A stretch of 64,000 nucleotides of DNA from Echinicola rosea (GTDB lineage Bacteria > Bacteroidota > Bacteroidia > Cytophagales > Cyclobacteriaceae): positions 4,492,501-4,556,500 of the forward strand of contig NZ_CP040106.1 in the NCBI RefSeq assembly GCF_005281475.1, read 5' to 3'. This document shows positions 1 through 64,000 of the stretch, one piece after another. Each line of letters begins with the position of its first letter. The stretch's first letter is position 1. The notes under the pieces were generated by a model that worked only from the letters and a program-made list of their open reading frames with translations, ran no database searches and was not told the origin of the DNA. The translations under genes and the position numbers were made by a program.

Positions 1-2
1 TG

Positions 3-1448
3 ATGCATATTCCAAACCCTGAGCACTACGAATATGTATCAGCCCTAAAGGATGGCAAAGTCATTGCCCAACTGGGAAACCTACAATATGAAATCGGGAA
101 CATTTCCGATGATGAGGAATATGCTGACGTGATGGGAATGATAAACATCTTCAAACACCACAGCAGCTTTGTTAAAAGATACGACACCCCGGAACTGCAT
201 ACCACAGCAGATAAAATGCCCGTGGCAAAAGGCGGCATAGAGGAATGGAATAAGTTTCTATCCAAAAATCTCAAGTACCCCACCGAGGCAAGAAGGCTGG
301 GAATGACCGGTAATATTTACATCGAGTTTGTGGTGAGCAAAGAAGGCAAAGTCCTACAACCCACTCTTAAACGATCTTTGGGCATGGGCTTGGATGATGA
401 GATTTTGAGAATTTTCTCTTTGGAAAGTATGCCTGAATGGAATCCAGGCATCATCGATGGAAACGCCGTCAATACGCTCATGGTCCTTCCTATCAGGTTT
501 AAACTTAAGGGAGAAGTGGCCAAGTCCTCATCGTTTTTTGACACTCCTTCTTACACCCCCAAAAAGGAGGTTTTTGATGTGGTCGAAAAAATGCCTGTTC
601 CTAAAGGAGGTATGGATGGCTGGAAAGAATATGTTTCTAACAATTTAACTTACCCGCAAGCCGCTCAGGAAAAAGGTGTAGAAGGGACAGTCTATGTCAG
701 CTTTATCGTAGATGAAGACGGCACACCTCAAAATCCTAAAATCCTTAGGGGTATCGGCAGCGGAGCGGATGAAGAAGCCATGAGGCTAGTGGCAAACGCC
801 CCCAAATGGACTCCAGGTCAGCAACAAGGCAAAACCGTTCCTGTAGAGATGAAAGTACCCATTAAGTTTCAACTGGATATTCAGGCTATTGGTGCTCCCA
901 AACCAAACCAACTCGATGACATAGTGGTCGTTGGCTACAGTGCTGTGAGCATAGAGAAAGACAGAAAAAGCCGTCCATCAAAACCTTCCATAAATTCTTC
1001 AGATAAGACCGAAGACAACGGAGAAGACCCGCTTTATATAATTAACGGTGAAGAATATCAAAAGGCAGATATCAGTAAAGTTTCCCCTGAGGACATTAAA
1101 TCCATCAATGTCCTGAAAGGAGAATCAGCCATTGAAAAATATGAAAAGAAAGGTGAAAATGGTGCTATTGAAATCACTTTAAAGGAGGGTGTCCAACCTC
1201 CAAAAAAATCCGATAAATCCAACAACAACCTTCTGCAAGCCCCCAATAAAGATCTCCCAACCTTTGCCAAAGGCGAAGAACCGATCTATCAAGTGGATGG
1301 TGTTGTTTACAAAGCTTCCAAGGTTAAGCTTGAGCTGTCCCCAAAAGACATCAAATCCATTGAAGTGATCAAAAGTGAAGAAGCCGGTATTTATGGCTCA
1401 GCTGCTAAAAATGATATTGTTGTCATTACCACAAAAAACAAACCTTAA
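3..1448 (+). CDS. TonB C-terminal / plug-like multidomain protein, probably 5'-partial
   Basis: The frame is open to the window edge, so the ATG at position 3 is probably internal. About 481 residues are visible. Residues ~65-165 and ~195-300 are two TonB C-terminal domains, each opening with a [VK]MPV.KGG..GW motif and containing a YP..A...G..G..Y..F.V segment. A DDIVVVGYS linker follows, then two short modules shaped like the TonB-receptor plug (..PLYIINGEEY.. with ..GENGAIEITL, and ..PIYQVDGVVY.. with ..IYGSAAKNDIVVITT). In Bacteroidota such domains often form the C-terminal half of M56/BlaR1-type membrane metallopeptidases, so the missing N-terminus may be membrane-embedded; that is inference. 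The role is probably periplasmic, contacting TonB-dependent receptors. Confidence 0.8.
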   Translation: MHIPNPEHYEYVSALKDGKVIAQLGNLQYEIGNISDDEEYADVMGMINIFKHHSSFVKRYDTPELHTTADKMPVAKGGIEEWNKFLSKNLKYPTEARRLGMTGNIYIEFVVSKEGKVLQPTLKRSLGMGLDDEILRIFSLESMPEWNPGIIDGNAVNTLMVLPIRFKLKGEVAKSSSFFDTPSYTPKKEVFDVVEKMPVPKGGMDGWKEYVSNNLTYPQAAQEKGVEGTVYVSFIVDEDGTPQNPKILRGIGSGADEEAMRLVANAPKWTPGQQQGKTVPVEMKVPIKFQLDIQAIGAPKPNQLDDIVVVGYSAVSIEKDRKSRPSKPSINSSDKTEDNGEDPLYIINGEEYQKADISKVSPEDIKSINVLKGESAIEKYEKKGENGAIEITLKEGVQPPKKSDKSNNNLLQAPNKDLPTFAKGEEPIYQVDGVVYKASKVKLELSPKDIKSIEVIKSEEAGIYGSAAKNDIVVITTKNKP

Positions 1449-1556
1449 GCGGACTTCTTTTACATCTACCCTTAGAGCATTTGTTGTTCTCTTTTATGGC
1501 CATTACCTTCGCATGTATAGATGAAATAAATTCTTAACCGTAAAATCATAAAAACT

Positions 1557-1673
1557 ATGGGCAAAGGAGATATGAAATCCAAAAGAGGTAAAATCCACCA
1601 AGGGACGTTTGGTAAAAGCAGACCGCGCAAAAACCAAAATATAGCGACCAAAAAAGAGCAATCACAAGCCTAA
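1557..1673 (+). CDS. 30S ribosomal protein bTHX
   Basis: This is a 38-residue, very basic protein that begins MGKGDMKSKRGKIHQGTFGK and continues with SRPRKN. The MGKGD.K..RGKI..G..G..RPRK pattern is the signature of the short Thx protein bound to the head of the 30S subunit in Bacteroidota and Thermus. It is too short for ordinary ORF calling. A strong rho-independent terminator lies 34 bases after its stop, so it is probably a single-gene transcript. Confidence 0.9.
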   Translation: MGKGDMKSKRGKIHQGTFGKSRPRKNQNIATKKEQSQA

Positions 1674-1706
1674 AGGATCGGTATAAGACACAAGCACTTC
1701 AAAACC

Positions 1707-1743
1707 AAGGCTCGAGAAATACTCGGGCCTTTTCTCTTTTTTG
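1707..1743 (+). terminator. Rho-independent terminator after bTHX
   Basis: The stem AAGGCTCGAG / CTCGGGCCTT pairs over 10 bp with one G-U pair and an AAATA loop. It runs directly into a T-rich tract. Confidence 0.85.
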
Positions 1744-1886
1744 GGCTTTCTCTTTATTTTTCGTTTATATATTTCCCCGTATTATACACATATTACACTA
1801 TTTAATATACCATTCGTAATATTCAAACGATCCAATCCATCCAGAAGCATCGTAGATAGTTTGTATAAATCACAACTCACTATCTT

Positions 1887-2912
1887 ATGAAAACAATAGC
1901 AAAAACAATTTTAAGAACAACACTCATCGCCCTACCTACATTAGGCTTCTATTCCTGTGACAACGATGAGGAAATGGACATGCCGGAAAATGAAGTGGCA
2001 TCCCTATTCGTATCCAGCAATACCAGTGGAATGATCACCATTTTAGATTTCGCCTCAATGGATGGCATAGGCAGCAGCACTGTCGCTTCTGCCGGTGCAG
2101 ATGCCGATGGGATTTATTATGATGAGGAAGAAGATCAAATCATCCAATTGGTGCGTAGCGACAATTCGCTAAACGTCTATTCTGATATCATGGCCGCTAA
2201 GATGGACGATGGACTGTCCGCCTCACTGGAACTAAGCGGGACAGGCGGCTTTGTGAGTGGGCGTGAAATTGCTGTCATGAATGATATGGTCATCGTGGCG
2301 GAATCACCTGTAGAGGCCAACGGCAATCAGAGCAGCCTTTATGTTTACCAAAAAAATGCCAATGGATTTTCTCTTCAAAACACCTACCAGGTAGATTTTG
2401 CCTTGTGGGGTATCCACATAGAAGGCAATACCCTCTATGCTATCGTGGACAAAACGGCTGACCTCGCCGTCTTCAACAACTTCATGGCCAATACTGACGG
2501 CATGATCACGCCGGATAAACGTGTCACCATCGAAGGGCTCGGGAGGACCCATGGACTGACCTATTCGATGGAAGATGACCTGATGGTCCTTACTGACATA
2601 GGTGAAGCATCTTCAGACAGTGATGGCGGTTTGGTCATCATCACAGATTTTACCAGCACACTTAGCAGCACCTCTGACGGTGGCACCATTTCTATGAATG
2701 ACCAAGCCAGGATCGAAGGCAGCAACACCATGCTGGGCAATCCCGTGGATGTCGCCTACAGTGAAGATAGTAAAATGATTTTCGTGGCTGAAAGGGCCAA
2801 TGGAGGCGGAAAAGTACTGGTTTACGACTACTTCTCCTCAAATGGCAATCCTTCTCCGGCTTATAACTGGGACGTTGCAGGTGCTTCTGCCGTCTATTAC
2901 TATGAGGACTAG
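1887..2912 (+). CDS. Putative beta-propeller lipoprotein, function unknown
   Basis: This 341-residue protein has an N-terminal hydrophobic segment followed by GFYSCDNDEE, which reads as a lipobox with the acceptor Cys near residue 24 and an acidic stretch after it; such Cys-plus-acid starts are typical of Bacteroidota lipoproteins. The body is a chain of short beta-rich units (LFVSSNTSGMITILDF, VVAESPVEANGNQSSLYVYQ, LMVLTDIGEASSDSDGGLVII, MIFVAERANGGGKVLVYDYF) that resembles a WD40/NHL or lactonase-type propeller. No catalytic motif is recognised. It stands alone between two terminators. Confidence 0.7.
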   Translation: MKTIAKTILRTTLIALPTLGFYSCDNDEEMDMPENEVASLFVSSNTSGMITILDFASMDGIGSSTVASAGADADGIYYDEEEDQIIQLVRSDNSLNVYSDIMAAKMDDGLSASLELSGTGGFVSGREIAVMNDMVIVAESPVEANGNQSSLYVYQKNANGFSLQNTYQVDFALWGIHIEGNTLYAIVDKTADLAVFNNFMANTDGMITPDKRVTIEGLGRTHGLTYSMEDDLMVLTDIGEASSDSDGGLVIITDFTSTLSSTSDGGTISMNDQARIEGSNTMLGNPVDVAYSEDSKMIFVAERANGGGKVLVYDYFSSNGNPSPAYNWDVAGASAVYYYED

Positions 2913-2987
2913 GCAAGCATTGATCTCGGTTTAGTCAAACCTACTCCATCCATGATTATAAAGGGAGCTACACACTCTTCTACTCCC

Positions 2988-3022
2988 AAAGGTGCGCTGA
3001 TTTATTCAGGCACCTTTTCCCT
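2988..3022 (+). terminator. Rho-independent terminator after propeller lipoprotein
   Basis: Stem AAGGTGC / GCACCTT, extended inward by CTGA / TCAG with one bulge, is followed by TTTTCCCTTTT. Confidence 0.75.
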
Positions 3023-3180
3023 TTTATCCCTTCTGCTTTCGATACCTTTCGAACAGTAAACCAATTCCATAACGCTTTTGAGGACGTCGCTTCACTCAAA
3101 CGCATCAAAACCCTAATTCTCTATCGATTTTATAGGGTTTTTAAAAGGGAATTATTTTTAAAAAACTCTTTTTCGAATAC

Positions 3181-3211
3181 TTGCAAGTTTAAAAATTGGA
3201 TTGTTACTTTG
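3181..3211 (+). promoter_or_regulatory. Putative promoter of the metX leader
   Basis: A TTG at 3181-3183 lies 21 nt before TACTTTG at 3205-3211. This approximates the Bacteroidota -33/-7 pair (TTG and TAnnTTTG), with one base missing in the -7 box. It would start transcription about 20 nt before the riboswitch. Confidence 0.4.
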
Positions 3212-3239
3212 TGCTATCCTTTACTTTTTAAAAGTACAA

Positions 3240-3351
3240 GGATTTATACAGAAGAGGTAAGAGACAGGCTCGCAGACCCTCTGGCAACCTGGAAAATCCA
3301 AGGTGCCAATTCCTGCCGAATGTGAATATCCGCATTTGGAAATATAAATTC
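3240..3351 (+). promoter_or_regulatory. SAM-I (S-box) riboswitch aptamer upstream of metX-hom
   Basis: All four aptamer helices can be drawn by hand. P1 pairs GGATTTATA (3240-3248) with TATAAATTC (3343-3351). P2 pairs AGAGG (3253-3257) with CCTCT (3278-3282) around GAGACAGGCTCGCAGA. P3 is CCTGG / CCAAGG after the conserved GGCAACC. P4 pairs CCGAATG with CATTTGG (about 3316-3339). The invariant GCAACC and AAGGTGCCAATTCC segments are present. SAM-I riboswitches turn methionine-synthesis genes off when S-adenosylmethionine is abundant, which fits the genes downstream. Confidence 0.93.
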
Positions 3352-3370
3352 TTAAACAATGAATTTTATA
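3343..3370 (+). promoter_or_regulatory. Alternative hairpin of the riboswitch expression platform
   Basis: The 3' strand of P1 (TATAAATTC, 3343-3351) can instead pair with GAATTTTATA (3361-3370) across a 9-nt loop. This competes directly with P1. The downstream strand includes the last base of the ATG at 3359-3361. Pairing is visible in the sequence; switching is inferred. Confidence 0.55.
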
Positions 3371-3475
3371 AAAAGGATACACACAGCAATACAACTTCAC
3401 ACACAAATCATCATAGCATTTCTTTTTACCGAAAGGGACAGTTTCATGCATCGTCGAATGTGCATGTGCAACTAA
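3359..3475 (+). CDS. Possible 38-codon leader ORF ending in Met/Cys codons
   Basis: An ATG inside the riboswitch platform opens a 38-codon frame before metX. Its last ten codons read MHRRMCMCN then stop, giving three Met and two Cys codons close together. The same stretch can fold: CATGCA at 3445-3450 pairs with TGCATG at 3461-3466. This resembles an amino-acid-responsive leader peptide acting with the SAM riboswitch. No Shine-Dalgarno sequence is evident, and the codon cluster may be chance, so this is a hypothesis. Confidence 0.3.
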   Translation: MNFIKRIHTAIQLHTQIIIAFLFTERDSFMHRRMCMCN

Positions 3476-3574
3476 GCCCCCTACTTTGGTCCATACCGGA
3501 CAACCCGATTCTTTTATATCCATTATTTGATGATCCCAGTTGACTGAAGTCAACGCTAAATTAAGAGTAAGAAA

Positions 3575-4630
3575 ATGAATCTAACATCACCGTATCTGAT
3601 TACCGATATGACACAGGAAACATTCCACTGTGAAGAGGAATTAAATCTCGAATCAGGTGAATCACTACCAGGATTTGAGATCAGCTATACTACTCAAGGG
3701 CATTTGACACCAAAAAAAGACAATGTCATCTGGGTATTGCATGCACTGACCGGGGATGCCAATGTCCACGAATGGTGGAGTGGTCTGGTGGGTGAAGACA
3801 AGTTTTTTGATCCTACCAAGTACTTCATCGTCTGTGCCAACCTGCTTGGATCATGTTATGGATCCACACAGCCCCTTAGCGAAAACCCCAAAACAGGAAA
3901 ACCATACTATTATGACTTCCCAAACCTGTCCACACGCGACATGGCCAAGGCTTTTGACCGTCTTCGTCAGCATTTGGGAATTCAGCAGATCGACACCATC
4001 ATCGGTGGATCACTCGGAGGCCAGGTAGCGTTGGAATGGTCATACAACTTGCAAGAACAGGTAAAGAAGACCGTAATAGTAGCCTCCAACTCAAAGACCT
4101 CCCCTTGGACGATCGGCTTCAATGAAGCCCAAAGGATGGCCATCGAATCCGACAGCACTTGGGGACAAAACTCTCCAGATGCAGGCAAAAAAGGCCTCGA
4201 AGCAGCCCGTGCCATAGGCATGCTCAGCTACCGGCACCAAGATATTTTCCATGCCAGCCAAGCCGAAACGGAAGAAAAAACGGACCATTTCCGCGTAAGC
4301 TCCTACCTGCGCTACCAAGGCCAAAAACTCTCCAACCGCTTTAATGCCCTCTCCTACTGGGTGCTTACCAAAGCCATGGATAGCCATGACCTGGGCAGAG
4401 GCAGAGGAGGTACCGCAAAGGCCCTGTCACAGATCAAGGCAAAAGTCCTCTCCATCGGGATCAACACAGACTTGCTCTTCACCAAAGAAGAGTCGCAGTT
4501 TATCAGCAAAAATGTCCCCAATGGCACGTATCGTGAGATTTCTTCCATCTATGGACATGATGCGTTTTTGGTAGAAAACGAACAATTAAATTATATTCTA
4601 ACTTCTTTTTACTTGGAAAACAATGACTAA
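3575..4630 (+). CDS. metX: Homoserine O-acetyltransferase
   Basis: This 351-residue cytoplasmic alpha/beta-hydrolase transfers an acyl group from acyl-CoA to homoserine, the first step of methionine synthesis in this branch. The family block NLLGSCYGSTQP is at ~89-100. The nucleophile elbow GGSLGGQ places Ser near 146, and the catalytic Asp and His lie in NTDLLF and YGHDAFLVE near the C-terminus. The length fits MetX. A long leader with a SAM-I riboswitch precedes it, and a small hairpin GTTGAC-TGAA-GTCAAC (3539-3554) sits just before the start codon. It overlaps hom by 8 nt, so translation is probably coupled. Confidence 0.95.
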   Translation: MNLTSPYLITDMTQETFHCEEELNLESGESLPGFEISYTTQGHLTPKKDNVIWVLHALTGDANVHEWWSGLVGEDKFFDPTKYFIVCANLLGSCYGSTQPLSENPKTGKPYYYDFPNLSTRDMAKAFDRLRQHLGIQQIDTIIGGSLGGQVALEWSYNLQEQVKKTVIVASNSKTSPWTIGFNEAQRMAIESDSTWGQNSPDAGKKGLEAARAIGMLSYRHQDIFHASQAETEEKTDHFRVSSYLRYQGQKLSNRFNALSYWVLTKAMDSHDLGRGRGGTAKALSQIKAKVLSIGINTDLLFTKEESQFISKNVPNGTYREISSIYGHDAFLVENEQLNYILTSFYLENND

Positions 4631-5849
4631 CCACATTGGTTTGTTTGGCTTTGGAGTGGTCGGCCAAGGATATTATGAAATCGCTAAAAACGACCGCCTC
4701 GCGCTTTTACCTAAAACAATTGTCGTACAAAATAAAAATAAAGAACGAGATCATTCACTGCAGTTTTCTTTTGACCCAAAAGACATTTTGGATGCCCCTT
4801 GTGACATTGGAATAGAGCTGATCTCAGATCCTGTGCAGGCCTATGATTATGTCAGCAGCCTTTTAAAATCAGGAAAAAAAATCATTTCCGCAAACAAAAA
4901 AATGCTTTCAGCCCACTTGCCTGAGCTACTGGAACTGGAAAAAATTTATGGTGGAAGCCTACTTTATGAAGCCTCCGCTGCAGCAGGTATCCCGATCATT
5001 ACCTGCTTGGACTGTCATTTTAGGGGCGATCACATCAGCCAGCTTCAAGGCATCCTCAATGGTTCTTCCAATTACATTCTTTCCCGTTTATTTCAAGATG
5101 ACCTTAGCTTACAGGAAGCCGTAAAACTGGCCCAAGAAAATGGATTTGCGGAAGCGGATCCCACTTTGGACATCAATGGCAGCGATGTCAGCAGTAAACT
5201 TACCATTCTTAGCCTTCATGCCTTTGGAAAGTACATCCCCGAGGGAGAAATCCTGACCCTTGGCGTGCAACATGTCCATGCAGCAGATGTGGCACTGGCC
5301 AAATCCCTAGGGTTAAAGATCAAGCTGATCGCCACCGCAAAACAAACCCCGCAAGGCCTAAACATGTATATTCTCCCCGCTTTGGTAGGCGAAAGTGATC
5401 CGCTTTTCCTGGTAGAAAACGAATACAATGCGGCAAAAATAACTTCCCAAAACCTAGGTGAACAATTCTTCCAAGGAAAAGGTGCTGGGAGCTTACCGAC
5501 TGGTGCTTCCGTTTATGCGGATTTGACCAAGGTGGAAAAGGGCTATGCCTACAGCTATGATAAGCTTAATGGCCAGAAAATCAATCCCCAAAGTCCACAC
5601 CCCACCTCCTTGGACGCAATGATCAGTGCAGACAGCCTAGAAGCCCTGAAACCGCTTGTCGCCAGCGCCCCAATCCATCAAGCCAACGGTAAATATTGGG
5701 CCGTCAGTGCTATTTCTACGGCTGAGCTGATCAATCAGATCCCGGCCATAGAAGCCAATAAGGTCTCCGTCATAGCACTCAACAATGTCCTCAGCAAAGA
5801 AGATGCACTTGCCCAGATCCAAAGACAGGAAACCGTAAGCCTAAAGTAG
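4623..5849 (+). CDS. hom: Homoserine dehydrogenase
   Basis: The 408-residue protein reduces aspartate semialdehyde to homoserine, the substrate of MetX. It has an N-terminal Rossmann motif GLFGFGVVGQGYYE (~6-19), a KKIISANKKMLS segment, and the catalytic-domain core YEASAAAGIPII and LNGSSNYIL followed by EADPTLDINGSDVSSKL. There is no aspartokinase domain, so it is the monofunctional form, and no clear ACT domain is seen at the C-terminus. It starts inside the end of metX and should share its riboswitch control, which supplies homoserine specifically for methionine. Confidence 0.93.
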   Translation: MTNHIGLFGFGVVGQGYYEIAKNDRLALLPKTIVVQNKNKERDHSLQFSFDPKDILDAPCDIGIELISDPVQAYDYVSSLLKSGKKIISANKKMLSAHLPELLELEKIYGGSLLYEASAAAGIPIITCLDCHFRGDHISQLQGILNGSSNYILSRLFQDDLSLQEAVKLAQENGFAEADPTLDINGSDVSSKLTILSLHAFGKYIPEGEILTLGVQHVHAADVALAKSLGLKIKLIATAKQTPQGLNMYILPALVGESDPLFLVENEYNAAKITSQNLGEQFFQGKGAGSLPTGASVYADLTKVEKGYAYSYDKLNGQKINPQSPHPTSLDAMISADSLEALKPLVASAPIHQANGKYWAVSAISTAELINQIPAIEANKVSVIALNNVLSKEDALAQIQRQETVSLK

Positions 5850-5923
5850 TCCCAACATAAATTCCGGATCGCTTAATAGATCGCGATACGTGTATTTTTA
5901 ATTGTTTTCACTAACTTGAAGAC

Positions 5924-6313
5924 ATGGATTATACGCAGATCAAAGAAACTTGTCTCTATATCCCTGACTTGGATCAGGCGCAGGAATTCTATCATGACAA
6001 ACTCGGTATGCCGGTAATTTCCAAGGAGGAAGGCCGGCATATTTTTTTTAGGTGTGGCACTTCCGTACTGCTTTGCTTTATTCCAACGGCCACCAAAAAC
6101 GAGAAGGTACTTCCTCCCCATTTTGCCAGTGGCAAACAGCACATTGCCTTTGAGGTAGCAGCCAGTGCCTACCCGAAGCATAAAGCTGAACTGATCAAAA
6201 AGGGCATTGTCATCACACACGAGCAAGAATGGAAAGAGGGCCTTGAGAGCGCTTACTTCGAAGACCCCTTTGGCCATGTGCTGGAAATCGTGCCAAAGGG
6301 AATTTGGGAGTAG
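5924..6313 (+). CDS. VOC family protein (glyoxalase/bleomycin-resistance fold)
   Basis: The 129-residue protein starts with YIPDLDQAQEFYHDKLGMPV, the usual first beta-alpha unit of vicinal-oxygen-chelate proteins, and ends with YFEDPFGHVLEIVPKG, which carries the metal-ligand Glu of the second unit. The first half includes HIFFRCGTSVLL and a central HIAFEV strand. These proteins are small metal-dependent lyases, dioxygenases or resistance proteins; substrate cannot be predicted. It is monocistronic and is followed at once by a dispersed repeat. Confidence 0.85.
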   Translation: MDYTQIKETCLYIPDLDQAQEFYHDKLGMPVISKEEGRHIFFRCGTSVLLCFIPTATKNEKVLPPHFASGKQHIAFEVAASAYPKHKAELIKKGIVITHEQEWKEGLESAYFEDPFGHVLEIVPKGIWE

Positions 6314-6665
6314 CTGGTTTTTTAATGTCCAAGTGGGAATAGTTTCCTTAAGGCCATAAGTACTTAGAAAATTGAGGACCAAGCGGAAAAGTTGGTGGCT
6401 GCCAGTTTTCTTAATGGCAAAACCACCGTTAAAAAATGCCACAAAGGTCCCAAAAGCACCAAGTGCATATTGGGCCAGCATTGAAAGATGGCACTCGAAA
6501 GCTAGCCCCAGAGGATCGACACGTTCATAGCCATTGGTGAAGCCCGTGGTAAATTGCCCATCCAACGTTTTCGGTTTTAACTGCATTTCCCTCCCTATTC
6601 CCCATGAATTCCCGCTAAAACCCAATCAAGCGGATGGAGGAGGCTAGGGAAATCGCTTTTAAACT

Positions 6666-6842
6666 ATTAATCTCAGTTCGATTATAAAATCGTCACTGCG
6701 AGGCTTAGAGGGAGATTTGAGGGGTGGAAGCCGTGGCAGCTCGCCGCGGCGAGTTGCCACACCCTTTTCCGACCCACATCCTCCTTAAAAGGGTTCGCTA
6801 TGACGCTTTTTATACTAAAATTAAGTCGAGCTCAGGTTATTA
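6666..6842 (+). mobile_element. MITE-like element, copy A
   Basis: This ~177-bp element has imperfect terminal inverted repeats (TTAATCTCAGTTCGA at one end, AACCTGAGCTCGACTTAA read inward from the other) and a central palindrome, GGCAGCTCGCCGCGGCGAG followed by TTGCC. Related copies lie at 25799, 31826 and 33443. No protein is encoded, as in non-autonomous elements. Confidence 0.7.
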
Positions 6843-6852
6843 GTAAAGAGAT

Positions 6853-6909
6853 GTCAGCCTGAGCGGAGTCGAGGGCTAGACGTTGGACCTCGACTCCGCT
6901 CGGTCTGAC
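6853..6909. repeat. Long-stem hairpin repeat
   Basis: A 57-nt inverted repeat whose arms GTCAGCCTGAGCGGAGTCGA and TCGACTCCGCTCGGTCTGAC pair over about 22 bp with two wobble positions. The same 57-nt unit is at 31759-31815. Confidence 0.85.
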
Positions 6910-7227
6910 GCTTTTTGCCAGAATTAAATAACTTCATGGGGCAAAAGCGATTTCCCTGTGGAGGAATCCCGTCGCTTTAATGATATGAAATTTTCTTTCT
7001 TAAGACCATGTCAACATTCGTCCCCCTAGAAATATTGCTTGACCCAAAGTTGACGAAGTGATCTATTCTTTAAATGAACAGATCGCTTCACTTTATTACC
7101 ATTTCGTTAGCGATGACCGCTTCACCCACCTCATTAAACACCAATCGAGACCTGAATGAAAGCGGGGAACCTTTTTCGCAAATGGCTGGATCATATCGAT
7201 GCTAACTCAGCGCGTCTTAAGGGACCA

Positions 7228-8649
7228 TTACTTCCAAAAATCAGCGTTTTCCACTCCTGCTTCCTTCGCTTTGAAAATCGGGTCTTTGCCAGCTTTAAGC
7301 TGATTTCTATAATCGTCAAAAGTTTTCATGGCCGGTTTTCTAAGCAATAAAATGGCGATCACGTTTAGCCAAGCCATCAACCCAACACCTATGTCACCAA
7401 GCATCCAGGCCACCTTTGCCGTCTTGATCGTACCATAAAAAGTCGCTCCCAATATCATCAACCTCAAAGCCCAAAGGCTCCACGTCCGGTCCTTAAAGCG
7501 GTTAAGGTAACTTAAGTTGGTTTCAGCGATATAGTAATAGGCCATAATGGTCGTAAAAGCAAAAAACAAGAGTGAAATGGCTACAAAGCCGCTGCCCAAA
7601 TCCGGGAAATGTGTGGCCACCGCATATTGGGTAAATTCAGGACCTACTTCCACGCCCGGTAAGTTTTCCTTGATGAATCCACCGTCTGGATTGATGACAT
7701 TGTATTGGCCTGTAAAAAGGATCATGAGCGCTGTGGCCGTACAGACGAACAAGGTATCCACATAAACCGAAAATGCCTGCACTAAGCCTTGCTTGGCGGG
7801 ATGGCTTACCTCTGCAGCCGCAGCGGCATGGGGAGCGGTACCTTGCCCGGCTTCATTGGAATAAATGCCCCGCTTCACTCCCCAAGCGATGGCCATTCCA
7901 AAAACCCCACTGAAAGCCGCCTCAAGGTTAAATGCCGACTTAACGATCAAGGTCAACACTGCTGGCACCTCGGTGATATTGGTGCCAATGATCACAATGG
8001 CCATGAGGATATAGGCGGCAGCCATAAAAGGCACGACTACCTCAGCCACTTTTGAAATCCGCTTTACCCCACCGATAATGATCAATCCCAGAAAGAATGT
8101 AATGCCCATTCCAGTATATTCCACCGGTACGCCAAAGGCATTCTGTACACTTAGGGCGATACTATTGCTCTGCACACCCGGCATAAGCAAGGTCATACTG
8201 ATGATGGTCGCAAATGCAAAAAGCATCGCATACCACCTCACGCCCAGTCCTTTTTCAATATAATATGCGGGACCACCACGGTATTGGCCATCATTCACTT
8301 CCTTGAAGACCTGGCCCAAGGTGGATTCTACAAAAGCCGAAGCCCCACCCAAAAATGCAATGATCCACATCCAGAAGATGGCACCAGGCCCTCCCATTGC
8401 TATGGCCATGGCCACACCGGCAATGTTTCCGGTACCCACCCTTCCTGAGATAGCAATGGCAAAGGCCTGAAAGGAAGACACTCCCTTTTCGGATGATTCT
8501 CCCCGGAAGAGAAGTTTAAACATTTCCTTCAGGTAAGTTACCTGCAAAAAACGGGTTCTAACAGAGAAATATACCCCTGCTGCCAGGCACAGCCCAATCA
8601 GGGCATAACTCCAAACGATATTATTGATGACTTCTACGATCTCTTTCAT
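7228..8649 (-). CDS. Sodium:alanine/glycine symporter (AGCS family)
   Basis: The 473-residue inner-membrane protein has about ten hydrophobic helices. It carries the family block ISGRVGTGNIAGVAMAIAMGG (near residue 70), GGASAFVESTLGQVFKE and RGGPAYYIEKGLG, and later GVKRGIYSNEAGQGTAPHAAA, all hallmarks of AlsT/DagA-type carriers that import alanine or glycine with sodium. The C-terminus is charged and cytoplasmic. It diverges from ftsX across a ~260-bp AT-rich gap that should hold both promoters. The exact substrate cannot be read from sequence. Confidence 0.93.
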   Translation of the reverse strand: MKEIVEVINNIVWSYALIGLCLAAGVYFSVRTRFLQVTYLKEMFKLLFRGESSEKGVSSFQAFAIAISGRVGTGNIAGVAMAIAMGGPGAIFWMWIIAFLGGASAFVESTLGQVFKEVNDGQYRGGPAYYIEKGLGVRWYAMLFAFATIISMTLLMPGVQSNSIALSVQNAFGVPVEYTGMGITFFLGLIIIGGVKRISKVAEVVVPFMAAAYILMAIVIIGTNITEVPAVLTLIVKSAFNLEAAFSGVFGMAIAWGVKRGIYSNEAGQGTAPHAAAAAEVSHPAKQGLVQAFSVYVDTLFVCTATALMILFTGQYNVINPDGGFIKENLPGVEVGPEFTQYAVATHFPDLGSGFVAISLLFFAFTTIMAYYYIAETNLSYLNRFKDRTWSLWALRLMILGATFYGTIKTAKVAWMLGDIGVGLMAWLNVIAILLLRKPAMKTFDDYRNQLKAGKDPIFKAKEAGVENADFWK

Positions 8650-8911
8650 AACGGTGCACTACGCTTCACTTTCCGATTAAGCTTTTATAAATGGGTTCAG
8701 ATAAATCAAGTTGCCAAAGAAAAGAAAAAATTATCAATTTTATCAAAACAATATTCCATACAATCCTTTAATTTGTACAAGTGGTAAAAATCACGTAAAA
8801 TTTTGCCGGTATCATTTCGTTATACTGGCATGTTTTCGAAGGTTTCATTTTAATCCAATATCATTGGTTTAATACAGATACCTGATTAATTTTGGAGGAA
8901 TTCACAGCAGC

Positions 8912-9802
8912 ATGGGCAAATCTTCAAGGAAAAAGAAAAGGTTAGGCAGTTTTAAATTTATGAGTGTGCTCTTCAGCACCACACTCTCACTTTTCATCGT
9001 TGGACTTTTTGGTGTCATCGTCATCCAGGCAAAGACACTCACGTCCATCATTCGTGAAAATATCGAAGTTCAGGTATTTTTACACAAAAACATCTCCGAA
9101 GCAGACCAAGCCAAGCTTGGTAAACTTTTGGAAAACCAACCTTATATTCTACAAAAAGATGATGGTGCCCAGCTATCCTACATCACCGCCGACGAAGCAG
9201 CAGCTACATTTCTAGAAGATACCGGGGAAGATTTCAGCAAATTTCTGGATGATAATCCGCTCCGTGACAGCTATGTCCTATCCATCAACGAGGAATACCA
9301 AACATCAGAAAAGATGGAAAAAATCGTAGCCGATATCCAAAAAATGGACGGAGTCTTTGAAGTAACCTACATGAACGATCTGGTAGAATCCATCAACAAG
9401 AACCTTATGAAAGTGAGCATTGTCCTTGGGGCTTTTATCTTGATTTTGGTCGTTACGGTAATTATATTGATCAATAATACCATTAGGCTGGCACTTTTCA
9501 GCCAGCGCTTTCTGATCAGGAGTATGCAGCTTGTAGGCGCCACGAGGGGATTTATCCGCAAGCCCTTCCTCAACCGCTCCTTCGTATTTGGAGCACTTGC
9601 GGGCATCATTTCCTCGGCCATGCTCTATGGCCTGATTGAATATACCAAAGCGAACATAGATGGATTTGCTTTGCTCCAAAATAACCGTATGCAACTGATG
9701 CTTTTTGGTGGATTGGTACTCTTGGGAGCCATCCTTTCCCTCTTCAGCACCCTCAGGGCAGTAAACAAGTATTTACGAATGTCATTGGACGAACTTTATT
9801 AA
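8912..9802 (+). CDS. ftsX: Cell division protein FtsX
   Basis: The 296-residue protein is the permease-like partner of FtsE and controls peptidoglycan hydrolysis at the septum. It has a basic N-terminal tail (GKSSRKKKRLGSFKF), a first membrane helix at ~20-42, an extracytoplasmic domain (~45-165) with ENIEVQVFLHKN, and three further helices separated by a loop containing RSMQLVGATRGFIRKPFL. The start is supported by GGAGG upstream. It leads a tight cluster in which DUF3098 follows after one base. No ftsE is next to it in this window. Confidence 0.93.
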   Translation: MGKSSRKKKRLGSFKFMSVLFSTTLSLFIVGLFGVIVIQAKTLTSIIRENIEVQVFLHKNISEADQAKLGKLLENQPYILQKDDGAQLSYITADEAAATFLEDTGEDFSKFLDDNPLRDSYVLSINEEYQTSEKMEKIVADIQKMDGVFEVTYMNDLVESINKNLMKVSIVLGAFILILVVTVIILINNTIRLALFSQRFLIRSMQLVGATRGFIRKPFLNRSFVFGALAGIISSAMLYGLIEYTKANIDGFALLQNNRMQLMLFGGLVLLGAILSLFSTLRAVNKYLRMSLDELY

Positions 9803-9803
9803 G

Positions 9804-10013
9804 ATGAACAACAACTTACCTTTTTCCAAGCGAAATTACCTTTTGATGCTTATTGGCATTGCCATCATCGTGATAGGATTTATCATTATCGGTCTGGACA
9901 GCGAGCCACACGGATTCGGTTTTATGGGACTTACATTGGGGCCTTTGGTCACTCTTTTTGGTTTCCTTTTTGAATTTTATGCCATTTTTTCAAAATCCAA
10001 ATCCGAAGAATAA
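9804..10013 (+). CDS. DUF3098 family small membrane protein
   Basis: This 69-residue protein starts MNNNLPFSKRNYLLMLIGIA and has two hydrophobic helices (~12-29 and ~38-60) around a short GLDSEPHGFG loop. It matches the Bacteroidota-only DUF3098 family, which regularly sits directly after ftsX. One base separates it from ftsX, and its stop overlaps the region of the uppP start, so translation is probably coupled. A role in division or envelope assembly is inferred from position only. Confidence 0.88.
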   Translation: MNNNLPFSKRNYLLMLIGIAIIVIGFIIIGLDSEPHGFGFMGLTLGPLVTLFGFLFEFYAIFSKSKSEE

Positions 10014-10811
10014 ATGACCATCATCGAAGCGATTATCCTGGGCATCATTCAGGGATTAACTGAATTTTTGCCTGTTTCCAGCAGTGGACACATTGAGCTG
10101 GGCTCTTTCTTATTGAATGTCCAAGCAGCAGACAACCTGCTGTTTACCGTGGTCGTCCATGCAGCTACTGCCCTAAGTACCATCGTGGTTTTCCGAAAGG
10201 ACCTTGCCAATATCATCAAGGATGTCTTCAAATTCCAATGGAACGATGGCACGCAATTTACTGCCAAGATTTTATTGTCCATGATCCCCATAGGCATTGT
10301 TGGGGTATTGTTTGAAGAGCAAATCGAAATGCTTTTTGGGGGAAAAATAGTATTTGTGGGCGCCATGCTACTGGTCACCGCTGCTCTTTTGGCTTTTTCA
10401 CACTTTGCCGCCAAGCGGGAAGGAAATGTCACCTTCCCCAAAGCACTGGTCATCGGCATTGCCCAGACCATCGCCATCATGCCGGGCATCAGCAGGTCCG
10501 GATCGACCATTGCCACGGCGCTGCTGATCGGCGTGGAAAAAGAACGGGCCACGCGGTTTTCGTTCTTGATGGTCCTACTGCCGATCCTGGGAGCCTCTGG
10601 AATCAAACTGATCAAATATTTGGAAGATCCCAGCCTAGCGGAAGGCATCTCCATGACCGTTCTTTCTGCGGGATTTATCGCTGCTTTTATCGCTGGTCTG
10701 GCAGCTTGTATCTGGATGATCAATATTGTAAAGAGAGGCAAACTTATTTATTTTGCTGTCTATTGTGCCATTGTCGGTTTGATCGCCGTCATTGGCGGAT
10801 TAACACTATAA
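10014..10811 (+). CDS. uppP: Undecaprenyl-diphosphatase
   Basis: The 265-residue multi-helix membrane enzyme dephosphorylates undecaprenyl diphosphate to recycle the lipid carrier for peptidoglycan. Both active-site motifs are intact: EFLPVSSSGH at 17-26 and MPGISRSGSTIA near 160. Length and hydropathy fit the BacA/UppP family. It starts directly after DUF3098 and is followed one base later by truB, which puts envelope and translation genes in one unit. Confidence 0.95.
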   Translation: MTIIEAIILGIIQGLTEFLPVSSSGHIELGSFLLNVQAADNLLFTVVVHAATALSTIVVFRKDLANIIKDVFKFQWNDGTQFTAKILLSMIPIGIVGVLFEEQIEMLFGGKIVFVGAMLLVTAALLAFSHFAAKREGNVTFPKALVIGIAQTIAIMPGISRSGSTIATALLIGVEKERATRFSFLMVLLPILGASGIKLIKYLEDPSLAEGISMTVLSAGFIAAFIAGLAACIWMINIVKRGKLIYFAVYCAIVGLIAVIGGLTL

Positions 10812-10812
10812 A

Positions 10813-11487
10813 ATGGAAACACCTTACGGAGAAATATTCCTGGTCAACAAACCTTACCGCTGGACCTCTTTTGATGTGGTCAAAAAGATCAGGAATACCC
10901 TCAAAATCAAAAAAGTAGGCCATGCGGGTACTTTGGATCCACTGGCAACAGGATTATTGATCGTTTGTGCCGGCAAGAAGACCAAAAGCATCAATGATTT
11001 TATGGGACAGGAGAAGGAATATACGGGGACTTTTGTCCTTGGCAAAACCACCGCTTCTTACGACCTGGAGCAGGAGGTAGAAAACGTGGCCGATCCCTCG
11101 CACCTTTCCTTTGCCGCCATCCAAGAGGCTTGCAAAACCCTCACCGGTGACATCATGCAGGTCCCTCCTGCCCATTCTGCGATCAAGAAAGATGGCAAAA
11201 GGGTCTATGAAGCTGCCAGGAAGGGCATTGATGTAAAGCTGGACCCCAGGCCAGTGACCATATCGACATTTGAGATCACAAAATGTGAACTTCCTGAAAT
11301 AGATTTTCGTATTGTCTGTTCCAAGGGTACGTATATCAGGAGCCTCGCCAGGGACTTGGGCGAAGCACTTCAAGTAGGTGCTTATATGTCTGCCCTCACG
11401 CGCACACGGATTGGTGACTTCCACCTTTCTGATGCTGCTGACGTCAGTGCCATAGTAGAAAAAATCAAAGGAGAAGCCAACTCATGA
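10813..11487 (+). CDS. truB: tRNA pseudouridine-55 synthase
   Basis: The 224-residue enzyme makes pseudouridine at position 55 in the T-loop of tRNAs. The catalytic motif GHAGTLDPLATGLL places the nucleophile Asp at residue 42. Later family blocks FVLGKTTASYDLE, QVPPAHSAIKKDGKRVYEAAR and CSKGTYIRSLARDLG are all present. It lacks a long C-terminal PUA extension, as is usual in Bacteroidota. It overlaps ribF by 4 nt. Confidence 0.95.
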   Translation: METPYGEIFLVNKPYRWTSFDVVKKIRNTLKIKKVGHAGTLDPLATGLLIVCAGKKTKSINDFMGQEKEYTGTFVLGKTTASYDLEQEVENVADPSHLSFAAIQEACKTLTGDIMQVPPAHSAIKKDGKRVYEAARKGIDVKLDPRPVTISTFEITKCELPEIDFRIVCSKGTYIRSLARDLGEALQVGAYMSALTRTRIGDFHLSDAADVSAIVEKIKGEANS

Positions 11488-12413
11488 AGATTTACGAAGG
11501 CCTGGACCATTTTAAACCCGTCAAACATGCCGTTGTCACCAGCGGTACCTTTGACGGTGTCCACCTGGGACATCAAAAAATCCTTGACCGCATAGACAAC
11601 ATGGCCGAAAAAATGCGTGGGGAAACCGTCTTGATTACTTTTTGGCCGCATCCCCGGCTAGTGCTGTATCCCGAGGATCACAACTTGCGGCTGCTGACGA
11701 CTTTTGAAGAAAAAGCTCGGCTATTGGAGATGTTTGGCATTGACCATTTGATTACCATTCCCTTTACCAAGGATTTTTCCCAAATGACCAGTGAGGAATT
11801 TATCCAGAAAGTGCTGATCGAAAAAATCCAAACCGAAAAGCTTGTCATCGGGTATGATCACCGGTTTGGCAAGAACCGGGAAGGCAGTTTTGAGCATTTG
11901 ATGGAAAACAAAGTGCGCTATGGCTTTGATATCGAGGAAATCTCCAGAGAAGACATCGACCATGTCGGGATCTCCAGTACCAAAATAAGGGCTGCCCTGC
12001 TCGAAGGCAACGTAACGGAAGCCAATGAATTTCTGGGCCGGGAATATGAACTCAACGGCATCGTGATCAAAGGCCAGCAAATCGGTCGCTCCATAGACTT
12101 CCCCACGGCGAATATCCATGTGCCTAACAACTACAAACTTATCCCTGGCGATGGTGCCTATGCTGTGCGGGTAGGTGTGGGACAAGAAATGTATTATGGA
12201 ATGCTCAATATCGGCAACCGTCCCACAGTGGATGGCATAGAAAAAACCGTGGAAGCCCATCTTTTTGATTATAGTGATAACTTATACGATAAACAAATCA
12301 CTGTTTATTTCACGGAATTTTTGAGGCCGGAAAGAAAATTTGCAAATTTAGAAGAGCTAAAAGGCCAACTGGAAAGAGACAAGAAAAAAGCAAGGCAAAT
12401 CCTTGGTCTATAG
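11484..12413 (+). CDS. ribF: Bifunctional riboflavin kinase / FAD synthetase
   Basis: The 309-residue enzyme phosphorylates riboflavin to FMN and adenylates FMN to FAD. The N-terminal nucleotidyltransferase half has GTFDGVHLGHQ (21-31), FWPHPR and VGISSTKIRAAL. The C-terminal kinase half has SIDFPTANIHVP and YYGMLNIGNRPTVDG. It is the last gene of the ftsX-DUF3098-uppP-truB-ribF cluster, with the start overlapping truB by 4 nt. A short GC-rich hairpin follows downstream. Confidence 0.95.
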   Translation: MKIYEGLDHFKPVKHAVVTSGTFDGVHLGHQKILDRIDNMAEKMRGETVLITFWPHPRLVLYPEDHNLRLLTTFEEKARLLEMFGIDHLITIPFTKDFSQMTSEEFIQKVLIEKIQTEKLVIGYDHRFGKNREGSFEHLMENKVRYGFDIEEISREDIDHVGISSTKIRAALLEGNVTEANEFLGREYELNGIVIKGQQIGRSIDFPTANIHVPNNYKLIPGDGAYAVRVGVGQEMYYGMLNIGNRPTVDGIEKTVEAHLFDYSDNLYDKQITVYFTEFLRPERKFANLEELKGQLERDKKKARQILGL

Positions 12414-12460
12414 AAGCTGGAGTGTCAAAAGAAAAGGAATAGATGATCGATGGAAGGATT

Positions 12461-12482
12461 AGGGGATTTGTCCCCTGATTTT
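12461..12482 (+). terminator. Weak terminator after ribF
   Basis: A perfect hairpin AGGGGA-TTTG-TCCCCT is followed by only a short T run (GATTTT), so termination may be partial. Confidence 0.4.
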
Positions 12483-12552
12483 AACCCAACACCACCTACT
12501 GCTTTTTAGCTACTCTACTGTATTGACATAATGTTCCGTAAACCCTAAAGAT

Positions 12553-13245
12553 ATGATCAACAAGACCATAAGCGGTGCCGATGAGGCCGTCGAAGACATT
12601 ACCAGTAACTCCGTGCTGATGCTGGGGGGATTTGGTCTGTGTGGCATTCCTGAAAATTGCATTGATGCCCTCCTTAAAAAAACCATTACTGGCCTCACCT
12701 GTATTTCCAATAATGCCGGCGTGGATGATTTTGGTATTGGCCTCATGCTGAAAAAGCGAATGGTCAAGAAGATGATTAGCAGCTATGTCGGTGAAAATGC
12801 GGAATTCGAACGGCAACTGCTTAACGGTGAACTGGAGGTAGAGCTCATCCCCCAAGGCTCCCTAGCGGAACGTACCCGTGCAGGAGGCGCTGGCATCCCG
12901 GCTTTTTTCACCCCTGCTGGGGTAGGAACGGAAGTCGCAGAAGGCAAGGAAATGCGGGAGTTTGACGGAAAACTGTACATTCTCGAGCGTTGGCTGAGGG
13001 CTGATTTCGCGTTGGTCAAAGCCTGGAAAGGAGATACAGCCGGAAACCTTATTTTCAAGGGTACGGCCAGAAATTTCAACCCCATGATGGCCATGGCAGG
13101 CAATATTACCATTGCCGAAGTGGAAGAACTGGTACCTGCAGGAGAACTGGATCCCAACCAAGTCCATACCCCTGGTATTTTTGTACAGCGCATCTTTCAG
13201 GGAAACCATTACGAAAAACGAATTGAAAAACGAACGGTGAAATAG
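12553..13245 (+). CDS. scoA: 3-oxoacid CoA-transferase subunit A
   Basis: The 230-residue protein is the alpha subunit of a class I CoA-transferase that moves CoA from succinyl-CoA to acetoacetate or a similar oxoacid. Typical blocks are [61 protein letters not shown] and [23 protein letters not shown]. It works with ScoB, encoded 147 bp downstream. The spacer has no gene, so both could be on one transcript. Confidence 0.93.
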
Positions 13246-13392
13246 CACGAAGAATCCTCACAGGAAGATGAGTCCAGGTCACGGGAGGCCCCCACGAAGT
13301 CCACACGTCCGAAGCCATAACGCTGAAAAGCCCTGCACCCATCGACCCTTAATTTAGGTGATTTAACCTTCTTTTACCCAAACACAACAGCC

Positions 13393-14049
13393 ATGCTCAA
13401 CAAAGAACAAATTGCCCAACGAATCGCCAAAGAAATCAAAAACGGCCAGTACATTAACCTGGGCATAGGCATTCCCACCCTCGTAGCCAACTATATCCCC
13501 GAGGGATTGGAAGTAGTCCTTCAGTCGGAGAACGGGCTATTGGGGATAGGCCCCTTCCCTACCGAGGAGCAAGTAGATGCCGACCTGATCAATGCCGGCA
13601 AGCAGACGATCAGCATGGTAAAGGGATCTGCACTTTTTGATTCCTCCGACTCCTTTGCCATGATCCGGGGCGGCCATGTGGACCTGACGATCCTCGGTGC
13701 CATGGAAGTGGCAGAAAACGGTGATATCGCCAACTGGAAAATCCCCGGCAAAATGGTCAAAGGCATGGGAGGCGCCATGGACTTGGTGGCCTCTGCGGAA
13801 AACATCATCGTCGCCATGCAGCACTGCAGCAGGGATGGCAAGTCAAAACTGCTTAAGTCCTGTACCCTCCCGATCACCGGCATCCAATGTGTTCGCAAAA
13901 TCGTCACCGACCTGGCTTTTCTCAAAGTGCTGCCAGAAGGCGGTTTTAAGCTCCTCGAACGGGCACCGGGCGTCAGCGTGGAAGAAATCAAAGCCAAAAC
14001 AGAGGGCAGACTGGTCGTGGGCAAGGAAGTGCCGGAGATGGTATTTTAG
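13393..14049 (+). CDS. scoB: 3-oxoacid CoA-transferase subunit B
   Basis: The 218-residue beta subunit carries the catalytic Glu at about residue 46 in QSENGLLGIGP, which forms the glutamyl-CoA intermediate. Other family blocks are INLGIGIPTLVANY, RGGHVDLTILGAMEVAENGDIANW and GKMVKGMGGAMDLV. With ScoA it would make or use acetoacetyl-CoA, which the thiolase at 50590 can split; the link is inferred. Its stop lies only 48 bp before a group II intron remnant, so an element landed close behind this gene without disrupting it. Confidence 0.93.
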   Translation: MLNKEQIAQRIAKEIKNGQYINLGIGIPTLVANYIPEGLEVVLQSENGLLGIGPFPTEEQVDADLINAGKQTISMVKGSALFDSSDSFAMIRGGHVDLTILGAMEVAENGDIANWKIPGKMVKGMGGAMDLVASAENIIVAMQHCSRDGKSKLLKSCTLPITGIQCVRKIVTDLAFLKVLPEGGFKLLERAPGVSVEEIKAKTEGRLVVGKEVPEMVF

Positions 14050-14097
14050 CCCTATCAAGCAGAAGCCACTCAGGCATAGGTATGGCTATAATAAGAA

Positions 14098-14171
14098 GAG
14101 CCGTATGATGGGAGACTATCACGTACGGTTCTGTGAGAGGCTCGGGGTGAAATTCCCCTTGCCTACTCGAC
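14098..14171 (+). mobile_element. Group II intron 3' end (domains V and VI), remnant 1
   Basis: Positions 14098-14131 form a canonical 34-nt domain V: GAGCCGTA pairs with TACGGTTC, TGATGG with CTATCA around a GAGA tetraloop, with a two-base CG bulge and the AGC triad. Domain VI (GGGG / CCCC hairpin) and the end CCTACTCGAC follow. No intron-encoded protein or 5' half is present on this side. Confidence 0.8.
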
Positions 14172-14204
14172 ACACGACCGTTAGGCAGCATAATTTTATC
14201 GTGC

Positions 14205-14246
14205 TTGGAACTTTTAATTTTTTACTTATCTTTAACGTTAGTAACG
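14205..14246 (+). promoter_or_regulatory. higBA promoter and possible operator
   Basis: TTG at 14205-14207 is 19 nt from TATCTTTA at 14227-14234, close to the Bacteroidota promoter consensus. Immediately after is the palindrome CGTTA-G-TAACG (14236-14246), well placed for autorepression by HigA. Confidence 0.5.
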
Positions 14247-14262
14247 TGAAACAGAATTATTA

Positions 14263-14544
14263 GTGATAAAATCTTTTGCAGACAAAGAAGCTGACAAAAT
14301 TTGGAATGGAACCCAATCAAGAAAGCTTCCTGCTAATATTCAAAACGTAGCTAGAAGAAAATTAAGAATGGTAAATAATGCTCAAAATATAAATGACTTA
14401 AGAATTCCTCCAGCTAATCATTTGGAAAAGTGTAGTGGAAATTTAGAAGGTTTTCATAGCATTAGAATTAATAAACAATGGAGAATAATGTTCAAATGGG
14501 AAAATGACAATGCTTTTGAAGTTCAAATTGTTGACTACCATTAA
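14263..14544 (+). CDS. higB: HigB-type toxin (RelE/ParE superfamily)
   Basis: The 93-residue protein begins IKSFADKEADKIWNG, contains RKLPANIQNVARRKL and LRIPPANHLEKCSGN, and ends with YSIRINKQWRIMFKW-type strands (here HSIRINKQWRIMFKWEND) and VQIVDYH. This is the HigB ribosome-dependent mRNA endonuclease pattern. The start codon is GTG at 14263, chosen because homologues begin MIKSF. Base composition is clearly more AT-rich than scoB. It precedes its antitoxin by 17 nt, the usual HigBA order. Confidence 0.92.
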   Translation: MIKSFADKEADKIWNGTQSRKLPANIQNVARRKLRMVNNAQNINDLRIPPANHLEKCSGNLEGFHSIRINKQWRIMFKWENDNAFEVQIVDYH

Positions 14545-14561
14545 ACTAAAAAAATAGAGAA

Positions 14562-14888
14562 ATGAAAAAACTTGAAAACATACATCCAGGAGAAATCTTA
14601 AAAGAAGAGTTTTTAGATCCAATGGAAATTACTGCATACAGACTTTCCAAAGAAACATTTATTCCGCAAACAAGAATAAGTGAAATCATTAAAAAGAAAA
14701 GAAGAATAACTGCTGATACAGCCCTCCGACTTTCAAAATATTTTGGAACAACTGCTAAATTCTGGTTGGGTTTACAAGATGATTATGATTTAGAAGAAGA
14801 AAAATCTTTGAAAGAAAAGGAATTCAATAACATAAAACCGTTAGAAAAAATAACGCAGCCTAATCGTGTAGTCGGCCGTAAGCTATAA
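14562..14888 (+). CDS. higA: HigA-type antitoxin (XRE helix-turn-helix)
   Basis: The 108-residue protein has the HigA opening IHPGEILKEEFLDPM and a helix-turn-helix at ~25-75 (YRLSKETFIPQTRISEIIKKKRRITADTALRLSKYF), then FWLGLQDDYDLE. It should neutralise HigB and repress the operon. The last codons (about ITQPNRVVGRKL) run into sequence shared with group II intron remnants 2 and 3, so the natural C-terminus was probably replaced by intron-derived residues. The HTH is intact, so it may still work. Confidence 0.9.
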   Translation: MKKLENIHPGEILKEEFLDPMEITAYRLSKETFIPQTRISEIIKKKRRITADTALRLSKYFGTTAKFWLGLQDDYDLEEEKSLKEKEFNNIKPLEKITQPNRVVGRKL

Positions 14889-15304
14889 GCCCACGGTGCG
14901 CCTCACACACCACCGTACGTACGGGTCTCGTATACGGCGGTTCACTGGATTATAGGTTGCGATTTGAGGTAGTAGGAAAGCATGGATTCGTATCCCTTTC
15001 TTCTCAGGCGTGACAAAGTGATAGTCGTGATCAGGATTGGGCTTTGAGCCACTGCCTACCCCCCTTTGCTGGTACGGCTCCATTCATAGGCATGGTCTTC
15101 CGTATCCATCCGACCTCATAGCCTCTGTATGTGGTTCATGTTCTTCAGTACAGACACCGCAGTCTGGCTTACTTCAGTGCATGGATCACTCCAAACCACC
15201 TTGCCACTTGCTTGGCTTCGGGACGTTACCCCCGCGCTTAAGGGACTTTCACCCGTTGGAACGGTCAACTTTTTGACCTATATTCACCATTCAAGGCACA
15301 CACA
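14866..15304 (-). mobile_element. Degenerate group II intron, remnant 2 (ORF-less)
   Basis: Read on the minus strand, the 5' end is GTGTGCCTTG near 15302-15304, followed by GACCGTTCCAACGGGTGAAA (domain I). The 3' part has ACCGCCGTA / TACGGTGGT flanking TACG / CGTA with a CG bulge (domain V), then GGCGCACCGTGGGC and a final CCGACTACACG (domain VI and 3' end). At ~440 nt it has no maturase ORF and is too short for a full ribozyme. Confidence 0.7.
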
Positions 15305-15450
15305 AAACCTAAGAAAACATGGGGAGAATCGTACTGAAATCAAGCATAAAACTTCGTAGTTTAGTTCGTCACAGGCGGACAGAAATGTACTTCGAAATCC
15401 CCACGTTTCTTAGCTAGAACCGTTATGCACCAAGATGAGCTGAACCACCT

Positions 15451-15960
15451 ATGAGTAGTTTTAACTTTAGAAATCGAAATCTGATATCAGGGCCACACCT
15501 ACTTGGACCACTCCTAATAATTGCAGGTTTTTTTGCTTTAGTAAGTCCGACTTTCTTAGAAATTGGAAGTTCAATGGAAAGGGTCTTTGCTGTAGGAACG
15601 GGGGCTATAATTGTAGGTCTTTTAATCATAACTTCTTTTAGTGGGACACTGATTGATTTTACCCAAAATAGATTTAAAGAATATCAATCGGTAGTAGGAT
15701 ATAAATTTGGAGAATGGACTACTCTTCCAGAAATAATAAAAGTCAAAGTAATTTCAAATAGCTACATAAGCAGTAATACTCCAAATGGGATAAGCCCAAC
15801 TCTATCGGGGAAAGTGACAAAATTCAAAACACTTGTATATTCAAATTCTTCTAAACCTATTCTTTCATTTGAGTACTCTACTATGAATAAGGCAGTCAAA
15901 CATGCAAAGCGTTTAGCTGCTAAATTCAATGCTGATTTAGATCTCGGTATCCCAGAATAA
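15451..15960 (+). CDS. Hypothetical membrane protein
   Basis: The 169-residue protein has two hydrophobic segments (about 18-35 and 48-68: LGPLLIIAGFFALVSPTF and VFAVGTGAIIVGLLIITSF). A cytoplasmic part follows with NRFKEYQSVVGYKFGEWTTLPEI and a C-terminal VKHAKRLAAKFNADLDLG helix. The layout of two helices plus a soluble beta-rich domain resembles bacterial PH-like membrane proteins, but no family is certain. It lies alone between two intron remnants and is AT-rich, like higBA, which suggests it was acquired. Confidence 0.75.
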   Translation: MSSFNFRNRNLISGPHLLGPLLIIAGFFALVSPTFLEIGSSMERVFAVGTGAIIVGLLIITSFSGTLIDFTQNRFKEYQSVVGYKFGEWTTLPEIIKVKVISNSYISSNTPNGISPTLSGKVTKFKTLVYSNSSKPILSFEYSTMNKAVKHAKRLAAKFNADLDLGIPE

Positions 15961-16015
15961 GAATGAAAATACTAAGAGGCTTAAGACTGACCTAAACTTG
16001 AGGGAGGTGCATAGT

Positions 16016-16224
16016 CGTGTAGACGGCCGTGCGCCATAAGCTCACGGTGCACTTCACACAGCTCTGCTGAGCTTGTCGAAGTACCGTCGCTCAGGATAAA
16101 CCAAGCGGGTCTCGTACCTGCCTCACGACAAGGTAGGTACAGCGGTTCACTGGATTATAGGTTGCGCCTTACCCGTTGGAACGGTCAATTTTTTGAGCCA
16201 TATCCACCATATGAGGCACGCCAC
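16016..16224 (-). mobile_element. Degenerate group II intron, remnant 3
   Basis: On the minus strand this repeats the first ~60 nt of remnant 2 (..TTGACCGTTCCAACGGGT) and then jumps to CGCAACCTATAATCCAGTGA, deleting ~200 nt. The domain V region is interrupted by a foreign repeat unit (CTTCGACAAGCTCAG). The 3' end CCGTCTACACG matches remnant 2. It cannot be active. Confidence 0.65.
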
Positions 16225-16261
16225 TACCTATTGCCAAAACCACTCCCAATAACTAAAAAAT

Positions 16262-16714
16262 ATGACCATTGAATACTTCGCATTCGGAATAGCATACTCA
16301 TTCACTTCCTGGATATTCGGAATGGTATTCAATAGTATTCTTGTGAAAACTGAATTTTACAACCGACTTTCTCACCTGAATTTTATTGAAAGCAAAACCG
16401 TGAATAAGTACATTGGACTCTTTTATTTTAAATGGGTGGTAAAAAATACCTTTTTTAAGTTCTTCAATCAAAAGATCAAAATTCAGAACAAAAACACATC
16501 CTTAGCGGACATTCGGAGGGAAATGACAATTGCTGAAATCAGCCATCTCATTGGTTTTATTTTTGTAGCCGTTATTGCGGTTTTAAAAAGTATATCCGTT
16601 AACCCTGTTTGTGGAGCGACCATCATGTTAGTAAACATCATCATGAACCTATACCCAGCATTATTACAGCAAGAGAACAAAAGGCGCTTGGATAAATTAA
16701 TCGTAAATGAGTAA
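16262..16714 (+). CDS. CrtO-like membrane acyltransferase family protein
   Basis: The 150-residue membrane protein contains [28 protein letters not shown], a family-like block followed by a helix-rich middle, and ends [21 protein letters not shown]. That ending (N.YP.LLQ..NR.RL) is typical of the glycosyl-4,4'-diaponeurosporenoate acyltransferase (CrtO) family. No carotenoid genes are nearby, so the substrate is unknown. Its last 8 nt overlap the start of nudK, suggesting coupled translation. Confidence 0.65.
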
Positions 16715-17309
16715 AAAAATGGACACTAGAATCAACATACTCAAAACTGAAACCCTCTCGGACAATTGGTACTCATTGAATAAAGTGACGTTTGAATATC
16801 AAAAACGAAATGGCGCTCTGGAAACCCAATCCCGAGAAGTCTATGACCGTGGAAATGGCGCCACCATACTATTGTACCATAAGGAAAAAGGAACCATCAT
16901 CCTCACCGAGCAATTTAGGTTACCTACCTTCTTAAACGGCAACTCGACGGGCATGCTCATCGAATCATGTGCCGGATTATTGGATGAAGACAATCCGGAG
17001 GATTGTGCCAAAAAGGAAGCTGAAGAAGAAACGGGCTTCCGAATTTCCAAGGTAGAAAAGATTTTTGAATCCTACATGTCCCCTGGTGCGGTTACAGAAA
17101 TATTGCATTTCTTTATTGCCGAATACCAAGAAGGAATGAAAGTCAGTGAAGGCGGTGGCCTGGATGAGGAGCATGAGGATATTGAAGTATTGGAAATGAA
17201 GTTTGGGGAAGCATATGAGATGATTTTTACAGGAAAAATAAAAGATGCCAAAACCATCATGCTGCTACAATATGCCAAGATCCATGATTTATGCACTAAA
17301 AGTAAGTAA
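16707..17309 (+). CDS. nudK: GDP-mannose pyrophosphatase (Nudix hydrolase)
   Basis: The 200-residue enzyme would hydrolyse GDP-mannose to GMP and mannose-1-phosphate. It has [20 protein letters not shown] followed by EEETGF, the NudK form of the Nudix box, then the diagnostic [18 protein letters not shown] and [18 protein letters not shown]-ribose pyrophosphatases of the same superfamily are the alternative, but the MSPG..TE segment favours NudK. It starts inside the end of the CrtO-like gene. Confidence 0.85.
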
Positions 17310-17393
17310 CAAACACTAACACCATCCTAAACTTTCAAAAAATCGTCCAGTGATTTTGTTAAAATTTGATCAAATACCCTATATTTCAAGGAC

Positions 17394-17876
17394 TTGAAAG
17401 GCGGACACTTAATCAGGCACACCGGTATCCCATCAATGAAACTGGTGAATAACCAAGATTCCATTCCGCTACCAAATAATCTATTAATGAAGATCAGCTA
17501 TCGTAAAGGGCGGCTCCGACAGCACCTGATTTTTGGTGTGATTTGGTCCATACTGGGCATCATCGCAGTGATCTATCAAGCTGCCAACGTGTTTATATAT
17601 GGCTACTTGATGGCTGGACTGGGATATATGGCACTGTTCCTTTTCGAACAAAACAAACAATATCTAACGATTTCCGGTGGGACGATTATAAAAAATACAC
17701 TGCCCCCAAAGAAAATATTTCTAAATGACATAACGAAAATCACCAAGGCCAATGGATATTTCATTTTAAGATCCAAAGGAGCCAACATGAAAATCGACAT
17801 GGATTTAATTGAATATCAGTCTCTCGTAAAATTAAAGGATGTTTTCAGTAAGTTGAATGTGGAAATAGAATCGTAA
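17394..17876 (+). CDS. Hypothetical membrane protein with PH-like C-terminal domain
   Basis: The frame gives 160 residues, but starts at the internal Met codons (MKLVNNQ at 17436, or MKISYRKG) are equally possible. Two membrane helices (FGVIWSILGIIAVIYQAANV and YGYLMAGLGYMALFLF) precede a beta-rich soluble part with QYLTISGGTIIKNTLPPKKIFLNDITKI and GYFILRSKGANMKIDMDLIE. That order is like bacterial PH-domain membrane proteins. No function can be assigned. Confidence 0.65.
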   Translation: MKGGHLIRHTGIPSMKLVNNQDSIPLPNNLLMKISYRKGRLRQHLIFGVIWSILGIIAVIYQAANVFIYGYLMAGLGYMALFLFEQNKQYLTISGGTIIKNTLPPKKIFLNDITKITKANGYFILRSKGANMKIDMDLIEYQSLVKLKDVFSKLNVEIES

Positions 17877-17981
17877 AATAGCATTGCCAATAGAACCATA
17901 TTGGCATCAATAAGATATAACCTTCTGTGGCTACTGAAAACCACCACGCATAAAAACTCATCACTTAAAAAAATAAACTAT

Positions 17982-18398
17982 ATGGCTATCAAACTCTTCC
18001 TCCGGCTCGCTATCTCAGCGGGGTTTCTATCTGCAGTAGCCGACAGGTTTGGGATATGGAGCAAAGAAGTTTCCGTTTGGGGAGACTGGAGCAGTTTCCT
18101 CCATTACACCCAACTGATAAATCCCTGGTTACCAGAAACCTTCATTCCTACTATCGGAGCTGTGGCAACAGCAGCAGAAATCATTTTTGCAGTGTGCTTG
18201 ATTGTCGGGTTCAAAACCGAACTGTTTGCCAAATTAAGTGGGGGACTACTGCTATTGTTTGCCTTTTCCATGACGTTGTCCTCCGGGATTAAAGGGGCCC
18301 TGGATTTTTCAGTTTTCAGTGCTTCTGCCGGCGCTTTTGCCCTGAGTCTAATGAAGGAAAAACACCTGGAGCTGGACACATTGATTGCCAGCTCTTAA
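17982..18398 (+). CDS. DoxX family membrane protein
   Basis: About 138 residues with four hydrophobic helices. The start is set at the ATG before AIKLFLRLAISAGFLSAVADRFG, because the DoxX signature (LRL.....F..A..DRFG) begins there; the frame continues upstream only through a non-ATG region. The middle TVGAVATAAEIIFAVCLIVGF-like segment (here IGAVATAAEIIFAVCLIVGF) and DFSVFSASAGAFAL are typical. DoxX proteins are small quinone- or redox-linked membrane proteins of uncertain role. Confidence 0.85.
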   Translation: MAIKLFLRLAISAGFLSAVADRFGIWSKEVSVWGDWSSFLHYTQLINPWLPETFIPTIGAVATAAEIIFAVCLIVGFKTELFAKLSGGLLLLFAFSMTLSSGIKGALDFSVFSASAGAFALSLMKEKHLELDTLIASS

Positions 18399-18538
18399 AC
18401 CTTGCGGTAACCCGCTTTATAACACAATAAAACACTTAAAGTATGGATAAGTGGAATGGAAGAAGGAGATGCTTGCAGTGGATCAGCTAAAATTATCGAA
18501 AACAATGGACGCTAGGCTATGACCAATTCATCTATTCC

Positions 18539-19117
18539 ATGATAAAAGTAAATGCATTTTTCATTACGTTGCTGCTAGCAATAGTAAGCGTTAAGGGTTT
18601 CGGGCAGGAATTTCATCCTTCAGAAGAATTTCTTATGACCACTGTTCCGGATTCATTGAGGAGCATTGACGCCCTGTACTCCTCTCCTAATGACCGTACC
18701 AATATCTACCTGACGGATAAGAAGGGAAATGTCCTGAAGGAATTTTCAGTGTTCATTGAATCCTATTATGACGACAGCAAAGTAGAGGAAATGGCTGTAC
18801 CACACCTCAAACATGTTCGGAAAGTCATTCGCCTAAGCATCTCCCATTGTCCCTGTTACTGTGATATAGACGTGCACTACTGGCTACTCACCCATGATGG
18901 CAAATGGGTGGCCCTTCCTGTGCTGACACCTCCTGATTATGAAGCTAGCTTGACCTATTTAGCCTATATTTTTCCTGAAGAAAAACCAAACCTAATCGAA
19001 CTCCACGAATACCAGGACGAGGTGATTTTAGGCGATGGAGAACCAAGGTTCAACCAAATCGCTGACCGCACCATCAAAACCCTATTTTGGAATGGGATGA
19101 CCATAGAAGAAAATTAA
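18539..19117 (+). CDS. Hypothetical secreted protein
   Basis: The 192-residue protein has a signal peptide (KVNAFFITLLLAIVSVKGFG then QEF, cleavage near residue 22). The mature part includes ISHCPCYCDIDVHYWLL, with three cysteines in CPCYC, and a C-terminal NQIADRTIKTLFWNGMTIEE. No family is recognised. The upstream 140 bp hold no clear regulatory site. It is probably exported to the periplasm. Confidence 0.7.
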   Translation: MIKVNAFFITLLLAIVSVKGFGQEFHPSEEFLMTTVPDSLRSIDALYSSPNDRTNIYLTDKKGNVLKEFSVFIESYYDDSKVEEMAVPHLKHVRKVIRLSISHCPCYCDIDVHYWLLTHDGKWVALPVLTPPDYEASLTYLAYIFPEEKPNLIELHEYQDEVILGDGEPRFNQIADRTIKTLFWNGMTIEEN

Positions 19118-19168
19118 AGAACTGTTTATATATCTTTCATTACTACATTTACTACAACACTCCTCTAG

Positions 19169-19642
19169 ATGATGAAAAAGACTATTTTGACACTAATCAT
19201 TACGTTAGCGGTGTCGGCACTGTGCAGCGCCCAACGAATCGAATCGCAGAAAGTATTTGGCGGATACCAATACACACTGAACGGGCAACCCATCAGTTTA
19301 AAGCACATGACAATAGCCATGGAGTCCAATCCAGAGGCTTTTGATCTGATCAAAAAGGCAAGGGCCAATACCACTATTGCTTCTATTTTTGGATTTGCAG
19401 GTGGTGCCTTAATTGGTTGGCCCATCGGAACCGCTATTGGAGGCGAAGAGCCCAATTGGGCTTTGGCAGGAATTGGCGCAGGCTTAATCGCAGTGGCCAT
19501 TCCGATTTCCTCCAGTGCCAATAAAAAAACCAACCAAGCCATAGAGATCTATAATTCCAACCTCTACTCAAGTGGGTATTTTAAACCTGAATTTAAATTC
19601 CTCACAAATAAGAATGGTATAGGCCTTGCAATGTCATTTTGA
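19169..19642 (+). CDS. Hypothetical exported glycine-zipper-like protein
   Basis: The 157-residue protein has a signal peptide (MKKTILTLIITLAVSALCSA, then QRIES). Its middle is a pair of small-residue helices (IFGFAGGALIGWPIGTAIGG and WALAGIGAGLIAVAIPISSS), which looks like a glycine zipper able to insert in or cross a membrane. The C-terminus is N-rich (NKKTNQAIEIYNSNL). It is similar in layout to small Bacteroidota envelope proteins of unknown role. Confidence 0.7.
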   Translation: MMKKTILTLIITLAVSALCSAQRIESQKVFGGYQYTLNGQPISLKHMTIAMESNPEAFDLIKKARANTTIASIFGFAGGALIGWPIGTAIGGEEPNWALAGIGAGLIAVAIPISSSANKKTNQAIEIYNSNLYSSGYFKPEFKFLTNKNGIGLAMSF

Positions 19643-19678
19643 CTGTACCCTCTTAATAATACACCTTCATAGTAAAAT

Positions 19679-19900
19679 ATGGACTCAGTAAAGGTTGAAA
19701 GAAGAGAGAAGGCTAGAATTTATCTAATGAAATATAACTTCGATCCATGTCTGGCAATTACTTCCATTCGACTGATTGTCGGCCCAGAATTGTTATTTTG
19801 GGGATTTTATATATATTCAAATGCTATGGGACGTTTTAGAATAGGATACGGAGGCGTGACGATTGCATTTGCAGTGAATTATACATTTAAGCCCTTTTGA
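19679..19900 (+). CDS. Doubtful 73-residue ORF, possible outer-membrane protein remnant
   Basis: The last ~25 residues (RFRIGYGGVTIAFAVNYTFK) look like the final strands of an outer-membrane barrel ending in an aromatic residue, but the N-terminus has no signal peptide and the length is too short. It may be the tail of a decayed gene. The 275 bp that follow, up to DUF2200, hold no supported gene. Confidence 0.25.
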   Translation: MDSVKVERREKARIYLMKYNFDPCLAITSIRLIVGPELLFWGFYIYSNAMGRFRIGYGGVTIAFAVNYTFKPF

Positions 19901-20175
19901 TGGGTTTTGATAAAATAGAACTATTACTGTCCTTTTGAATTCCAGATCGAAGCAACCCCTCACAAGATAATGATAAAAGAAGGTCAAAATGAATCCCAAA
20001 ATAAAAATGCCAAACTTGAGAAAATCAAAAGGCAAAAGGATTAATTCTAACTAGGAATTCAAAAGGCCATAAAACGCTACCTACCTACGGAGCAACTACC
20101 CTCTCAAACGATTGAGCCCCTTATGAAGCAACAGAAATGATTCAGTAATTCTATACACGTAATCAGGAACATATC

Positions 20176-20541
20176 ATGAAAACCACAGATAAACATGACG
20201 AGCGCATGGCCAACATGACTTTTGCTTCGGTGTATCCACATTATATCACCAAAGTCGAGAAAAAAGGCAGGACCCAAGAAGAACTCCACCAAGTCATCAC
20301 TTGGCTTACCGGCTTCCAAAACGAGGATATTCAGCGACTAATCGAAGAAAAGGTAACCTTTAAGGAGTTCTTTGATCAGGCCACTCTCCATCCCAATGCC
20401 CCTTTGATCAAAGGGGTCATCTGTGGGTACCGTGTAGAAGAAATCGAAAACCCGCTAACCCAGCAAGTAAGGTACTTGGACAAACTAGTGGATGAGCTGG
20501 CCAAAGGTAAAAAATTGGAAAAAATACTCCGCCAGTCTTAA
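20176..20541 (+). CDS. DUF2200 family protein
   Basis: The 121-residue cytoplasmic protein matches DUF2200 nearly end to end: [23 protein letters not shown] (quoted in part), [32 protein letters not shown] and [22 protein letters not shown]. The family is widespread and uncharacterised; the GY.VE..E.PL.Q..RYLDKL block is its hallmark. It is a single gene with a hairpin terminator about 28 bp after the stop. Confidence 0.9.
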
Positions 20542-20568
20542 AGCCATATTTCCAGCTACGCACTAACT

Positions 20569-20600
20569 AAACGGCATTGATTTCGTGTTCAATGCCGTTT
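20569..20600. terminator. Hairpin terminator after DUF2200
   Basis: Perfect 12-bp stem AAACGGCATTGA / TCAATGCCGTTT with an 8-nt loop. It lacks a long T tract but has the size of a terminator and could act in both directions. Confidence 0.55.
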
Positions 20601-20669
20601 ATTAAGAAATATGCCACTACATGGAATAATGATATTAATTTATCCAAAAGAAACTTATTAATTGGATCC

Positions 20670-20895
20670 GCCTTGCAAGTATTGGGCGTTATGAAATTAA
20701 AAAGTGGGCGGACAATAAGGCAGGCTTGTTTGACGAAAGGCTGCCCAAAAAGGATGTTGGCAGCTAAAGAAGGTTTAAATTTTAGGCCAATAGCTGCACA
20801 CCTGTGCGCCGTGGCGTAGCGGCGGGGTTTTTGGCTTACTTTTATGACCTGAAGCAAAAAAGTGACAAAGGTAAAGGGATGAAAACCACCTGGGA
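20670..20895. repeat. Dispersed repeat E, copy 1
   Basis: Shares with 23030-23245 the ordered motifs AGGCTTGTTTGACG, a TTTTAG..AATAGCTC-like segment, GCGG.GTTTTTGG, and the inverted pair TTACTTTT..GACCTGAAG..AAAAAAGTGAC. No gene is encoded. It lies just upstream of the acetyltransferase gene. Confidence 0.6.
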
Positions 20896-20985
20896 ATTTA
20901 GCTAGAAAAATAACTGCCCAAGGAAAAATATAGAACCTATTTTATATTCGCTAATTTTGACACTAAGCTATTCCACCTTACACCT

Positions 20986-21576
20986 ATGGATACTATGAAA
21001 ACAGAAATGGAAAAAATGATGGCCGGAGAGCCTTATGATGCGCATTGTGAGCAAATGATCGCTATCAGAAAAAATGTCAAACGCATCCTGCACAAGCTCA
21101 ATGTCACAGAATACTATACCGACAAGTTTCAGGACACCATCAATGAATTATGCCCCAATTCTGCCAAAAACCTTCACCTAGAGCCTCCATTCCACTGCGA
21201 TTATGGTCAAAACATCCATGCCGGTGACGGTGTATTTATCAACTTTGACGCCGTCATTTTGGACGGGGCTAAAGTGACCATTGGCAGAAAGACCCTCCTA
21301 GCACCAGGTGTCCATATCTATACCGCCAGACATCCCCTAAATGTGGCCGAAAGAAGAGAGTGGGAAGACTGCCGTCCAGTGACGATCGGCGAGGAATGCT
21401 GGATCGGGGGACATGTCACCATATGTCCAGGTGTGACCATCGGTGACCGAGCGGTCATTGGTGCAGGGGCAGTGGTCACCAAGGATATTCCAGCAGATAC
21501 TTTGGCTGTGGGTAACCCGGCAAAAGTCATTAAAAAACTGAACAATAAGGATCGGTCGGAAACTCTTAACACCTAA
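20986..21576 (+). CDS. Sugar O-acetyltransferase (maltose/galactoside acetyltransferase type)
   Basis: The 196-residue protein transfers an acetyl group from acetyl-CoA to a sugar. The N-terminal helical MAC domain has MEKMMAGEPYDAHCEQMIAI. The left-handed beta-helix hexapeptide domain includes PFHCDYGQNIHAGDGVFINF, the catalytic His region HIYTARHPLN, and VTICPGVTIGDRAVIGAGAV before VGNPAKVIKKL. An ATG three codons later (20995) is an alternative start. A 25-residue tail of a second, decayed copy lies at 24210. Confidence 0.9.
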   Translation: MDTMKTEMEKMMAGEPYDAHCEQMIAIRKNVKRILHKLNVTEYYTDKFQDTINELCPNSAKNLHLEPPFHCDYGQNIHAGDGVFINFDAVILDGAKVTIGRKTLLAPGVHIYTARHPLNVAERREWEDCRPVTIGEECWIGGHVTICPGVTIGDRAVIGAGAVVTKDIPADTLAVGNPAKVIKKLNNKDRSETLNT

Positions 21577-21769
21577 TCTCTTCCTAGTATTTCATATCCA
21601 CTCACCATCATCCTGATCACCACCGCCTTTAATCTCTCTGAATGCACTTGGATTCCTAATCTACCACAAATAGGTTACCAGAAACACTCCATTTCAGCCA
21701 CTTCAGAATTGATGAAATTTCTTTACAATTTTTCAAACAAATCGGTGGTTTTTAGTATTTTACCGTACA

Positions 21770-22861
21770 ATGGATTTTATACGTCAACACCAATCAGTCA
21801 TCTACTATTCTTTAATTGTGGTTGGTTTGGTGGCTATCATGGTATTTTTAACCAATTATATTCACAATTGGCTATACCGTAAGGCTAAAAACAAATATCC
21901 AAAGGAGTCTCCTGACACCATCTTATTGGTGAAGCGTATGTTAAATTCCCTCTGGCTCCTGTTAGGTGGATTGATTTTGAGCCTTGCTTATATTGAAAAG
22001 AATCTTTATGATGTGGTAGAGGAAAATTTTTGGTTGATCTTCTATCTTGGAGTGGTATTGACGACCACCGTGGTCTTGGCGGCCCTGGTCCAAACCTTCT
22101 TCAGTAGGGCCATCAGGAAACGTACGGAAATGGATGAAGGGGATCCCACCAGCCATAAATTCCTAAGGTACTTGACACTCTTTGGGATTTACTTTATCGG
22201 AACGCTTTTTGCGATTTTGGCTTTTCCATCCCTAAGAGGAGTTGCCACCACAGCGCTGAGTGGTGCGGGGGTCATTACCGTAATCACAGGTATCGCCTCC
22301 AAAGAAGCACTCGCAAACCTCATCGGTGGTGTGTTCATCATTATTTTCAAACCTTTCAGGGTGGGCAATGTAATCAAAATCACAGACCAATTGGTGGGTA
22401 CAGTAGTGGACATTACGCTTAGACATACCGTGATCAGGGATTTCAAAAACAAAATGATCATCATTCCTAACGCCATCATCAATCAGGAAAAAGTCACCAA
22501 TTACAACCTTATTGATAAGAAAATCTGCCAATGGATTGAGATCGGTATCTCATACGACAGTGATATTGACCTGGCAAAAAAAATCATGCAAGAAGAATGT
22601 GAAAACCACCCGAGTTCTGAGGATTGCCGCACGTTCAGGGAAAAAGAAAAACAAGTGCCCAAGGTAGTAGTACGGGTAATCAGCTTGGCTGAATCAGCAG
22701 TGACCCTTCGGGCATGGACATGGACAAAAGACTACCCCACTGCTTTTGTAATGAAGTGTGATCTATTCGAATGCATCAAAAAAAGATTCGAAAAAGAAGG
22801 AATAGAAATCCCCTATCCCCACACGAAAATTCTATTTAAAAACCGAGAGCCCGCTTCTTAG
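21770..22861 (+). CDS. Mechanosensitive ion channel (MscS family)
   Basis: The 363-residue inner-membrane protein has three to four helices in the first ~190 residues. The pore-lining region is ALSGAGVITVITGIASKEALANLIGG, followed by the first beta-domain strands FIIIFKPFRVGNVIKITD, QLVGTVVDITLRHTVIRD and MIIIPNAIINQEKVTNYN. The C-terminus has VTLRAWTWTKDYPTAF and FEKEGIEIPYPHTKI. These are standard MscS features for a channel that opens under hypo-osmotic stress. Monocistronic. Confidence 0.92.
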   Translation: MDFIRQHQSVIYYSLIVVGLVAIMVFLTNYIHNWLYRKAKNKYPKESPDTILLVKRMLNSLWLLLGGLILSLAYIEKNLYDVVEENFWLIFYLGVVLTTTVVLAALVQTFFSRAIRKRTEMDEGDPTSHKFLRYLTLFGIYFIGTLFAILAFPSLRGVATTALSGAGVITVITGIASKEALANLIGGVFIIIFKPFRVGNVIKITDQLVGTVVDITLRHTVIRDFKNKMIIIPNAIINQEKVTNYNLIDKKICQWIEIGISYDSDIDLAKKIMQEECENHPSSEDCRTFREKEKQVPKVVVRVISLAESAVTLRAWTWTKDYPTAFVMKCDLFECIKKRFEKEGIEIPYPHTKILFKNREPAS

Positions 22862-23029
22862 TTCCCACCCAAAGGTAGCCTATCATTTTGATTTCTTATA
22901 TTTTTAAACTAAATTAATAGTTGTTATTAAATAATGGCTCTATATGGATTATAGTGGGTAAAGATATTATTCCGGTTAAATTAATGTTGATTCATGTTCC
23001 TTTTCAGTGGGCAATTTTCTATTCTGCCT

Positions 23030-23245
23030 TGAGGTATTTGACGTTAAGAAATCAAAGAAGTGGGCTGGAAAAAGCGCAGGCTTGTTTGACGTGAATCAGT
23101 ACAAAAAATTGGTATGCTGCACAAATAGAGGTGTTTGCCTGCGTGAGTGCTGGCTTTGATTTTAGTCATATAGCTCACCGCAGCGGGTTTTTTTGGTTAC
23201 GTTTTTCACCTGAAGGAAAAAAGTAACAAGGCAACAAGATGAAAG
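23030..23245. repeat. Dispersed repeat E, copy 2
   Basis: Second copy of the element at 20670-20895, with GCAGGCTTGTTTGACG, GCGGGTTTTTTTGGTTACG and CACCTGAAGGAAAAAAGTAA. The rest of the 22862-23313 gap is AT-rich and shows no gene. Confidence 0.6.
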
Positions 23246-23313
23246 GCAAGCTAGAATTTGACATGCAAAGTAATAGTTACCCATAGTAAATCATATAGAA
23301 CCTAAATAATTAT

Positions 23314-24108
23314 ATGATACCCTACCTTAAATACCTAGTATATCTACTCCTAATTCTAGCTTATGTAAATGTTGGATATGCAGAATGTGGCTATAGCGGC
23401 ATGAATTTTTATCCCCAACAGCGGTCGATCAATATAGACGCCATGTTTATGATTGAAGGGTATGGTTATAGCCAAAAGACCGTGAATAGCTTTTATGACA
23501 GGAAGGTTTATTTGGAAAGCAAAGATGGACAGTTGATTAAAATGGAATTGCAAGAAATATTAGTTGGTCAATTGCAACTGACCCAAGCAGTCTTTAAACC
23601 TTCTCAATGTCTATTGCCAAATACCACCTATTCTATCAAGTATGAAAATCAAACGGAAATGGAAACAAGGGAAATGTATGGCTGGGACAGTGACACAGAA
23701 TCAAGAGAAAAAATACAATGGACAACTCAGCCGACCATTAACAGCGATTATATGACCCGACCGCTAAAAATCAATTATATAACATCTGAAGTCAATTACT
23801 ATGGTTGTGGTCCTGAAGCTTATGCGATATTTGAAATAGAAAATCCACATACTATAGAAAAATGGTATAAAGTAACTTTAGTCGATCTCAGTACCCATGA
23901 GGAAAGCATTTACATCATAACAGCCTATGAAGGTAAATTGTACATTGGTCACGGTATGTGTGCAGGGCCTTTCGTTTTTAACAGCAATGGCAAATATAAA
24001 TTAAAAGTGTCCCAAATGGACCTAAATGGAAAATATCATCCCCCCACTCCGTGGATTACTTTCCAAAACCCCTACGAAGACCACCCAAGCCCTTGGAGTC
24101 CATTTTAG
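23314..24108 (+). CDS. Hypothetical secreted protein
   Basis: The 264-residue protein has a signal peptide (LKYLVYLLLILAYVNVGYA, cleavage near residue 24) and then a beta-rich mature chain. CECGYSGM-like and YYGCGPEAYAIFEIEN and GHGMCAGPFVF segments give paired cysteines suitable for disulfides. Repeating strands (YSIKYENQTEMETREMYGW, YKVTLVDLSTHEESIYII, YKLKVSQMDLNGKYHPP) look like two Ig-type domains. No family is recognised. It is more AT-rich than neighbouring core genes. Confidence 0.65.
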   Translation: MIPYLKYLVYLLLILAYVNVGYAECGYSGMNFYPQQRSINIDAMFMIEGYGYSQKTVNSFYDRKVYLESKDGQLIKMELQEILVGQLQLTQAVFKPSQCLLPNTTYSIKYENQTEMETREMYGWDSDTESREKIQWTTQPTINSDYMTRPLKINYITSEVNYYGCGPEAYAIFEIENPHTIEKWYKVTLVDLSTHEESIYIITAYEGKLYIGHGMCAGPFVFNSNGKYKLKVSQMDLNGKYHPPTPWITFQNPYEDHPSPWSPF

Positions 24109-24209
24109 TAAAGACGTTTATTTTAAGTACACTTTTTAGGTAATGGCAATTCTCTTTTATCCTTCACCCAAAACTATTTCCTTTGGCCCCAAAGGGAAGA
24201 TGAAGTACA

Positions 24210-24284
24210 ATGACCATGGGCAATCCGGCCAACGTGATCAGAAAACTAAATGAAAAAGACCGAAAATCAACTTTCAATACTTGA
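24210..24284 (+). pseudogene. C-terminal fragment of a second sugar acetyltransferase
   Basis: The frame reads GNPANVIRKLNEKDRKSTFNT then stop, against GNPAKVIKKLNNKDRSETLNT at the end of the intact gene at 20986. Only this last ~22-residue tail survives; nothing homologous is visible upstream, so the rest was deleted or replaced. Confidence 0.75.
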
Positions 24285-24868
24285 TCCAGCTTTAGCAAGA
24301 AATATAGCGGTCCATATTGGACCAATAATCGCAACTTGCATTTATACCTGCCGTTCCTACGGAACTTACCCGTTTGTCTGTAATCATTTTTGGTGCAGGT
24401 TTTTACCTACCCCTTCTATTTGGCCTTCCCCCTAATGCGGATGAGGCAGAATGCTCAGTTGCTAACACCTATTCAGTGTTTAACCTCAACCTAGGCAACC
24501 ACTATACATGAGCAGACAGGCGCGACGGCTTGTACGATCCAAATCAACTGATCATTCTTATAGCCTATCCCGACATTCAGCAAGATAGACTACTGCATGT
24601 CCCAATGCAAAAATCAGGACAATGTGCCAGCGGCACGATAAATTTTGTAACCTACGGATTCATGCGCAGGGGCTTAAGCGCTCCACAACCTCCCGAAGGA
24701 ATGCCAGCGGCACGAATAATAGGTATGCCTTTACGAAAATTATTTCTCTTCAAAACAAACGCGTTTGCCCTGTACCCCCATAGGACACTGGTTTACAAAA
24801 CCAATTTGTAACACTATTTAAATACAATTTATCTAAACCTGATATACAAAAATCGCACAATAATTTGC
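24285..24868. repeat. Intergenic region with dispersed TGCCAGCGGCACGA units
   Basis: No gene is supported here. TGCCAGCGGCACGA occurs at 24625-24638 and 24702-24715, each containing the palindrome TGCC-AGC-GGCA and spaced 77 bp apart; such units are common as dispersed repeats in Bacteroidota. The segment looks like accumulated repeat debris. Confidence 0.5.
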
Positions 24869-24910
24869 GTAGCCAAATAACTACATTTATATTAGTAGTC
24901 AAATGACTAC
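24869..24910 (+). promoter_or_regulatory. Tandem operator for the ArsR-family regulator
   Basis: Two near-identical palindromes, GTAGCCAAATAACTAC (24869-24884) and GTAGTCAAATGACTAC (24895-24910), each followed by ATT, are 26 bp apart and end 21 bp before the regulator's start codon. This is the expected place for dimers of an autoregulating ArsR protein. Confidence 0.65.
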
Positions 24911-24931
24911 ATTAATTCTCACTGAACTAAA

Positions 24932-25258
24932 ATGAAACTCAGACGCGATCCATTCCAAGCTATAGCTGACCCTACCCGAAGGGCAATACTGCTACTTCTT
25001 GCCGCTCAGACCATGACAGCCGGAACCATTGCCGAAAACTTCGAAGCAGCTCGGCCTACCATCTCCAAGCACCTTCAAGTACTTCAAGAATGTGAATTGA
25101 TTGATTCCAACCAAAAAGGCAGGGAAGTCTTCTATGAAATTAAAGTGGACAAAATGAAAGAAATCGACCAATGGCTGGAGCAGTTTAGAAAAATCTGGGA
25201 AAGCCGTTTTGGACAATTGGATAATCTTATTGCTAAACTCAACCATAAAAAACCATGA
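24932..25258 (+). CDS. ArsR/SmtB-family transcriptional regulator
   Basis: The 108-residue winged helix-turn-helix repressor starts RRDPFQAIADPTRRAILLLL, the usual first helices. The recognition helix is in FEAARPTISKHLQVLQECEL and the wing in SNQKGREVFYEIKV. It lacks the CVC metal-binding motif of arsenic or cadmium sensors, so a metal ligand is not indicated. It overlaps the SRPBCC gene by 4 nt, a common pairing in which the regulator controls its partner. Two palindromes upstream suggest autoregulation. Confidence 0.9.
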   Translation: MKLRRDPFQAIADPTRRAILLLLAAQTMTAGTIAENFEAARPTISKHLQVLQECELIDSNQKGREVFYEIKVDKMKEIDQWLEQFRKIWESRFGQLDNLIAKLNHKKP

Positions 25259-25758
25259 AAACAAAACTCGCATTTGACTTCATTGTAAACAAAGAAGCCA
25301 ATACCATGACGATCAAAAAGGAATTTGCTGCGGCCCGCCAACAGGTATGGGACTGCTTTACCAAAAGCGAATTATTGGACCAATGGTTTGCCCCTGAACC
25401 CTACAAGGCAAAAACCAAGCACATGGACTTTTCTGAAGGAGGGAATTGGCTCTTTGCCATGGTCAGCCCTGAAGGTGAAGCGCACTGGAGCCGATTTGAT
25501 TTTCTGCGTATCCAGCGTTTGGAACACTATACGGCGGTGGATTATTTTTGTGACGAAAGCGGAAAACCCAACCCGGATCTCCCCCAAGGCAATTGGAAAG
25601 TCAACTTCAGCAATTCAGCAGACACCACTGAGGTGGACATCCTCATCAGTTACGGCTCACTGGAAGACCTTGAAGTCGTCGTGCAGATGGGCATGCAAGA
25701 AGGATTGACAGAGACATTGGAACAGCTGGAAGCTCTTCTGGAAAAGAACGTAAAATAA
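25255..25758 (+). CDS. SRPBCC / AHSA1-domain protein
   Basis: The 167-residue protein has the START-like fold of AHSA1 proteins: IKKEFAAARQQVWDCFTKSELLDQWFAP at the start, MDFSEGGNWLFAMVSPEG in the middle, and a closing helix MQEGLTETLEQLEALL. The fold gives a hydrophobic cavity for a small ligand. Its start ATGA overlaps the ArsR stop, so it is co-translated with the regulator. A MITE-like element follows 40 bp later. The ligand is unknown. Confidence 0.9.
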   Translation: MKTKLAFDFIVNKEANTMTIKKEFAAARQQVWDCFTKSELLDQWFAPEPYKAKTKHMDFSEGGNWLFAMVSPEGEAHWSRFDFLRIQRLEHYTAVDYFCDESGKPNPDLPQGNWKVNFSNSADTTEVDILISYGSLEDLEVVVQMGMQEGLTETLEQLEALLEKNVK

Positions 25759-25798
25759 TTCCATGAACTATAAGCGATAGAACTGATCGACCAATTAT

Positions 25799-25976
25799 TA
25801 ACAACCTCCGCTCGACTTAATTTTAGTATTAAAAGCGTCATAGCGAACCCTTTTAAGGAGGATGTGGGTTGGAAAAGGGTGTGGCAACTCGCCGCGGCGA
25901 GCTGCCACGGCTTCCACCCCTCAAACCTCCCTCTAAGCCTCGCAGTGACGATTTTATAATCGAACTGAGGTTAATA
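25799..25976 (-). mobile_element. MITE-like element, copy B
   Basis: About 178 bp in opposite orientation to copy A. It carries GCTCGACTTAATTTTAGTA, the central CTCGCCGCGGCGAG palindrome and GAACTGAGGTTAATA at the far end. It stands alone, without the other blocks of the composite repeat. The rest of the 25759-26099 gap holds no gene. Confidence 0.7.
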
Positions 25977-26099
25977 TCCAGCATTGGTGATCAGTTCTTT
26001 TCATCCCCTGCGATTATCCTTAAAATAAAGATAGGCTTTACTCCTGAAGAACTTAATGGCATCTTAGGCACTCCTAGCCCCGATATTGGAAGTCCTGAA

Positions 26100-26549
26100 T
26101 CACTCACGCTCCATCCGCTCCCAAAACACCGACCGGCCAAAAGTGGGCATGCCCAAGTACCCCCTGATCTCAAGTTGATCATCATCTTCCTTTAACCTCG
26201 CTAGACAACTGTACGTCTTTCCACTTTCGGGATCATACAGTTCCCCTTCACGCCATTCGCCGTCATCATATTGTAGTCCCTCAATGATATTGATCCCCAA
26301 AATAGGCCGGTCCCTTTGCGCTGGATCTTTATTTTCAGTATCCAAGGGAGCAGCATTCCCGTCTTGCATGGACTTTAACCATACGATCTTTCCCATATAA
26401 CCTTCTTTCTCCTTGGTGATCTTTACTTTGGCTTTTTGATCAGTAGTCAACCATTCCCCCACAATTTTATCAGCTTGGGCAAAGGCAGACCCTACCATTA
26501 TAAACTGGGCTAAAAAACCAACTATCAGTGCTTTATCAAGTCTCTTCAT
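26100..26549 (-). CDS. DUF2147 family exported protein
   Basis: The 149-residue protein starts at the ATG complementary to 26547-26549, chosen because a signal peptide follows (LIVGFLAQFIMVGSAFA, then QADK). The mature part has DUF2147 blocks: IVGEWLTTDQKAKVKITKE, YMGKIVWLKS, GINIIEGLQYDDGEWREGEL, YDPESGKTYSCLARL and LEIRGYLGMPTFGRSVFWER. A TATATTTG box (26556-26563 on the complement) is just upstream. Periplasmic, function unknown. It diverges from gldC. Confidence 0.9.
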   Translation of the reverse strand: MKRLDKALIVGFLAQFIMVGSAFAQADKIVGEWLTTDQKAKVKITKEKEGYMGKIVWLKSMQDGNAAPLDTENKDPAQRDRPILGINIIEGLQYDDGEWREGELYDPESGKTYSCLARLKEDDDQLEIRGYLGMPTFGRSVFWERMERE

Positions 26550-26643
26550 AGTAAGCAAATATAGAAATTTAGTTTTATACATCTTTATAAAAGGAACTCC
26601 AAACATTGTTTTGTAGTTTTGCACTTTAAAATTGAATGAGCAC

Positions 26644-26985
26644 ATGAAAAATTCCGAGATAAAGTTCACCATTAACTTGGACGAAAAGAACCTACCCAAA
26701 ACCATCACGTGGGATGCTACCGACAAAGAAAGTGAAGGCGCAGAAGAAACCAAAAGCATCAGCCTGAACGTCTGGGACAACCTTAACCATAGTACGTTGC
26801 GGATTGACCTTTGGACAGATGACATGTCTGTGGTGGAAATGAAGCGGTTTTACATCGATATTTTGGGCGGCATGGGGCAAACCATACTCAACAGCACCGG
26901 AGACGAGTACATGTCAGAAGAGATCAAAGAACTCTGTGACCGATTGGTAAAGCATGTCAATGAGGAAAACAATAAGGCAAAATAA
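26644..26985 (+). CDS. gldC: Gliding motility protein GldC
   Basis: The 113-residue soluble protein matches GldC: KNSEIKFTINLDEKNLPKTI, ITWDATDKESEGAEETKSIS-like core, SLNVWDNLNHSTLRIDLWT, MSVVEMKRFYIDILGGMGQT and LCDRLVKHVNEE. In Flavobacterium GldC supports gliding and type IX secretion. The ATG at 26644 is chosen over the TTG four codons upstream. A TAGTTTTG -7-like box is at 26614-26621. Terminated by a strong hairpin. No other gld genes are in the window. Confidence 0.93.
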   Translation: MKNSEIKFTINLDEKNLPKTITWDATDKESEGAEETKSISLNVWDNLNHSTLRIDLWTDDMSVVEMKRFYIDILGGMGQTILNSTGDEYMSEEIKELCDRLVKHVNEENNKAK

Positions 26986-27014
26986 TGCGGCATTGACCGT
27001 TTTATTTTTGTGAG

Positions 27015-27056
27015 AAAAAAAGACAGCTGGGGACTCCCTTGGCTGTCTTTTTTTTT
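27015..27056 (+). terminator. Strong rho-independent terminator after gldC
   Basis: AAAAAAAGACAGC pairs with GCTGTCTTTTTTT around TGGGGACTCCCTTG, and the T run is nine bases long. Confidence 0.9.
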
Positions 27057-27198
27057 GATAGGTCAATAATAAACTTTTTGTTCAAACCTAAATTTAACCC
27101 ATTAACACCCGTAATAATTATTTTTTTACCTTATATTAACTAGGCGATTAGTCACTTTATTGGCTAAAAGCAATTAGCGAATCAAACCCAATAATAAC

Positions 27199-30084
27199 AT
27201 GAAGAAAACACTACCTACAAGGAAATCAATGCGGGTGTTTTTATTTTTCACACTATTCGTGATCGGAATTAGTGCTGCACTTGCCCAAGAGACCACCATA
27301 AAAGGAACCGTCAAAGATGCCACCACTGCAGAAACCCTGATCGGTGTTAATATCCTGGTCAAAGGGAAAGTGGTCGGCACAGTAACCGATTTGGACGGTA
27401 ACTTCTCCCTCACCGTCCAGCAAGCCCCTCCCCTCACGCTGGTCGTTTCTATGGTCGGCTTTACGAGTAAGGAAATCCAGATCACCTCCTCTGTCAATAC
27501 CGATCTGGACATCACGCTGGAAGAACAAACCCTTCTCGGGCAAGAAGTGGTCGTCTCTGCCTCCAGGGTGGAAGAAAGCATCCTTACTTCCCCGGTATCC
27601 ATCGAGCAGATGGACATCCTCAGCATCAAAGAGACCGCCAGTGACAGCTATTACAAGGCCATTGCAAACCTAAAAGGTGTGGATGTCACTTCTTCTTCCA
27701 TCAATTTCCAAATCCTCAATGCCCGCGGGTTTAACTCCACCGGGAACACCCGCTTTGTGCAGCTCACCGACGGAATGGACACCCAAGCACCAGCGCTGAA
27801 CTTCCCCATCAGTAACCTGAACGGTCCCTCCGAACTGGATGTGGAAAGGGTGGAGTTTATCCCAGGTGCATCTTCTGCACTCTATGGCCCCAATGCCTTT
27901 AACGGAATCCTCTTGGTCAATAGCAAAAACCCTTTTGACTACCAAGGCCTCAGTGCTTATTACAAACAAGGTGTCAATCACGTCAATGGACGTGAAGGGG
28001 AACCCCAAAGCGCCCAACCGATGTACGAAGGTGCCATCCGCTATGCCAAAGCCTTCAACAACAAATGGGCCTTTAAGCTCAATGCTTCCTTTATGCGGGC
28101 CGAAGATTGGTATGGCACGGACATGAGTGACCTCAACGCCCGAAGCCAAGGCGACCTGCCCTTTAACCCGGGCGCCAATCGTGTACATATTTTTGGCGAC
28201 GAAGTAGCCAATAATATTGGTTTACTCCGTAATGTCAGTGCCATTCAACAGCAAGCTGCCAACCTCGGGATAGCGGGCTACTTGCCCAGCATTCCAGACC
28301 AGATTGTTTCCAGAACGGGCTATGAAGAGCCTTACTTGGTGGATTATGGCGCTGCCGCTTATAAATTCAACGGTGCACTCCACTACAGGATCAATGACTT
28401 CCTAGAACTATCCTACACTTTAAACTATGGTTCAGGTACCTCGGTCTATACCGGTGCCCAACGGTACTCACTATCGGATTTTGAAATCTCCCAGCACAAG
28501 CTTGAATTGACTGGAGACAACTTTTTTGTGCGGGCATACACCACGCGTGAAAATTCCGGTGGCTCATTTATCGCGGACCTTACAGGCGTCCGTATCAATG
28601 ACACCTGGAAAGACAATTCCTCTTGGTTTGGGGAATATACCCTTGCTTATATGGGCGCTTTGGCTCAGCAAGGCGTAGCCCCCGGTGCTCTAGGCACTAC
28701 CGAACAGCAAGCTGCTGCCCACCAAGCCGCACGCGGTGTGGCAGACCAAGGCCGGTTGATGCCGGGATCCGCAGAATTCAATAACACCTCCGAACAGATT
28801 AAGTCGGACTTCATTCCTGAAGGCTCACTCTTCAATGACCGCTCCAGGATGTACATGGCAGAGGGACAGTATAATTTCAAAAATGAAGTGGATTTCATGG
28901 ACCTGCAGGCAGGGGCGAGCTACAGGCTCTATGAACTGCGCTCAAATGGTACCATCTTTGCCGATGTGGCCGGCAATGACATCACCATTTCGGAATACGG
29001 TGCATTTGCCCAAGGGGCAAAAAAAATATTGGATGACAAATTAAAGCTAATGGCCTCCATACGGTATGATAAGAATGAAAACTTCAAGGGACAGGTCAAC
29101 CCTCGTTTTGCTGCGGTATTCTCCCAAGGGAACAGCAACATCCGCTTTTCTTACCAAACGGGTTTCAGGATGCCTACCACGCAGGGACAGCACATTGACC
29201 TAAATGTGGTCTCGGCCAGGCTCTTGGGAGGGTTGCCCTACTACAGGGAAAAATACCAAATCTTCGAAAATGCCTTTTCCATTGCCTCTGTAAACAACTA
29301 TATAGCCAAGGTCGGTGAAGGGCTAAGTCCGGTAAGTCCAGAGGCCACCGCAGAACTCGTCCCCGTCAATGACCTTCCTGCACTCAAACCTGAGCAGGTA
29401 AAATCCTTCGAGATCGGTTATAAAGGATTGCTGGCAGACAATCGGCTCTTGATCGATTTTGCCTATTACTATAATATTTACAATGATTTCATCACACAAA
29501 CTGCTGTCAGGAAAGCTTCAGGGCCGGTTTATCCTGATCCGGCAAACAGCGACCAAGAAGCTATCAATGCAGTCAATGCGCCCTCATTGCTAACGCCCAT
29601 TACCACTCCGGGTCAAGAAAACACATTTCAAACCTATACCAATTTGGTCAACAACAGTGTGAAAGCCAATGGAGCAGCCATCGGCATCACCTATAACCTG
29701 CCCAAAAATTATACCTTCAGTGGAAACTATAATTACAACAAACTGCTGACAGATATCGAAGAAGGCTTCCTGTCCGATTTCAATACGCCCGAACATAAAT
29801 TCAACCTGATCTTTTCCAACAGAAAGCTCACCGAAAAATTAGGGTTCAATGTCACCTATCGCTACCAAACAGTCTTTCGCTGGGAATCTTCCTTTGCCGC
29901 TGGCGAGGTACCGCAGGTAGGTACAGTCGATGCACAAGTAAGCTACAAGGTCAAAGACTGGAAATCCATCATCAAGCTGGGCGGATCCAATGTCTTAAAC
30001 AACCGTTACTTCCTCAATTATGGCGGACCGACCATCGGTGCCATTTATTATGTAAGCATCACCTTTGACGAACTCCTAAACTAA
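27199..30084 (+). CDS. TonB-dependent outer-membrane receptor
   Basis: The 961-residue protein has a signal peptide (VFLFFTLFVIGISAALA, then QETT), a carboxypeptidase-regulatory-like domain at ~30-115 (IKGTVKDATTAETLIGVNIL, VVSMVGFTSKEI), a plug domain at ~125-245 (SNLNGPSELDVERVEFIPGA, SSALYGPNAFNGIL) and a large barrel ending in YYVSITFDELLN. It lacks the SusC-specific partner SusD; instead an SGNH lipoprotein follows after 6 bp, so the pair may import or process lipid-like or acylated material. Substrate is unknown. Confidence 0.93.
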   Translation: MKKTLPTRKSMRVFLFFTLFVIGISAALAQETTIKGTVKDATTAETLIGVNILVKGKVVGTVTDLDGNFSLTVQQAPPLTLVVSMVGFTSKEIQITSSVNTDLDITLEEQTLLGQEVVVSASRVEESILTSPVSIEQMDILSIKETASDSYYKAIANLKGVDVTSSSINFQILNARGFNSTGNTRFVQLTDGMDTQAPALNFPISNLNGPSELDVERVEFIPGASSALYGPNAFNGILLVNSKNPFDYQGLSAYYKQGVNHVNGREGEPQSAQPMYEGAIRYAKAFNNKWAFKLNASFMRAEDWYGTDMSDLNARSQGDLPFNPGANRVHIFGDEVANNIGLLRNVSAIQQQAANLGIAGYLPSIPDQIVSRTGYEEPYLVDYGAAAYKFNGALHYRINDFLELSYTLNYGSGTSVYTGAQRYSLSDFEISQHKLELTGDNFFVRAYTTRENSGGSFIADLTGVRINDTWKDNSSWFGEYTLAYMGALAQQGVAPGALGTTEQQAAAHQAARGVADQGRLMPGSAEFNNTSEQIKSDFIPEGSLFNDRSRMYMAEGQYNFKNEVDFMDLQAGASYRLYELRSNGTIFADVAGNDITISEYGAFAQGAKKILDDKLKLMASIRYDKNENFKGQVNPRFAAVFSQGNSNIRFSYQTGFRMPTTQGQHIDLNVVSARLLGGLPYYREKYQIFENAFSIASVNNYIAKVGEGLSPVSPEATAELVPVNDLPALKPEQVKSFEIGYKGLLADNRLLIDFAYYYNIYNDFITQTAVRKASGPVYPDPANSDQEAINAVNAPSLLTPITTPGQENTFQTYTNLVNNSVKANGAAIGITYNLPKNYTFSGNYNYNKLLTDIEEGFLSDFNTPEHKFNLIFSNRKLTEKLGFNVTYRYQTVFRWESSFAAGEVPQVGTVDAQVSYKVKDWKSIIKLGGSNVLNNRYFLNYGGPTIGAIYYVSITFDELLN

Positions 30085-30090
30085 ACCCAA

Positions 30091-31563
30091 ATGACCATGA
30101 AATTGCTAAATCAATCGACCTATATCTTACTTTCAGGCCTATTGCTGGGAGCATGTCAATATGAATTCCCCGCATCGCCTGTCGATGCACCTGATGCCGG
30201 TAATGCTGATTTCTCCAAATACGTGGCGGTAGGAAATTCCCTTACCGCCGGTCTGATGGACGGTGCGCTTTATGACAGGGCACAGCAAAATTCCTTTGCG
30301 GTGATTTTGGCAGGACAGCTGGAAGCTACCGGAGGCGGCTCCTTCAATGTGCCGGATATTGATTCTGAAAATGGATTTTTCAGTATGGGGCCAAGCGGCC
30401 CCTTGGGCCGGCTTATCTTAACAGCCAATCCTTCCACTGGCGCCATAGCCCCTGCACCTATCGGAACAGGGGACCTTCCCACTCCATATACCGGTGACAA
30501 GGCAGCCTTGAATAACTTTGGTGTCCCAGGCATCACACTCGGACAAGCACTTACGCCATTGACAGGAGGTCCTGCCAGTGCCGAAAACCCCGCATACTCC
30601 CCCCTTTATGCCCGATTTGCCAGTAATCCGGGCCAATCCACCGTTATTGGTGACGCTGCAGCCGCTATGGCAGACGGAGGCACGTTTCTTAGCTTTTGGC
30701 TAGGAGCAAATGATGTCTTGGGATACGCCATCGGTGGTGCATCCAACCCGACCATTCTTACGACTGATGTGGATTTCCAGACAAGATATACAGCAGCCCT
30801 GACCACTCTGCTCCAAGCCAATCCTGCAGCCAATGGTGTAGTCATGAACATTCCTGCTTTTGAACACCTACCGTATTTTAACCTTGTGCCTTTCAATGCC
30901 ATTCCACTCACGCAAGTACAAGCAGATCAGGCAAACCAAGCTTATGCCCTTTACAATGGAGGGCTTCAGCAGGCTGCAATGGGCGGCCTGATCACAGAAG
31001 AAGAACGGCAGTACCGAACCATTGCCTTCTCCGCCGGAGCCAATGCCTTCGTCATGGAAGACGAAAGCCTGACTGATCTTAGCTCGCTTGGACTACCTTC
31101 CATTCGTCAAAGTACCACAGCGGACAAGACTACCCTTCCCCTATCCCAAGCACTGGGTGCCCCTTCGGAGGAAAACCCAAATGGCCAAAGAGGAGTTTCT
31201 TTTCCAGTGGAAGACGAGTTTGTACTGATTCCTGACGAGCAAATGGAGATCAACGGAAAAATAACAACTTTCAATGAGCTGATCACAGCCGCTGTCAATG
31301 CAAATCCAGAGCGTTTGGTTTTGGTGGATGCAGCGGCCTTTATCGACCAAGTGGCCGCTGGACAGGTCAGCGCAGGAGGAGTCGCTCTTAATGCCAGCAT
31401 CACCCCTCCCAACGGTGGATTTTCAGTAGATGGTGTCCATCCAAACGGCCGTGCACATGCATTCCTTGCCAACTTGGTCATCGACACCATAAACGCCAAA
31501 TGGGAATCCAATATCCCTAAAGTAAATCCCAATGCCTATATTGCAAATGACCTTCCGAGGTAA
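30091..31563 (+). CDS. SGNH/GDSL-family hydrolase lipoprotein
   Basis: The 490-residue protein has a lipobox (LLSGLLLGACQYE, Cys near 22) and so is probably on the outer membrane. Block I is VAVGNSLTAGLMDGALY (Gly-Asn-Ser in place of Gly-Asp-Ser), block III is FWLGANDVLGYAIGG and block V is DGVHPNGRAHAFLANLVID, giving Ser, Asn and Asp/His of an esterase. The family deacylates sugars or cleaves lipids. It is coupled to the TonB receptor 6 bp upstream, which suggests cleavage at the surface followed by uptake. Confidence 0.88.
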   Translation: MTMKLLNQSTYILLSGLLLGACQYEFPASPVDAPDAGNADFSKYVAVGNSLTAGLMDGALYDRAQQNSFAVILAGQLEATGGGSFNVPDIDSENGFFSMGPSGPLGRLILTANPSTGAIAPAPIGTGDLPTPYTGDKAALNNFGVPGITLGQALTPLTGGPASAENPAYSPLYARFASNPGQSTVIGDAAAAMADGGTFLSFWLGANDVLGYAIGGASNPTILTTDVDFQTRYTAALTTLLQANPAANGVVMNIPAFEHLPYFNLVPFNAIPLTQVQADQANQAYALYNGGLQQAAMGGLITEEERQYRTIAFSAGANAFVMEDESLTDLSSLGLPSIRQSTTADKTTLPLSQALGAPSEENPNGQRGVSFPVEDEFVLIPDEQMEINGKITTFNELITAAVNANPERLVLVDAAAFIDQVAAGQVSAGGVALNASITPPNGGFSVDGVHPNGRAHAFLANLVIDTINAKWESNIPKVNPNAYIANDLPR

Positions 31564-31621
31564 GGACTTACTTCTCTAGTTCCGTATTTGAATGCTTCTT
31601 TGCAGCGAAACATCCTAAAAT

Positions 31622-32297
31622 AGGATCAAGCAATATTTCTGGGGGGACGAATGTTGACATGGTCTTATGAAAGAAAATTTCATGCTTTTAAAAGGATGGG
31701 CTTCCTTCACAGGGAAATCGCTTTTACCCCATGAAGTTATTTAACTCTGGCAAAAAGCGTCAGACCGAGCGGAGTCGAGGGCTAGACGTTGGACCTCGAC
31801 TCCGCTCAGGCTGACATCTCTTTACTAATAACCTGAGCTCGACTTAATTTTAGTATAAAAAGCGTTGCGAACCCTTTTAAGGAGGATGTGGGTCGGAAAA
31901 GGGTGTGGCAACTCGCCGCGGCGAGCTGCCACGGCTTCCACCCCTCTAATCTCCCTCTAAGCCTCGCAGTGACGGTTTTATAATCGAACTGAGGTTAATA
32001 GTTTAAAAGGGATTTTCCTGGCCTCCTCCATCCGCTTGATTTGGTTTTAGCAGGAATTTTTGGGAAATAGGAACAGGGAGAAAAATGCGGCTAAAACCGA
32101 AAACGTTGGATGGGCAATTTACCACGGGCTTCACCCATGGCTATGAACGTGTCATTCCTCTGGGGCTAGCTTTCGAGTGTAATCTTTTAATGTAGATCCA
32201 ACATGCACTTGGTGCTTTTGGGACCTTTGTGGCATTTTAATGTATCGGTGGTTTTGTCATTAAGAAAACTGGCAGCCCCAACTTTTCCGCTTGATCC
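31622..32297. repeat. Composite dispersed repeat, copy C (inverted relative to copy A)
   Basis: Blocks occur as 31622-31756, hairpin 31759-31815, MITE-like 31826-32000 and 32020-32297, the mirror image of copy A at 6376-7045. The reading frame of the last block is broken here by stop codons (after ..FECNLLM and after ..GTFVAF). The 31564-32306 gap holds nothing else. Confidence 0.85.
31826..32000 (-). mobile_element. MITE-like element, copy C
   Basis: About 175 bp with the same ends and central CTCGCCGCGGCGAG palindrome as copies A and B. It sits inside the composite repeat in the same relative place as copy A. Confidence 0.7.
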
Positions 32298-32306
32298 AGA
32301 ATGACA

Positions 32307-32343
32307 CAAAAAAAAAGCCTCGTAACAATGTAACGAGGCTTTT
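32307..32343 (-). terminator. Terminator of the tRNA-Glu transcript
   Basis: On the minus strand AAGCCTCGTTA / TAACGAGGCTT form a hairpin with a short CATTG-type loop followed by about nine T residues. It lies ~90 nt after the second tRNA. Confidence 0.85.
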
Positions 32344-32429
32344 CCATTCACTTTAACCACTAACAACCATAAAACAAAAATTCATCATGCTATAAGCAAT
32401 CAGAAATGATGAAAACATCACTTTGTCAG

Positions 32430-32501
32430 TAGTCCGTACGGGAATCGAACCCGTGTTTCATCCGTGAAAGGGATGCGTCCTAACCCCTAGACGAACGGAC
32501 C
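32430..32501 (-). tRNA. tRNA-Glu (anticodon TTC), second in transcript
   Basis: The 72-nt cloverleaf has acceptor GGTCCGT / ACGGACT (G1-U72), D arm GTCTAGGGGTTAGGAC, anticodon arm CATCCCTTTCACGGATG with TTC, and T arm ACGGGTTCGAATCCCGT. CCA is not encoded. It is identical to the copy at 32531 and 29 nt downstream of it. Confidence 0.95.
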
Positions 32502-32530
32502 ATAAAACAAAAAAGGCAAGTCTAAAATGG

Positions 32531-32602
32531 TAGTCCGTACGGGAATCGAACCCGTGTTTCATCCGTGAAAGGGATGCGTCCTAACCCCTAGACGAACGGA
32601 CC
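32531..32602 (-). tRNA. tRNA-Glu (anticodon TTC), first in transcript
   Basis: Same 72-nt sequence as the copy at 32430. It is the promoter-proximal gene; a consensus promoter lies ~40 nt upstream on this strand. Confidence 0.95.
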
Positions 32603-32640
32603 ATTTTGTTTTTATTTCCTTGCCTTTCTGTAAGGTGATG

Positions 32641-32670
32641 CAAATATAGAGGGTTAATTTTACAATACAA
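32641..32670 (-). promoter_or_regulatory. Promoter of the tRNA-Glu pair
   Basis: On the minus strand, TTG (complement of 32668-32670) is exactly 19 nt before TATATTTG (complement of 32641-32648). This is a perfect fit to the Bacteroidota TTG-N19-TAnnTTTG promoter. Confidence 0.8.
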
Positions 32671-32764
32671 AACCCAGCCAAAAAATATTCCGAACTTCAC
32701 TCCAACCCACTGGTTATTAGTTAAAAAAATTGCACTTGTTCTTCAGGTATCCACAAACCTTTCG

Positions 32765-33382
32765 TCAATGTAGTTCCTTCAGCTGAAAATCACCTTCACT
32801 AAGCACCTCCTTATCTTCATAGACAAGCTTCCAGCCCAAGGAATTCGTCAGCACATAAAACCGCGCCAATTCTGCAATCAACCGTCGGTTGGCATTTTCC
32901 TTAAGGTCTGATCCCTCCACCTTTCTTCGTATTGAGGCATTTACACGTGACTTGATGGTATTGATATCATCCGCGTCAAAAGGGTTCAGATAATCCCCCT
33001 CAGCGTCATAATATTTAAAATCTGGAAACACCTTCACCTCTGGCGCTGGTATTTCCTTAATACGAAGGGTCTGATTGGCCGCATCAATGTCAAATTTCAC
33101 CTTGGAAAGGTCATAGGCAATCTGCACATCAGCATTGACCACCACCAAGGCCTTTTTCTGGGTAATCCATAGGTTGCCAAAAATTCCTTCAGACTGTTTA
33201 TAATTGTAAACCTGGGAAAAATGTCCCTCGGTCACGATCAGCTTGCTGACATTCTCTACTTCTTGCTGGATGAGGCTAGAACTCTCCTCAAGGGTGTTTT
33301 TTCGCTCTATCCCCCCTGCAATCCAGCGATAAGCCACTATTGCCAGCAGTCCTATCAAAACTCCAAACAAAAACTTCCGCAT
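32765..33382 (-). CDS. DUF4230 family membrane-anchored protein
   Basis: The 205-residue protein has one N-terminal membrane helix (FLFGVLIGLLAIVAYRWI). Its periplasmic part matches DUF4230: LIVTEGHFSQVYNYKQSEG, KKALVVVNADVQIAYDLSKV, ADDINTIKSRVNASIRRKVE and NANRRLIAELARFYVLTNSLGW (quoted in part). The family is conserved and uncharacterised. It is monocistronic, on the same strand as the tRNAs but upstream of their promoter. Confidence 0.88.
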   Translation of the reverse strand: MRKFLFGVLIGLLAIVAYRWIAGGIERKNTLEESSSLIQQEVENVSKLIVTEGHFSQVYNYKQSEGIFGNLWITQKKALVVVNADVQIAYDLSKVKFDIDAANQTLRIKEIPAPEVKVFPDFKYYDAEGDYLNPFDADDINTIKSRVNASIRRKVEGSDLKENANRRLIAELARFYVLTNSLGWKLVYEDKEVLSEGDFQLKELH

Positions 33383-33442
33383 AGTTGATTCCGTTGCTGT
33401 CTATTTATGGAAAGATACCCATTTTCTTTAATTTGTTTTAAT

Positions 33443-33624
33443 ATTAACCTCAGTTCGATTATAAAACCATCACTGCGAGGCTTAGGGGGAGATTAGAGGG
33501 GTAAAAGCCGTGGCAGTCTTTGTATTATGGGATGGCCACACCCATTTCCAACCCACATCCTCCTAAAAAGGGTTCGCTTTGACGGTTTTTTACACAAAAA
33601 AATAAGTCGAGCTCAGGTCATTAG
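33443..33624 (+). mobile_element. MITE-like element, copy D (diverged)
   Basis: About 182 bp with the ends ATTAACCTCAGTTCGATTAT and GTCGAGCTCAGGTCATTAG. The central palindrome is changed: GTGGCAGTCTTTG..TGGCCAC replaces the CGCCGCGGCG core, so this copy has diverged most. The remainder of 33383-33731 has no gene. Confidence 0.65.
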
Positions 33625-33731
33625 GAACATCTCACATCAAAAAAATGTACACCTAAACCAAAAACTCACCAGCCACTATAATACGTAACTGGTGAGTTTG
33701 GTACTAGACAGACAAGTTCCCCCATCGGAGG

Positions 33732-35279
33732 TCACTTTTTATCGATCTTTGGTGAATTGATTTCTTGGTAAAAAATCTCCTTTGCCTCTGTATCTTCATA
33801 CTTTTTTATGGCTTCCAGAAGTTTGGCTTTCATCTCTTTCTGTACTTCTTGATATTGCTCCGTGCCGTATAGATTTTGCATTTCTTCAGGATCTTCTTGA
33901 AGATCAAATAGCTCCCAGGCATTTACCTGGTTATAAAACCGGATTATCTTAAAACGCTCCGTTTTGACACCGAAATGAGGAGAAACGTTATGCTCACCCA
34001 CTTCATAATAATGGTAATACAGCACTTCCCTGCCCTGCTTATCCCTTCCTGTAAGCACTGGAAGCATCGACTTGCCTTGGATATCTTCCGGAACGGCCAC
34101 GTCAGCAGCATCCAATATCGTCGGTGCGATGTCCAAATTCATGATCAAGGCGTCTGATTTGGTTCCAGGCTCGATCACTCCTGGGTATTTGATCATCATA
34201 GGGGTACTGAACGATTCCTCGTACATAAACCGCTTATCAAACCAACCATGTTCCCCTAGGTAAAACCCCTGATCAGAAGTATAGATCACCATGGTATTTT
34301 CATCCAGTCCATGTGCTTTGAGGTAATCCAGCGTCCGACCGATATTCCTGTCCATGGATTCGGCCGTCGCCAGGTAATCACGCATATATTGCTGGTATTT
34401 CCACTCCACCAAGTCCCTCCCAGAGAGATTTAAGGAATCCAGTTCGTTATGTATCAGCTTGTAATGCGCATCAAACTGGGCACGTTGCTCAGGTGTCATG
34501 CGAGTGATATTACGGTCCTTGGAATCATCGGGATACATCTTTAGGTCATAATCCATGATCATGGTCTTGTCCACCGTCATGTCTTGATCCATGGCTGCTT
34601 GGCGTCCTTCATAATCATCATAAAAAGTACCCGGCACGGGGAAAGTAACTTCGTCATATATGTCCATGTCCTGCAAATCGGGCATCCATGTACGATGGGT
34701 CGCCTTATGCCCAATGATCAGGCAAAATGGCTTGTCATCCGCTCTCCTATCTAACCATTCCTCAGCAGCATCTTCCACGAGATCGCTGACATAACCAGTT
34801 CGGTTTACCCTTCCACTGTCCTTTACGAGGAAGTCGGGATTATAATAATAGCCCTGACCGGGCAAAATTTCATAATGATCAAATCCTTGCGGGTCTTCAC
34901 CTAAATGATATTTACCAATCCAGGCAGTCTGATAGCCTGCAGCTTGCAAATGCTTCACAAACTGATCTTGGTCGCTCTCAAATTTGCTATCTGAATTTCT
35001 CCTGAAGCCATTTTTATGACTGTATTTTCCTGTCAATAGTACCGCTCGACTGGGACCACAAATGGAATTGGTCACATAGGCATTGGTCAATAAAACCCCT
35101 TCATTAGCGATACGGTCAATATTTGGGGTTTGGGTGATCGTACTTCCATACGCACTGATGGCCTGTCGAGTGTGATCATCGGAAACGATGATCACGATAT
35201 TCGGTGGCTTTTGTGCTTTGGGCTTGGCGCATGAAAACACTGTCAGTGCCAGCAATGCCCCTACTATTATTCTATGCAT
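33732..35279 (-). CDS. Sulfatase (S1 family), lipoprotein
   Basis: The 515-residue enzyme has a lipobox (LALTVFSCAKP, Cys17). The sulfatase signature CGPSR at 74-78 provides the Cys that must be matured to formylglycine, and metal ligands are in VSDDHTRQ and YTSDQGFYLGEHGW. Further blocks are TPNIDRIANEGV, TGKYSHKNGF and AWIGKYHLG. The overall shape is like N-acetylglucosamine-6-sulfatase and related polysaccharide sulfatases. It lies 102 bp downstream of a second sulfatase on the same strand. No maturase is in the window. Confidence 0.92.
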   Translation of the reverse strand: MHRIIVGALLALTVFSCAKPKAQKPPNIVIIVSDDHTRQAISAYGSTITQTPNIDRIANEGVLLTNAYVTNSICGPSRAVLLTGKYSHKNGFRRNSDSKFESDQDQFVKHLQAAGYQTAWIGKYHLGEDPQGFDHYEILPGQGYYYNPDFLVKDSGRVNRTGYVSDLVEDAAEEWLDRRADDKPFCLIIGHKATHRTWMPDLQDMDIYDEVTFPVPGTFYDDYEGRQAAMDQDMTVDKTMIMDYDLKMYPDDSKDRNITRMTPEQRAQFDAHYKLIHNELDSLNLSGRDLVEWKYQQYMRDYLATAESMDRNIGRTLDYLKAHGLDENTMVIYTSDQGFYLGEHGWFDKRFMYEESFSTPMMIKYPGVIEPGTKSDALIMNLDIAPTILDAADVAVPEDIQGKSMLPVLTGRDKQGREVLYYHYYEVGEHNVSPHFGVKTERFKIIRFYNQVNAWELFDLQEDPEEMQNLYGTEQYQEVQKEMKAKLLEAIKKYEDTEAKEIFYQEINSPKIDKK

Positions 35280-35381
35280 ATCTTTTGTTTAAATAAGTCA
35301 CTTCATCAGGATCTCCTTCAAAATGCGCATCAGGGTTTCGTCACCAACTGCTGAGCACCCATCACTCCTACCATCCTGCCA

Positions 35382-36842
35382 TTACTTGTTAGCTGGTTCA
35401 TATTCCTTTGCAAGGTCATTATCCCGCACTTCTGCTAATTTGGCCTTTAGCCGGGATTGGAACATCTCTACTTGATCAGCATATTGGGGATTGGTTGACA
35501 GGTTATTAAACTGCTGTGGGTCGTTGACCATGTCAAACAGTTCCATCCCGCCTCCTCCGTCCTCTCCATATTGAATAAAAGCCCAGTCGTCGTTTCTAAG
35601 CAGAAATGCCTCCACTCCCCTATACTTTGAAACTGAAAAAGCCATATCCCTGACAGCGTAGCTTGGTTCATCGAGCGTTTTGACCAAACTCTTCCCTTGA
35701 ATCCTATTCGGCAACTCCAACCCTGCAAGCTCTGCCACCGTCGGGTAAAGGTCAATCAGCTCGGTAAAGGAACGACAAACAGCAGGATCCTTACCAGGCA
35801 CCTTGATGATCAGCGGTACCCTAGCAGACTCTTCGTGCAGGCTGACTTTCATCCAAAACTCATGCTCTCCCAAGTGAAATCCATGGTCAGAGGTAAAAAT
35901 CACAATGGTATTGTCCTCTAGGCCTTCGTCCTTTAATGTTTTCAGCACCTTGCCTATTTGGGCATCCATATAGGATACAGAGGCATAATATCCTGAAATC
36001 GCCTTTCTCTCCTGGTCTTCAGACATTTCTGCATTTACAGTGGTGACGTAGTTGATGCCATTGGCGGGGATATCATCCCAATCTCCGATAACCTTAGGTG
36101 GAAGCACCATTTCCCGATAGGGATAGGCCTCAAAGTAGTCCTTTGGTGCCACGAAGGGCACATGGGGCCTTACGAATCCCACCGCTAAAAAGAAAGGATC
36201 TCCTTTGTGTGCCCGAAGCAATTCGGACGCCTTTTCGGCAGTTTTCCCATCTGAATGCGCCAGATCATCCCCCGAAGCCTTAACAATGGTCATGACATTT
36301 CCTCCTTTTCTTTCAAGCGTATGATATGGGTTGTTTTGCACCAGTTCTGCTTCACCTTCTGCCTTCCATTCAGGCCCCTGGCTGTTAAAACGCTCTTGCC
36401 AAGAGGCAGCATCATCAGCCCCGTGAGAGCCTTTCTCAATATCCCCGGGGACCCCCATATGGTAGATCTTGCTCACCCGCGCAGTGTAATAATCGTTGTT
36501 TTTGAAGAGCTGGGACCAAGTGACCTTGTCAGGCCCGATGTTTTCCCTGCCGCTGGTATAGCCAAATGTCTCAGTGGCATGCGGATAATACCCAGACATG
36601 AAAGAAGCCCGTGAAGGGCCACAAACGGGAAACTGACAATATGCCCGCTCATAGCGTGTGCCTTCGGCTGCCAGTTGGTCTATATTCGGGGTGATTTTTA
36701 ACGGATTGCCGTAACAGGACACGGCATTGGCCGTCAGGTCATCGGCAATGATAAACAGTACATTGGGTTTTTCCCTTTCTTGGGCCAAGGTCTGGCCACC
36801 AATGATCAGAAGTACCAAGCAAAGCAATCTTTTTACTTTCAT
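35382..36842 (-). CDS. Sulfatase (iduronate-2-sulfatase-like)
   Basis: The 486-residue enzyme has a cleavable signal peptide (LLCLVLLIIGGQTLA, then QERE). The signature CGPSRASFMSG has Cys74, the formylglycine precursor. Metal ligands are in IIADDLTANAVSCYG and FTSDHGFHLGEHEFWMK. GFVRPHVPFVAPKDYFEAYP is characteristic of iduronate-2-sulfatase-type S1 enzymes. It is probably periplasmic. With the lipoprotein sulfatase downstream it would desulfate algal or animal glycans; a SusCD pair and glycoside hydrolases are absent here. Confidence 0.93.
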   Translation of the reverse strand: MKVKRLLCLVLLIIGGQTLAQEREKPNVLFIIADDLTANAVSCYGNPLKITPNIDQLAAEGTRYERAYCQFPVCGPSRASFMSGYYPHATETFGYTSGRENIGPDKVTWSQLFKNNDYYTARVSKIYHMGVPGDIEKGSHGADDAASWQERFNSQGPEWKAEGEAELVQNNPYHTLERKGGNVMTIVKASGDDLAHSDGKTAEKASELLRAHKGDPFFLAVGFVRPHVPFVAPKDYFEAYPYREMVLPPKVIGDWDDIPANGINYVTTVNAEMSEDQERKAISGYYASVSYMDAQIGKVLKTLKDEGLEDNTIVIFTSDHGFHLGEHEFWMKVSLHEESARVPLIIKVPGKDPAVCRSFTELIDLYPTVAELAGLELPNRIQGKSLVKTLDEPSYAVRDMAFSVSKYRGVEAFLLRNDDWAFIQYGEDGGGGMELFDMVNDPQQFNNLSTNPQYADQVEMFQSRLKAKLAEVRDNDLAKEYEPANK

Positions 36843-37090
36843 ATTTAATCTATCCTCATAATGCGATCATCAAAAATTAAGACAAATGCCTCAAACAAAT
36901 CTAACAAAATGAATCGTAACTTTTATATATTTTTACAGTAATATAACGATAGTATATCTATTTTTTTTCAAAACTTCTAATGTCAATTTTAGGTAAACCT
37001 TTCTTAACGCTACTTACTTTTTAATCACCTGAATAATCACTAAATTCTAAACAAAACAGTTCATCAACGCTAAAAATTACTTTTAAAGTT

Positions 37091-37669
37091 ATGGCAAAAA
37101 AAATATTAATGATCGCTGGAGACTATGTGGAAGATTATGAAATCATGGTTCCTTTTCAAGCAATGCTTTCTGTCGGACTCGAGGTGGATGTAATAGCCCC
37201 TGGCCGTAAAAGCGGAGATACCATCCCCACGGCTATCCACGATTTTGTAGGCGACCAAACCTATAAAGAACTTACGGGACATCGATTTGCCATCAATGCA
37301 GACATCGATGCCATAGACCTTTCCGGCTATGACGGACTGTATGTCCCCGGTGGAAGGGCTCCGGAGTACCTCAGGCTAGAACAAAAGGTATTGGACATTG
37401 TAAAGCATTTCTTTGATGCTGACAAGCCGGTGGCTGCCATCTGTCATGGCATCCAAATCCTGACCGTAGCGCGCGTGCTGGAGGGCAGGACACTTACTGC
37501 TTATGTGGCAGTAGGTCCGGATATCGAACTGGTCGGAGGTACATGGAAAAACATTCCTGCCGATGAAGCCATTGTGGATGGGAACTTGGTCACTTCTCCA
37601 GCCTGGCCGGGCCATCCGGCAATATTGAAGGAGTTTTACCAATTGTTGGGAATGAAGATTTCCATTTGA
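37091..37669 (+). CDS. DJ-1/PfpI family protein
   Basis: The 192-residue protein has the class I glutamine-amidotransferase-like fold. The nucleophile elbow VAAICHGIQIL places Cys118 next to His119, and Glu15 in DYVEDYE is the partner acid. The family includes intracellular peptidases (PfpI) and protein/nucleotide deglycases (YhbO). Other blocks are IDLSGYDGLYVPGGRAPEYL and VTSPAWPGHPAILKEF. Monocistronic, behind a ~250-bp AT-rich region that should hold its promoter and that of the sulfatases. Confidence 0.9.
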   Translation: MAKKILMIAGDYVEDYEIMVPFQAMLSVGLEVDVIAPGRKSGDTIPTAIHDFVGDQTYKELTGHRFAINADIDAIDLSGYDGLYVPGGRAPEYLRLEQKVLDIVKHFFDADKPVAAICHGIQILTVARVLEGRTLTAYVAVGPDIELVGGTWKNIPADEAIVDGNLVTSPAWPGHPAILKEFYQLLGMKISI

Positions 37670-37776
37670 CCTGGCCTTATGCCATTCGATAAAACCTTGG
37701 AATGGCGTCCCATCATTCCAAGGTTTCTTTAAACCATTTTGACACCAGTGAGTTGAATGTTTAAAAGACAATTCCT

Positions 37777-39192
37777 GTGAAAATTCTGCTTACTGGAGCT
37801 ACCGGCTATATTGGTAAAAGGTTACTTCCCTCCCTTGTCAGAAATGGACATGAGGTGATTTGCTGTGTCAGGGACAAAAACCGCTTTGAACCTCCCCCGT
37901 CCATTCGCCAGCATATTCAAATAGTGGAAGTGGATTTTTTGGAAGAAAAGACCCTATCCAACGTCCCCAAAGACATTAACGCCGCCTATTATTTGATCCA
38001 TTCAATGTCTGGTTCAGCGGATTTTACTGAACTGGAAAAAAAATCCGCTCAAAATTTTCGCAAAAGCCTTGAAGGAACCCTGGTGAAGCATGTACTTTAC
38101 TTGGGTGGTATTGTCAATAATGATGTACTCTCCAAACACCTGCTTAGCAGAAAAGCCGTAGAAGACGAGCTTGGTAAAGGAAATTATCATTTTACCGCCC
38201 TCAGAGCAGGCATCATCATCGGTTCGGGCAGCGCTTCATTTGAGATCATCAGGGATCTAGTGGAGAAATTGCCTGTGATGATAGCTCCGCAATGGCTGAA
38301 AACCCGATGCCAGCCCATTGCCATTCGTGATGTCATCAGCTTCCTAAGCCTTTCACTAGGGGAGCCAAAAGCGTTTGGCAAGGCATTTGACATTGGAGGG
38401 CCTGATGTGCTATCTTACAAACAAATGCTATTGGGCTATGCCAAAAACCGCGGCCTTGCCAGAAGGATCTGGACCGTACCGGTAATGACACCCCGACTCT
38501 CTTCCTACTGGTTATTTTTTGTGACCAGTACTTCCTATAAACTCGCTGTTGCTTTGGTGGACAGCATGAAAGTAGAAGTCGTCTGCCACCCCAATAAACT
38601 GGCCCAAAATCTGGATATACGACCGATGAACTATCAGGAAGCCCTGGATGCAGCATTTACCAAAATAGAATCTAACGAGGTCCTTTCCAGCTGGAAGGAC
38701 TCCCTGATCAGTGGGCGATTTGAAAACAACCTATCAGACTACATCCAAGTCCCAAAGCATGGATGCTTTGTGGACCAAAGACAAGCAACTGTCCAGGATG
38801 AAAACAAAACCCTTCAACGTATCTTTGCCATTGGTGGTGATACGGGTTGGTATTATGCCAATTGGCTTTGGCAGCTGCGAGGTTTTATGGACAAAACAGT
38901 TGGCGGGGTCGGACTCCGCCGTGGCCGTACCCATCCCACCACGATCAATTCCGGTGATGCAGTGGACTTTTGGCGGGTCCTTTATGCCAAAAAAACAGAA
39001 AAACGACTCTTGCTCTATGCCGAAATGAAAGTCCCCGGAGACGCTTGGTTGGAATTTAAAATAGAAAGTGGCTGCCTTATCCAGACAGCCACTTTCCGCC
39101 CAAAAGGGCTTTGGGGAAGGATATATTGGTATGCGGTTTACCCCTTTCATGGGCCTATTTTTGGTGGGATGGTCCGGAAGTTGGCCGGTTAG
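37777..39192 (+). CDS. SDR-family oxidoreductase with C-terminal DUF2867
   Basis: The 471-residue protein begins at a GTG codon, chosen because the Rossmann motif LLTGATGYIGKRLLPSL starts right there. Residues 1-~300 are an atypical SDR/NmrA-like domain with AAYYLIHSMSGSADFTELEK and LVKHVLYLGGI. The C-terminal ~140 residues match DUF2867 (FAIGGDTGWYYANWLWQLRG, GVGLRRGRTHP, PVNGDAVDFWRV-like GDAVDFWRVLYAKK, LLYAEMKVPGDAWLEFK). The fusion is common. Its stop overlaps that of the opposite gene by 4 bp. Confidence 0.9.
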   Translation: MKILLTGATGYIGKRLLPSLVRNGHEVICCVRDKNRFEPPPSIRQHIQIVEVDFLEEKTLSNVPKDINAAYYLIHSMSGSADFTELEKKSAQNFRKSLEGTLVKHVLYLGGIVNNDVLSKHLLSRKAVEDELGKGNYHFTALRAGIIIGSGSASFEIIRDLVEKLPVMIAPQWLKTRCQPIAIRDVISFLSLSLGEPKAFGKAFDIGGPDVLSYKQMLLGYAKNRGLARRIWTVPVMTPRLSSYWLFFVTSTSYKLAVALVDSMKVEVVCHPNKLAQNLDIRPMNYQEALDAAFTKIESNEVLSSWKDSLISGRFENNLSDYIQVPKHGCFVDQRQATVQDENKTLQRIFAIGGDTGWYYANWLWQLRGFMDKTVGGVGLRRGRTHPTTINSGDAVDFWRVLYAKKTEKRLLLYAEMKVPGDAWLEFKIESGCLIQTATFRPKGLWGRIYWYAVYPFHGPIFGGMVRKLAG

Positions 39193-41684
39193 TCTCTTAG
39201 GATACATTTCCCCGTTTTCATATCAGCCTCTGTAGGATTATAAGCATTTAACTGAATATCATATCCAAATATCTTCCCTTCAGTAAATAAGGAGGTCAAT
39301 GCACAAAAATCGGCTAATTTCTTATTATCGAATAGTTCAAGACTTTCGGTGTTACGCTCTCCACCCACAGAAATCAAATTCTCCAACCCATTAAGGCTCG
39401 TTAATCTGTGGCATGTCTCAATGGACAATTTCCTACCAATCGTTTTGACAGCAATCATCGCAGAAATGTCCTTTAGTCCGCTATTGTATTCTAACGAAAC
39501 GCTAGACGCTAAATGCTCACTAAAATCCAAACCACCAAGGCTCTCCAATGACCAGTTGTCTGTGATTTCTACACCGCCATCTATTTTGCAGGCAGGCAGG
39601 ATAAGGCCCTGCAAACTCTCCAAATTACGGTTATTAATACTAGAAAATGTCCTTAATGATGAAATGGAGGTGTCAAATCCGTGAAAATTCACCAGTGATT
39701 GACTATCTTCTATCCATAATGTTTTCATTCGTGCTACATTATCCAGCCCCTTTAATGCATTTAGCATTGGATTGGATTCCAGCACCATCCCCCCTACTTC
39801 CTGAAGGTTTTCGAGTCCTACCATATTTACCATTGAAGCATTTTTGCTGATCGTAAATTCATTTAGGATGGTCAGACCAGAAAGTCCCTTTAGGTTTTGT
39901 AGGGAAGTATTGCGCGCTATTACCAACCTTCCATTAATGGATGTCAAATTTTCCAAGCCATTCAAATTCGATAAATTATCACAATCAGAAATACTCACCA
40001 CACCCCTAACTTCTGTTAAACTTTGCAGCCCTGCAAGGTCAGAAATCTGGTCTTCAGCATCACTCCGTCCTTTAATCGTCAAATTTCCACTAATGGCCCT
40101 ACAATGCCATTTCGAAAATTCGTCCACTTCAGCCTGTGTTTCCAAGACCAAATTTCCCCTATACAGACCCTCAACCACCAAAGGTCTAACCTCAAGTTCG
40201 AACACCAGGGGATTATCCTCATGATGCTTCAGCAAGCTGTCTTTGGGGTACATAAATTTAAACTCCTCATAGCCCTCCGCTTGCACCTTTATATAAACGT
40301 CACCATTTTCGTAATATTCACCTTCAAATAAGTTTACCCGGGTCAAATAGCTTACCTCCTTTTTTATTTCTGCATTCGTTCCAGAAATTAACGTCCCAGT
40401 GAGGTGTTTGCTGGGCTTATCTTTCTCTTGCAGGGTCACATAGAAAGGCAACACTTCCTCTTTGAAACTTATCCGATCAGGATCAAAGTTGAATTCACTG
40501 GGCAGAAATCCGCGCGTGTCCACTACCCTAAAAAATCTGACATGTGATTTTGCCCCCCCTGAAACAGAAAATTGAGGCGGTAAGGAATACGTGTAATACG
40601 ATTCGATATAAGACGCTGTAAAAGGAACGGCAAATAAGGTCTTATCTTCAGCATTCTGCAAATACAACTCCTGAATGGCATAATCACCAATGGGTAGGTC
40701 TATCGCTTCCAAAAAAAAGTACCCTTCCTCTTCAACAACTGAAACCTCCACATCGTTATAATCCTTCAATTCACTTCCATTGTGGATGATCGTGATCCTG
40801 GCTTTGACCACTTCCTCCAAGGAATTCACCATCGTCCCTTGCAACTCCCTGACATGAAAAGCATTTAAACCTATCTTGAATGAATAAAAGTCCTTCAATT
40901 TTTCGAGCTCGATGATCAATGGATCTTCCTTGTGCTGAAGTAAACTATCCCTTCCCACAAAGGTCAAAAGCTCAAGGTATCCTGGGGAGTTGGCTTTCAA
41001 ATAGGACCTATCGTCATACTTGTATTCCTCTTTTAGCAATACCTTCGTAACGGAATCTATCTCAATAAGATTATTAGTCTTCGATTTATTGATGCTAATG
41101 GTTCCATTTAGGATGTTTTGAGGATTTCCTTTTTCCACTAGCATTACCTTAAAAAAATCAGCCAACTCAAACACAATCTCCTCCGGATCAAACCCAAATT
41201 CCTCAGGCGTAAATCCTAGGGTGGAAAGTACCTCCAGTACTACGGTCTTCATGGTGCTGCTTCTCTCTACGGTAAAAGGAATGGGCAATTGTTGGTCGAT
41301 ATAATCTTGCAGCTTTCCTGCTTCAGGAATGGCAAAAAGCGTCGTGCCTTCTCCATCCAATAGATAAATCTCAGTCACCACATAATCCCCCAAAGGCAAA
41401 AACACCTCTTCTGCGTAAAATGCACCATCGGATTCATATAGCTCAAGTTCGGCATTCGTATATTCCGTCGCAGTACCATCCGCTTTGGTGATGGTGACCC
41501 TTGCATTGACGACCAGGCTAAAATCATTGCTCGCCACCTTTGACGATTCACTGCCAGCTGGCAAACTAAATCCAAAGGAAACAGGACTCTTAAGCACGTC
41601 GGCTTCGGGAAGATCGGTTTGACAGGCATTGAACAATATTATGGCCAATGCACTTAGCATTAGCAGAAAGGAGTAGTTCTTCAT
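39189..41684 (-). CDS. Large lipoprotein with duplicated beta domains and a leucine-rich L-domain
   Basis: The 831-residue protein has a lipobox (LAIILFNACQTD, Cys near 21). Residues ~40-260 and ~270-490 are two copies of one beta-rich domain: both contain ..ARITI or ARVTI.., a [FY]LEA.DLPIGDY / EVFLPLGDY turn followed by .E[IL]YL..., and a ..DSLL.H.EDPL..ELE close. Residues ~500-800 are leucine-rich repeats (LAGLQSLTEVRGVVSISDC, LNGLENLTSINGRLVIA, LKGLSGLTILNEFTISKN) like receptor L-domains. It is probably a surface adhesin. Function is unknown. Confidence 0.82.
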   Translation of the reverse strand: MKNYSFLLMLSALAIILFNACQTDLPEADVLKSPVSFGFSLPAGSESSKVASNDFSLVVNARVTITKADGTATEYTNAELELYESDGAFYAEEVFLPLGDYVVTEIYLLDGEGTTLFAIPEAGKLQDYIDQQLPIPFTVERSSTMKTVVLEVLSTLGFTPEEFGFDPEEIVFELADFFKVMLVEKGNPQNILNGTISINKSKTNNLIEIDSVTKVLLKEEYKYDDRSYLKANSPGYLELLTFVGRDSLLQHKEDPLIIELEKLKDFYSFKIGLNAFHVRELQGTMVNSLEEVVKARITIIHNGSELKDYNDVEVSVVEEEGYFFLEAIDLPIGDYAIQELYLQNAEDKTLFAVPFTASYIESYYTYSLPPQFSVSGGAKSHVRFFRVVDTRGFLPSEFNFDPDRISFKEEVLPFYVTLQEKDKPSKHLTGTLISGTNAEIKKEVSYLTRVNLFEGEYYENGDVYIKVQAEGYEEFKFMYPKDSLLKHHEDNPLVFELEVRPLVVEGLYRGNLVLETQAEVDEFSKWHCRAISGNLTIKGRSDAEDQISDLAGLQSLTEVRGVVSISDCDNLSNLNGLENLTSINGRLVIARNTSLQNLKGLSGLTILNEFTISKNASMVNMVGLENLQEVGGMVLESNPMLNALKGLDNVARMKTLWIEDSQSLVNFHGFDTSISSLRTFSSINNRNLESLQGLILPACKIDGGVEITDNWSLESLGGLDFSEHLASSVSLEYNSGLKDISAMIAVKTIGRKLSIETCHRLTSLNGLENLISVGGERNTESLELFDNKKLADFCALTSLFTEGKIFGYDIQLNAYNPTEADMKTGKCILRD

Positions 41685-41938
41685 GATGTAGTTTCTTTTG
41701 ATAAAAATAAACGGATAATAGCTTCTCCCCTTTTGGCTGCTGTGGAATTCATCTACCCACCCTTAAAACCAAAAATACTCAAAAAGCAAATAAATGCATT
41801 TCAAATATATTAAAAATAATTTCAAACACAATAAAACTATCTTCACTTAAAAAAACTACCTCCAAATTTCCCTTCCTAAGCATATACTCACTGAAAAGGA
41901 ATAGCAAGAGGCAGCCTTTATATATAGTATGGATAAAA

Positions 41939-42325
41939 TCAATGCGACGGCTCCCAGATCAGCCGGATAAATGAACTGAATCGCTCATTTTCGCGCTCTA
42001 CTGGAATGCCTGCCACAATGCCCACTACTAAATTGTGCGCTACTCCGACACGCATCTGCGGGCGTATGGTCATATCAAAATCCCCTTGATCAATCACTTG
42101 ATTGCACTCGATGCCAATAAAATTCCTGGTTCCCGGAATCATATATTCATCAAAGGCATTTTCAAATCCCATGAGGCTCTCCAACAACACTTCCACCATA
42201 CTTTCTTGGTCGTTGATGGTCAAATCCTCAGGCAGGTAATAGGGTCGGCTATCCGGGGCATCGGCACTGATATTAAAAAAAAACCGCCATGACCGACCAT
42301 AATAGCCGTAAGACCGTGTTATTTC
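41939..42325 (-). pseudogene. 5'-truncated outer-membrane barrel protein
   Basis: The frame is open for ~128 codons but has no usable start: it begins right after a TGA and the first Met codons are far inside. The translated end, GVAHNLVVGIVAGIPVEREN then ERFSSFIRLIWEP, is typical of the last strands of Bacteroidota outer-membrane proteins. A run of nine A residues (42275-42283) in the upstream part is a likely frameshift site. It may be the rest of a full gene or a fragment. Confidence 0.55.
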
Positions 42326-42417
42326 TCAAAATACTGATCACCGTCTTTGCATGGAATAAAGTAAGGTAAATGCCCTGGTATCACTTCTGAAAAGACATCG
42401 GATGTTGTTGTACACCT

Positions 42418-43374
42418 TTACTCTTCCACTTTCTTATCATAAAACTTATCCCTTTCGAAGGTTTCGATATGACGGTGTTTTTTGCTGTCATAGATATCGG
42501 AAAGTGTGATCATGATACCTGTCTCTTCTACCGCACCAAATTCATTGTTCATCGCCGTACCAAAGGTCTTCATCGTAGGCGAAAGGTTCATATAGGTATT
42601 GATCAACGGGGGGATATTTTCTCCTAACGCGCGTACCCTAGTGTTCAGCTCCTTATAGCCTTCCTTATAATCCAGTCCATCAAAAAGCCCTTCAAACTTG
42701 GACACATCGGTTTTATATGGAAGGGGGCTAATGGGCTCTACGAGATGCTCATTGTCAGGAAAATAATAGTTCATAAAATACAACAGTAGGTCTCTTGCTT
42801 CCGCATTGAAATGGGGATACATGGTCACTTTACCAAAGAGGTATTTCACCTCTGGGTGCAGTGCCACCACTGCTCCCAATCCATCCCACAGGTTGTCCAG
42901 CGAGAATATTCCTTTACGGTTGTCCTTGCGGGGCTGGTATTTTGGCTGTACAAAGGAGCGTCCCAGCTCGATGGTATAAGGCAAATAATCTGATTTGAAT
43001 TTTTCGGTAAACTTAAACAAATGCGCTGTAGATAGGTTCACCTCGCCATGGTGGTTCAGTCCGGCTTTGTTACAGTCGATCAATCGATACCCTGCGATAA
43101 TTTCCTCCTCTATAGGGTTCCAAGCGATGAGCTGTTCGTAACAGTTTTCGCAGGTATCGTTTTCGTCGATGTCAAGCGGAAGCCCCGTTCCTCCTCCAGC
43201 ACCTCTGAAAGTGACTTCTCGAAGCCTTCCTATTTCCCGCAAAATATGGGGGGAATTGTGGTGATTGACAAGATAAACCTGATTGTCTCCATTGTTGGTG
43301 TGGCGCAGGAAACGCTCTGGTGTCAACTCTTTTTTTAAAAGTTCCCTATCTACAGGTGCTATTATCTCTTGCAT
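42418..43374 (-). CDS. GlsB-like N-acyltransferase (glycine lipid synthesis)
   Basis: The 318-residue GNAT-fold protein has the hemolysin/OlsB-like layout: ILREIGRLREVTFRGAGGGT, a YEQLIAWNPIEEEIIAGYRL substrate strand, and ELGRSFVQPKYQPRKDN. In Bacteroides this type (GlsB) adds a 3-hydroxy-fatty acyl group to glycine. It lies 8 bp upstream of nothing else but directly downstream of a PlsC-type gene that would add the second acyl chain. The order and similarity to the known glsB-glsA pair are recalled, not searched. Confidence 0.75.
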   Translation of the reverse strand: MQEIIAPVDRELLKKELTPERFLRHTNNGDNQVYLVNHHNSPHILREIGRLREVTFRGAGGGTGLPLDIDENDTCENCYEQLIAWNPIEEEIIAGYRLIDCNKAGLNHHGEVNLSTAHLFKFTEKFKSDYLPYTIELGRSFVQPKYQPRKDNRKGIFSLDNLWDGLGAVVALHPEVKYLFGKVTMYPHFNAEARDLLLYFMNYYFPDNEHLVEPISPLPYKTDVSKFEGLFDGLDYKEGYKELNTRVRALGENIPPLINTYMNLSPTMKTFGTAMNNEFGAVEETGIMITLSDIYDSKKHRHIETFERDKFYDKKVEE

Positions 43375-43382
43375 AAAAACGG

Positions 43383-44321
43383 TTAACTTTCTGAGGCAAT
43401 GGAATAAACGACTTTCTTTACTTCCGCTGCCCAGTCTTTTTCATTTTTTGTGTTATCAAAATACTGGTAAGAAATTGGTTTTCCTACATGTATGGTTACT
43501 TTTTTGTTCTTTTGACCAAACATCTCATCTGCCAAATACATCATTTCAATATTTGCCTTGACACCGAGTTTTTTCCTTAGCTGAGCCAAATTATAAAAAA
43601 AAGAAGAGTTTCTTCCATCGATATAGACAGGTACCACATCTTTTTTATACTTTTTGGCTTTGGCGATAAAGCTTTTTTTCCACTCCAGGTCACTGATACC
43701 ATGGGACTGTTTTCGGGAAACCAACCCTGCAGGAAAAACCAATACGGCATTTTCCCCGGCATAGGTTTCTTCTATCAACCTCGCGGCTTTTCGTCCATGA
43801 CTTCCATGTTTGTTTACAGGTACAAACAACGGATCAAAGTTCTTGATATTGGTCAAAATATCATTGACCAAAAACCGGATATCCTCGCGGTATTTGCCGA
43901 TGGCGTGCATAAATGCAATCCCGTCAAAACCGCCCAGCGGATGATTGGAGGCAAAAATCACTGGCTGGGTGATCGGAATATTCTCTTCTCCCTTCAAAAC
44001 GATTTTCACTCCAAAATCATCAATTAGCGCATGGACAAAGTCCATCCCATGCAAATGGCCATAATCCGCCATCATCCTATTTATCTCATCTTCATGGGTG
44101 ATTTTTCGGATATAGTTGAGCACAAATCCTGGAATCCATTTCAGCAATGCCGGATTTTTGTCCCGGATCACTTCTTTTATTTCGATGAATTTTTCTTTCG
44201 ACTCCTCCACTGCCCATTTTATTTTTGTAATATTCCTCCCAAGCACTGCACTATTACACAGTAATAATTTGATTAACAGGACCATGCCGCCAAATGGGTG
44301 TTTTCGGCGATATAAATTCAA
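43383..44321 (-). CDS. GlsA-like O-acyltransferase (PlsC domain)
   Basis: The 312-residue protein has the acyltransferase motif I as FASNHPLGGFDG (NH.4.D), motif III-like VLVFPAGLVSRKQ and VPVYIDGRNSSFFYNL. The N-terminal part (LLKWIPGFVLNYIRKITHEDE) is typical of the long Bacteroidota form. In Bacteroides the homologue GlsA esterifies N-acyl-glycine. The start is uncertain: Met13 (44285) or a GTG before EESKEKFIEI are alternatives to 44321. It is upstream of the GlsB-like gene by 8 bp, so one transcript. Confidence 0.75.
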   Translation of the reverse strand: MNLYRRKHPFGGMVLLIKLLLCNSAVLGRNITKIKWAVEESKEKFIEIKEVIRDKNPALLKWIPGFVLNYIRKITHEDEINRMMADYGHLHGMDFVHALIDDFGVKIVLKGEENIPITQPVIFASNHPLGGFDGIAFMHAIGKYREDIRFLVNDILTNIKNFDPLFVPVNKHGSHGRKAARLIEETYAGENAVLVFPAGLVSRKQSHGISDLEWKKSFIAKAKKYKKDVVPVYIDGRNSSFFYNLAQLRKKLGVKANIEMMYLADEMFGQKNKKVTIHVGKPISYQYFDNTKNEKDWAAEVKKVVYSIASES

Positions 44322-44397
44322 GTCTTTGCTGTCCGCTTGAAAGGCTAAAAATACAAAAAAAATTATAAAGCAACCGCTAAATTACCACCTGCCATCT

Positions 44398-45243
44398 CTA
44401 CATATTCTCCTCAATGAGCACCGACTCCGTCAAAACCGGTGCTACCAAAAAGTATCCCAGCACAGCCAAGTCACCTTCTACCAATTCAAAATTACTGGGT
44501 GGATTTTGGGGAGGGGGACTGAACAATCCTCCATCATTAAACATCAACTCCACGATTCCCTCCATATACCGGTAGGCACTTTCATTGAGCCGGTAAAGGG
44601 CAATTCTCGCTTCATCTCCCGCTTGGAATGGAATGGTCTCTATCTCAAACCCATCTTCCAATGCTGACGTTCCAAACGTATCATCAAACAACAAGTAATC
44701 GGTCCTTGACACCAATAAGGTGTCATTTCTTACAGCTTTTACCCGGTAAAAATTATCCTCTTCAAAAGGGATCTTGCCATGCAAAGTGAGGTAATAGCCT
44801 GCAGGCCTCAAGAGTCTTTTTTCTTTGTACCGATAGCTTATGCTATCCAGCGTAGGTGCTTCCAACATGACACCCGATGAGCGATAGTGGTTTCCATTGA
44901 CGATTACATGAAGGGTGTAATGTTGCCCTTCGAATGCACGCTGATTATAGACTGGCAAATAAGACAAGGTCTGTTCCGAAAATTCAAATTCAATCCGCTC
45001 GTTGCGCTCCTCATGGACAATATACACCGCTGCATTGGTCACAGGCCGGTAAGCTGCCGAGTCGTAATACGCTTTGCTCATGGACACCTTTACTTGGTTT
45101 AGGTTACTTTTATCCGTCCAGGAAGCTTCGATTACCGGATAATGTTCACTTTCCCGCAAATCCAGAAAAACTTCTTCCTGGCAGGAAAAGAGGAATAGCA
45201 GCAATCCTACTAATAATATATCTCTCATAGTATTAAAATTCAA
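44398..45243 (-). CDS. DUF4249 family lipoprotein
   Basis: The 281-residue protein has a lipobox (LVGLLLFLFSCQEEVF, Cys near 21). A DUF4249 beta-sandwich follows: VIEASWTDKSNLNQVKVSMSK, YRPVTNAAVYIVHEERNE, GQHYTLHVIVNGNHYRSSG and APTLDSISYRYKEK. DUF4249 lipoproteins are coded directly behind a TonB receptor in Bacteroidota; here its start overlaps the receptor's end by 11 bp. It is probably a surface partner of that receptor. Confidence 0.9.
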   Translation of the reverse strand: MNFNTMRDILLVGLLLFLFSCQEEVFLDLRESEHYPVIEASWTDKSNLNQVKVSMSKAYYDSAAYRPVTNAAVYIVHEERNERIEFEFSEQTLSYLPVYNQRAFEGQHYTLHVIVNGNHYRSSGVMLEAPTLDSISYRYKEKRLLRPAGYYLTLHGKIPFEEDNFYRVKAVRNDTLLVSRTDYLLFDDTFGTSALEDGFEIETIPFQAGDEARIALYRLNESAYRYMEGIVELMFNDGGLFSPPPQNPPSNFELVEGDLAVLGYFLVAPVLTESVLIEENM

Positions 45244-47629
45244 AATTATAAGAAATCGATGGTAGGAAAGTAAACAGGTATGTCATCACCACACCTGGCC
45301 TCCGGGAATATACTGGCTCACCTGAAGCGGATTCGTAGTGGATGTCATTGTTTACGATGTCCTTAAACTGGTAGGAATAGGGGTTTTTCCTGCCATAGAC
45401 ATTATATACACTGAAATTCCAGCTTCCTCTCCACTTCTTCTCCTTGTCTTTATTTTTCCAGGTCACGGCCACATCCATCCGGTGATAGTCTGGAAATCGA
45501 TCTTCATTTCGTCGTGTATCGTACAAGGGCATTTCCTGATTGTCCATAGAATAAGTGCCAACGGGAAAGCTTACTGCTTGGCCTGTGGAGTACACAAAAG
45601 TCATATTGGCCGTAAGCCGCTCACTAAATGCATGCTGCAATACAAGCGAAATATCATGTGGCCGGTCGTACCGTGGATTATAGGCCTTCCCCTCGCTGAT
45701 TCCTTCAATCTGTCGGTACGTTCTAGAATAGGTGTACCCCAGCCAGCCAGTGGTCTTTCCGGTGTTCTTCTTCAGCAACAATTCGGTCCCGTAAGACCAA
45801 CCTCTTCCGTCCAGGACTTCCGTTTCCAAATGATCCGTGAACAACACATCTGCCCCTTGCTTGACATCAATGATATGATCATACGTTTTATAATATCCCT
45901 CCACAGAAACCTCCCATTTCCCATCGTTTATATCGTTGTACATCCCTGCAGAAAACTGGTCCGACATAATGGGCTGAATGTATTCACTGGCCAACGTCCA
46001 GCGATCTATTGGAAGGCCCGCGGAACTGTTGGAAGCCACCTGCTGGTATTGGAAATTTCGGTTATATGCACTCTTGAAGGACAAGTTATCGGTGATTTTG
46101 TACCGCAGGGCAATCCGGGGCTCTTTCCCTTGATAAAATGCCATCGGACGGAACCTACTGTATTGGACCGTATCGATGATAGCGGCATTGTCCTGTGCGG
46201 GGCTTTCATCATAAATGTATTCTGCACCTTTGCCTATCTGCGCATAAATGCTCCATCGAAGCCCTCCTTCCACCTTCAATTTGGAAGAAATGTCCAACTC
46301 TCCGGAAATAAAAAAATCCTGCTGGACTGCATTGCCAGGCTGGGTGGTGATCGGCGTGATCTGGCTTCCTGGATTGGTGGTCATGTCCACCGGTGAAAAA
46401 TGATAATACCGACTGTGCGCCCCCACTTCAAAAACGGCCCTCTCACTTGGAGTCAACGTGAAAAACCACCGTAATCCACCTTCAGAAATCAAATTGCTCC
46501 AGCTGAAGCCATTGTCCTCATCCATGACATCAATTTGGTAGTCATATTGAGAATAATACCCATTGACGTCCAAGAATGTCCTTTCGCTAAACGTCTTGTT
46601 CCATAGAATGGAATTGACCCAATTTTTCCATCCGAAGCCAAACATGTCTCCAGCCTGCAAATAATCCCTGCCGTAATAACTGGAAATAGAGACCTTATCT
46701 CTGGCAGAAGGCCGAAAGGTCATTTTAGCCCCCAAATCATAGAAGTACAATTGGTTGCTATTGATTTCCTCATTATTGGATAGCTTCAGAAAAAGGTCCG
46801 CGTAGGTCCTTCTTCCCGTGACCACAAATGATGACTTTTCAGAAAAAAGTGGGCCGTCCACGGTGATCTTGGAACTGATATTTCCAATTCCACCGGCTCC
46901 ATGGATCCTGTCTGTCCGCCCCTCTTTCATGGAAATTTCCACAACAGAAGACAGCCTCCCCCCATACGTCGCGGGGATATTCCCTTTGTACAAGTCCACC
47001 TCGTCCAATGCATCCGGATTGAATACTGAAAAAAAGCCAAAGAAATGAGAAGGGTTATAGACGGGAGCCCCGTCCAATTGAATGAGATTTTGGTCCGAAG
47101 ATCCACCACGGACAAATAACCCGGTCGTCCCCTCTCCTGCCGTCTGGATTCCTGGCAAAAGCTGAAGTCCTCGAAGTACGTCCACTTCACCAAACAAACT
47201 AGGGATGGATTTTAGCGTCGCTATAGGCACTACATTTCGGCCTATGTCCACACTTTGGGTAATGACTTCTTCAAGCTGTCCCTCTACCACCACTTCCTCT
47301 AAGCCGGCCGCAGTGGGTTTTAACGTTACTGTCAGCCCTTCATCCAAGCGATCCTGGCCAAGGGGCATTTTCTCTTTACCATACCCCAGATACATCACCA
47401 CCAACGTATCCGGCAAGGTGACGACGGGCAGCTCAAATCCCCCTTCCTCATCACTGGTAACTCCCTGCGTCGGTGACGATTGCCAATAAACAGTTGCCCC
47501 CACCAATGTTTCATTACTTTCTTCGTCCATGACGACACCTTTGAGGACATTTGTTGCCTGCCCGATTGCCAGTTGTGGGCATCCCAGTGCGGTCATTACC
47601 ATTATCCATAAGGATATAAGCTGTTTCAT
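45233..47629 (-). CDS. TonB-dependent receptor with DUF4249 partner
   Basis: The 798-residue protein has a signal peptide (LISLWIMVMTALGCPQLAIG, then QATN), a carboxypeptidase-regulatory-like domain at ~25-105 (LKGVVMDEESNETLVGATVY), and a plug at ~115-240 (SLFGEVDVLRGLQLLPGIQT, GLFVRGGSSDQNLIQLDGAP, ATYGGRLSSVVEISMKEGR). The barrel closes with SISYNFEF. It starts a two-gene unit with DUF4249. The ligand is unknown. Confidence 0.93.
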   Translation of the reverse strand: MKQLISLWIMVMTALGCPQLAIGQATNVLKGVVMDEESNETLVGATVYWQSSPTQGVTSDEEGGFELPVVTLPDTLVVMYLGYGKEKMPLGQDRLDEGLTVTLKPTAAGLEEVVVEGQLEEVITQSVDIGRNVVPIATLKSIPSLFGEVDVLRGLQLLPGIQTAGEGTTGLFVRGGSSDQNLIQLDGAPVYNPSHFFGFFSVFNPDALDEVDLYKGNIPATYGGRLSSVVEISMKEGRTDRIHGAGGIGNISSKITVDGPLFSEKSSFVVTGRRTYADLFLKLSNNEEINSNQLYFYDLGAKMTFRPSARDKVSISSYYGRDYLQAGDMFGFGWKNWVNSILWNKTFSERTFLDVNGYYSQYDYQIDVMDEDNGFSWSNLISEGGLRWFFTLTPSERAVFEVGAHSRYYHFSPVDMTTNPGSQITPITTQPGNAVQQDFFISGELDISSKLKVEGGLRWSIYAQIGKGAEYIYDESPAQDNAAIIDTVQYSRFRPMAFYQGKEPRIALRYKITDNLSFKSAYNRNFQYQQVASNSSAGLPIDRWTLASEYIQPIMSDQFSAGMYNDINDGKWEVSVEGYYKTYDHIIDVKQGADVLFTDHLETEVLDGRGWSYGTELLLKKNTGKTTGWLGYTYSRTYRQIEGISEGKAYNPRYDRPHDISLVLQHAFSERLTANMTFVYSTGQAVSFPVGTYSMDNQEMPLYDTRRNEDRFPDYHRMDVAVTWKNKDKEKKWRGSWNFSVYNVYGRKNPYSYQFKDIVNNDIHYESASGEPVYSRRPGVVMTYLFTFLPSISYNFEF

Positions 47630-47797
47630 GCGCTATGTTATGCTCTTTATTTAGAGAGCGTCTTTAATTTTTGGTGAACATGAATAGCAATTTGCTTGCC
47701 TAATGTTGGTCACTAGCTCCTTAAGATAAATAAAATTATGGGAATTGTTCCTTTTGGTATGGCAAGCTTTAAGTCTTTCCTTTTGATCCTAGATTTC

Positions 47798-47907
47798 ACC
47801 CTTCGACACGCTCAGTACAGGAATCTGGAACCGTTTTAGGGTGCCTGAGCGAAGCCGAAGGCCACCCACGCCACTCCATTCTTGCCAGCCCTGGGACAAA
47901 GTCCCAG
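47798..47907. repeat. Two intergenic hairpin repeats
   Basis: CCTTCGACACGCTCAG (about 47800-47815) and CTGAGCGAAGCCGAAGG (about 47845-47861) are imperfect inverted arms, of the same kind as the unit that interrupts intron remnant 3. CTGGGAC-AAA-GTCCCAG at 47891-47907 is a perfect 7-bp hairpin. The remainder of 47630-48077 should hold two divergent promoters, but none is clear. Confidence 0.6.
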
Positions 47908-48077
47908 CATAACCCATTTACGGTACATTTTTATATCCTAAGAATCAAGACTTTCTACTCATGTCTCACAACTTAACACTTCACCTTTCAGCTTCCGATA
48001 ATTTTGACCTTTCGTAAAGTATGCGATAATTTATCGCCTGTTCTTTCGTTTTGAATTAAAATTCCTAATTTCAAGGC

Positions 48078-49043
48078 ATGATTTGGGCATATCCTGACTT
48101 AACATTAATTGGTATATTGGCAGCCGTATTTGGCGTGCTCTATATTATTTACCTTGTGCGCTTTTATCGCATCAACAAGCGGCTGAAAGTCAAAAAGCAT
48201 CGACTGCTCATGAAAATGGGCTTGCGCATCGCGTACTTTTTGCTTTTTCTCGTAGCACTGGCAGGCCCTTCTGTGGGCAATGCCACCAAGGAAATCAAAC
48301 AAGAAGGGAAAGATTTGTTTATTGCCATCGATCTCTCACAGTCCATGAATGCCACTGACATCAGTCCCTCGCGACTCCAGCGGGTAAAATACGAGTTGAA
48401 AAACCTCATAAAAAACTTCAGCTCTGACCGTATTGGACTCATTATTTTCAGTTCGGAAGCCTTTATTCAGTGCCCTTTGACTTTTGATCAAAACGTCCTC
48501 CAGCTTCACTTGGATGGGCTGAACACCGGCTTGGTGCCAAACTTTGGAACGGACATCGCTGCCCCATTGGCCTTGGCAATAAAGAAATTTAGCACGGACG
48601 AAAACCAAGATCCAAAATCAAAATCCATTGTACTGATCAGTGACGGGGAAAACTTCGGTGACAACTTGAACAATATTCTCGACCAACTTAACGATGAAAG
48701 CATCAGGGTCTTTAGCCTGGGTGTAGGGACTGAAAATGGCAGCACTATTCCCAAAGGAAATGGCGTGATCATGGACGAATCCACCAATGCTCCTGCCGTC
48801 AGCAAACTGAGTTCCAACACCCTCAAGCGAATTGCCAGTGAAACCAATGGCCAATATTTTGAAATCAGTGATGCGAACCAAGAAATCCCGCAGCTGATTT
48901 CTGCTATCGAAAAGCTTGAAGGTGCCGTCACGGGCTCCAGAACGGTGGAAGCCTCTGCCAATAAGTTTTTCTACTTCCTACTGGCTGCTCTGGGTCTGGC
49001 TGTATTGGACATGATCTTGCCCTTGAAAACCATTAGTATGTAA
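48078..49043 (+). CDS. batB: BatB-like von Willebrand factor A membrane protein
   Basis: The 321-residue protein has an N-terminal membrane helix (LIGILAAVFGVLYIIYLV), a second near 50-65, a VWA domain at ~78-270 with the MIDAS motif DLSQS (Asp85, Ser87, Ser89), and a C-terminal helix. It belongs to the Bat (Bacteroides aerotolerance) family. The MIDAS Thr and second Asp are in FGTDIAAP and ISDGENFGDN. It heads a unit with two TPR proteins; BatA, BatD, MoxR and DUF58 are not in the window. Confidence 0.85.
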   Translation: MIWAYPDLTLIGILAAVFGVLYIIYLVRFYRINKRLKVKKHRLLMKMGLRIAYFLLFLVALAGPSVGNATKEIKQEGKDLFIAIDLSQSMNATDISPSRLQRVKYELKNLIKNFSSDRIGLIIFSSEAFIQCPLTFDQNVLQLHLDGLNTGLVPNFGTDIAAPLALAIKKFSTDENQDPKSKSIVLISDGENFGDNLNNILDQLNDESIRVFSLGVGTENGSTIPKGNGVIMDESTNAPAVSKLSSNTLKRIASETNGQYFEISDANQEIPQLISAIEKLEGAVTGSRTVEASANKFFYFLLAALGLAVLDMILPLKTISM

Positions 49044-49067
49044 CCTCTAAATGCCCGAAAAGGAAAC

Positions 49068-49715
49068 ATGAACAAATTACTTCTGGCAACATTACTCCTT
49101 ATTCCCTCTTCGTGGTCCAAAATTTCGGAGAAAAATGCGGCCATTGATTTGGCACAGGAAAAATACACCAAAGCTGAATACGAGGAGTCCGTGCGTCAGC
49201 ACCTTGCGCTATTGAACGAACATGGAATCTCTTCATCTGAAGCTAGTTTTGACCTGGCCCTGAGCTACCAGCTGAATGGGCAGGAAGAAGACGCCAAGAA
49301 AAAATACTTAGAATTGGCAGGAGCCCCTAAGCAACATATTGCCAGCTCCGCTGCTAATCAGAATGGCGTGCTGTTGGGCAGGGAAAAGAAATACCAAGAA
49401 GCCCTTAGCGCCTTCAAGGCGGCATTAATCAAGGATCCCACCAATGAGATCGCACGCTATAATTATGAACTGCTGGCCCGATGGCTGGACAAAAACCAAG
49501 ACCAACAAGAAGAGGAAAACCAGGACGAAAACAAGCAGGAGCCTTCCAATTACGCCAAGCGCATGAAAGCGGAAGCAGATAAATTGGTGGAGCAATTTAA
49601 ATTCAAAGAGGCCCTTGACGTGATGAGCAAAGCCTTGGAGATCGATGAAACTGTTTCTCACTATCAGGAGTTTATAAAGAACCTAGGAGATATCAATGAA
49701 ATCAATGAAAACTAA
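49068..49715 (+). CDS. TPR protein of the Bat cluster
   Basis: The 215-residue protein has a short signal-like N-terminus (KLLLATLLLIPSSWS) followed by tetratricopeptide repeats (AQEKYTKAEYEESVRQHLAL, ASFDLALSYQLNGQEEDAKK, GVLLGREKKYQEALSAFKAA) and then a charged QDQQEEENQDEN linker with one more repeat. It probably scaffolds Bat proteins in the periplasm. It overlaps the next gene by 20 bp, an unusually long overlap. Confidence 0.8.
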   Translation: MNKLLLATLLLIPSSWSKISEKNAAIDLAQEKYTKAEYEESVRQHLALLNEHGISSSEASFDLALSYQLNGQEEDAKKKYLELAGAPKQHIASSAANQNGVLLGREKKYQEALSAFKAALIKDPTNEIARYNYELLARWLDKNQDQQEEENQDENKQEPSNYAKRMKAEADKLVEQFKFKEALDVMSKALEIDETVSHYQEFIKNLGDINEINEN

Positions 49716-50376
49716 CATACCGTTCTTTCTTGGCCTTTTGGCCATAATGCTGATATCGGCTTTTTCCTCCGCAGCCCAAACAGCCGATACTTATTTTAAT
49801 CAAGCGGCCAAAAACTATGTCAATGCAGATTACCCAGGTGTTGGGCAGACATTGGCCGAGGGCTTGCAAAAATTTCCCAATGATCCCAAACTCAATGCCC
49901 TGAAGGAAAAACTAAAAGACGAACAGGAAAAGCAGGACCAAGAGCAAAAGGAGCAACAAGACCAACAGGACCAGCAGCAACAGGACCAGCAAAAACAAAA
50001 CCAAGACCAACAGCAGCAAGGGGACGAAAACCAGCAGCAGGAGGATCAGGGCCAGCAGGAAAAAGAATCCAAGGACGGGCAAGGTGAAGAGCAAACGGAA
50101 GAGGATGGTGCCCAGGAATCCGACAAAATGGAGGAAAAACGAGGAGAAAAATCCAACCAGCAAGAACCATCCGACAAGTCTTCTGATATGGAGAGTGATC
50201 TGAGCGAGCGAGAAAAGGCCATGGAAGAGCTACGCCAAAAACTCCAGCAGATGAACATTTCCCCCGAGCAGGCCCAGAAAATCCTTGACGCCATGGATAA
50301 TGCCGAAATGCGCTACATCCAGCAGACCAGAAAAAAACCAAGCAAACGGCCTGATAATAACCTGCCCGATTGGTAA
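49696..50376 (+). CDS. batC: BatC-like TPR protein with Q/E-rich low-complexity region
   Basis: The 226-residue protein has a signal peptide (FFLGLLAIMLISAFSSAA, then QTAD), one TPR-like unit (YFNQAAKNYVNADYPGVGQT), and then residues ~75-165 made almost only of Q, E, D, K and N in a repeating QQDQ pattern. The end is a helix (ALRQKLQQMNISPEQAQKIL-like, here LRQKLQQMNISPEQAQKIL) and a KKPSKRPDNNLPDW tail. The PW/DW ending is typical of BatC. The low-complexity stretch is probably disordered. Confidence 0.8.
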   Translation: MKSMKTNIPFFLGLLAIMLISAFSSAAQTADTYFNQAAKNYVNADYPGVGQTLAEGLQKFPNDPKLNALKEKLKDEQEKQDQEQKEQQDQQDQQQQDQQKQNQDQQQQGDENQQQEDQGQQEKESKDGQGEEQTEEDGAQESDKMEEKRGEKSNQQEPSDKSSDMESDLSEREKAMEELRQKLQQMNISPEQAQKILDAMDNAEMRYIQQTRKKPSKRPDNNLPDW

Positions 50377-50589
50377 GTTATGAGGCTTTAGTCCGGTGTT
50401 TTGAGTCTTGGGTATGTAGTTTCTATTACGGGAGAGGTTATATAGGATAGTGACTCCTCGTCATGGCCAACACATAACAACTGTAGGGACACAAAAGCTG
50501 AATTGGAAACATGAAACCTATCATCGTACCAAAAAACTTGCAGCCTTGCAACATTCAAACATTTTAACCTCAACAACCCATAAACCCAA

Positions 50590-51774
50590 ATGAAAGAAGT
50601 CTATATCATTTCAGCAATAAGAACTCCCTTGGGGAGTTTTGGAGGTAAGTTCTCAAGTCTCACGGCAGTGGAACTGGGGAGCCAAGCCATCAAAGGCGCT
50701 TTGGACAGGGCACAAGTGTCTCCGGATCATGTCGAAGAGGTGATCATGGGAAATGTGCTATCTGCAAACCTTGGCCAAGCTCCTGCCCGCCAAGCGTCCA
50801 TAGGTGCCGGCATTGGCTACGAAGTTCCTTGTACCACCGTCAATAAGGTCTGTGCATCCGGCATGAAGTCGGTGATATTTGCAGCACAATCCATCATGAC
50901 CGGCCAAAGCGAAGTGATCGTCGCAGGAGGCATGGAGAGCATGTCCAATGTCCCCTACTACATTCCCAAAGCCCGCTTTGGCTATAAATTTGGCAATGGT
51001 GAATTTATCGATGGACTCGCCAAAGACGGCCTGCACGAAGTGTATTACAATTTTCCCATGGGAAATTGTGCCGAAAATACGGCCAAGCAACGGAACATCA
51101 GCCGGGAGATGCAGGACCAATATGCTGTGCAGTCCTACAAGCGGGCTGCTGAAGCGTGGAAAACCCAAGCTTTTAGCAATGAGGTAATTCCCGTGACATT
51201 GAAGGGTAGAAAAGGAGAAACCATCACTGTGACGGAAGATGAAGAATATCAAAAAGTCATTTTCGAAAAAATACCCTCGCTGCGACCTGTTTTTGACAAA
51301 GAAGGCACAGTAACCGCTGCCAATGCCTCTACTATGAACGATGGTGCTTCGGCACTGGTGCTGATGAGCAAGGAGAAAGCCGAAAGCCTGGGACTGAAAC
51401 CCATTGCCAAAATACGGGGTTTTGCCGATGCCGCTACCGATCCGTTGTGGTTTACGACCGCTCCTGCCCTGGCCATTCCCAAAGCCCTCAAAAATGCAGG
51501 CATAAGTGCAGAGAAGGTGGATTATTACGAAATCAATGAGGCATTTTCAGCTGTAGCCCTTGCCAACCAGCAGGAATTGGACATTCCGAATGACCGCCTC
51601 AACGTTTTTGGAGGAGCCGTATCCCTCGGCCATCCACTTGGCGCATCAGGAGCACGGATCATGGCCACGCTTTTCACTGTACTTCAGCAAAAAAATGGCC
51701 ACATAGGCGTGGCTGGCATCTGTAACGGCGGGGGCGGTGCGTCAGCCATCGTTATCGAACGCATGAAAGACTAG
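50590..51774 (+). CDS. Acetyl-CoA C-acetyltransferase (thiolase)
   Basis: The 394-residue enzyme condenses two acetyl-CoA to acetoacetyl-CoA or the reverse. The acylated Cys is in [12 protein letters not shown] (Cys88). The C-terminal motifs are [15 protein letters not shown] (catalytic His-region), [17 protein letters not shown] and the second Cys in [14 protein letters not shown]. The full-length protein fits AtoB/PhaA. Its product is a substrate of ScoAB at 12.5-14 kb, though the genes are far apart. Monocistronic. Confidence 0.94.
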
Positions 51775-51835
51775 CAATGAATTAATTTCCAGAATATCCC
51801 TTTAAAAATTACCTTTGAACGCTTCATCAAACGAC

Positions 51836-53140
51836 ATGCTTATCAGATCAACGCTGCTCTTGCTATTGATCCTAAACTGCTTCAGTGTGCGGTCTCAGGA
51901 TACGGTCAGAAATTACTATGATGAAGAGCAATCAAAATTGATGGAAATCTATTTTACCGCCAATGGCCAAGTTGAAGGGCGCTACCAACGGTATTATGAA
52001 GAAGGATCATTGCAGCTCCAAGGTACTTTTGTAAATGGTAAACGGGAAGGGGTTTTTGTACATTTTTATCCAGAAAGTGGAGACACCCTTAAAACCATCC
52101 GCTACCAAAATGATCTACGTGAAGGGACAGCCTTATCCTACAATCCAGCAGGAAAGCTTATTCAAAAAGCCACTTTTCAGGAAGATATGATGGAAGGAAC
52201 CCTGGAAAGCTATTTCCCGGATGGTACATTAAAAATGACCGGACTATTCCTCCATAACAAACCGAACGGAAAACATACTGACTACTTTCCCAATGGCTCC
52301 ATCCGTGCTGAATCCATTTATAAGGAAGGAGTGCTGGATGGTCCTTTTAAGAGTTTTTATGAAAATGGCCAGCTCCAATCTGAAGAACACTATTCCGAAG
52401 GCCAGCTGGACGGGCAAGTCACCGCATACTATCCCAATGGCCAAATTAAAGAACGGTCATTTTATGACGACGGGATGCAAGATGATGTTTTTGAAGGATA
52501 CTATGAAGATGGTCAGTTAGCCAAAACAGGAAGTTATAAAAACGGAAAGCCTAATGGTATTTTCAAGACTTATTATCCCTCAGGAGCCACCAAAGAACGT
52601 GTCGAATATAAAAAGGGAAAGCCCGTCGGCAACCAAATCCTCTATTATCCCTCAGCCAAAAAATCAGAGGTAATCTCCTATGACCGGGATGGCATCAAGC
52701 AACAACACACCTTTTACCATGAAAATGGCCAGTTACAAAAAAAGGTAAACTTGGTCAGTGGGCTACCACAGGGTCAGGTGGTGGCATATGACCAAAATGG
52801 CCAAAAACAAGAAGTAATCCCCTATCAAAACGGAAAGTGGCACGGTCAATACAGGCGCTTTGATGAAGCAGGAAACCTAATTTTGGAGCAGGGGTTTAGG
52901 AACGGAAAACAACACGGAGAAGAAAAAACCTATTACCCCAATGGCCAGCTCAAGACATTGACAGTTTATGATTATGGATGGAAGCACGGTCCTTACCGAT
53001 CATTCGGCCCTTCAGGGGATCTCCGAGTAGAAGGAAGTTTTTGGTACAACAAAAAATCCACTGCATGGGAGTACTATGACGATAAAGGAACCCTCATAAA
53101 AACAGAAAATTATGATAAAAAGGGTAAATTAGTTGAATAA
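51836..53140 (+). CDS. MORN/YwqK-type repeat protein
   Basis: From the ATG at 51836 the protein has ~434 residues, with a signal peptide (LLLLLILNCFSVRS, then QDTV). The remaining ~410 residues are about 16 repeats of ~23 residues of the form YY.NG.L...Y..GK..G....Y (e.g. FYENGQLQSEEHYSEGQLDG and YYPNGQIKERSFYDDGMQDD). This is the MORN-variant found in YwqK-type antitoxin proteins. A toxin partner is absent and the protein is exported, so antitoxin function is doubtful. Confidence 0.85.
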   Translation: MLIRSTLLLLLILNCFSVRSQDTVRNYYDEEQSKLMEIYFTANGQVEGRYQRYYEEGSLQLQGTFVNGKREGVFVHFYPESGDTLKTIRYQNDLREGTALSYNPAGKLIQKATFQEDMMEGTLESYFPDGTLKMTGLFLHNKPNGKHTDYFPNGSIRAESIYKEGVLDGPFKSFYENGQLQSEEHYSEGQLDGQVTAYYPNGQIKERSFYDDGMQDDVFEGYYEDGQLAKTGSYKNGKPNGIFKTYYPSGATKERVEYKKGKPVGNQILYYPSAKKSEVISYDRDGIKQQHTFYHENGQLQKKVNLVSGLPQGQVVAYDQNGQKQEVIPYQNGKWHGQYRRFDEAGNLILEQGFRNGKQHGEEKTYYPNGQLKTLTVYDYGWKHGPYRSFGPSGDLRVEGSFWYNKKSTAWEYYDDKGTLIKTENYDKKGKLVE

Positions 53141-53267
53141 TTTTCCAACAATTGAAAGGTTAAAATCAGCCTAACTCCTATTTTTGCTAATTAAAATTTA
53201 TTCGTTAACCTCAGGTAACATTCGATAGAAAATATCGGACAGTTGCCCCAAAGCAAGTGACAGCATC

Positions 53268-54203
53268 ATGAATACGGCCATTAAAGAAACCCAATTTGAA
53301 TTCCCGAATCAAACTGGTTTTTACAAAGGAAAAGTCCGGGATGTTTACATGTTTGAGGATAAGATCGCGGTGGTCGCCTCTGACAGGATCTCCGCATTTG
53401 ATGTGGTCCTACCCCTGCCCATTCCTTTTAAAGGCCAAGTGCTGAACCAGATCGCGGCCAAATTTCTGGCCGCCACAGCTGACATCGTCCCCAACTGGGT
53501 GATATCCACGCCAGATCCGAATGTAACGATCGGCAAAAAGTGCGAGCCATTCAAAGTGGAAATGGTCATCAGGGGTTATCTCGCAGGCCATGCTTGGAGG
53601 GAATACCGGGATGGTAAAAGGAGCATTTGTGGGGTAAGCCTACCGGAAGGCCTAAAAGAAAATGACAAATTGCCCGAGCCCATCATCACCCCTACCACCA
53701 AGGCAGATGAAGGGCATGATGAGGACATCAGCAGAGAGGACATTTTGGCCACTGGCATCGTCAGTGCCGAGGATTACGCCATTCTGGAAAAATATACCCG
53801 GGCGCTTTTTCTCAGAGGTACTGAAATGGCCGCCGAAAAAGGGCTCATCCTTGTGGACACCAAATATGAATTTGGAAAAGCAGATGGTATTATCTACCTG
53901 ATCGATGAAGTGCATACACCGGATTCCTCGCGATATTTCTATGCCGAAGGATATGAAGATAGGCAAGAGACCAATCAGCCCCAAAAGCAACTTTCCAAAG
54001 AATTTGTACGGCAATGGCTAATTGCCAATGATTTCCAAGGCAAAGAAGGCCAGAAAATCCCCAATATGCCCAATAAAATTGTAAATGATATTTCCGACCG
54101 TTATATTGAGCTTTATGAGATGATTACTGGTGAGGATTTCCATAAAGCAGACAATACCGATATGATGGACAGGATAAGGAAATCCATTGAAGAACACATT
54201 TGA
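53268..54203 (+). CDS. purC: SAICAR synthase
   Basis: The 311-residue enzyme forms SAICAR from CAIR and aspartate in purine synthesis. Typical blocks are [79 protein letters not shown] and [20 protein letters not shown] with [11 protein letters not shown]. It is a separate gene with no purine neighbours. Confidence 0.95.
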
Positions 54204-54258
54204 TTTCCAAAATTCCCAATCACAAAAGGCCTAAATGGGCCATAAAAAAAACTAAAAA

Positions 54259-54642
54259 ATGAAATACGCAGTAGATAAAAAAGAGCAATACGTAATATTT
54301 ACCTTGCAGGAAGAAAAGTTGGATTCCCCGCTTTCTCCCGTGCTCAAGTCAGAACTATTGACCGTCCATGCTGAGGGCTATAAAAACCTCGTCCTGGACA
54401 TGAGCCACGTAAAGTATGCCGACTCCAGCGGACTGAGTGCCTTATTGGTGGGACACCGTGCTTTTAGCGAAGACGGCGGCATCTTTATCATCTCAGCCCC
54501 CCAAGACCATGTCACCAAACTTATCAAAATCTCCATGCTGGACAAAGTCATGAATGTAGTGGACTCGATCGAAATTGCAGCTGACAAGATCTTTATGCAC
54601 GAGATCGATGGAAATAAGGAAGAGGAAGAAGAGGAAAACTAA
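54259..54642 (+). CDS. STAS-domain anti-sigma factor antagonist
   Basis: The 127-residue protein has a single STAS domain. The phosphorylatable Ser lies in HVKYADSSGLSALLVGHRA, the usual DSSG motif of SpoIIAA-like proteins. An acidic tail (NKEEEEEEN) is extra. It would be controlled by a serine kinase, which is not encoded nearby. It ends 2 bp before the RNase Z start codon, so the two genes are likely cotranscribed. Confidence 0.88.
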   Translation: MKYAVDKKEQYVIFTLQEEKLDSPLSPVLKSELLTVHAEGYKNLVLDMSHVKYADSSGLSALLVGHRAFSEDGGIFIISAPQDHVTKLIKISMLDKVMNVVDSIEIAADKIFMHEIDGNKEEEEEEN

Positions 54643-54644
54643 TA

Positions 54645-55556
54645 TTGGAATTTTCGGTTACCATTTTAGGGGCTAATTCGGCCATTCCTGCCCACGACAG
54701 GAACCAGACTTCCCAGATCATCACCCTAGGTAGTAAATTGCTGATGATCGACTGTGGGGAGGCCACCCAAATCCAGTTGCAGCGCTTCAAAATACGGTCG
54801 TTTAAGATCGATCACATCTTTATATCACACTTACATGGAGATCACTACCTCGGACTGATGGGCGTGATCTCCACCTTTCACCTTAACAAGCGCAAAACCC
54901 CACTGACCATTTACGGCCCCCGAGGATTGGACGAGATCATCACCACCCAACTTAAATACGGCAATACGAAGCTTAATTATCCCCTTCATTTTGTCCGGAC
55001 AGATCCCGACCAGAAGCAGTTGCTGGTGGATGCCAAAAAGTTTATGGTCTATAGTTTTCCGCTAAAACACCGTTTGCCCTGCACGGGCTTTCTGGTGGTG
55101 GAAAAACCCGGTCTCCGGCATATCATCAAGGAAAAGCTCTTGGAGCAACCTTTAAGCATCCCTGCCATCAACGTCCTCAAACACGGTAAGGACTATACCG
55201 ATAAAGAAGGCAATGTATTTACCGTCGAGGAATTTACCCGTCCACCAAATCCGATCCGGAAATATGCCTTCTGCTCGGACACCATTTTCGACCAAACGCT
55301 GGTGCCGTACCTGAAAGAAGTGGATTTGCTGTACCATGAATCCACCTTTATGGAAGCCGAGTGTGCCAGGGCCGAGGAGACCTATCACTGTACCGCCAGC
55401 CAAGCCGCTACCATCGCCAAAAAGGCCAATGTCAAGCAATTGCTCTTGGGCCACTATTCCACACGCTATGTGGAGCTGGAGCCCTTATGGGAGGAAGCAA
55501 GCCAGGTATTTGACCGCTGCCAGCTCAGCATCGAAGGAGAAACCTATCACCTTTAG
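54645..55556 (+). CDS. rnz: Ribonuclease Z
   Basis: The 303-residue metallo-beta-lactamase-fold endonuclease trims tRNA 3' ends. The start is TTG at 54645, supported because RNase Z begins M.F.VTILG.S and this frame reads EFSVTILGANSAIP right there. The zinc motif SHLHGDH is at 61-67; further ligands lie in LKHRLPCTGF, CSDTIFDQ and LLGHYSTRY. It follows the STAS gene with 2 bp between. Confidence 0.95.
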   Translation: MEFSVTILGANSAIPAHDRNQTSQIITLGSKLLMIDCGEATQIQLQRFKIRSFKIDHIFISHLHGDHYLGLMGVISTFHLNKRKTPLTIYGPRGLDEIITTQLKYGNTKLNYPLHFVRTDPDQKQLLVDAKKFMVYSFPLKHRLPCTGFLVVEKPGLRHIIKEKLLEQPLSIPAINVLKHGKDYTDKEGNVFTVEEFTRPPNPIRKYAFCSDTIFDQTLVPYLKEVDLLYHESTFMEAECARAEETYHCTASQAATIAKKANVKQLLLGHYSTRYVELEPLWEEASQVFDRCQLSIEGETYHL

Positions 55557-55559
55557 CCT

Positions 55560-56360
55560 ATGTCAGCCACCAACGACCAAACTTTCCAAAGCAAAAAAAC
55601 CACCCTTTTTATCGTGCTCAGTGGCATATTTCTGACCAATGCCATCCTGGCCGAAATCATCGGAGTGAAAATATTTTCTGGGGAAGCCACCGTGGGCCTG
55701 GAGCCCGCCCATTGGACATTCTTTGGGGAATATGTGCTGGACTTTAACCTTACCGCTGGAGCGGTGATCTGGCCGGTGGTCTTTATCACCACGGACATCA
55801 TCAATGAGTATTTTGGCAAAAAAGGAGTACGCAAAATCAGTTTCCTCACGGCGGGCTTTATTGCCTATGCGTTTATTTTCATTGCCATCGTTACCGCCTT
55901 GCCTCCGGCAGCATTCTGGCTGGATGTCAACAGCACTGATCCCAATGGCAACCCGTTCAACATAGAATATGCCTTTGATGTCATCTTCCGGCAAGGTTTG
56001 GGAATCATCATCGGCTCCTTGACTGCATTCTTGTTGGGGCAGCTGATTGACGTGTTTGTCTTCCAAAAACTCCGCAAAATCACCGGTGCCAAAATGATCT
56101 GGCTACGTGCCACCGGCTCCACCTTGGTCTCCCAGCTGATCGACTCTTTCGTGGTACTGGGCATCGCTTTTTATGTCTTTGGCAACTGGTCCATCGAGCA
56201 GCTGATCTCCGTGGGCATCATCAACTACATTTACAAATTTACCGTCGCCATCATCCTCACGCCCCTACTCTACCTCGGACACAATATCATCGACAACTAC
56301 CTCGGCAAAGAATACGCCGAACGAATGGCTGAAGAAGCCGCTGGGAACACTTCTTTTTGA
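55560..56360 (+). CDS. Queuosine precursor transporter (YhhQ/VUT family)
   Basis: The 266-residue inner-membrane protein has about six helices. Family blocks are FIVLSGIFLTNAILAEIIGV, TAGAVIWPVVFITTDIINEYFGK (quoted in part), RQGLGIIIGSLTAFLLGQLIDVFVF-like and SQLIDSFVVLGIAFY. It imports preQ0/preQ1 or a related base used for tRNA queuosine. It starts 3 bp after rnz and probably shares its transcript. Confidence 0.9.
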   Translation: MSATNDQTFQSKKTTLFIVLSGIFLTNAILAEIIGVKIFSGEATVGLEPAHWTFFGEYVLDFNLTAGAVIWPVVFITTDIINEYFGKKGVRKISFLTAGFIAYAFIFIAIVTALPPAAFWLDVNSTDPNGNPFNIEYAFDVIFRQGLGIIIGSLTAFLLGQLIDVFVFQKLRKITGAKMIWLRATGSTLVSQLIDSFVVLGIAFYVFGNWSIEQLISVGIINYIYKFTVAIILTPLLYLGHNIIDNYLGKEYAERMAEEAAGNTSF

Positions 56361-56401
56361 GGTATGTCGTCGTTCGTATTGATTCTATTTGATATATAGC
56401 A

Positions 56402-56443
56402 CGCATTTGAAATGCGGGCTTCTGAGATAGGCATTTGCAATGC
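56402..56443. repeat. Palindromic repeat units
   Basis: CGCATTT-G-AAATGCG (56402-56416) and GCATT-TGC-AATGC (56431-56443), common as dispersed units in Bacteroidota. They may also end the rnz-transporter transcript. No gene lies between 56360 and 56553. Confidence 0.5.
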
Positions 56444-56552
56444 AACTCCTAAACCAACTGAGTAAGGGGGATTTTGATTTGGCTTGTTATAAAACCGATT
56501 CAATACAAACCTCCTAATCAAACAAAAAAATCAGATTAGCGTAACTATTATC

Positions 56553-56957
56553 ATGAGAAGGTTCATCCTATTATCATTTTTGATTTCATTGGCTCACTTT
56601 TCTTGGGCCCAGCAGGAAAAGACAATTCCTGAAGATAACAATAAAATCCCCAGGTCCAATATGATTTGTAGAGTAACCGTTTCACTTCAGCCCACAGACC
56701 ATTTTCTGGCAGACAGTATTCCCAAAACAGACTTTTATGAGAAAATGGTCACAGAAATCGATGAAACGCTTAACATTAATGGGAAAACGAACACCGTACC
56801 GTTAATTATAATCGATGGTGTACCTTCTAAAATCGCAGATCTAAACAAGTATACGGAAACAGAAATTGGACAGTACCAAATACTATCCCACCCAAGTAGT
56901 ACAGCAATCTTCGGAAGCAGGGGAGACGACGGTGTGGTCTTGATCAAAACAAACTAA
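56553..56957 (+). CDS. Secreted plug-like domain protein
   Basis: The 134-residue protein has a signal peptide (FILLSFLISLAHFSWA, then QQEK). The C-terminal half, VPLIIIDGVPSKIADL.. and ..STAIFGSRGDDGVVLIKTN, resembles the plug of TonB receptors (..IDGV....D...I.VL....AIYG..G.NGVI.ITT). It is related in pattern to the two modules at the end of the first gene. Free-standing, it could contact TonB or TonB receptors. Function unknown. Confidence 0.75.
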   Translation: MRRFILLSFLISLAHFSWAQQEKTIPEDNNKIPRSNMICRVTVSLQPTDHFLADSIPKTDFYEKMVTEIDETLNINGKTNTVPLIIIDGVPSKIADLNKYTETEIGQYQILSHPSSTAIFGSRGDDGVVLIKTN

Positions 56958-56989
56958 GAATCACTGAATAACCTGAAATCAAAGAAAAC

Positions 56990-57418
56990 ATGAGCAAACA
57001 CCTTGATGCAAGGCCTGAAGCAGGGAAGGAATTTTATCAGACCTTTCACGACAAAGGAAAAGTAGTGATGCTGAACTTACTTAAATTTAGGGCAACAGCT
57101 GACTATACCAACTTAGAAGAATTAAAACCTGGCAAGGAAATCAGCGGAGAAGATGCTTACCAATTGTATATGGAAAGTACTTTACCTGAATTAAAGAAAG
57201 CAGGAAGCCGGATTATCTATTATGGAAAGAGCCGACACTTTCTGATTGGCCCCGGCTCTGAAAGATGGGATGCCGTTCTGTTAGTTGAACACGAGTCTGT
57301 TTTGAAGTTCATGGAATTGGCCCAAAGTCCGGACTATCTAAAAAAAGCGGGACACCGAACAGCAGCATTGGAAGATTCTAGGTTATTACCATCAAATGAA
57401 ATGAAAGACTATATGTAG
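56990..57418 (+). CDS. DUF1330 family protein
   Basis: The 142-residue cytoplasmic protein has the dimeric ferredoxin-like fold of DUF1330: VVMLNLLKFRATADYTNLEE, YMESTLPELKKAGSRIIYYG, DAVLLVEHESVLKFMELAQS and LKKAGHRTAALEDSRLLPS. The 32-bp gap to the plug-like gene might make them one unit. No activity is known. Confidence 0.88.
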   Translation: MSKHLDARPEAGKEFYQTFHDKGKVVMLNLLKFRATADYTNLEELKPGKEISGEDAYQLYMESTLPELKKAGSRIIYYGKSRHFLIGPGSERWDAVLLVEHESVLKFMELAQSPDYLKKAGHRTAALEDSRLLPSNEMKDYM

Positions 57419-57792
57419 CGACTATGATTTCGTTACGTGCGAAGAACAAACAATGAATGTGATACACACGTAACCGGTGAGGTTCTTAAGGGGATTAAGT
57501 TGGGAATTTGTAGGGGCTGGAGGTTGGAAAAATCAAAATTGCAGAATCCCGTCCCGATAATGCTTTTTCTTTAGAGAATCATTTTGACACGGAGCAACTA
57601 CTTCCCCACACAAGGAAGCCCGATAGAGACAAGCACAGACTTTTCGTCCTCTGGATTATTTTGGTATCATCGACACCTGACACCAATGCTAGGTACACAC
57701 AATGCATATGATGTTCATAGCTGCTAAACGAAGTGAAATTTCAATATTTATTCGTAAATTAAAATTTCAGACATTGGAAAAACCTTTAAACA
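57419..57792. other. Gene-free gap
   Basis: No coding frame, hairpin or repeat was found in these 374 bp. A short GACACCTGACACC repeat is the only structure seen. Confidence 0.5.
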
Positions 57793-58101
57793 ATGATAGT
57801 TAAAACAGCACAGTCACCTACCTTGAACGAATTAATTGAGGTTTTAAAGAGCCAGTTCTCCAATTACTCTGTTTATACGTTTGACTCTAAGCCTCAAAAG
57901 AGTATAATCGTACAGAAATCAGCCGTTATTGGCGCACAAATAACCATTTTAGATAACGAAATAATAGTTGATGCATGTTGTTCTAACATTTTTGTATCAG
58001 CCTTAATTGGTCTTATAAGTACAATTTTTCCTCCCTATCTTAATTTCGAAATGAAGATCACAGATTTCTTGAAAAATAAGTACACTCGACAATATTTATA
58101 A
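57793..58101 (+). CDS. Hypothetical small protein
   Basis: The 102-residue protein has an alpha/beta N-terminal half (TLNELIEVLKSQFSNYSVYT) and one hydrophobic segment (IFVSALIGLISTIFPPYL, ~65-82) that may be membrane-associated. It is AT-rich. No family is recognised. It is 155 bp upstream of the DUF488 gene on the same strand. Confidence 0.55.
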   Translation: MIVKTAQSPTLNELIEVLKSQFSNYSVYTFDSKPQKSIIVQKSAVIGAQITILDNEIIVDACCSNIFVSALIGLISTIFPPYLNFEMKITDFLKNKYTRQYL

Positions 58102-58256
58102 GCTGCTCAAAAAGTCAACACACAAAACGGCTCATTTTGTTTTTTTTTGCCGATACACTGATCTGAAAACTTGGCTACGATACTTAATCCAAGTTTAGTA
58201 ATGACAATAATTGTAGCTACTTAGGAATAAATTTGGAATCGAAGTAACTTTGGAAA

Positions 58257-59141
58257 ATGTTCTATAGACGAAAAATAATACTTGGGTTGATCGAGCTACT
58301 TGGTGGAGAAGTAGAAAAATTACGTTTACAAAAACTACTATTTCTATACACAGAGAAAAAGCCGCAGGCTGAGTACGATTTTATACCATATAAATATGGT
58401 TGTTATTCTTACTCTGCAAAAGCCGATGTAAATACCATGATCAAAAAAGGGTATTTGATTGAGACGGAAAACAAGTATTCTAAAATGGACACTTACAACT
58501 ATTTTGAAAAGTTGAAACAAACAGACGCAACACTATTGCAACAAGTAGTCTCCGATTATGGACAAATGAGCAGCAATGCACTAATCAAGCATACCTATTT
58601 AAATTTCCCTTTTTATGCCATTCGGAGTACCATTGCCAATGAAATATTGCCAGGACAATTATATGAACGTATAGAAAAAGCAATGCCTAAAGATGAAGAA
58701 ACTACTCTGTTCACAATTGGCTACGAAGGTATCTCCCTAGAAAAATACTTGCAAAAGCTTGTCAAGAATAATGTCAAGCTTTTAGTTGATGTTCGAAAAA
58801 ATCCGCTGAGTATGAAGTTTGGATTTAGCAAAACATTGTTAAAGAGGTATTGTAACAGCTTGGGCATTGAATATTTACACATTCCTGAAGTAGGTATTAA
58901 CTCAGACAAACGGCAAAAATTGGAAGTACAAGCAGATTATGATCGATTGTTTGCCGATTACAAAAAAACAACATTGTCTGAAACGAGCAAATCACAGGAG
59001 CAAATTTTAGGATCATTAAGACAATACAAGCGAATTGCACTTACCTGTTTTGAAGCAGAACCATGTCAGTGTCATCGTTCACATTTAGCAGAAGCTTTAA
59101 TGAAGTCTCCAGACTTTAGTTATTCATTAAAACATCTGTAA
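58257..59141 (+). CDS. DUF488 protein with SocA/Panacea-like N-terminal domain
   Basis: The 294-residue protein is a fusion. Residues ~1-140 (LGGEVEKLRLQKLLFLYTEK, YDFIPYKYGCYSYSAKADVN) resemble the DUF4065/Panacea fold of SocA-type antitoxins (weak, by eye). Residues ~150-290 are DUF488: TLFTIGYEGISLEKYLQKLV, LLVDVRKNPLSMKFGFSKTL, YLHIPEVGINSDKRQKL, and a C-terminal CFEAEPCQCHRSHLAEAL cysteine/histidine motif. The next gene starts 1 bp later. A TAACTTTG sits just before the start. Confidence 0.8.
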   Translation: MFYRRKIILGLIELLGGEVEKLRLQKLLFLYTEKKPQAEYDFIPYKYGCYSYSAKADVNTMIKKGYLIETENKYSKMDTYNYFEKLKQTDATLLQQVVSDYGQMSSNALIKHTYLNFPFYAIRSTIANEILPGQLYERIEKAMPKDEETTLFTIGYEGISLEKYLQKLVKNNVKLLVDVRKNPLSMKFGFSKTLLKRYCNSLGIEYLHIPEVGINSDKRQKLEVQADYDRLFADYKKTTLSETSKSQEQILGSLRQYKRIALTCFEAEPCQCHRSHLAEALMKSPDFSYSLKHL

Positions 59142-59142
59142 A

Positions 59143-59955
59143 ATGACTTTAACAAGAGTTCTCATTACCGTAAAAACCTACCCTACTATCTCTTCAAAAT
59201 ATGATGAGTTGGTTTGTACTGCAGGTTTTCGGGAAGATGGAACTTGGGTTAGAATTTATCCTGTCCCTTTTCGCAAGCGCACTTACACCGAACAATATAA
59301 GAAATACGATTGGATTGAATTAAACTTGGTTAAAAACACCAGTGATTTCCGTCCTGAAAGTTATAGACCTGCAACTTTAGAAACGGAAATAAATGTGATT
59401 GGCCACATTGATACTGCCAGAAACTGGGAAGAACGGAAAAAACTCTGCTTAGGCAAGATATACTACAACTTGTCTGAACTCATCGCAGAAGCCAAAGACA
59501 AAAACATTGGTACATCATTAGCCGTATTCAAGCCGACAGAGATTTTGGATTTCTATGTTGAACCTGTTGATAGAGATTGGAGTCAAAAGAAATTAGATGT
59601 GCTTTTACAATTGAACCTTTTTGAGGCCAATAAAAAGGGGCAATTCGAAGTAGTCAAGAAGTTACCGTATAAGTTCAAATTTAGATTTAAAGACAATCAA
59701 GGGAAAGAAAGTAACATGATGATTGAAGACTGGGAAACGGGGCAGTTATTTTGGAAGTGTTTAGCAAGACATGAAGGAAATGAGCAAAGGGCTATTGAAG
59801 ATGTTCGTCAGAAATACTTTAAAGATTTTGCCATGACCAAAGACCTTCATTTTTACTTGGGAACCACACAGAAAAACCATTTCGTTTCGCACAATCCCTT
59901 TATGATTATTGGAACTTTTCATCCGAAAATTGAGACTCAAATGAAGCTGTTCTAA
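59143..59955 (+). CDS. Unknown protein paired with DUF488
   Basis: The 270-residue soluble protein opens RVLITVKTYPTISSKYDELV then CTAGFREDGTWVRIYPVPFR, and later has DWETGQLFWKCLARHEGNEQ and HFYLGTTQKNHFVSHNPFMI. The core looks like a nucleic-acid- or nucleotide-binding alpha/beta fold, but no catalytic residues can be assigned. One base separates it from DUF488, so the two are surely cotranscribed. This gene type tends to accompany DUF488 in my recollection; that needs checking. Confidence 0.7.
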   Translation: MTLTRVLITVKTYPTISSKYDELVCTAGFREDGTWVRIYPVPFRKRTYTEQYKKYDWIELNLVKNTSDFRPESYRPATLETEINVIGHIDTARNWEERKKLCLGKIYYNLSELIAEAKDKNIGTSLAVFKPTEILDFYVEPVDRDWSQKKLDVLLQLNLFEANKKGQFEVVKKLPYKFKFRFKDNQGKESNMMIEDWETGQLFWKCLARHEGNEQRAIEDVRQKYFKDFAMTKDLHFYLGTTQKNHFVSHNPFMIIGTFHPKIETQMKLF

Positions 59956-60219
59956 TTCCAGCCCTCAATAGTCGCACACCGTTTCAAGATTAGATACCTA
60001 AAAGGTGATTTTAATACCACACTCGCTAAAAAAACCATTAAATATTTTATAAATACATCATTTGTAAGTATTTGGAGAAATAGTTCATAGTTTAAGCAAA
60101 ATTCACTACTTTTTACTTAATTAATTTTTGGATTCCCATTCAAAATTGTTTTACTTCATCTATTATTTGCTAAGTAACCGTTTGCCACATAAAAATGTTG
60201 CCTACAAACTGATAAAATC

Positions 60220-60445
60220 ATGGATCAAACCATCACCAATTTCTCATCTGGATTGGCTTTTGGCAAGTATCGATACTGTTCATCATAGGGGTTTGGATAT
60301 ATTGCCTAATCGACATTTTAAAAAATAGGTTCGAGCAAAATGACAAGTTGATTTGGGCATTGGCAGTGATATTTCTTCCGCTATTGGGATCAGTCCTATA
60401 CCTAATCATCGGTAAAAATAAAAAACTAGAACAAACAGAAAATTA
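60220..60445 (+). pseudogene. PLDc_N-domain small membrane protein, frameshifted
   Basis: ATG at 60220 reads MDQTITNF, then the phase shifts: the rest of the protein, from about 60240, is in another frame as LIWIGFWQVSILFIIGVWIY and LIDILKNRFEQNDKLIWALA, ending with a second helix VIFLPLLGSVLYLIIGK. That is the phospholipase D nuclease N-terminal domain. From ATG to stop is 226 nt, one base too many for a continuous frame. No other start is available. A sequencing error is possible. Confidence 0.65.
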
Positions 60446-60566
60446 GTTCGAGTTAAATCAGAAGTCCAATATCAGGGTAAAGGATTTTACCATATTGGGT
60501 ATTGCAACCCGTCTAGTCTGCATTTTGAATACAGACTTTCAGGAAAAGTATTTGCAACTCCTTCCC

Positions 60567-61562
60567 TTACTGTCCCTTCTTACCCCTCTCAGCCAACTGC
60601 TGGGCTATGATGCTGCCAGTCACCAACTGCAAAGCGTGGTAAAGCATCAGGGGAAGTAGGACCACCCCAAAAGTCACCGGATCAGGAAAGAGGACTTTGC
60701 CCATGGCTGCACCTTGGATCAGGGATTTCTTGGAGCCGCAAAAAAGCACCGTAATCTGATCGGCCCGGTCAAAGCCCATGAGCCTCCCCATCCCATACAT
60801 CAAGGATACCATCACCAGAAATAGCAGCAACATCATTCCTCCCAATCCTACCAAAAACGCCCAGCTTCTCCCCTCAAACATCCCCCTGCCCACTGCGGCA
60901 GAGAAAGCCGAAAAAACAATCATCAAGATGATAGACTGGTCAAGGTTTTTGAGTGCGGTGCTGTGCCTATTGACCCAAGGCCCCAAGACGCGATGCAAAA
61001 GAAAACCTCCCATCACCGGAAACAACACCTGCAGGCTCAGCTGCCAAAAGGTATTCAACAGGTCAAAGGTCATCTCACTTCCTTCCAAGAACAATTCCAT
61101 CCAAATGGGCGTAATAAAAATCCCTACCATGCTGGAAATGCTGGCATTGAAGATGGCGGCGGGGATATTGCCCCCCGCGATGGATACCATGACCACCGAT
61201 GCCGATACCGTGGATGGCAATGCCGAAAGGTACAGCGCTCCCAGCCACATGGGATCATCGCCTGCGCCGACGATGGTCTTCACCATCATGACCACCGCCG
61301 GAAACACCAGAAAAGTGGTGCTCTGGATCAGCAGGTGCAATCGCCAATTGGCCAATCCGGCTTTTAGCTTTACAGGATCCATCTTTACGCCATAAAAGAA
61401 AAATATCACCGACACCCCATAATGCGTGATCTCCTTAAACGGAATCATGCTGTCCTCTGCCCCCAACTCTGGGAATATATTGGCCAAGACAATTGTCCCT
61501 ATCAAGGCCAGAAAAAAACCGTTGAGACCGGCTTTGGTGAGGATCTTTTTAAGTTGACTCAT
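60567..61562 (-). CDS. SBF-like (bile acid:sodium symporter superfamily) transporter
   Basis: The 331-residue inner-membrane protein has about ten helices, with HYGVSVIFFFYGVKMDPVKLKAGLANWRLHL-type start (HYGVSVIFFFYGVKMDP), LYLSALPSTVSASVVMVSIA and GGNIPAAIFNASISSMVGIF in the central helix-breaker regions, and a second VLFCGSKKSLIQGAAMG with KVLFPDPVTFG. This is the DUF4137/SBF-like branch, YfeH-type. The substrate is unknown. It is on the same strand as trmH, 132 bp downstream. Confidence 0.92.
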   Translation of the reverse strand: MSQLKKILTKAGLNGFFLALIGTIVLANIFPELGAEDSMIPFKEITHYGVSVIFFFYGVKMDPVKLKAGLANWRLHLLIQSTTFLVFPAVVMMVKTIVGAGDDPMWLGALYLSALPSTVSASVVMVSIAGGNIPAAIFNASISSMVGIFITPIWMELFLEGSEMTFDLLNTFWQLSLQVLFPVMGGFLLHRVLGPWVNRHSTALKNLDQSIILMIVFSAFSAAVGRGMFEGRSWAFLVGLGGMMLLLFLVMVSLMYGMGRLMGFDRADQITVLFCGSKKSLIQGAAMGKVLFPDPVTFGVVLLPLMLYHALQLVTGSIIAQQLAERGKKGQ

Positions 61563-61694
61563 TCCTTTACTGGTTAATGGTTACTAGCTTTACTGGTACA
61601 CATTGCATACTGGTTACTCCTAACTGATCACTGGTTTACTTGTATTGGTGCCGACCCTGCTTACTTCCTTTAAAGCGCCGAAGCCGCTTAAGAC

Positions 61695-62441
61695 TCAATG
61701 CCCACCTCTCCTAAAATTATCACAAATTACAGCAGTGGCAATGGCCACATTAAGGGATTCGGCATGGCCAAATGATGGAATGGTCAGCTTCTGGCTAACC
61801 AATGCCTCCAGCCGGGGACTGATTCCTTTGGCCTCATTGCCCATCAGGATGATTCCCGCTGGTACCAACGTGCTCCTATGGATGTCCTCTCCCTCCAAAA
61901 ACGCCCCATAAATGGGTAGTGCCTGCTGGGGCAGGTAGGCTTCAAGGTCGGTATAAAAAAAAGACACCCGCGTAAAAGAACCCATGCTGGAATGAAGCAC
62001 TTTGGGATTATAAAAATCGGCCGTTTGTGAAGAAAGCACCAGCTTATGGATACCATACCAGTCGGCGATCCGGATGATGGTGCCTAGATTTCCTGGGTCA
62101 CGCACATCGTCCAGTGCAATGGCCAGTTCCCCTTCTTCGATATCAAATGGTGTATTTTTCTTAAGCTTGGCTACTGCCAAGGCTGCGTCGTTGGTTTGAA
62201 AAGAGCCTGCAGACTCCAAGGTCTTTGGGGACACTTCATAGCTGGCCGCATTGCAGGAACTGATCAGCTGGGAATGTTGCTCTTGGTATTTGGCAGTATA
62301 AAGAAGATGCGTAACTTCAAAATCCGAATGCAGTAATTCCGTTACATTCTTGGCTCCTTCCACAAAAAAAACGCCTTCCTGTTTACGGAATTTTTTCTGT
62401 TGCAAGGATTTAATAAACTTAACTGTATTTTTGCTGATCAT
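61695..62441 (-). CDS. TrmH/SpoU-family RNA 2'-O-methyltransferase
   Basis: The 248-residue enzyme transfers a methyl group from SAM to a ribose in rRNA or tRNA. The N-terminal substrate-binding domain has FIKSLQQKKFRKQEGVFFVE (~8-27), and the SPOUT core has ALDDVRDPGNLGTIIRIADW, IILMGNEAKGISPRL and LTIPSFGHAESLNVAIATAV, the three family motifs. The start is the ATG at 62441; a TTG at 62450 is possible but lies almost on the divergent gene. Only 15 bp separate the two starts. Confidence 0.93.
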   Translation of the reverse strand: MISKNTVKFIKSLQQKKFRKQEGVFFVEGAKNVTELLHSDFEVTHLLYTAKYQEQHSQLISSCNAASYEVSPKTLESAGSFQTNDAALAVAKLKKNTPFDIEEGELAIALDDVRDPGNLGTIIRIADWYGIHKLVLSSQTADFYNPKVLHSSMGSFTRVSFFYTDLEAYLPQQALPIYGAFLEGEDIHRSTLVPAGIILMGNEAKGISPRLEALVSQKLTIPSFGHAESLNVAIATAVICDNFRRGGH

Positions 62442-62456
62442 TAAGGTCAATCAATT

Positions 62457-64000
62457 GTGAATAAAACCAAATATATAAACTTTATTCTAGCCTTGCTGTT
62501 GCTTTCGTCATGTTCTTTGACCAAAGGGCTCAAAGAGAACGAATACCTGATTTATGATGTGGACCTTAAGGGCATCAAAAAAGCCAATGAAGTAAAAGTA
62601 AAGCAGCTGATCAAGCAAACGCCCAATACCCGTGTACCGGTCATCAATTTTTCCCCCGGTGTATTCATTTACAATATTGGCGCGAAAAACTATGACAGTA
62701 GTAAAGTGGCCAAAAAAATGGCTTCCTTACAAGCCAAGCAACGTGATATCCAAAGCCAACTCGAAAACGACCCCAACAACAACAAACTAGAAAAACGGTA
62801 TTACAAATACGCCAATAGATTAGACGATCTCAAAAAGAAATTGAACTATGGCAACTGGTTCATGCGAACGGGAAACCCCAAAACTGTCCATGACAGTGCC
62901 AAAACAGCAGAATCAGAAAAGGAAATCCAAAACTACTTGGTAAACCATGGATTTTTCGAGGCGGAAGTGAGTACGCAAATACAGCGGAAAAAGAAAAAAA
63001 TGTACATCACCTATAATGTAGCGGAAAACAGCCCCTACTTAATAGACAGCAGCTATACCAAAACCGGTGATGCCAATATTTCCCGTTTGTTGGAAAAGGA
63101 CAGTAAAAACAGCCTTGTGCATACGGGTCAACGCTACAACCAAGACAACCTTACGAAAGAGCGCCAGCAAGTCGAGGACTTGCTCAAAAACCGAGGGTAC
63201 TATACGTTCTCCAAAACCTATATCGAATACAATGTCTATAAAGATACAGTGGACAAAAATGTGGTGATCGAACAGGTCATCCGAAAACCCTCCTTTGCAG
63301 ATCAGCACAAGGTTTATACGATCGATTCGGTGATCTTTGAGATTTCTACTCCTACAGATGTTATTTCGGACCAAGAAGTGCAAAAGCAATATGATGACAT
63401 CTCATACATCATGTACCGTGACCGCTATTCGGAAAAAATCATTGATTCAAGGGTCTTTATCGATAAAGGTGCACTATACAACAAGTCCGAAGTACTGGAA
63501 ACCCAGCGGCAACTGGCCAATTTGGATATTTTCCGCTATATCAATATTTCTTTCGATACACTGGGCAACCACATTACCACGCGGATACAGACTCAGCCCA
63601 ATGAAAAATACCAAATCACCAACCAATTGGGTGCCAGTATCACGGAACAACTACCAGGGCCGTTTTTTAGCCACTCGCTGCGAAACAGAAACCTCTTTCG
63701 TGGGCTGGAGATCTTTGAGTTTAACTTCCGGGCCGGTCTGGAAGGAGTGGCATCGGCAACGGCGGAAGGCGGTGTTTACCGTAGCCGAGAGCTCAGCACT
63801 TCGGCATCGGTCATTTTCCCACAATTTTTGCTCCCATTTAGCAGAAAAGGGCTCAAACGCTACGGGCGGTACAATCCCCGAACCAGAACACTGATCGGGT
63901 ACAATTATGTAAACCGTCCGGAATATATCCGGGAGGGTTTCAACACGATAATAGCCTATAATTGGGCTACACGCAACCAACGGCAACAATACAGTGTAAA
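62457..64000 (+). CDS. BamA/TamA-family outer-membrane lipoprotein (TamL-like), 3'-partial
   Basis: The frame is open from GTG 62457 to the window end (~514 codons). A lipobox (ILALLLLSSCSLTKG, Cys near 19) makes this a lipidated member, as in the Bacteroidota TamL proteins. POTRA-like units with YLIYDVDLKGIKKANEVKVK, NYLVNHGFFEAEVSTQI and QVEDLLKNRGYYTFS follow, and the barrel starts near residue 385 (QLGASITEQLPGPFFSHSLR). A partner TamB is expected elsewhere. It would insert outer-membrane proteins. It starts 15 bp from the divergent trmH. Confidence 0.85.
   Translation, partial: MNKTKYINFILALLLLSSCSLTKGLKENEYLIYDVDLKGIKKANEVKVKQLIKQTPNTRVPVINFSPGVFIYNIGAKNYDSSKVAKKMASLQAKQRDIQSQLENDPNNNKLEKRYYKYANRLDDLKKKLNYGNWFMRTGNPKTVHDSAKTAESEKEIQNYLVNHGFFEAEVSTQIQRKKKKMYITYNVAENSPYLIDSSYTKTGDANISRLLEKDSKNSLVHTGQRYNQDNLTKERQQVEDLLKNRGYYTFSKTYIEYNVYKDTVDKNVVIEQVIRKPSFADQHKVYTIDSVIFEISTPTDVISDQEVQKQYDDISYIMYRDRYSEKIIDSRVFIDKGALYNKSEVLETQRQLANLDIFRYINISFDTLGNHITTRIQTQPNEKYQITNQLGASITEQLPGPFFSHSLRNRNLFRGLEIFEFNFRAGLEGVASATAEGGVYRSRELSTSASVIFPQFLLPFSRKGLKRYGRYNPRTRTLIGYNYVNRPEYIREGFNTIIAYNWATRNQRQQYSV

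What the first reader, a model, noticed from the sequence alone, without database searches (positions are those of the whole stretch)
3240..3475. SAM-I riboswitch overlapping a Met/Cys-ending leader ORF before metX-hom
All four SAM-I helices pair. The 3' strand of P1 can instead pair with 3361-3370, which includes the end of the start codon of a 38-codon ORF (3359-3475). That ORF closes with MHRRMCMCN, three Met and two Cys codons, in a stretch that can fold into a CATGCA/TGCATG hairpin. So SAM binding could free the ORF start, and charged tRNA-Met or tRNA-Cys supply could then act on the leader. This would be dual metabolite and aminoacyl-tRNA sensing in one leader.
Basis: partly seen in the sequence, partly recalled or inferred. 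Interest (0 to 1): 0.7.

Follow-up and report, generated by a model that had tools for sequence, protein, structure and literature searches.

The report
SAM riboswitch controlling cysteine-rich leader peptide
In front of a methionine-synthesis gene this bacterium carries an RNA switch for the metabolite SAM that runs straight into a tiny gene ending in cysteine and methionine codons, an arrangement shared by many related bacteria that probably lets one RNA leader respond to SAM and to cysteine supply together.

Summary
Window 3241-3350 is a SAM-I aptamer (Rfam SAM, 77.2 bits). Eight bases after its closing helix P1 starts a 38-codon leader ORF (uORF) ending RRMCMCN, before metX. The arrangement recurs: of 97 SAM-I loci with an AU-type P1, 92 have an ATG uORF within -3 to +13 nt of the aptamer end and 61 have two or more Cys in the last ten codons; of 122 loci with a GATRA-type P1, 1 does. 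In 106 sequence clusters Cys is 28% of the last ten residues, 1.4% of the body, 4.7% out of frame. Cys-tailed named examples fall in 21 of 28 genera or MAG groups.

Targets are mostly metY, metZ-like, metX and some sulfite reductase genes; metH leaders mostly lack a uORF. P1's 3' strand supplies the adenines at -12 to -14 of the uORF start, positions that favour initiation in this phylum. Best model: SAM-closed P1 silences the uORF; when it is translated, its Cys/Met tail senses tRNA charging. The step to gene output is unproven (Rho is a candidate). Verdict: a conserved two-input leader, new variant of known kinds.

The parts
3241..3350 (+). SAM-I (S-box) riboswitch aptamer with an AU-type P1
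   Evidence: Rfam RF00162, 77.2 bits, full length
3241..3248 (+). 5' strand of P1 (GAUUUAUA)
   Evidence: pairs with 3343-3350 in the Rfam alignment and in the MFE fold
3343..3350 (+). 3' strand of P1 (UAUAAAUU), which is also the A-rich element at -9 to -16 of the uORF start
   Evidence: position; A at -12/-13/-14 in 84/76/68% of 177 leaders
3351..3358 (+). 8-nt linker between P1 and the uORF start (CUUAAACA; position -3 is A)
   Evidence: the gap is 6-10 nt in 170 of 177 uORF leaders; A at -3 in 68%
3359..3475 (+). leader ORF (uORF) of 38 codons plus stop
   Evidence: metX leaders of the genus with the same start and a Met/Cys end: L044, L047, L048, L050
3458..3472 (+). Met-Cys-Met-Cys-Asn tail, the presumed stall codons (ATG TGC ATG TGC AAC)
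   Evidence: same in L047, longer by one in-frame Met-Cys in L048 and L050
3489..3501 (+). small hairpin 1 after the uORF stop (GUCC/GGAC)
   Evidence: by eye also in L047, L048, L050 with U-A, U-G and C-G at one pair (alignment); few sequences
3539..3554 (+). small hairpin 2 (GUUGAC-UGAA-GUCAAC), 20 nt before metX
   Evidence: by eye also in L047, L048, L050; L044 can form a different hairpin there
3575..4630 (+). metX-like homoserine O-acyltransferase, the presumed regulated gene
   Evidence: NCBIfam PRK00175 336.7 bits, cut-off 331
4623..5849 (+). homoserine dehydrogenase, overlapping metX by 8 bases, probably the same operon
   Evidence: NCBIfam PRK06349 279.4 bits, cut-off 205; coordinates

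Best explanation
This is a two-input leader for sulfur amino-acid genes. A SAM-I aptamer uses as its output not the main gene but a short leader ORF that starts 6-10 nt behind its closing helix. Step 1 (anatomy shown, effect inferred): the 3' strand of P1 is also the A-rich initiation element of the leader ORF. When SAM closes P1 that element is hidden and the ORF is translated poorly. Step 2 (sequence shown, sensing inferred): when SAM is low the ORF is translated. Ribosomes then meet Cys and Met codons just before the stop and slow or stall there if Cys-tRNA or Met-tRNA is uncharged. Step 3 (inferred, least certain): a ribosome held near the stop keeps the following leader RNA open or covered. 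It prevents small hairpins around the stop and/or Rho loading on the G-poor stretch before the main gene, so the gene is expressed. An untranslated leader (SAM high), or a ribosome that finishes and leaves (Cys and Met plentiful), lets expression fall. Expression is therefore highest when both SAM and charged Cys/Met-tRNA are low.
For: Aptamer. Start linkage: 92 of 97 AU-P1 loci have an ATG uORF of 8 or more codons within -3..+13 nt, against 20 of 122 GATRA-P1 loci. Tail: in 106 clusters Cys is 28% of the last ten residues against 1.4% body and 4.7% out of frame (p 7e-16 and 3e-15); Met 7.7% against 2.5% and 1.0%. Codon-level: 70 of 72 leaders with three or more tail Cys use both TGT and TGC. 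Targets: metY, metZ-like, metX, sulfite reductase; 32 of 34 metH leaders of the family-level set have no uORF. Initiation element: A at -3 in 68%, -12 in 84%, -13 in 76%, -14 in 68% of 177 leaders, in line with the F. johnsoniae rules (A at -3, -6, -12, -13; low structure from -20 to +20; PMC6847099, abstract and passages). Forcing P1 lowers the unpaired probability of -17..-9 from 0.58 to 0.11 in 66 clusters, partly by construction. Structure around the uORF stop is stronger than in shuffles in Cys-tailed leaders (mean z -1.11, n 86), less so in Cys-poor ones (-0.35, n 58). Two helices downstream of the Psychroflexus uORFs show paired changes.
Against: No expression, probing or ribosome-profiling data: translation and both sensing steps are inferred. 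In this window the SAM-free fold also pairs much of the element (-17..-9 unpaired only 0.21), so the direction of the SAM effect is less clear here than in the class. The uORF body shows no purifying selection (7 synonymous, 20 non-synonymous codon differences in three comparisons), and indels among 80 close pairs are not mostly multiples of three (47 of 182): expected for leader peptides, but no proof of translation. 69 of 177 uORFs have fewer than two Cys in the last ten codons, among them 18 of 22 named Algoriphagus loci and most Echinicola metZ-like leaders. The uORF body of Cys-tailed leaders is also somewhat more structured than shuffles (z -0.60), so the signal around the stop is not unique to it. 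No general downstream switch was found: terminator-like sites in 18 of 144 leaders, none in the window; Rho untested. Physiology might prefer induction by either signal rather than by both.
Confidence: 0.55

Rival explanations
1. One reading: without SAM the 3' strand of P1 pairs with the first codons and hides the uORF start; SAM frees it; then Cys/Met-tRNA supply decides. The gene would be off only when SAM and charged tRNA are both high.
For: The pairing exists in the window, and the SAM-free ensemble there keeps -17..-9 mostly paired. In an unclustered duplex test of 177 leaders the mean z was -0.52 and 17% lay below -2, the window's leader at -2.4 and Belliella-type leaders at -2.7 to -4.3. 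Across 66 clusters +4..+20 is slightly more open with P1 closed (0.61 against 0.53, 44 of 66). Induction by either signal is attractive physiologically.
Against: As a hairpin in the window it is weak and chance-like (-2.1 kcal/mol, 33 of 200 shuffles as good). After clustering, anti-P1 complementarity reaches p<0.05 in 2 of 66 clusters (3%), against 8% for the reversed-P1 control and 5% for a downstream control. By eye the other uORF leaders of this genome (L003, L004) lack it.
Confidence: 0.2
2. The Cys-rich end acts as a nascent peptide (binding metal, persulfide or the exit tunnel), not through tRNA charging.
For: Some tails are Cys runs of 7-8 residues (L155, L164, L179).
Against: Tails vary between Cys and Met and in length (MCMCN, MRMRMPMSC, MICMLMPKTS), and Met, which is not a thiol, is enriched too. 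The targets make Cys and Met.
Confidence: 0.12
3. Classical transcription attenuation with an intrinsic terminator: Cys codons in arm 1 compete for arm 2 of a terminator.
For: In two Mucilaginibacter-type leaders (L143, L309) Cys codons can pair with a segment that can also pair further downstream (read by eye).
Against: A hairpin followed by a U-run occurs in 18 of 144 leaders and nowhere in window 3100-3620. Tail-to-downstream duplexes reach p<0.05 in 10% of 86 Cys-tailed clusters.
Confidence: 0.08
4. Chance: an unremarkable open frame behind an ordinary translational SAM-I riboswitch.
For: The body of the ORF is not conserved as protein.
Against: Narrow start spacing (6-10 nt in 170 of 177) and Cys/Met tails in unrelated clusters; both Cys codons used.
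Confidence: 0.03

Closest known systems
SAM-I (S-box) riboswitches, Rfam RF00162
   Same: Aptamer sequence and P1-P4; methionine genes
   Different: The element next to P1 is a leader ORF start, not a terminator or the RBS of the main gene
SAM-I of Xanthomonas campestris sensing uncharged initiator tRNA (PMC7270179; abstract and section list read)
   Same: One SAM-I leader that reads SAM and a methionine-tRNA signal
   Different: There the expression platform binds tRNA directly and frees an SD; here an ORF with Cys/Met codons follows the aptamer and no SD-like sequence is seen before it
mgtA leader with MgtL (Mg2+ and proline codons; PMC6460261 seen in the search listing only; otherwise recalled)
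   Same: Two inputs in one leader through a short ORF
   Different: Different ligand, different codons, no SAM-I aptamer
Polycysteine uORFs of mycobacteria (three papers listed hold both words; only the listing was seen; mechanism recalled)
   Same: Cys-codon uORF before sulfur genes (recalled)
   Different: No riboswitch; actinobacteria (recalled)
Rho-linked uORFs such as E. coli mdtU (PMC7815308, passages read) and tnaC (recalled)
   Same: Similar geometry: mdtU has 34 codons and a stop 106 nt before the gene
   Different: Not reported as riboswitch-gated in the passages read; Rho is not shown for the present leaders

Membership tests
SAM-I riboswitch (RF00162) | Covariance-model score above the curated gathering score, full-length P1-P4 | tested here: met
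   77.2 bits against 44.4, model 1-108
SAM-I riboswitch (RF00162) | SAM binding | not testable with these tools
   needs in-line probing
Leader-peptide attenuator | Short ORF upstream with codons for the end product near its stop | tested here: met
   3359-3475, tail MCMCN; class statistics
Leader-peptide attenuator | Intrinsic terminator with U-run as output | tested here: not met
   none in window 3100-3620; 18 of 144 leaders
Leader-peptide attenuator | ORF is translated and ribosomes stall on the tail | not testable with these tools
   needs ribosome profiling or fusions
Rho-dependent uORF attenuation (tnaC/mdtU-like) | C-rich, G-poor stretch after the uORF and Rho sensitivity | tested here: inconclusive
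   stop-to-gene stretch G 12%, C 23% in 144 clusters, without a genome-wide control; Rho itself not tested
X. campestris type SAM-I with tRNA-fMet-binding platform | SD/anti-SD platform that binds uncharged tRNA | tested here: inconclusive
   only an 8-nt linker without an SD-like sequence lies between P1 and the uORF; tRNA binding not tested
T-box leader | T-box covariance model match | tested here: not met
   no T-box hit at the gathering threshold in the 64-kb window

The most novel reading that the evidence does not exclude
A Bacteroidota regulator class in which a riboswitch aptamer gates the translation of an amino-acid leader peptide. SAM decides whether the leader is read, and Cys/Met-tRNA charging decides what the reading ribosome does, so a metabolite switch and a ribosome-based tRNA sensor act in series on sulfur assimilation genes.
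Probability: 0.6. Interest if true: 0.85.

Novelty: new variant of a known kind. Interest (0 to 1): 0.75.

Why it matters
Riboswitches and leader peptides are usually treated as separate solutions. Here one leader appears to combine them; Cys-tailed cases fall in 21 named genera or MAG groups, with members of Cytophagales, Sphingobacteriales (Mucilaginibacter) and Flavobacteriales (Psychroflexus) (order placement recalled). It would explain one way in which bacteria without Shine-Dalgarno sequences build translational riboswitches: P1 doubles as the A-rich initiation element. It would also show how SAM and cysteine signals are combined on direct-sulfhydrylation genes while methionine synthase keeps a plain SAM switch. 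Tails and start spacing make clear mutants easy to design in harmless laboratory strains.

Tried and rejected
Rejected: chance ORF; a class-wide anti-P1 switch (it stays possible in some clades); conserved CATGCA/TGCATG hairpin; intrinsic terminator; the internal ATG of MHRRMCMCN as the start, since L048 has ATA and L047 TTG there.

Led nowhere: consensus folds of Echinicola, Belliella, Mucilaginibacter and Pontibacter leaders gave little; codon-position bias in the uORF is weak (421 third-position against 328 first- and 332 second-position changes in 80 pairs).

Literature: searches (open-licence PMC only; two searches showed 20 of 46 and 15 of 97 papers); no listed title or abstract start describes the arrangement. 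Passages found by search words in PMC6429828, PMC9723704, PMC7366714, PMC2258182, PMC3766115 and PMC12452182 do not describe it either; PMC9723704 mentions leader-peptide attenuation at amino-acid operons of F. psychrophilum in general. Supplements were not read.

Own errors: loci on the minus strand from the genome search are not reoriented; read those rows backwards. Corrected from then on; counts come and later, or (pattern loci, orientation taken from the match). The label CGS means a metZ-like (O-succinylhomoserine sulfhydrylase family) protein.

Selection: all 44 matches of the genus search were read. Of the family search I read the 30 loci it returned plus 67 chosen by hand, favouring matches near 110 nt, so the share of AU-P1 is not representative. 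Of the phylum search I used 29 of its 30 returned loci and 60 further listed matches, chosen to cover other families; its top hits mostly lack a Cys uORF. Locus L269 was dropped (cut contig). One search counts are not corrected for relatedness; one search is. Of 187 deduplicated AU-P1 leaders, 10 without a uORF were left out of tail counts. The 'two Cys in the last ten' rule misses L226 and L254, whose CCCCC lies further from the stop.

Full report
What is there. The window lies in a 6.06-Mb genome held as G000. Named records with near-identical uORF leaders are Echinicola. Window 3241-3350 is a full SAM-I aptamer (77.2 bits). P1 is 3241-3248 with 3343-3350. An 8-nt linker follows, then ATG 3359 and 38 codons ending HRRMCMCN, stop at 3473-3475. 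metX follows at 3575 and homoserine dehydrogenase at 4623. The own genome has four SAM-I aptamers. Three have an AU-type P1 and a uORF 7-8 nt behind the aptamer: metX; a metZ-like gene (uORF without Cys, MTNLPFHRFFLIHYRISWVYAMFD); and a 163-residue protein without Pfam match, behind MRQTMRMRNLLKEPKRCCC. The fourth, metH, has none.

Is it more than chance. I read 229 SAM-I loci from the same genus, family and phylum, correctly oriented (selection described under Tried and rejected). 97 have a P1 whose 3' strand reads TATRRR (AU type). Of these, 92 have an ATG uORF of eight or more codons starting between -3 and +13 nt of the aptamer end, and 61 have two or more Cys in the last ten codons. Of 122 loci with a GATRA-type P1, 102 have no such uORF, 19 have one without a Cys tail and 1 has one with it; 10 loci have another P1. 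After removal of duplicates, 177 AU-P1 uORF leaders remain (92 aptamer-defined, 85 pattern-defined); the start lies 6-10 nt behind P1 in 170 of them (pattern-defined ones were required to lie at 4-11). Among the 80 shown with names, 46 do, from 21 of 28 genera or MAG groups: for example Pontibacter TCCCCCCC, Cesiribacter ICCCCCCCC, Mucilaginibacter ICMCCCCC, Psychroflexus PMSCCCCMCA, Belliella CPMCR. The same pattern in a class-level draw hit 6 of 295 genomes (4 of 156 genera; four of the six in the window's own family), the reversed control none, so exact matches are uncommon outside the family. After clustering to remove relatives (106 clusters) Cys makes up 28.2% of the last ten residues, 1.4% of the body and 4.7% of the same stretch read out of frame; Met 7.7%, 2.5% and 1.0%; 70 of 106 have two or more Cys. 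With aptamer-defined loci alone (59 clusters) Cys is 30.3, 1.4 and 5.5%. 70 of 72 leaders with three or more tail Cys use both Cys codons.

What it controls. In the family-level set of 140 loci, a uORF stands before metY (51 of 52), metX (7 of 10), metZ-like genes (17 of 23) and unassigned genes (15 of 19). 32 of 34 metH and both cystathionine-synthase/lyase-like leaders have none. In 18 of 20 genomes with both kinds, metH lacks a uORF and a metY, metX or metZ-like leader has one. Sulfite reductase genes follow Cys-tailed leaders too (L159 by Pfam; L092 and L179 by eye), as the next ORF of at least 90 codons. Three leaders before PAPS reductase (L185 by Pfam, L245 and L260 by eye) fit less well: start 4 nt behind P1 and 0, 1 and 2 Cys in the tail. 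The Echinicola metZ-like leaders mostly lack Cys tails, but four metZ-like leaders have them, so that split is not strict. In the whole set 29 of 35 GATRA-P1 metY loci have no uORF and none has a Cys tail: the arrangement belongs to a subset of Bacteroidota.

How the SAM part could act. Bacteroidetes lack Shine-Dalgarno sequences; in F. johnsoniae, A at -3, -6, -12 and -13 and low structure from -20 to +20 go with initiation (PMC6847099, abstract and passages). In 177 uORF leaders A stands at -3 in 68%, -6 in 45%, -12 in 84%, -13 in 76% and -14 in 68%; -12 to -14 lie in the 3' strand of P1, which is itself conserved. P1 closure covers this element: unpaired probability of -17..-9 falls from 0.58 to 0.11 in 66 clusters when P1 is forced, partly true by construction; -8..+3 does not change, +4..+20 rises slightly. 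As a hairpin in the window it is -2.1 kcal/mol, matched by 33 of 200 shuffles. In the window it keeps the element partly paired without SAM (unpaired 0.21), so the direction in this particular leader stays open.

How the tail could act. The tail lies directly before the stop. Structure around the stop is stronger than in shuffles in Cys-tailed leaders (mean z -1.11 in 86 clusters, 27% below -2) and less in Cys-poor ones (-0.35 in 58, 9%); the uORF body shows a weaker trend of the same kind (-0.60 and -0.16). In Psychroflexus a 12-pair hairpin encloses the Cys codons and the stop (11 of 12 pairs never vary, so it says little). Two helices further down have changes on both sides at four pairs. 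Cells with such changes reach the observed number in 1 of 500 shuffles and the covariation score in 3, but pairs with such changes in 59 and further pair types in 492 of 500: modest support from seven sequences. In Echinicola a small hairpin after the stop shows U-A, U-G and C-G at one pair (by eye). No U-run terminator is seen in the window and few elsewhere (18 of 144). The stretch from stop to gene is G-poor (12% G, 23% C) with a median length of 75.5 nt, a geometry like that of the Rho-linked E. coli mdtU uORF (34 codons, stop 106 nt before the gene; PMC7815308, passages). Rho involvement is inference.

Against. The uORF body is not conserved as protein; third-position excess is small and indels are not mostly in frame. 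69 of 177 uORFs have fewer than two Cys in the last ten codons, among them 18 of 22 named Algoriphagus loci, although the start is kept. This fits a SAM-gated uORF as the basic part and the Cys tail as a part that can be lost, but it also means the tail is not needed for the arrangement. Echinicola metY leaders (five genomes) carry Met-containing tails with at most one Cys in the last ten.

Known or new. Each half is known. The nearest published case found is the X. campestris SAM-I whose platform binds uncharged initiator tRNA (PMC7270179, abstract); its abstract names no leader ORF. Eight literature searches, limited to open-licence papers and partly to capped lists, showed no description of a riboswitch followed by a Cys/Met leader ORF. 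I rate it a new variant of known kinds.

Noticed in passing
window 14096-14171 (+): Group II intron domain hit, 67 bits.
   Followed up: no
window 32430-32501 and 32531-32602 (-): Two tRNA genes with the same score and identical sequence, 29 bases apart.
   Followed up: no
L291 and L303: SAM-I with another P1 type (GTTAAG) followed 103 and 132 nt later by Met/Cys-rich ORFs (MEKTNEKNLNHSRYFMHCRFFRMCMPVNI; MKKPDEQKLKISTVPNCKTIRMCMELCCSS): perhaps the same pairing in a second layout.
   Followed up: partly
L351:528-1016 (+): 163-residue protein without Pfam match behind a SAM-I/uORF leader, with relatives behind such leaders in all 11 genomes of the genus searched; possibly sulfur-related.
   Followed up: partly
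Algoriphagus loci among L141-L220: uORF start behind AU-P1 kept but the Cys tail missing in 18 of 22, with very variable ORF length.
   Followed up: partly
Echinicola genus loci: Of 11 genomes the uORF leader stands before metX in six and before metY in five; in the window's genome the metY-type gene lies elsewhere, suggesting operon rearrangement.
   Followed up: partly
L226, L254: Leaders before sulfite-reductase-like genes whose CCCCC run lies about 10-15 codons before the stop rather than at the end.
   Followed up: no
L143, L309: Mucilaginibacter-type leaders where Cys codons could pair with AACAC-like segments that also pair further downstream, resembling a competing-hairpin attenuator (by eye).
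   Followed up: partly
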